Shown one piece after another: positions 1 through 20,478 of a DNA stretch of 20,478 bases (within the stretch, counting starts at the first letter, position 1; each line of letters starts with the position of its first letter). The position numbers were made by a program, and so were the translations under genes. The stretch spans positions 1 to 20,478 of IMG/VR virus record IMGVR_UViG_3300014819_000087. The stretch is one strand, 5' to 3'. The DNA comes from a virus. The notes under the pieces are model-generated. The model searched no databases, had not been told where the DNA came from, and saw only the letters and a program-made list of their open reading frames with translations.

Positions 1-17
1 TCGAGAACTTAAAATCT

Positions 18-23
18 AAGGAG
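18..23 (+). promoter_or_regulatory. Shine-Dalgarno of the scaffold gene
   Basis: AAGGAG lies 8 bases before the ATG at 32. A second purine patch (TGAGG, 26-30) sits closer but is too near to be the main site. Confidence 0.7.
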
Positions 24-31
24 AATGAGGC

Positions 32-1126
32 ATGTTTGATGCTATTAAACCATTGCTAGATAGCGGATTAATCAACGAAGATGTCAGTAAGGAACTCAAT
101 GAAGCTTGGGAATCTAAACTGACAGAAGCTCGTGAATTGGTTCGTGCTGAACTTCGTGAGGAGTTTGCACAACGCTATGAGCACGACAAGTCAGTGATGG
201 TAGAAGCCCTAGATAAGATGGTAACAGAAGGTCTCGCAGGAGAACTAGCTAATATTACTGCTGAAAAGCGTAATTTAGCTGAAGACCGTGTGAAGTTTCA
301 ACACAAGATGAAAGAGTCAGCAACCAAGTTTAATAGCTTTTTGGTGACCAAACTGTCTGAAGAAATTTCTGAACTGCGTAAAGACCGTAAAATGCACGCC
401 GAAGGTGTCAATAAACTTGAACACTTCGTTGTGCAGGCTCTAGCTAGAGAAATTACAGAGTTCGCTCGAGACAAACGTGATGTTGTAGAAACAAAAGTTC
501 GTTTAGTACGTGAAGCTCGTAGCAAGCTAGAAGGACTCAAGTCACGATTCATTAAAGAATCTGCACAAAAAATGAGTTCTGCTGTTAGCCGTCACTTGAA
601 GGCTGAACTGAACCAATTGCAAGAAGACATTAAAGTTGCTCGCGAGAACAATTTTGGTCGTCGTATCTTCGAAGCGTATGCTACTGAATTTGGCGCTACT
701 CACTTGAATGAGAAAGCCGAAGTTCGTAAGTTGCATGACACAATTGCGCACAAAGACAAGAAATTGTCCGAGGCAATTCGTCTCACCATGAAAGCAAAAG
801 TCCTGGTTGAGAATAAAGAGCGCGAACTGCGTATGATTAAAGAATCCAATGAGCGTGATAGCACAATGGATGAATTGTTACGTCCCTTAAACAAGGAAAA
901 ACAAGAAGTCATGCGTAATTTGCTTGAAAGCGTCCAAACTAACCGTTTGAAAAACGCATTCGAAAAGTATCTACCAGCAGTGTTGGAAGACCGATCAGCT
1001 AAAGCCCGCAAGGTGATCTCTGAGCAAGTATCCGCAGTTACCGGTGATAAGACAGTTCCACAAAAGTCAGAATCTGATGAAGATCGCAGTAATGTGATTG
1101 ATCTCAAGAGACTGGCTGGACTGTGA
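32..1126 (+). CDS. 22: Prohead core scaffold protein, T4 gp22-like
   Basis: The 364-aa protein is highly charged (Lys/Glu/Arg), has no cysteine, and reads as almost continuous alpha-helix and coiled coil from about residue 15 to 330. This is the pattern of the T4 gp22 scaffolding core, around which the capsid shell assembles and which the prohead protease later degrades. Recognisable family segments are the N-terminal EEFAQRYEHDK stretch (about 44-54), a central NNFGRRIFEAYATEFG segment (about 210-225) and a C-terminal LPAVLEDR (about 317-324). It is longer than T4 gp22 (269 aa), as is usual in aquatic T4-like phages. AAGGAG at 18-23 lies 8 bases before the ATG and fixes the start. The major capsid gene follows after 23 bases, so the two are probably co-transcribed; T4 has the same order. 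The prohead protease (gene 21) would be expected just upstream, outside the window. Confidence 0.85.
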   Translation: MFDAIKPLLDSGLINEDVSKELNEAWESKLTEARELVRAELREEFAQRYEHDKSVMVEALDKMVTEGLAGELANITAEKRNLAEDRVKFQHKMKESATKFNSFLVTKLSEEISELRKDRKMHAEGVNKLEHFVVQALAREITEFARDKRDVVETKVRLVREARSKLEGLKSRFIKESAQKMSSAVSRHLKAELNQLQEDIKVARENNFGRRIFEAYATEFGATHLNEKAEVRKLHDTIAHKDKKLSEAIRLTMKAKVLVENKERELRMIKESNERDSTMDELLRPLNKEKQEVMRNLLESVQTNRLKNAFEKYLPAVLEDRSAKARKVISEQVSAVTGDKTVPQKSESDEDRSNVIDLKRLAGL

Positions 1127-1137
1127 TAATAAAAATT

Positions 1138-1143
1138 TAGGAG
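1138..1143 (+). promoter_or_regulatory. Shine-Dalgarno of the major capsid gene
   Basis: TAGGAG lies 6 bases before the ATG at 1150, in the 23-base gap after the scaffold stop codon. This strong site suits a very highly expressed virion protein. Confidence 0.7.
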
Positions 1144-1149
1144 ACTTAA

Positions 1150-2346
1150 ATGTCACAAGAACTTTTAGAAAGTCGCTGGAGCGAGACCAAAGAAGCTCTG
1201 CTTGAAGGTTTAAACGGCACCAAGCGCAATTCGATGAGTGTTATCCTGGAAAACACCAAGCGTTACTTGAAAGAGAACGCAAGTGCTGGATCAACCTCTT
1301 CTGGCAACATTGCCACACTTAACCGTGTGATTCTGCCAGTTATCCGACGTGTGATGCCAACTGTTATTGCTAACGAGTTGGTTGGTGTTCAGCCAATGAC
1401 CGGCCCTGTTGGTCAGATCCACACTCTGCGTGTGCGTTATGCACAAAGTTTGACTGATACTTCTGCTGCTGCAACTTCTGTTACAGCCGGCCAAGAAGCA
1501 TTGAGCCCATTCACGATTGCTACAGCTTACTCTACTGTTCCCCAAGGAACAAGTACAGCTACATCCTACACTGGTGGTAACACAGCAGTGATGGAAGGTA
1601 CTGGCGGTAAGCAAATCAGCGTTCAAATCTTGAAACAAGCTGTTGAAGCCAAGACCCGCAAGTTGCAAGCTCGCTGGACTTTTGAATCTGCACAAGACGC
1701 ACAAGCCATGCATGGTATTGACGTTGAAGCAGAAATCATGGCTGCTCTGGCACAAGAGATTACCGCTGAGATTGACCAAGAGATTCTTTTGAGCTTGCGC
1801 TCATTGGCATCTACTGAGTTCACATACAACCAAGCTACCGTTTCAGGTACAGCTACATTCGTTGGTGACGAACACGCCGCTTTGGCTGTTTTGATCAACC
1901 GTGTTGCTAACTTGATCGCCCAACGTACACGTCGTGGCGCTGGTAACTACGCTGTTGTGAGTTCAGCTGCGTTGACAGTGTTGCAAAGTGCAACTACTTC
2001 AGCTTTTGCTCGTACCACAGAAGGCACCTTTGAAGCACCTACAAACACCAAGTTTGTTGGTACCCTGAACGGTTCTATGCGTGTGTTTGTTGACAGCTAT
2101 GCTGCTGACACCACACCAGTTCTGGTTGGATACAAAGGCTCTTCAGAAGCTGACGCTCCTGCATTCTACTGCCCATACATTCCTTTGATGAGCAGTGGTG
2201 TTGTGTTGGATCCAACAACCTTTGAACCAGTGGTGTCATTCATGACACGTTATGGTTACATTGAGTTGACCAACACTGCAAGTTCGTTCGGTAACGCCGG
2301 CGACTATGTTGGTGAGATCGCAGTATCTAACTTGTCATTCTCCTAA
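1150..2346 (+). CDS. 23: Major capsid protein, T4 gp23-like
   Basis: The 398-aa protein carries conserved gp23 blocks: RRVMPTVIANELVGVQPMTGP (about 66-86), the KTRKLQARWTFESAQD and HGIDVEAEIMAAL region (about 170-202), NLIAQRTRRGAGNYAVVSS, a FVGTLNGSMRVFVDSYA strand, VGYKGSS, FYCPYIPL and a C-terminal TRYGY. It forms the HK97-fold capsid shell. It is clearly shorter than T4 gp23 (521 aa). The stretch between the VRYA motif and the QILKQ helix is only about 70 residues, so the T4 insertion domain seems reduced or missing. The gp21 protease cleaves after (I/L)-X-E in T4; here L40-K41-E42, just before the Ser/Gly-rich NASAGSTSSG linker, is the best candidate site and would give a mature protein of about 356 residues. 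A strong ribosome-binding site precedes it and a strong terminator follows it. Confidence 0.93.
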   Translation: MSQELLESRWSETKEALLEGLNGTKRNSMSVILENTKRYLKENASAGSTSSGNIATLNRVILPVIRRVMPTVIANELVGVQPMTGPVGQIHTLRVRYAQSLTDTSAAATSVTAGQEALSPFTIATAYSTVPQGTSTATSYTGGNTAVMEGTGGKQISVQILKQAVEAKTRKLQARWTFESAQDAQAMHGIDVEAEIMAALAQEITAEIDQEILLSLRSLASTEFTYNQATVSGTATFVGDEHAALAVLINRVANLIAQRTRRGAGNYAVVSSAALTVLQSATTSAFARTTEGTFEAPTNTKFVGTLNGSMRVFVDSYAADTTPVLVGYKGSSEADAPAFYCPYIPLMSSGVVLDPTTFEPVVSFMTRYGYIELTNTASSFGNAGDYVGEIAVSNLSFS

Positions 2347-2376
2347 TCAGAGAATCCAACCCAGGGATGGGAAGGC

Positions 2377-2401
2377 AAAAACCTGCTTCGGCAGGTTTTT
2401 T
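2377..2401 (+). terminator. Rho-independent terminator after the major capsid gene
   Basis: A CCTGC/GCAGG core stem (2382-2386 with 2391-2395) closes on a TTCG tetraloop in the very stable C(UUCG)G context. It is extended by an A-tract pairing with the T-run (2377-2381 with 2396-2400), making up to 10 bp. It sits 30 bases after the capsid stop codon and probably insulates the high head-gene transcription from the accessory genes. Confidence 0.9.
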
Positions 2402-2406
2402 GTTGG

Positions 2407-2414
2407 CTAAGTAT
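2407..2414 (+). promoter_or_regulatory. Possible late-type promoter box (CTAAGTAT)
   Basis: CTAAGTAT follows the terminator and resembles the T4 late core (TATAAATA) at the xTAARTA level. It is only 4 bases from the ATG at 2419. A T4-like spacing would start transcription at about 2420, inside the start codon, so it may not be the real promoter of this gene. Confidence 0.25.
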
Positions 2415-2418
2415 TTGA

Positions 2419-3501
2419 ATGAATATTATATACGCAAATAGCATTGATCCAATTTATCCTAAGGATTATGCGCGAGATTATTTGAATCAATTTCTTCCCA
2501 ATCAAACTTGTTTTCTTTTTACTGACAACAACATTAATAGATTTTCTGACATTGACACGGTGCTTAGTGCCGCAGGTAAGTTAGATTTTATACTAATTGA
2601 CATTACTCACAATGTAGTGGGACTAAAACACAATCAGTTTAGTACCACTTGTAACGGCAATCTCATTCATACCATAGAACAATTGGTTGAATATTGTGAA
2701 TTGTATGCTCCAACTGTTGTGCTACATTGCGATTTTAATTATCAATCCAATACTAGCCACTATTTTTATTTTCCACTTTGGTTATGGATGTGGTCAGCAA
2801 AAAAACCATTGTGGTATGCAAATGAAGGGAAACAACTCAATTTGTATGATGTGTTAGAAAATAAAACTCAAGGACTGTTTTGTTTAAACAGAACACCAAC
2901 CTGGCACAGGATTTTGTTGTTTAATACTATTGTAGAAAAATCATGGTTCTCAAAAATATCATATACGTTTGGTAATCATGGACACGGCAAACAATTTGAA
3001 CATGCGTTTCACAGTTTAACTCAATTAGAGATAACTGAATTTGAACGCAAAAAACATTATTTGCCTTTTGTGTTAATTGATGAAGATAAAGAAGATACTA
3101 CAGATGTAGGAGTATCACACCCAGTCTGGAGCACTCACACATTTAATCTAGTGACTGAGTCTTCAATATCCTATACATTACTCAGTGAAAAAACAGCTAA
3201 ACCTTTTGTAACAAAAATGATACCTATTATTTTAGGACCTCAAAATGCTGCACAACATTTAACAGAACTAGGTTTAGATATGTTTGAGGATATTGTACCT
3301 TGGTATACTTGGGACCACTTAGAAAGTCCAAGAGATCGGATTAGTATTATAGTAAATTTTTTAGAAGATTTTCTCAAACAAGATCTTGTGGCAATCTATC
3401 ATGCCAACAAACATAGAGTCGATTGTAACAAAGAATTTTTTCATAGCGAAAAATTTAGAAAAAATCTTCTTAAAGATATGGTCAAACTTTCATCCAACTG
3501 A
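2419..3501 (+). CDS. Putative glycosyltransferase, GT10-like C-terminal motif
   Basis: This is a 360-aa protein with no signal peptide or clear membrane segment. Its C-terminal part (about 242-320) has a layout seen in GT10 fucosyltransferase-like proteins of aquatic phages: FNLVTES (242-248), SEKTAKPF (256-263), then IPIILGPQN, followed by a helix with LGLDMFEDIVPW. In that family the Glu and the SEK lysine lie in the nucleotide-sugar pocket. The first 240 residues begin with a beta-strand (NIIYANSID) and are otherwise not recognised. The natural-looking N-terminus supports the ATG at 2419, but no Shine-Dalgarno precedes it. The coding sequence is visibly richer in A+T than the flanking head genes, which hints at separate acquisition as a moron-type cargo gene. 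The 3' end overlaps the opposite-strand gene by 20 bases. The sugar and acceptor are unknown; the family assignment rests on motif memory only. Confidence 0.6.
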   Translation: MNIIYANSIDPIYPKDYARDYLNQFLPNQTCFLFTDNNINRFSDIDTVLSAAGKLDFILIDITHNVVGLKHNQFSTTCNGNLIHTIEQLVEYCELYAPTVVLHCDFNYQSNTSHYFYFPLWLWMWSAKKPLWYANEGKQLNLYDVLENKTQGLFCLNRTPTWHRILLFNTIVEKSWFSKISYTFGNHGHGKQFEHAFHSLTQLEITEFERKKHYLPFVLIDEDKEDTTDVGVSHPVWSTHTFNLVTESSISYTLLSEKTAKPFVTKMIPIILGPQNAAQHLTELGLDMFEDIVPWYTWDHLESPRDRISIIVNFLEDFLKQDLVAIYHANKHRVDCNKEFFHSEKFRKNLLKDMVKLSSN

Positions 3502-4630
3502 GATATTGACTAACTTTTTTCTTGACACTGGCCCAGTCGCCCATTGCGGGCTGACGGAACAGGCGTGCAGTTGAGTACCATGGTGAATCATCACGATTTA
3601 ACAACCAGCGCCAGTCTGTACCAAACCAGTTGAGCATAATCCAGGTAGGACGACCTAGTGCTCCGCTAAGATGTGATACAGCAGTGTCCACACCAATTAC
3701 AACGTCCATGGCCATGATTAAGGCCGCAGTGTCTACAAAACTTGTAATACTGCCAGGATATGCCTTGACTCCTGCTTCCACTAGTGCTGCTTCTTCTTCG
3801 GGTGTGGCATCAATTTGCAAATTAACCCATTCATATTGAGAATTTGTTCGGATCAGTTCCAGCATGTCTTCAAACGGCATGCCCTTGTGACGATTCAACC
3901 AAGCATCACGACGGCCACTCCAACAAAATCCCACCCTCATGCGAGTCTTGGGACCTAGTATTTGCAACCATTCTTGCTGTTTGTTCATATCTACGTTGAG
4001 ATAGTTCACAGGCTTTGGCAAGTTTTCTAGTGTGACACCCAAGATGCCAGGAATGCTCATGATAGGAATCCAGTAGTCAAACTTGCCAACATCATCTAAA
4101 TAGCCGCCAACTCGTTCAATGATGGGGCTGTTGCTTAATAAAGGAATCAATCCGTCTGTTACTTTGAGTTTGATCTTTGCACCTGCCACATGCAAGTTCC
4201 ACAAGAAGCGCACAAACTGAATATTGTCTCCATGACCTTGTTCGCCTTCCACAAGGATAGTTTTGTCTTTTAAGTCTTGACCAGTCCAACGTGGCTGTGT
4301 GTGTTTGGGCAGTTGACCGGCAAGATGCTCATAGTTCCAACGCACTTCATACAAAGGCCATCCTTGAGCATAGTTGCCCTGGATCAAATAGCTTACTGCT
4401 AGATTAAAAAGGGCTGTGACATTCTGTGGTTCTAACACAATGGCATGCTGTAAGAATGGCACAGCTCGTGCAGGTTGCCCACATTCTCTCATGACATTGC
4501 CATAGTTGTTCCAGGCAGCAGCCAAGTCCATGTCTTCTACAAATGCTTGAGCATAGCATTTGAGAGCTTCAGTTGGTTGATTTTGTGCTCGGTATTCGTT
4601 GCCTTGAGCAATTAAAAGTTGTGTATCCAT
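3482..4630 (-). CDS. TPR-domain glycosyltransferase, GT9-like
   Basis: Read from the ATG at 4630 the protein has 382 residues. About three tetratricopeptide units span residues 5-105 (for example AWNNYGNVMRECGQPARAV and ALFNLAVSYLIQGNYAQGW). A GT-B/heptosyltransferase-like domain follows, with GEQGHGDNIQFVRF (about 131-144), VGFCWSGR (about 243-250), VIGVDTAVSHLSGALGRPTW (about 320-339) and DWRWLLNRDDSPWY (about 346-359). This TPR plus GT9 layout is common in Proteobacteria and occurs in aquatic phages; GT9 enzymes usually move sugars onto lipopolysaccharide. An in-frame TTG at 4654 would add eight residues, but it sits at or before the expected transcription start of the promoter at 4658-4686, so the ATG is preferred. 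It is the only gene on this strand. Likely roles are remodelling of the host surface or glycosylation of virion proteins; the acceptor is unknown. Confidence 0.85.
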   Translation of the reverse strand: MDTQLLIAQGNEYRAQNQPTEALKCYAQAFVEDMDLAAAWNNYGNVMRECGQPARAVPFLQHAIVLEPQNVTALFNLAVSYLIQGNYAQGWPLYEVRWNYEHLAGQLPKHTQPRWTGQDLKDKTILVEGEQGHGDNIQFVRFLWNLHVAGAKIKLKVTDGLIPLLSNSPIIERVGGYLDDVGKFDYWIPIMSIPGILGVTLENLPKPVNYLNVDMNKQQEWLQILGPKTRMRVGFCWSGRRDAWLNRHKGMPFEDMLELIRTNSQYEWVNLQIDATPEEEAALVEAGVKAYPGSITSFVDTAALIMAMDVVIGVDTAVSHLSGALGRPTWIMLNWFGTDWRWLLNRDDSPWYSTARLFRQPAMGDWASVKKKVSQYLSWMKV

Positions 4631-4657
4631 GGCTATATTTAAGGTGCAGTTCAAGCC

Positions 4658-4686
4658 ATTTTACATTTTCGCTAAATACTTGTCAA
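4658..4686 (-). promoter_or_regulatory. Sigma70-type promoter for the TPR-glycosyltransferase
   Basis: On the minus strand a perfect -35 box TTGACA (4686-4681) is followed by exactly 17 bases and then TAAAAT (4663-4658), five of six matches to TATAAT. The start point would fall near 4651, leaving a leader of about 20 bases before the ATG at 4630. Host RNA polymerase could read this without phage factors, so the gene may be expressed early. No good Shine-Dalgarno is seen. Confidence 0.75.
4672..4679 (+). promoter_or_regulatory. Late-type promoter box (CTAAATAC) for the gene at 4769
   Basis: CTAAATAC matches the T4 late core TATAAATA except at its first base when TAAATA is aligned. With T4 spacing, transcription would begin at about 4685 and give an 85-base structured leader. 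The box lies inside the spacer of the opposite-strand sigma70 promoter, so the two polymerase sites would compete. Confidence 0.45.
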
Positions 4687-4743
4687 CGCAAATTGGCGTT
4701 TTATGCGGTATTAACCCCACCGCGTAGCGGCTAGAACCCGCAT
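4685..4743 (+). promoter_or_regulatory. Structured 5' leader upstream of the gene at 4769
   Basis: Three stems can be drawn: AACGC/GCGTT (4685-4689 with 4696-4700), an outer ATGCGG/CCGCAT (4703-4708 with 4738-4743), and inside it CCGC/GCGG (4720-4723 with 4727-4730, GTA loop). The ribosome-binding site at 4756-4761 lies just downstream and is not paired in this fold. It could be a stabilising leader or a small regulatory element; no known riboswitch is recognised. Confidence 0.4.
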
Positions 4744-4768
4744 CGGACTTCTGTTAAGGAGAAAACAA

Positions 4769-5548
4769 ATGGGTCGTCCTCTAAAAATTCAAAAACGTTC
4801 TACCGGTTCAGGCAATGGCGGCGCAGCCGTTAACGTCGACATTGGTTATCCAAACTTTGGATCATTAACTGATCCAGTTTACAACTCACCTGTTCAAACC
4901 CTGGACAGTACACAATATGTGGGCGTGGTTGGTGGTGCAAGTTCTGCTGCCACTTCAGCTACAAATCCTCGTACATTAGTGGAAGTAAACATTACATTGG
5001 CTTCTGGATCAGCTGCTGGTACAGCCGCGGGTTATATTATCCGCCAAAAAGGCAGCCACAAATACCTAGTTGGTGATAGTACCAGCCGTAGTGCTCTTGT
5101 TGTGGGAAATGCCTATCGTATTACCACAGTGGGTGACACTGTCTGGACATCATATGGTGCTCCTGCAGGCTATGCAGTAGGTACAATTTTTACTTGTACT
5201 GTCGTAAACGCTAACACCGGTACAGGCCGTGTGAACCTAGTTGGTGTTTGTGTTCTTAGTAATGCAGCATCGCCCACAAACGGTAACATGAGTATTGCTT
5301 ATGTTGATGATACTAGTTCTGAAGTGTATGTTTCTAAACTAACTAATCGTTTCATGCTAGGTTGGGAAGGTGGATCAAACTATGCCGCTACTTCTGTTGT
5401 TGCAGACGTTCGTGCATTGGCCAACTTCTTCACAGACGAAGGCACAATGATAAAGTCAGGCACCACTGGTGGAGTCAATACTGGGTCTGCTCAAAGCGGA
5501 CAACAGAATTTACTGAACCTTGCCCTGATACAAAACGCTACAAGCTAA
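4769..5548 (+). CDS. Putative phage structural protein
   Basis: This is a 259-aa protein starting MGRPLKIQKR, a basic N-terminus seen on small virion proteins of aquatic T4-like phages. It is otherwise rich in Gly, Ala, Ser, Thr and Val and probably all beta. Residues about 112-155 (VGNAYRITTVGDTVWTSYGA, then VGTIFTC and a TGTGR turn) match a small beta module found repeatedly in phage virion proteins, usually written as Y.I...G.T.(F/W)...GA...VGT.F...GTG. There is no signal peptide or membrane segment. AAGGAG at 4756-4761, 7 bases before the ATG, fixes the start. It lies behind a late-type promoter box and is followed by a hairpin terminator, so it looks like a single late unit. A head decoration, neck or fibre-associated role is possible; I cannot choose between them. 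Confidence 0.6.
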   Translation: MGRPLKIQKRSTGSGNGGAAVNVDIGYPNFGSLTDPVYNSPVQTLDSTQYVGVVGGASSAATSATNPRTLVEVNITLASGSAAGTAAGYIIRQKGSHKYLVGDSTSRSALVVGNAYRITTVGDTVWTSYGAPAGYAVGTIFTCTVVNANTGTGRVNLVGVCVLSNAASPTNGNMSIAYVDDTSSEVYVSKLTNRFMLGWEGGSNYAATSVVADVRALANFFTDEGTMIKSGTTGGVNTGSAQSGQQNLLNLALIQNATS

Positions 5549-5563
5549 TTTGTAGCAACTCAC

Positions 5564-5596
5564 AATCCTCCCGGATATATACTGGGAGGATTTTTT
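5564..5596 (+). terminator. Hairpin terminator that also contains the next gene's ribosome-binding site
   Basis: AATCCTCCC (5564-5572) pairs perfectly with GGGAGGATT (5584-5592) around an 11-base A/T-rich loop, and six T residues (5591-5596) end directly at the ATG at 5597. The 3' arm carries GGAGG (5585-5589), 7 bases before that ATG. The element can therefore end transcription of the upstream gene and, in read-through RNA, hide the ribosome-binding site of the downstream gene. Confidence 0.85.
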
Positions 5597-6169
5597 ATGG
5601 CCGCAGCGTTTGTATTAGGTAACGGAGTTACTCGTAAAGGTATTAATTTGGAACATTTGCGCACACACGGCACAATCTATGGGTGCAATGCGTTGTACAG
5701 AGATTTTACACCAGATGTGTTGATTGCTACTGATCGCCCAATTAGCGAGCAAATACAGCATTCAGGTTACCCACTAAAAAACAAATTCTACACTAGAAAA
5801 CCACTTGATGGACTTGGTGCGCATCGTGTTCCTGATCAATACTGGGGATACAGTTCTGGACCATTAGCAACAGCAATTGCAGCAGCGGATCAACACATGG
5901 ATATTTATTTGTTAGGATTTGATATGGCCGGTATTAATGAACGATTTAACAATCTATACGCCGACTCTGAATTCTACAAGCGCAGTGGAGCAAATCCAAC
6001 TTATACTGGCAATTGGGAACGTCAACTGCTCAAAGTCATGCAAGATTATCCGCACACAAACTTCATTAGAGTGCATGGAGCAGTCACAGCAGACGTGCCA
6101 GAATTTAACAAACACCCCCGATACTCACGCCTAAACATTGGAGATTTCCAAAGCCTGTTTGGTGTTTGA
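5597..6169 (+). CDS. Rossmann-like protein resembling DUF115/MptE-type phage proteins
   Basis: The 190-aa protein begins with FVLGNGVTRKGINLEHLR (residues 5-22), a strand, a glycine-rich turn and a helix. It continues with IYGCNALYRDFTPDVLIATD (about 28-47), then a Gly/Pro-rich loop, then IYLLGFDMAG (about 104-113). This nucleotide-binding-like layout and the GCNALYRDF..D...A.D motif recall the DUF115/MptE-like group (related to 6-hydroxymethylpterin pyrophosphokinases and motility accessory factors) that occurs in aquatic phages. The function is unknown; sugar or nucleotide handling is an inference. The start is set by GGAGG inside the terminator stem. It is the last gene before the fibre cluster and may belong with the two glycosyltransferase-like genes upstream. 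Confidence 0.6.
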   Translation: MAAAFVLGNGVTRKGINLEHLRTHGTIYGCNALYRDFTPDVLIATDRPISEQIQHSGYPLKNKFYTRKPLDGLGAHRVPDQYWGYSSGPLATAIAAADQHMDIYLLGFDMAGINERFNNLYADSEFYKRSGANPTYTGNWERQLLKVMQDYPHTNFIRVHGAVTADVPEFNKHPRYSRLNIGDFQSLFGV

Positions 6170-6196
6170 CCCAAAGTCAGCATAGGACATGCCCTG

Positions 6197-6204
6197 GTAA
6201 ATAT
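6197..6204 (+). promoter_or_regulatory. Possible late-type promoter box (GTAAATAT)
   Basis: GTAAATAT lies in the 55-base gap before the fibre gene at 6225. T4-like spacing would put the transcript start near 6210, about 15 bases before the ATG. The only Shine-Dalgarno candidate is a weak AGGG at 6210-6213. Confidence 0.4.
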
Positions 6205-6224
6205 ACAATAGGGCCAGATTCAGC

Positions 6225-7448
6225 ATGACACAACAAGTAATCAACACCGGTGCGGTGGCAAACGACGGTACAGGCGAAAGCCTGCGCAATGCGTTTGATG
6301 CAGTTAACAATAACTTTGCCAACATCTGGACGGCCGGACCTGTAGACTCACAGGTTGTAATTAGCAACAATCGCATATCTACCACGGTACAAAATCTAGC
6401 ATTAGTACTAGCCGGCAACGGCGTTGGTACCATCACAGTTGACAGTTCTGTTGTTCCTGGCATTGATTCTGTATACGATTTAGGAACTGCTAATTCAAGA
6501 TTTGACAGTGTTTATAGTAGATACTTTTACGGTAACGGCGCATTTTTAACTGGCATCAGCAACGGCAGCGGCAGCGCAACTTCTGTAACATTTGCTGCCA
6601 CGCCGCCTTTAGCTGCTAACATTGGCGATATCTGGATTCAAAGTGATACTGGCATACAGTACCTCTACTTCAATGACAACACCAGTAACCAATGGGCAGA
6701 ACTAGAAGCTTATCAAAGTTTCAGTTCTGGCGGAACAGGCAACGGTAATGTTGATCTAACTAATTTGTCGTCAGACATCATACCCAGCACTAATAACAGT
6801 TACAGCTTGGGCAACAGTGTGCGCCAATGGAAAGACCTCTGGGTCAGCAACAGCACAATCTATCTAAACAGCTTGCCAATAACAGCAGATGGAGCAAACT
6901 TAAAAGTGAATGGCAACACGGTACTCACAACCAGCAGTCCTTTGAGTTTTAGTAACTTGAGCGTGACAGGCAATGTGAATGCAAATGCAGTTTATACCAA
7001 CAACTATTTTTATGCCAATGGTGCACCTTTTCCGCAAGGTAGCAACAGCTTGCCAGGCACAACCATATCGCTCAAAGATAATGTAATAGCCACAACCACA
7101 CTAAATCAAAATTTGGTATTGAGTGCAAACGGTGTGGGTAATGTACAAACCAACAGCAGTATCATGCCTGGCATCACTGGAGTTTATGAAATTGGGTCAT
7201 CTGCTTTAAAATATGATTCGGTGTATGCCAGCTATCTTTATGGAAATGTCAGCGCCACAAATGTCACAGTTGCTACTGGCGGATTTATGAAACTGCCAGT
7301 TTATACAGCAGCAAATTTAAGAACTTATACTGGACAAGTAGGGTGGGTTGCCACAGTATCAAACAGCACAACACCAGCAGGCAAAATGGCATTTTGGGAC
7401 ACCACAAACAATCGTTGGAGTTATGTCAGTGACAATACCGCAGTTTAA
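6225..7448 (+). CDS. Modular tail fibre / adhesin protein
   Basis: The 407-aa protein opens with INTGAVANDGTGESLRNAF (residues 6-24), a common N-terminal module of T4-like tail and fibre proteins, written as IN.G...NDGTG..LR.AF...N.NF. A GDIWIQSDTG...YLYFND....W.EL module lies at about 132-161. A YSLGNSVRQWKDLWVSNSTI module with a following NLKVNGNTV lies at about 190-235. The C-terminus (LPVYTAANLRTYTGQVGW to the end, 357-407) is another standard fibre ending. A segment of about 60 residues is duplicated internally (about 47-107 and 286-347: NLxLxxxGVG, then SSxxPGIxxVYxxG, then YDSVY/FDSVY). Charged residues are few and beta structure is expected. It is the first gene of the fibre cluster. 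Likely role: a fibre, or a fibre-baseplate connector, on the virion surface. Confidence 0.8.
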   Translation: MTQQVINTGAVANDGTGESLRNAFDAVNNNFANIWTAGPVDSQVVISNNRISTTVQNLALVLAGNGVGTITVDSSVVPGIDSVYDLGTANSRFDSVYSRYFYGNGAFLTGISNGSGSATSVTFAATPPLAANIGDIWIQSDTGIQYLYFNDNTSNQWAELEAYQSFSSGGTGNGNVDLTNLSSDIIPSTNNSYSLGNSVRQWKDLWVSNSTIYLNSLPITADGANLKVNGNTVLTTSSPLSFSNLSVTGNVNANAVYTNNYFYANGAPFPQGSNSLPGTTISLKDNVIATTTLNQNLVLSANGVGNVQTNSSIMPGITGVYEIGSSALKYDSVYASYLYGNVSATNVTVATGGFMKLPVYTAANLRTYTGQVGWVATVSNSTTPAGKMAFWDTTNNRWSYVSDNTAV

Positions 7449-7455
7449 AAATCAA

Positions 7456-7463
7456 ATAAGTAT
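7456..7463 (+). promoter_or_regulatory. Possible late-type promoter box (ATAAGTAT)
   Basis: ATAAGTAT lies in the 33-base gap before the giant gene at 7482. T4-like spacing gives a leader of about 13 bases with no Shine-Dalgarno, only an A-rich stretch before the ATG. Confidence 0.35.
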
Positions 7464-7481
7464 TAAGATAGACATAAAAAA

Positions 7482-10400
7482 ATGCCAACATTAAATTTTC
7501 CAACCAATCCAACACTGAATCAAACATACAGTTTTGGCGGAAAAACTTGGGTGTGGAACGGCCAAGGTTGGCAGCTGTCTGCCTCTGGCGCAATCAATAA
7601 TATTCCTATTGGTAACATCACACCTGCTTCAGGTGCGTTTACCACTCTGGCAGCTAACACTTTTGCTGCCAACGGCATCACAGTACTGGGCAATATTACT
7701 GGCGCAAATTTAAATGCCACTGGCAATCTCAGTGTTGCTGGCAATGTCAATTCGCCACTAAACGTTACAGCCAATGTTACTGCCACAAACTTTGTCACAG
7801 CAGGCACGCTGACTGCTGGCATAGTTAGCTCTACAGGCAATGTGACCGGTGCTTACATTATTGGTGATGGTAGCCAGCTTACAAATCTTCCAGGTGTTAA
7901 CTATTCAAACGCCAATGTGGCCAATTACTTGCCCACATACACAGGCAACCTTGCGAGCTTAACAGGTCCTGTAACAACTACAGGCAACTTAACTGGCGCA
8001 AATGTTGTTACTAGCGGATTGGTCACAACCACAGGCAATATCACAGGCGGTAACTTACGCACAGCAGGCAGCATAACTGCCACAGGCAATATCACAAGTG
8101 GTAATCTTGCCACCGGCAATATTATTTCAGCTAGTATCAACAGTTCAGGATTAATTTCGGCTGTAGGTAACATCACCGGTTCATACATTTTTGGTAATGG
8201 TAGTCAACTAACTGGGTTACCAGCTACCTATTCAAATGCCAATGTGGCAGCTTACCTGCCAACTTACACGGGCAACTTGCCCAACTTAACAGGCCCAGTT
8301 ACTACCACAGGTAACCTAACTGGTGGCAATGTTTTAACAACTGGAGTGATCAGTGCTGCTGGTATTGTTACAGGTGGTAATGTTAGCACAGGCAATATTA
8401 CAGCTGGTAATGTCAGTACCACTGGCAATGTTCGAGCAGCATACTTCTTAGGCGATGGCAGCCAGCTTACCAATTTGCCAGCAGGTAATTATTCAAACGC
8501 AAACGTAGCCGACTACTTGCCAACTTATACAGGCAACCTGGTCAGTTTAACTGGACCAGTTACAACCACAAGTAACTTGACTGGTAGCAATGTATTAACT
8601 AGTGGATTGATATCAGCAACTGGTAATATCACAGGTGGCAACGTTGCTACTGGTAATATTGTTGCTGGCAATTTAAGAACCGCTGGAACAATCAGTGCTA
8701 CCGGCAATATTGTTGGTGCTTACATTTTAGGTGATGGTAGCCAATTAACAAACTTACCTGCTGGCAACTATTCAAACGCAAACGTAGCCGACTACTTGCC
8801 AACTTATACAGGCAACCTGGTCAGTTTAACTGGACCAGTCATAACCACAAGTAACATCACAGGTGGAAACTTACAAACTGGTGGAAGTTTAACTGTATCT
8901 GGCAATATTGCCGGTGGTAATGTTTCTACTGGTAATATTGTTGCTGGCAATGTCAGCACAGTTGGCAATGTTCGAGCAGCATACTTTTTGGGAGATGGTA
9001 GCCAATTAACAAACTTACCTGCTGGTAATTATTCAAACGCAAACGTAGCCAACTACCTGCCTACGTATACTGGTAATCTTGCAAGTTTAACAGGTCCAGT
9101 TACAACCACAGGTAACTTGACTGGCAGCAATGTATTAACTAGTGGATTGATATCGGTAACTGGTAATATCACAGGTGGCAATATTGCTACTGGAAATATA
9201 CTTGCTGGTAATATTAGCACTGCTGGTAATGTTCGTGGTACTTATATTTTAGGTGATGGTAGCCAATTAACAAACTTACCTGCTGGCAATTATTCAAATG
9301 CCAATGTAGCCAACTACTTGCCCACATACACAGGTAACTTGGTCAGTTTGACAGGGCCAGTTACTACTACTTCAAACATAACAGGTGGTAATTTAGTCAC
9401 TGCTGGATCAATCACAGCCACTGGCAACATTGCAGGCGGCAATATTGCTACAGGTAATTTGATTGCTGCCAATGTAGCTTCGTTAGGTGCAGTTAGTGCA
9501 GTAGGCAATGTTGCTGGCACGTACTTCATTGGTAATGGTGCTTTCTTAACTGGTATTGCCAGTGGCAACTCAAACTATTCAAATGCCAATGTGGCTGCCT
9601 ATTTGCCAACTTATACTGGCAATTTGGTTAGCCTTGCTGGACCAATTGTTACTACAGGCAACATTACTGGCAATTACATATCAGCTACGGGCAATATATT
9701 TGCCGGAAACATTACAGCCAACAGTCGATTAAGTGTTGGCCAGGCTAACATTTATCCCAACAATTTTGATCCAGCAGTATTGACCATTCAAGCTGATGCA
9801 GTTGGATTCTCTGGACTGATAATTGCCACAGGTGATATATCTGGTAACAATTTGTCAGCTGGTGGCAATGTAATTGGTGGCAATATACGCACTGCTGGCA
9901 TAGTTAGTGCTGTTGGTAACATTTATGCTGCTAACTTTGTTGGTAACGTTACTGGCAACATTAATGTACCAGGCGCCAATACACAAATTTTATTTAACGA
10001 TGGCGGCCTAGCCGGCGCCAGCGCTGGCCTTACATTTAACAAAACCACACAAGTTCTTTCAGTCACTGGCAATATTCAAAGTGGCAACTTACGCACTGCT
10101 GGATTAATCAGTGCAACTGGTAACATAGCTGGTCAATACTTTGTTGGTAACGGTAGTCTACTCACTGGCATTATTGCTTCGGCTGGCGCTGCCATTACAA
10201 ACGGCAGCAGTAATGTCACAGTTGCAGCCAATGGCAATGTCACAGTTACAGTGACCGGAAATTACAATGTTGCAACAGTAGCCACAACTGGTGTTTATGT
10301 AGCAGGTTTAGTATCAGCCACAGGCAATATTGCTGGCAATTACTTGTTGGGTAATGGTAGTCAACTAACCGGATTACCAGCCACTTATTCAAATGCCAAT

Positions 10401-13400
10401 GTTGCGGCATACTTGCCTACATACTCTGGTAACTTGCCAAGTTTAACTGGATTAGTTTCTACCACAGGCAATATCAGTGGCAGTTACTTGTTAGGCAATG
10501 GTGCTTTAATTACTGGACTACCGGCTGGCTATAGTAATGCTGATGTAGCTGCATACTTGCCAACATATTCAGGTAATTTAGTCAGCCTAACCGGATTGGT
10601 TTCTACCACCGGCAACATCAGTGGCAATTATGTTTTAGGTAACGGTGCGTTGCTAACTGGTGTGATCACATCAGTGGCCAATATCAACAACGGCACATCA
10701 AACATCACAGTTGTGAGTTCAGGTGGTAACATCACTGTAGGTGTTGGCGGTACAGGCAATGTAGCTGTGTTTGCCACAACTGGCGAATACGTCACAGGTG
10801 TAGTAAGTGCAAGCGGTAATATTACTGGTAGCAATTTGGTCACCAGCGGGTTAGTAACAGCAACTGGCAATGTTGTTGCAGGCAATTTGCAAACTGCTGG
10901 ATTAATAACATCCACAGGCAATATAACTGGTGGCAATGTCTTAACAAGTGGAGTAATATCTGCAACCGGTAATGCAGCGGTAGGCAATCTAAACACTACA
11001 GGACTAGTTACTGCAACTGGTAATATCACCGGCGGTAATGTACTAACTGCTGGTCAAGTATCCGCAACTGGCAATGTTGCTGGTAATTACTTCATTGGTA
11101 ATGGTAGCCAACTAACTGGTGTTGCGGCATCTAGTGTAAACGCCGCAGCATTGATTGGTAATACATTAAGTTCGAACGTTTTATATTCAAGTTTGACCAC
11201 GGTTGGCAATTTGACCAACTTGAGTGTTGTGGGCAACACAACCAGTGGTAATTTATTAACTGGTGGATTGATCAGTGCAACTGGCAACATAAATGTAGGC
11301 AACATAAACACCGCTGGCCTTGCATCAGTTACTGGCAACATTACAGGTGGTAACTTATTAACTAGCGGATTAGTTTCGGCAACTGCTAATGTAGCAGGCG
11401 GAAATATTACCACAGCAGGATTGATCACAGCAACTGGCAATGTCACTGGTGGCAATGTAATTACCACTGGATTAATTACAGCCAGCGGCAACATTTCTGG
11501 CAACAATATTTTTGCTACCACGCTGATCAGTGTAACTGGTAATGTGATTGCTGCCAATGTTAATACAAGTGCAATTAGACCAGTCAGTGGCGAATTAACA
11601 ATCACCACAGCCACAGGTAATTTAAATCTGCAACCTGCAGGCAACATTGTTCTAGCTAACACTATTATCAATAGTTTAGCATATCCACTACAAGATACTG
11701 ACGCCGCAACCAAGTTGTATGTTGACAACATGGCGTCAACTGGCATTGGGTATCACACCGCAGTGGCTGCGGCCACCACAACTACATTGGCTAGTACTAC
11801 CAGCGGTACAATAACATACACACAGCCAAACGGTGCAGCTAATGGTATTGGTGCCAAACTGACCACAACTGGATCATTCAATTTAATTGACACTGTCAAT
11901 GTGCAGTCATCTGGCACACGTATCTTGGTCAAGAACGAAGGTAATGCAGTATACAATGGTGTGTATACCTGGGCCAATACCACAGCCATTGTGCGTTCAA
12001 CTGACACCGACGAATATGGTGCAGACAGCGCCAATGCAATAAGTGTCAATGATTATTTCTTTGTGTCAACTGGCAATGTCAATGGTGGTAGTGCTTACAT
12101 TGTTAATGCACCTGCTGGCACAATCACGTTTGGCACCAGCAATATTACTTTTGCTCAGTTCAGTCAAGCCACTCTTTATACTGCCAACACTGATGCTGGC
12201 CTGAGTTTGATTGGCTCACAGTTTAATGCCAAGGTAGACCAAAATACCACAGCATTCGATGTTGCTGGTAATATCATTGTCAAAGCAGGTGCAAACTTAA
12301 CCACACCTAACATCGGCGCCGCAACTGGTACCAGTTTGAGTTTGATTGGCAATGCAATCAGTGGCAATGTGCTAACTGGTGGATTGATATCATCAACTGG
12401 CAACATCACTGGCGGCAATGTAACCACAGCCGGTACTATCACAGCCGCTGGCAATGTACAGGCAGGCAATCTTGTCACAGCAGGATCAATCACAGCCACT
12501 GGTAACATTAGTGCTGCTTATTTTTCTGGCAATGGTGCTGGTCTTTCAAATGTTGTTGCAGCCGGCGGCGTAGGTAACACAATTACACTGGGCACACCAA
12601 CTGATGGTAATTTGGTTGCAAATGGTGCCTATCAAGGCTGGACCACTGCTACATTTGTAACAGATGGCCTTGATGACCTAAACCAAGTGGCATTTAACAT
12701 TGCCAATAGCACTTATGTTGGCAACACATACATTACAGCCAATGTGTATTCGGGACCAAGTCCGTTGTCAGTGGCCTTTACTGGACGATATATTGGCAAC
12801 CCCAACAGTTACTTGTGGCAATTTGGTGACGGCACAGCCAACGTTACCACAGCCAATGCTGTTCACACATTCTCTAATGCGTTAGGTGGCACATTTACTG
12901 TGTCATTTACTGCCTACAATACCAACGGCACATTTAACGGCAATGCAGCCAACGGTGCCAAAGGATCAACCAGTACTGCAAGTATCTCAAACATTGTGTT
13001 GTACACACCCAGTCCAATACCATCGTTTACGCTCAGCAGCAACAGCTTTAACTCTGGCAACAGTGTTACCGTAACCAACACCAGTCAGTACGTGACTTGG
13101 TATGATTTGAGTTTTGGTGACGGCACAGCTAACTTTACTGCTGGTCCAGGACTGGCCAACACTTCATTCACCACAGTCAATCACACCTACAATTCTGCCG
13201 CTGCCAACACTGACAGTTTGTACAGTGTGATACTAAGTGGTACTAGCAACACCGCAGGTGCCAGTAACGTCACAGTGGTATCATCGGCCAGCAATGTCAA
13301 GTCTTATTCATCACAAGCCAGCAACGTGGTTGTCACTGCTAATGTGATCACAGTGATCAACGGATTAGGAGGCGTGAGTTTTAGAAATGATTCAAACGGT

Positions 13401-15641
13401 GCTCCGGGCAACACAGCAAGTTTTGGCAGTCAGCAGTTGTACAACTACAACTATGGTGATGGCAATGTTGCCAACGTGAACATTGGAACAAGTATTGCTG
13501 GCAATCCATCTGCTGCTAACGTGACAAATACGTTTGCACTGTCAGGTGCTAACCAAGCTGGCAATGCTTACCAACAGTTCACGGCAAACTTGTATTTGTA
13601 CACTGGCTACAGCACAAGTCCAGCCAAATCCAGCAACATTACTATCACAGTGAATCCACAAGTTCGTGCTAACTTTATTGGTACTGCGGCAAACACTACC
13701 ACTGACGCCACTGCCAACACAGGTAATGCTCAAGTAGGATACATTTACACAGACTACACCGGCAACAACCGTGCTACATTTACTTTCCAGAACACTAGCC
13801 AGAACAGCAATTTAGCCAACTGGTCCTGGGGCGACAGCACATTTAGCAATAGTGTAAGCAATGTGGGCAATACCCTACACACTTACACTTTGACTGGTGC
13901 CAAAACTGTAGCTCTAACTGCTAACGGCACACCAAATGGTATTTCAAGCACTGCTCAAAGCAATACCTCAAGCATCACAGGTTACATCTTTATTGCAACC
14001 AATCCAACTGCACCAACCAATTTAAGTGGCTTTGCTAATTTGGCTATTGCCAACACCAGCGAAGGTACCAGCCCATTACTGGCAGCAGGTGCAAGAGATG
14101 CCACAGGCGGCAACATTGTTGCCAACGGCGCAAGCGTAACACGTTTTGCTACCACAACCACAATTGCCACAGCAGCCAACATTGTAAATGCCAACACAGC
14201 CACAACTGGTACACTGAGTGCGTATGTTAATAATGGCATCTCTGGCAACGTGACATTTACCACCACAGGCAACACTGTGGGATCCAATGCTGCACTGGTC
14301 ATAAGTGCTGACAGAGACTTGCACGTGGCCAACGCCGCAGTGCCCAGCTACTTCTACAAAGTTTTTAACGCCAACATCAGCTGTGCTCTCAGCAGTCTTG
14401 AAACAGGTTACAATAACTACAAACTGGTACACACAGTATCTGGTAATACTAACTATGTGGGATTTGTCAAAGACAATTTAAACACAGCACCAAGTTTGGT
14501 TACCAGCAACATAGCCATAGTAGAAGGTACAGCAGGAACCTACAGATACATTTCTGGCATTCCTTATTACAACACTGGCTCACCTACAGTGACCATTGCC
14601 AATTTAGCGGTAGCAAACTTGTCTGGGCAGACCTTTAGAAGTGCTGACCCGTTTGTGTTGGCCAGTGGAACAGTATCTGAAGGAACTGGCGCTTTGGTAT
14701 CTGCAACACAAACCAAATCACTCAGTACCATTAACAATTCTGGCAACAGTTTCTTGACAAGTGCAAATTTAAATGCCAACGTGGGTATTGCTTCAAACTA
14801 CACACTTGGCAATATAACAGCCAACTTGACAGGTGCCAACAATGTTGTGGCCACTCTACAAGCCAACATATTCAACGTGATAGGAACTAGCAGCACAGTA
14901 CAATTGCCTGCTAACATACAGATGTATGCCGGTGCAAATTCAGGTGTGAATGAACAGTCAATCACTGCATCAACAACAGGAAACACACAAGCAGCCATAC
15001 GTGTAGTAATGAGCACTTCAGGCAACACTCCTGCGTTCTCTAACTCTACTAACTTCTACACAGCCAATGCTTGGTCTGGTGCACAAACCATTGCTGGCAC
15101 GCCAGAAGCAGTAGTACGTTATGGAATACTCAAACAGTATGCAGTTGATCTCAGCACTGGGTACTTGCCAGTAGGACCAAACTTGTCAGTCACTGGTGGT
15201 CGCACAAGCACACAGTATTTTACTTTTGCATTTGCAAGACCCAGCCTAGCCAACTTTGACATTAGAATAACTTCAGTCACAGGCGTTGCAGGTGTTTGGA
15301 TTGCAGCACCAGGAACAACTATTGACAAAAGTGGATTTACATCGCCAACTCCAGGATTTCCAGGACCCACCAGTACCATCAACGGCTGGTTGGAAGCATC
15401 CACACAGTATGCCGGATCCGGAGTTCCGGGTGCAAGTGGCACAGGTGGCAACGGCTCAAATGGATGTGCCCTGACTGGTGCAGACGTTATACCATTAAAT
15501 ACAGCAATCTCTAACGTAGCATACACAATGACCCTTGGATCTCAAAACGCTGCCAATAGTACTGGCACTAATATTTTAATTAGAATTGCATTGGCAAGTG
15601 GTCAAACCATATCAGACCTGCAGATAGGAACGGCAACATAA
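7482..15641 (+). CDS. Giant repeat tail fibre protein with PKD-like domains
   Basis: This is a 2719-aa protein. Modules in order: residues 3-33 FPTNPTLNQTYSFGGKTW...W, a common fibre N-terminal module; about 45-1040, a repetitive shaft with nine YSNANVAxYLPTYTGNL units and many GDGSQLTNLP or GNGSQLTGL turns; about 826-870 NTQILFNDGG...GLTFNK, a widespread phage module; 1108-1365, exact 17-residue repeats; about 1405-1563 DTDAATKLYVDN...RILVKNEGNAVYNGVYTW...FAQF, a well-known tail-fibre domain; about 1698-1745 LGTPTDGNL...DGLDDLN; about 1757-2150, four PKD-like domains; about 2480-2719, a C-terminal domain with FAFARPSLANFDIRITS and NGSNGCALTGAD. Lys, Arg, Glu and Cys are very rare in the shaft. 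It is about twice the length of T4 gp34. No typical S74 chaperone ending is recognised. The stop codon shares one base with the next ATG, so translation is coupled. No good Shine-Dalgarno precedes the start. Confidence 0.88.
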   Translation: MPTLNFPTNPTLNQTYSFGGKTWVWNGQGWQLSASGAINNIPIGNITPASGAFTTLAANTFAANGITVLGNITGANLNATGNLSVAGNVNSPLNVTANVTATNFVTAGTLTAGIVSSTGNVTGAYIIGDGSQLTNLPGVNYSNANVANYLPTYTGNLASLTGPVTTTGNLTGANVVTSGLVTTTGNITGGNLRTAGSITATGNITSGNLATGNIISASINSSGLISAVGNITGSYIFGNGSQLTGLPATYSNANVAAYLPTYTGNLPNLTGPVTTTGNLTGGNVLTTGVISAAGIVTGGNVSTGNITAGNVSTTGNVRAAYFLGDGSQLTNLPAGNYSNANVADYLPTYTGNLVSLTGPVTTTSNLTGSNVLTSGLISATGNITGGNVATGNIVAGNLRTAGTISATGNIVGAYILGDGSQLTNLPAGNYSNANVADYLPTYTGNLVSLTGPVITTSNITGGNLQTGGSLTVSGNIAGGNVSTGNIVAGNVSTVGNVRAAYFLGDGSQLTNLPAGNYSNANVANYLPTYTGNLASLTGPVTTTGNLTGSNVLTSGLISVTGNITGGNIATGNILAGNISTAGNVRGTYILGDGSQLTNLPAGNYSNANVANYLPTYTGNLVSLTGPVTTTSNITGGNLVTAGSITATGNIAGGNIATGNLIAANVASLGAVSAVGNVAGTYFIGNGAFLTGIASGNSNYSNANVAAYLPTYTGNLVSLAGPIVTTGNITGNYISATGNIFAGNITANSRLSVGQANIYPNNFDPAVLTIQADAVGFSGLIIATGDISGNNLSAGGNVIGGNIRTAGIVSAVGNIYAANFVGNVTGNINVPGANTQILFNDGGLAGASAGLTFNKTTQVLSVTGNIQSGNLRTAGLISATGNIAGQYFVGNGSLLTGIIASAGAAITNGSSNVTVAANGNVTVTVTGNYNVATVATTGVYVAGLVSATGNIAGNYLLGNGSQLTGLPATYSNANVAAYLPTYSGNLPSLTGLVSTTGNISGSYLLGNGALITGLPAGYSNADVAAYLPTYSGNLVSLTGLVSTTGNISGNYVLGNGALLTGVITSVANINNGTSNITVVSSGGNITVGVGGTGNVAVFATTGEYVTGVVSASGNITGSNLVTSGLVTATGNVVAGNLQTAGLITSTGNITGGNVLTSGVISATGNAAVGNLNTTGLVTATGNITGGNVLTAGQVSATGNVAGNYFIGNGSQLTGVAASSVNAAALIGNTLSSNVLYSSLTTVGNLTNLSVVGNTTSGNLLTGGLISATGNINVGNINTAGLASVTGNITGGNLLTSGLVSATANVAGGNITTAGLITATGNVTGGNVITTGLITASGNISGNNIFATTLISVTGNVIAANVNTSAIRPVSGELTITTATGNLNLQPAGNIVLANTIINSLAYPLQDTDAATKLYVDNMASTGIGYHTAVAAATTTTLASTTSGTITYTQPNGAANGIGAKLTTTGSFNLIDTVNVQSSGTRILVKNEGNAVYNGVYTWANTTAIVRSTDTDEYGADSANAISVNDYFFVSTGNVNGGSAYIVNAPAGTITFGTSNITFAQFSQATLYTANTDAGLSLIGSQFNAKVDQNTTAFDVAGNIIVKAGANLTTPNIGAATGTSLSLIGNAISGNVLTGGLISSTGNITGGNVTTAGTITAAGNVQAGNLVTAGSITATGNISAAYFSGNGAGLSNVVAAGGVGNTITLGTPTDGNLVANGAYQGWTTATFVTDGLDDLNQVAFNIANSTYVGNTYITANVYSGPSPLSVAFTGRYIGNPNSYLWQFGDGTANVTTANAVHTFSNALGGTFTVSFTAYNTNGTFNGNAANGAKGSTSTASISNIVLYTPSPIPSFTLSSNSFNSGNSVTVTNTSQYVTWYDLSFGDGTANFTAGPGLANTSFTTVNHTYNSAAANTDSLYSVILSGTSNTAGASNVTVVSSASNVKSYSSQASNVVVTANVITVINGLGGVSFRNDSNGAPGNTASFGSQQLYNYNYGDGNVANVNIGTSIAGNPSAANVTNTFALSGANQAGNAYQQFTANLYLYTGYSTSPAKSSNITITVNPQVRANFIGTAANTTTDATANTGNAQVGYIYTDYTGNNRATFTFQNTSQNSNLANWSWGDSTFSNSVSNVGNTLHTYTLTGAKTVALTANGTPNGISSTAQSNTSSITGYIFIATNPTAPTNLSGFANLAIANTSEGTSPLLAAGARDATGGNIVANGASVTRFATTTTIATAANIVNANTATTGTLSAYVNNGISGNVTFTTTGNTVGSNAALVISADRDLHVANAAVPSYFYKVFNANISCALSSLETGYNNYKLVHTVSGNTNYVGFVKDNLNTAPSLVTSNIAIVEGTAGTYRYISGIPYYNTGSPTVTIANLAVANLSGQTFRSADPFVLASGTVSEGTGALVSATQTKSLSTINNSGNSFLTSANLNANVGIASNYTLGNITANLTGANNVVATLQANIFNVIGTSSTVQLPANIQMYAGANSGVNEQSITASTTGNTQAAIRVVMSTSGNTPAFSNSTNFYTANAWSGAQTIAGTPEAVVRYGILKQYAVDLSTGYLPVGPNLSVTGGRTSTQYFTFAFARPSLANFDIRITSVTGVAGVWIAAPGTTIDKSGFTSPTPGFPGPTSTINGWLEASTQYAGSGVPGASGTGGNGSNGCALTGADVIPLNTAISNVAYTMTLGSQNAANSTGTNILIRIALASGQTISDLQIGTAT
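7902..10613 (+). repeat. Nine-copy YSNANVAxYLPTYTGNL module array
   Basis: The Tyr codons opening each copy are at 7902, 8229, 8490, 8769, 9030, 9291, 9576, 10386 and 10530. Most spacings are 261 nt (87 residues), with variants of 279, 285 and 327 nt. All are multiples of three, so the array never breaks the frame. DNA identity is high: the stretch after 8490 and the stretch after 8769 match almost perfectly for about 70 bases, and the block near 8561 recurs near 9101 with few changes. Confidence 0.92.
10803..11576 (+). repeat. 51-nt (17-residue) repeat array in the giant fibre gene
   Basis: Consensus per unit is (I/V)SATGNITGGNxxTxGL. Five exact 17-residue units run 10803-11057 and six more run 11271-11576. 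Between them is a non-repeat insert containing the NTLSSNVLYSSLTTVGNLT module. The constant length suggests one turn or layer of a repeated beta fold per unit. Confidence 0.9.
12750..13940 (+). other. Region encoding four PKD-like beta-sandwich domains
   Basis: Residues about 1757-2150 of the giant protein. Domain 1 is a clear PKD match: SPLSVAFTG, then YLWQFGDGTANVT, then AVHTFSN, then GTFTVSFTAYN. Domain 2 has LSFGDGTANFT...VNHTYN...YSVILSG. Domain 3 has YNYGDGNVANV...VTNTFALSG and is more divergent. Domain 4 has ANWSWGDSTFSNSVSNV...LHTYTLTGAKTVALTANG. PKD domains are Ig-like folds that act as spacers or bind glycans and proteins. Here they interrupt the repeat shaft. Confidence 0.75.
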
Positions 15642-17125
15642 TGGCTGCGTCCTTTAACGAATCACAAAAGATTGACTATCTTTGGAAAAAGGTCGGTTAT
15701 GGTGTAACCAAAACTGCTGAACCTGCTTCCAAAGAAGCCTTTAACGAAAGCATTGCCAGTCCGCTGTTGTATCGTGGCGACCTTATCTGGACACAGAGTG
15801 GAGACATACCGGCCACACCACCTGCTAGTACCACGTCGTTGGTTCAGGTATACAAAGATGGTGTTGGTAGCTTCAGTCCCGCAGTGCAATGTACTGAAGA
15901 TCTAACTGCACCTGACAACCAAACCTGGAAAACAAACTCTACCAATTGGATTCCTACACAGTTTGGCGACAACTATCTAGTGCAGGTGTACGCTGGCGCC
16001 GCAAACATAAGCAATCCTCAAACAGCAGGTACCAAACTGTTTGGCGCTGGGTCGGGCAGTGATGACACTTGGTTCTTTGACTACCAATCTGGCGTTTTAA
16101 ACTTCAATGGCGCAACTATCCCAACTGCTATTGGTACTGGGACAGCCAACACAATTTACGTTGTTGGCTACAGATATGTTGGTGAGTTTGGTGTAGACAC
16201 CACATTTATCAGCAATGGTACCAGTAACGTAAACATTGCCAGTTCAAATGCCAATGTAACAATCAGTGTGAATGGTACCAGCAATGTTGCTGTGTTTTCC
16301 AACACAGGCGCATACATTACTGGAGCAGTATCCGCAACAGGCAATATCACTGGCGGCAACATACTCAGCAACAATTACTATTATGCTAACGGAACTCCAG
16401 TTCCTCCAGGCATAATTTACACTGCTAACACAGCACCTCCCACAACTCCTGCGCCTAAAGTTACAGATCAATGGTACGACACTGCCAGCGATGTGCTTTA
16501 TGAATACATCAATGACGGAACCAGTACATACTGGGTAGATACCACAAGTCCTGCATTTGCCGGTGGCGTTGTGGCCAATGTGGCAATTTCAGGTACGCTG
16601 GTACCAGTTGCTAATGTCACATACGATATTGGCACCAGTACTGTATATTTTCGCAATACCTACACCCAGAATCTCTACACCAACAATAGATTGACTGCAT
16701 CCAACATGCCGTCTGGTGCTGTGGTACAGACTGTGATGAGTACAAGCCTGGGAGGCAGTGCTACCACAGGCACCAGCTACAGCGATATTGCATTGGCTAA
16801 CGTGGTAATTCAGCCGTCTAGTGCCAATAGCAAGGTGTTGATTATAGCCACTGGAACCAGTAGTTTTACTCCGCTAGCCGCTGCAAATTTAACTGCCAGT
16901 ACGCAATTGGTACGAGGCGTTGCTTCTTTGCAGATACAAGAATACAGCGCCAATATTTCTGGTGGAGGAGTGGGTGGATCATCCGCAGTAGCGTTCAGTT
17001 ACTTGGATAGTCCAAACACCACAAGCCCAGTAACTTACAAAATGCAACAGAAAATATCTAATTCTTCCAGCACACTGACCAGTTCTAACATGTGGATAAT
17101 TGCCATGGAGATTGCTGTACCATGA
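15641..17125 (+). CDS. Tail fibre protein with common C-terminal beta domain
   Basis: The 494-aa protein starts MAASFNESQKIDYLWKKVGYG, an N-terminal module known from structural proteins of marine T4-like phages. Next come a beta region with FGAGSGSDDTWFFDYQSGVLNFNG (about 135-160), an NGTSNV module (192-232) leading into one SATGNITGGN repeat, a VTDQWYDTASDVLYEYINDG module (about 272-295), a YDIGTSTVYFRNTY module, and from residue 356 a MPSGAVVQTVMST...TSYSDIALANVVIQPSSANSKVLI domain running to the end (MEIAVP). That last domain is a very common C-terminus of phage tail fibres and probably the receptor-facing or trimer-closing tip. The ATG overlaps the stop codon of the giant gene (TAATG), and AGGAA at 15626-15630 serves as a moderate ribosome-binding site. 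Confidence 0.82.
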   Translation: MAASFNESQKIDYLWKKVGYGVTKTAEPASKEAFNESIASPLLYRGDLIWTQSGDIPATPPASTTSLVQVYKDGVGSFSPAVQCTEDLTAPDNQTWKTNSTNWIPTQFGDNYLVQVYAGAANISNPQTAGTKLFGAGSGSDDTWFFDYQSGVLNFNGATIPTAIGTGTANTIYVVGYRYVGEFGVDTTFISNGTSNVNIASSNANVTISVNGTSNVAVFSNTGAYITGAVSATGNITGGNILSNNYYYANGTPVPPGIIYTANTAPPTTPAPKVTDQWYDTASDVLYEYINDGTSTYWVDTTSPAFAGGVVANVAISGTLVPVANVTYDIGTSTVYFRNTYTQNLYTNNRLTASNMPSGAVVQTVMSTSLGGSATTGTSYSDIALANVVIQPSSANSKVLIIATGTSSFTPLAAANLTASTQLVRGVASLQIQEYSANISGGGVGGSSAVAFSYLDSPNTTSPVTYKMQQKISNSSSTLTSSNMWIIAMEIAVP

Positions 17126-17796
17126 TCAGTAAAATTCAAGCCATACAAAGTTTAGTGCCCGGCGCAGAAGTATCTGTAGCAGTGCATGATGATTCGGTGA
17201 CCTGGATCAACCCAGAAAAACCTCCTATAACTGACGAGCAAATTGCTGCCGAACAACAACGCCTGCAGATGATACATGATTGGCACGAGTACCGTAGAAA
17301 TCGTGCTACAGAGTACCCTACCATTCAAGAACAACTGGATGCACTATATCATGCTGGTATTTTTCCGCCAGAAATGTCTGCAAGAATCCGTGCTGTGAAA
17401 GAAAAATATCCAGCACCCTCAATGACTCCGGAGCAGTTGGCCGAGTTTAACAAACAACAGCAACCCGCGGAAGAACCAGAAAAATTAACAGTGGAACAGT
17501 GGTTTGAAGAGCAAGCACAACAAGGAACTGTGTTGGATTTTGAAAGAGAACAACAGCATTGGGTAGCACAGCAACAGGTGTCAAACACACCAATGACCCG
17601 TGAAGAATGGCTGGAAAGTCAATTAAAAGTAGCGTTGCCCGGCACCGGAACAGTGATACCCGCACCGCAAACAATGACTCGTGAAGAGTGGCTAGAAAGC
17701 CAGTTAAGAATGGTATTTGCAACACCAAAATCAGCAATAACGGTGCCGCAAACAATGACTCGTGAGGAGTGGTTAGCATGGCAAAAATCATTATGA
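17122..17796 (+). CDS. XkdW-like small fibre-cluster protein with MTREEW repeats
   Basis: Read from the ATG at 17122 the protein has 224 residues. This start overlaps the preceding stop codon as ATGA, with GGAG at 17107-17110; an upstream ATG at 17092 would add ten residues (with two Cys) that look like the neighbour's shadow. Residues about 52-99 (DWHEYRRNRATEYPTIQEQLDALYHAG, then AVKEKYPAP) match the small family found beside tail-fibre genes in many phages, resembling XkdW: R...YP.I..QLD.LYH..., with a KAVK.KYP helix. The C-terminal half is Gln/Glu-rich and helical and holds three perfectly spaced MTREEWL units (residues 158, 185 and 212; 27 residues apart) plus a weaker LTVEQWFEEQ copy. 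It is acidic and lacks the beta fibre style of its neighbours. An assembly, chaperone or connector role for the flanking fibres is inferred from position. Confidence 0.72.
   Translation: MISKIQAIQSLVPGAEVSVAVHDDSVTWINPEKPPITDEQIAAEQQRLQMIHDWHEYRRNRATEYPTIQEQLDALYHAGIFPPEMSARIRAVKEKYPAPSMTPEQLAEFNKQQQPAEEPEKLTVEQWFEEQAQQGTVLDFEREQQHWVAQQQVSNTPMTREEWLESQLKVALPGTGTVIPAPQTMTREEWLESQLRMVFATPKSAITVPQTMTREEWLAWQKSL
17593..17796 (+). repeat. 81-nt tandem repeat encoding MTREEWLESQL
   Basis: Copies start at 17593, 17674 and 17755, exactly 81 nt apart. Each has an identical or nearly identical ATGAC(C/T)CGTGA(A/G)GA(A/G)TGG core followed by a more variable spacer. The third copy is cut short by the stop codon. 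Confidence 0.92.
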
Positions 17797-17822
17797 CACA
17801 GCAAAAAATTGTTTATGCTGTC

Positions 17823-17830
17823 ATAAGTAG
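17823..17830 (+). promoter_or_regulatory. Possible late-type promoter box (ATAAGTAG)
   Basis: ATAAGTAG lies in the 53-base gap before the second giant gene. T4-like spacing gives a start near 17836 and a leader of about 14 bases that contains the AGGAG site at 17839-17843. This is the best-arranged of the candidate boxes. Confidence 0.45.
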
Positions 17831-17838
17831 TACTAATC

Positions 17839-17843
17839 AGGAG
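17839..17843 (+). promoter_or_regulatory. Shine-Dalgarno of the second giant fibre gene
   Basis: AGGAG lies 6 bases before the ATG at 17850. It confirms the start of a reading frame that has no stop codon inside the window. Confidence 0.75.
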
Positions 17844-17849
17844 TAAAGA

Positions 17850-20478
17850 ATGGCCTTTCCAACATCACCAACCAATGGGCAAGTAACAGTAGTTAATCAA
17901 GTATCGTATCAGTACAGCACTGCCACTAATAGCTGGACAAGAATTCTTTCTACTGCCAATATCATCACAGCCAATACAATTGCTGTGAATGGTGCGCTAA
18001 CTGTGGGTACTATTGTCAGCGCCGCAGGCAACATCACAAGTGCTAACTTCTTTTTGGGCAACGGTTACTATTTAACCGGTATCAATACTGGCAATTTAAA
18101 TATTACTAATATTGCAAATGGCACTTCAAATGTCAATGCTGGCGTGGCCAATGGCAATATTACAGTGGGCATTGGCGGAACCAGCAACGTAATACAGTGG
18201 GCTTCTACAGGTCAATATGTCACAGGTGTTGTGAGTGCATCAGGCACAGTTACAGGTGGTAACTTGGCCACAGGTGGTACTGCAAGTGCTGGTGGTAACA
18301 TTACCGGTGGCAATTTATTAACTGGTGGATCAATCTCTGCCGCAAGCACAGTAACTGGTGGCAACTTGGCCACAGGTGGTACTGCAAGTGCTGGTGGCAA
18401 TATCACAGGTGGTAATTTATTAACTGGCGGATTGATATCTGCCACATCAACAATTACTTCAGCAGCTACCATAACAGGTGGTAATTTGGCCACAGGTGGT
18501 ACAGCAAGTGCTACAGGCAATATTACAGGTGGTAACATACTCACAGGTGGCCTGGTCAGTGCCACTGCCAACATAACCGGTGGCAATTTGGTCACAGCCG
18601 GTGTAACATCAACTGGTAATTTCAGCATAACTGGCAACGTAACTGGCAATTTGTTGCCTAGTGCCAATGCAACATACAGTTTAGGTGGACCAGGACAACT
18701 TTGGAAGAACTTATATCTAAGTGGTAACACTCTCGTACTTGGCGATCAGTCAATCAGCTCGAATGCCACAGCAATTTTCACAGCAAACAATTTTGCTGCT
18801 AACAATTTAAATGCTACAAATACCATAACTTCTGGAAACACAGTATCTGCAACAGGCAACGTTACAGGTGGTAATGTATTAACTGGTGGATTGGTCAGTG
18901 CAACTGCCACAATCACTGGTGGCAACTTGGCCACAGGTGGTACTGCAAGTGCAGGTGGCAACATTACTGGTGCAAATGTCCTAACTGGTGGATTGATAAG
19001 CGCAACTGCCACAATCACAGGTGGCAATTTGGCCACAGGTGGCACAGCCAGCGCCGCAGGTAATGTCACAGGTGGCAACGTACTTACTGGTGGATTGATA
19101 AGCGCAACTGCTACTATCACGGGTGGCAATTTGGCTACAGGTGGTACTGTAAGTGCTGGTGGCAATGTAGCTGGTGGCAATGTTCTAACCGGTGGATTGA
19201 TATCAGCAACAGGTAACATTACTGGTGGCAATGTAGGTACCACCAATTTAAGTTTGTCAGGCAATGTATTGAGTACATTGAATCTAAATGGCGCTATAAT
19301 TTCTAGCGCCAGCATAAGCACCGGCAGCACTGTGTCTGCCGCAGCCAATGTAACAGGCGGCAACTTATTAACAGCTGGAGTAGTATCGGCAACTGCTACA
19401 ATTACAGGTGGCAATTTAGCCACAGGTGGTACTGCAAGTGCAGGTGGCAATATTACTGGTGCAAACATCTTAACAGGTGGCTTGATTAGTGCAGCTGGCA
19501 ATGTTAGCGGCAACTATATTTTAGGTAATGGTAGCCAACTTACTGGCATTGATGCTACTTCCATACAAAATGGCACAAGTAATGTGCGTGTGGTCAGCTC
19601 AGGTGGCAATGTATCCATTGGAATTGGTGGAACTAGTAATGTAGCAGTGTTTGCAACTACTGGACAATACATTACAGGCGTGTCAAATGTTAGTGGTACC
19701 ATTGCTGGCGGCAATATCTTAACTGTTGGATTGATAAGCTCAACCGGCAACGTTACTGGTGGTAACATCTTAACTGGTGGATTGATATCTGCAACTGGCA
19801 ACGTAACTGGTTATAGCATTATTGGTAATAACTTAAATGTCACAGGTAATGCAACTGCTAACAATGTATTAACAGGTATTTTAAGTGCTACTTCGGCTAT
19901 TATTTCGGCCAATGTCCAAGGTGGAAACATTACCACAGCCGGACAAGTTAGTGCCGTAGGTAACATTACAGCCAACACAGGTTCGTTCTTCGTTGGTAAC
20001 GGATCACAACTAACAGGTGTCACAGCCAGCGGTGTTGATGCAAATAATTTAACTGGTAACACACTAAATTCAGGTGTAATTTTCTCAAGTTTGACCACAG
20101 TTGGCACACTTACCAGTTTATCAGTAAGTGGCAACACTACCACTGGTAATTTAAACACTGGCGGATTGGTTAGTGCAAGTGGTACTATTATATCAGGTGC
20201 CAACATTCAAGGCGCTAATTTAGTAACTGGCGGATTGGTTAGTGCTGGTGGTAACATCATTTCGGCGGCCAATATTACCGGTGGTAACTTGGCCACAGGT
20301 GGTACTGCAAGTGCTACAGGAACCATAACAGGTGGCAACTTGGCCACAGGCGGCACCGCAAGTGCCGCAGGTAATATCACAGGTGGTAATGTACTGACTG
20401 GCGGTTTGATATCTGCCACATCAACAATTACATCTGCTGCCACAATCACAGGTGGCAATTTGGCCACAGGTGGCACAG
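17850..20478 (+). CDS. Second giant repeat tail fibre protein (3' end outside window)
   Basis: An open frame runs from the ATG to the window edge: 876 complete codons and no stop. It opens with MAFPTSPTNGQVTVVNQVSYQY..ATNSWTRI, the same N-terminal fibre module as the other giant protein. It continues with an NGTSNV module (about residues 89-130), the first 17-residue repeat block, a LLPSANATYSLGGPGQLWKNLYLSGNTLVLG module (about 269-300), a long second repeat block, a second NGTSNV module (about 572-615), a GNGSQLTGV turn, an NTLNSGVIFSSLTTVGTLTSLSV module (about 735-757) and a third repeat block. The frame contains no Cys and very few charged residues. Likely a long trimeric beta-structured fibre shaft; its tip and any chaperone domain lie downstream and cannot be judged. 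Confidence 0.85.
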   Translation, partial: MAFPTSPTNGQVTVVNQVSYQYSTATNSWTRILSTANIITANTIAVNGALTVGTIVSAAGNITSANFFLGNGYYLTGINTGNLNITNIANGTSNVNAGVANGNITVGIGGTSNVIQWASTGQYVTGVVSASGTVTGGNLATGGTASAGGNITGGNLLTGGSISAASTVTGGNLATGGTASAGGNITGGNLLTGGLISATSTITSAATITGGNLATGGTASATGNITGGNILTGGLVSATANITGGNLVTAGVTSTGNFSITGNVTGNLLPSANATYSLGGPGQLWKNLYLSGNTLVLGDQSISSNATAIFTANNFAANNLNATNTITSGNTVSATGNVTGGNVLTGGLVSATATITGGNLATGGTASAGGNITGANVLTGGLISATATITGGNLATGGTASAAGNVTGGNVLTGGLISATATITGGNLATGGTVSAGGNVAGGNVLTGGLISATGNITGGNVGTTNLSLSGNVLSTLNLNGAIISSASISTGSTVSAAANVTGGNLLTAGVVSATATITGGNLATGGTASAGGNITGANILTGGLISAAGNVSGNYILGNGSQLTGIDATSIQNGTSNVRVVSSGGNVSIGIGGTSNVAVFATTGQYITGVSNVSGTIAGGNILTVGLISSTGNVTGGNILTGGLISATGNVTGYSIIGNNLNVTGNATANNVLTGILSATSAIISANVQGGNITTAGQVSAVGNITANTGSFFVGNGSQLTGVTASGVDANNLTGNTLNSGVIFSSLTTVGTLTSLSVSGNTTTGNLNTGGLVSASGTIISGANIQGANLVTGGLVSAGGNIISAANITGGNLATGGTASATGTITGGNLATGGTASAAGNITGGNVLTGGLISATSTITSAATITGGNLATGGT
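18231..20478 (+). repeat. 51/102-nt repeat arrays in the second giant fibre gene
   Basis: The unit is 17 residues, alternating two types: SAGGNITGGNLLTGGLI and SATxTITGGNLATGGTA. The dominant higher-order period is 102 nt. The TGGNLATGG copy starts at 18252, 18354, 18474, 18915, 19017, 19119, 19404, 20277, 20328 and 20448. A variant with a six-residue insertion (STITSAATITGGN) gives a 120-nt step and occurs twice, before 18474 and before 20448, in nearly the same DNA context. The arrays are broken by the non-repeat modules listed for the gene and run past the window edge. Confidence 0.92.

Follow-up and report, generated by a model that had tools for sequence, protein, structure and literature searches.

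A tail-fibre-like gene of an uncultivated T4-like phage, probably evolving by in-frame turnover of 17-residue units and cassettes

The window, a 20,478-bp virus record which is itself a fragment of a genome, ends in a tail-fibre-like open reading frame (ORF) in which short arrays of 51-nt repeat units stand between non-repeat cassettes. The best explanation, to which a probability of about 0.6 is assigned, is a modular solenoid fibre shaft that evolves by the in-frame gain, loss and exchange of units and cassettes, at a slow to moderate, evolutionary tempo and not in the manner of a switch. Each 51-nt unit would form one 17-residue turn of a predicted β-solenoid, and the changes would be caused by crossover, conversion or slippage between units. 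Since the DNA unit and the structural rung are equal in length, the recombinant would remain in frame and probably in solenoid register; units and intervening cassettes could therefore be duplicated, lost or moved between ends that stay conserved in orthologues, namely the N-terminal domain and the last ~200 residues. In relatives this process would have led to the fibres of widely differing length and cassette order that are seen, and by analogy with other phages it may plausibly affect host range or reach.

The fibre ORF and its genomic setting

The source of the window is an uncultivated T4-like phage, probably of the jumbo type. Its gp23 major capsid gene is T4-type (Pfam PF07068, E 2.2e-96; phrog_138) and has PA5oct and MIJ3 as its closest isolates (66% amino acid identity); the best 20 isolates listed have genomes of 284-469 kb, the window itself being a 20-kb fragment. 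The fibre-like genes come after the capsid gene (Table 1), and include a sister repetitive ORF whose match to the FapA family scores 39.9 bits against a cut-off of 31. In the product of the tail-protein-like gene, the first ~180 residues are 34-38% identical to proteins of Caulobacter jumbo phages, some of which are annotated as tail protein. The small ORF that precedes the fibre carries TMTREEWLESQ repeats close to its C-terminus, and its product is possibly a fibre assembly helper. As judged from sequence, the last ORF would encode a long tail fibre shaft or a fibre-like protein of the virion.

Table 1. Features of the fibre region in the window
Feature	Position	Strand	Remarks
Neighbour gene	6225..7448		Matches phrog_677, baseplate wedge tail fiber connector
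Sister repetitive fibre-like ORF	7482..15641	+	2719 aa; FapA β-solenoid match PF03961, PKD domain, 261-nt repeats
Tail-protein-like gene	15641..17125	+	phrog_9417
Small ORF before fibre	17122..17796	+	phrog_9114; start ATG overlaps preceding stop (ATGA)
Tail-fibre-like ORF	17850..20478	+	Last ORF; 876 aa visible, open at contig end
Conserved N-terminal domain	17850..18251	+	First 127 residues 91-94% identical in L101, L210, L214 and L216
Array 1	18252..18626	+	Seven 51-nt units, one carrying an 18-nt insert
Cassette WKNL (...LGGPGQLWKNLYLSGNTL...)	18627..18863	+	Non-repeat
Array 2	18864..19220	+	Seven units, A/B alternating (102-nt period); AlphaFold2 β-solenoid
Cassette ISSAS	19221..19352	+	No blastn match in the six relatives searched
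Array 3	19353..19505	+	Three units
Cassette GSQL (...ILGNGSQLTGIDATS...)	19506..19703	+
Array 4	19704..19805	+	Two units
Cassette SSLTT	19917..20243	+	DNA 93% identical to L216
Array 5	20277..20478	+	Four units, last one cut; includes second copy of the 120-nt block

Repeat units, their age and their predicted fold

With a looser 17-aa (51-nt) motif, the ORF contains 23 units in five short arrays, the final unit being cut. Tandem Repeats Finder periods of 51, 102 and 204 nt agree with the nested 51-nt and 102-nt repeats described in an earlier, sequence-only reading of this DNA, the basic period being 51 nt (17 aa). The ten exact TGGNLATGG copies which that reading counted were all located in a single open frame (at 18252, 18354, 18474, 18915, 19017, 19119, 19404, 20277, 20328 and 20448), and all unit lengths are multiples of 3, in keeping with its claim that the frame is preserved. 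Its description of the spacing as mostly 102 nt did not hold, being true of three of the nine intervals (102, 120, 441, 102, 102, 285, 873, 51 and 120 nt). The 102-nt period is produced by the frequent alternation of A-type (TGGNLATGG) and B-type units (for example TGGNVLTGGLISAT), and the 69- and 120-nt spacings are due to a 6-residue insert, TSAATI. The proposed duplication of a 120-nt block some 1970 nt apart exists, on a self-comparison diagonal at offset 1974 (18354-18474 / 20328-20448) that holds the best 120-nt self-match of the ORF, but the two copies are not almost the same DNA, matching at 103 of 121 positions (85%).

Compared with 300 random recodings of the ORF by synonymous codons, the nucleotide identity of A-type units is high (83.0% versus a mean of 73.5%, sd 1.0, maximum 77.3), as are the longest exact repeat (42 nt versus at most 32 nt) and the matching positions in the 121-nt block (103 versus at most 99), and DNA-level duplication or conversion is thus real. 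The final 42 nt of the window repeat 19006-19047 exactly, and the contig end thus truncates the ORF's longest exact repeat. Between A-type units, divergence is 4.6% at first, 5.9% at second and 40.5% at third codon positions, identity is independent of distance along the ORF (rho 0.01), and no perfect tandem unit of 24-600 nt was found in the window ORF. The diverged third positions and the lack of a perfect tandem unit mean that the copies in the window are old and not fresh, and the protein is constrained across them. A recent tandem burst was rejected on these two grounds and on the flat relation of identity to distance.

The same codon-position pattern and flat identity would be expected of an ordinary repetitive shaft, in which old duplications are kept alike mainly by constraint on the protein and length variation is incidental and neutral. 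This account, which stands at about even odds, does not readily accommodate a DNA identity above that of the recoded controls; further evidence on both of its sides comes from the relatives considered below.

A fold for the arrays was predicted by AlphaFold2 from positions 18171-19260 together with 32 rows from relatives. In array 2 the model reaches a pLDDT of 90-95, and an 8-residue and a 3-residue strand recur every 17 residues; array 1 is weaker (ten-residue means of 42-84), and the whole model has a mean pLDDT of 76.5 and a pTM of 0.64. One 17-residue unit is thus predicted to form one β-solenoid turn, of either handedness. Foldseek gave no fold match among PDB structures at E <= 0.001, and a sequence search of solved structures gave none at the same threshold, with a weak bactofilin match (6ria, E 0.68). 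Among the best 50 VIA-align matches most are acyltransferases of the GlmU/LpxA/LpxD type, which are left-handed β-helices, with an rmsd of ~11, and the tapirin C-terminal domain is the only close superposition among the matches listed (Z 13.3, rmsd 2.8, 137 residues). A collagen-type repeat was rejected, as the unit is 17 aa long and its sequence has no Gly-X-Y run.

Family searches identified no Pfam family on 18171-19260 at E 0.1 or on the window ORF, and no PHROG match for that ORF; its orthologues are likewise unnamed, with searches for Pfam, PHROG and PDB names empty at the thresholds used. The C-terminus of one orthologue, L214, matches phrog_19602, tail fiber (E 1.7e-7), and also phrog_673, named head scaffolding protein (E 1.1e-7). 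The second of these tells against a fibre; the assignment to phage tail fibres is drawn from the phrog_19602 match, from the neighbouring phrog_677 gene and from PA5oct gp359, the window ORF itself having no PHROG match. Part of the orthologue C-terminal domain, for which the structural model is of low confidence (pLDDT 44.6), is shared with gp359 of PA5oct (46% identity over 99 residues), annotated as a virion structural protein by ESI-MS/MS; gp359 and its Phosso counterpart share this domain, with no 17-aa array visible by eye. Isolate phages gave no tblastn match to the whole window ORF or its N-terminal domain with the low-complexity filter on, and cellular genomes gave one weak match (24% identity, in a Scalindua MAG, L277), which was not used.

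Length and cassette variation among relatives

A set of 276 loci was gathered, eight of them pieces of the window; outside it, 232 loci were non-redundant. The loci were fetched partly by the repeat motif, by which the fibre ORFs were also defined, and the frequency of the motif is therefore uninformative on phages at large. Near-identical loci (>=98.5% over >=1 kb) formed 28 clusters, from which same-contig pairs were removed by hand; four clusters that lacked fibre sequence were set aside, and each of the other 24 contributed one hand-picked pair. The pair L221/L129, although from two contigs, was left out in error, its cluster being kept through other pairs with unchanged counts, and L161/L126 was preferred to the pairs with L133, in which a difference of 3729 nt may stem from an assembly join.

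Fibre length differs in 5 of the 24 pairs, by eight events of at least 9 nt, against 281 fibre SNPs, and all eight events are multiples of 3. The simplest case is that of L186 and L111, which are 99.8% identical over 9.2 kb and differ by exactly one perfect 51-nt unit; a search for more alleles of this site returned these two loci only. L250 and L251 are one perfect 63-nt unit apart, at a site with two units in L250 and L286 and one unit in L251, L282 and L284, and L109 differs from L196 by a 201-nt duplication. The latter two pairs carry a single fibre SNP each, and these three of the five length-differing pairs are simple tandem duplications. In-frame change of fibre length by gain or loss of units, as the sequence-only reading proposed, is therefore seen in relatives of the repeat family, and not in the window gene. 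Identical copy number across close relatives, which was to tell against that proposal, is not general, yet the other 19 pairs show the same fibre length; 13 of these have fewer than five SNPs, and hence have had little time for change, and six have at least five. A wider comparison gave 135 events labelled as fibre, many of them one event repeated across pairs. The lengths of 23 are not divisible by 3; all 23 span at least 512 unaligned bases on both sides and may include gene borders.

Length events as such are not clearly more frequent in fibre ORFs, with 8 in 127 kb versus 2 in 90 kb outside them in the same pairs (one a multiple of 3; binomial p 0.21). Their kind is distinctive. Across 942 kb of fibre ORFs there are 41 distinct perfect tandem duplications with a unit of at least 24 nt, and the rest of these loci, 1,805 kb in all, has 6, a density ratio of about 13; the unit is 51 nt in 21 of the 41 and 102 nt in three, and the six units outside fibre ORFs are also multiples of 3. 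Fibre ORFs are thus distinguished by whole-unit tandem duplication and not by events per kb. For the ordinary repetitive shaft, the unchanged majority of near pairs and the unremarkable event density are favourable, whereas the 13-fold excess of perfect tandem duplications and the one-unit alleles between near-twins argue for the modular shaft.

The loci gathered include no near-identical relative of the fibre gene in the window, and shuffling of its units and cassettes is suggested by comparison with relatives of 78-91% DNA identity. The nearest, L101 (91%), has a contig that ends within an array. Full-length orthologues measure 2509 aa in L210, 2445 aa in L214 and 3563 aa in L216, with 34, 30 and 71 units, respectively, by one motif (36, 33 and 76 by the looser one), and relatives sharing the N-terminal domain span 0 to 71 units. 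The window record ends before the C-terminus of the fibre; among the orthologues, the C-terminal 204 aa are identical in L210 and L214, and those of L216 are 94.6% identical to L214 over 202 aa. Cassette GSQL comes after WKNL in the window but ahead of it in all three full-length orthologues (L210, L214 and L216), of which L214 carries GSQL on both sides of WKNL, as duplication and loss would give. Across long fibre ORFs all 56 shared DNA blocks are in frame, 13 of 16 pairs show at least two diagonals, and a strict change of block order occurs in two of the 16. L212 and L233 show net differences of 1, 7 and 21 units (51, 357 and 1071 nt).

Most of the differences could alternatively be made by recombination between phages, in which cassettes of a hypervariable host-recognition region are exchanged to give mosaics, and not by slippage within a lineage. 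The changes of cassette order are in line with such exchange, as is cassette SSLTT, for which the window and L216 agree at 93% of DNA positions against 85% in the N-terminal DNA. So is a 521-nt stretch without shared anchors, at unchanged net length, between the otherwise near-identical L263 and L139, and T4-like pelagimyophages are known to have host recognition clusters that are hypervariable, according to the accessible part of their description (PMC7029224). The simplest near-twin differences (51, 63 and 201 nt) are nevertheless local tandem duplications that need no donor, and the scarcity of strict block-order changes also speaks against a dominant role for exchange, which is considered a real possibility of somewhat less than even chance.

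The sequence-only reading suggested that the variation could be rapid and phase-like, and neither term is supported. Fibre length is unchanged in 19 of 24 near-identical pairs, and the window-gene orthologue is the same wherever it overlaps in three contigs: L213 and L214, which both carry the 2445-aa form, show 100% identity across 18 kb, and L218, cut at the start of the orthologue, is identical to L214 over its 12.2 kb. The fibre events in the near pairs are all in frame and so would turn nothing on or off, and a phase switch by loss of frame was rejected on the same eight events. A reservoir of contingent alleles, with frequent changes of unit number in a population serving to adjust host range or reach, would gain from the length alleles that separate L109 from L196 and L250 from L251 at very low divergence, from precedents that, in the accessible parts of the reports, tie fibre duplications to host range or coevolution (PMC6365445, PMC2248197), and from longer arrays that short-read contigs may hide, but the constancy of most near pairs and of the three contigs makes it improbable.

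All loci are metagenome contigs, in which differences of length can come from misassembly and a pair may be one sample reassembled. The longest exact repeat is 110-127 nt in 12 of the 232 loci and at least 128 nt in three, a drop which may look as if assemblers hide longer perfect arrays; the k-mer limit of an assembler would lie near that length. Short-read viromes may thus conceal the longest perfect arrays. That the length variation itself is an artefact of repeats collapsed or extended by short-read assemblers is nonetheless unlikely, in spite of this fall-off and of the repeated 42-mer at the window end, since each allele of the 63-nt site occurs in at least two contigs (which may or may not come from independent samples), the two-unit stretch of L111 is only 106 nt, shorter than common sequencing reads, and contig ends fall on repeated 24-mers in 4 of 110 cases versus 1.7 expected, too weak an excess for the idea that ends prefer repeats.

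Relation to known fibre systems

The principle of fibre change by internal duplication is already known; the rung-sized unit, the arrays of many units and the traffic of cassettes are the variant described here. A literature search, mostly of openly available papers, returned no description of the 17-aa array. A more far-reaching proposal is that a widespread group of uncultivated T4-like phages possesses a fibre kit of standard parts, in which 51 nt equal one rung, any homologous crossover can add, drop or exchange rungs and cassettes while preserving frame and register, and natural populations hold coexisting length alleles. This proposal is tentative, and the odds are against it as it stands. 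If it is true, a DNA repeat unit would be tied to a countable structural step, the rise of a β-solenoid turn being on the order of half a nanometre, and the relatives that share the N-terminal domain would offer a natural series of 0 to 71 units with which to study how fibre length matters to a phage.

In-frame tandem gain or loss within a fibre gene, found here in relatives, is shared with T4 gp37, with the Xanthomonas phages OP1, Xp10 and Xop411, and with the Enterococcus phage EfV12-phi1. EfV12-phi1 tandemly duplicated 1.8-kb segments of a fibre gene while coevolving with its host (PMC6365445), and domain duplications in the OP1 fibre went along with changes of host range, in a report that also discusses Xp10, Xop411 and T4 gp37 (PMC2248197). 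As far as the accessible text of these reports extends, their units are small domains or segments of up to 1.8 kb, tied to host range or coevolution, whereas here the unit is one predicted 17-aa solenoid turn, in up to 71 copies, and the variation is natural variation only. As in the systems that alter host range by duplication, copy-number variants are present in the relatives (5 of 24 pairs), though not in the window gene. Simple-repeat phase variation is unlike the present case, in which the near-pair fibre events never shift the frame (8 of 8).

Short repeats that keep the frame also occur in the collagen-like fibres of Streptococcus thermophilus phages and of the Guarani virophage, where losing them alters an attachment-like protein (PMC7242381, PMC5601072). 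The accessible sections of these papers propose collagen-like repeats as recombination hotspots, and report that an 81-nt loss in such repeats of Guarani ORF8 accompanied a host jump (PMC7242381). The present 17-aa TGGN-type unit differs from them in being other than Gly-X-Y and in its predicted β-solenoid fold.

A structural likeness may lie in FapA and bactofilin, given the PF03961 match of the sister ORF and the predicted β-solenoid of the window arrays. The folds of these proteins have short regular turns. The window arrays, by comparison, match no Pfam family, are very long and cassette-bearing, and lie in a phage structural region. The fibre family itself is already in databases as entries without a function: the best BFVD fold match is an uncharacterised protein of an uncultured Caudovirales phage (A0A6J5QQ29 and others, 45% identity), and the entries of this type that were listed state no length variation or unit structure. 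Pelagimyophages and cyanomyophages have a hypervariable region of fibres and glycosyltransferases, the T4-like host recognition cluster, from the accessible description of which unit arrays are absent (PMC7029224); in likeness to that cluster, the window also has a Glyco_transf_9 match.

Repeats and the limits of assembly

The last 42 nt of the record (20437-20478) are an exact copy of 19006-19047, and since the record ends inside this repeat, the true repeat may be longer; its presence may also be the reason why assembly stopped at this point. Across the 232 non-redundant related loci (including L119, L247 and L254), the distribution of the longest exact direct repeat per locus drops sharply above ~127 nt, with 12 of the 232 at 110-127 nt and three beyond that range, a drop from which it is possible that perfect arrays are censored by short-read assembly.

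The aligned parts of related loci L126 and L133 are 99.98% identical, while their lengths differ by 3729 nt within the fibre sequence, which may reflect the loss of a long segment between repeats or contigs wrongly joined. At L246 (8081-9337), a fibre-like match reads through two stop codons, for which a broken gene, a frame problem or an assembly error may account.

The C-terminal domain in isolate phages

Proteins of the isolate phages PA5oct (L278:5011-6447) and Phosso (L279:6558-8438) have a C-terminal domain in common with the fibre orthologues; no 17-aa array was seen by eye in these two proteins.

Other genes of the window

The sister ORF carries three copies of a 261-nt unit (8703-9473) and is probably a second modular fibre. 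The TPR protein gene lies within the structural region, on the opposite strand, and DNA similarity at this place is retained in several related loci.

Additional genes in the window
Feature	Position	Strand	Context or basis
TPR + Glyco_transf_9 protein	3482-4654	minus	within structural region
Sister ORF, 2719 aa	7482-15641		own repeats, FapA beta-solenoid match, PKD domain
Small gene, phrog_9114	17122-17796		flanked by two fibre genes

The small gene begins at an ATGA, its ATG sharing bases with the stop codon of the preceding gene, and its product was assigned to phrog_9114 using a query without the first Met. Close to the C-terminus, this product carries TMTREEWLESQ repeats, of a different type from the solenoid repeats.
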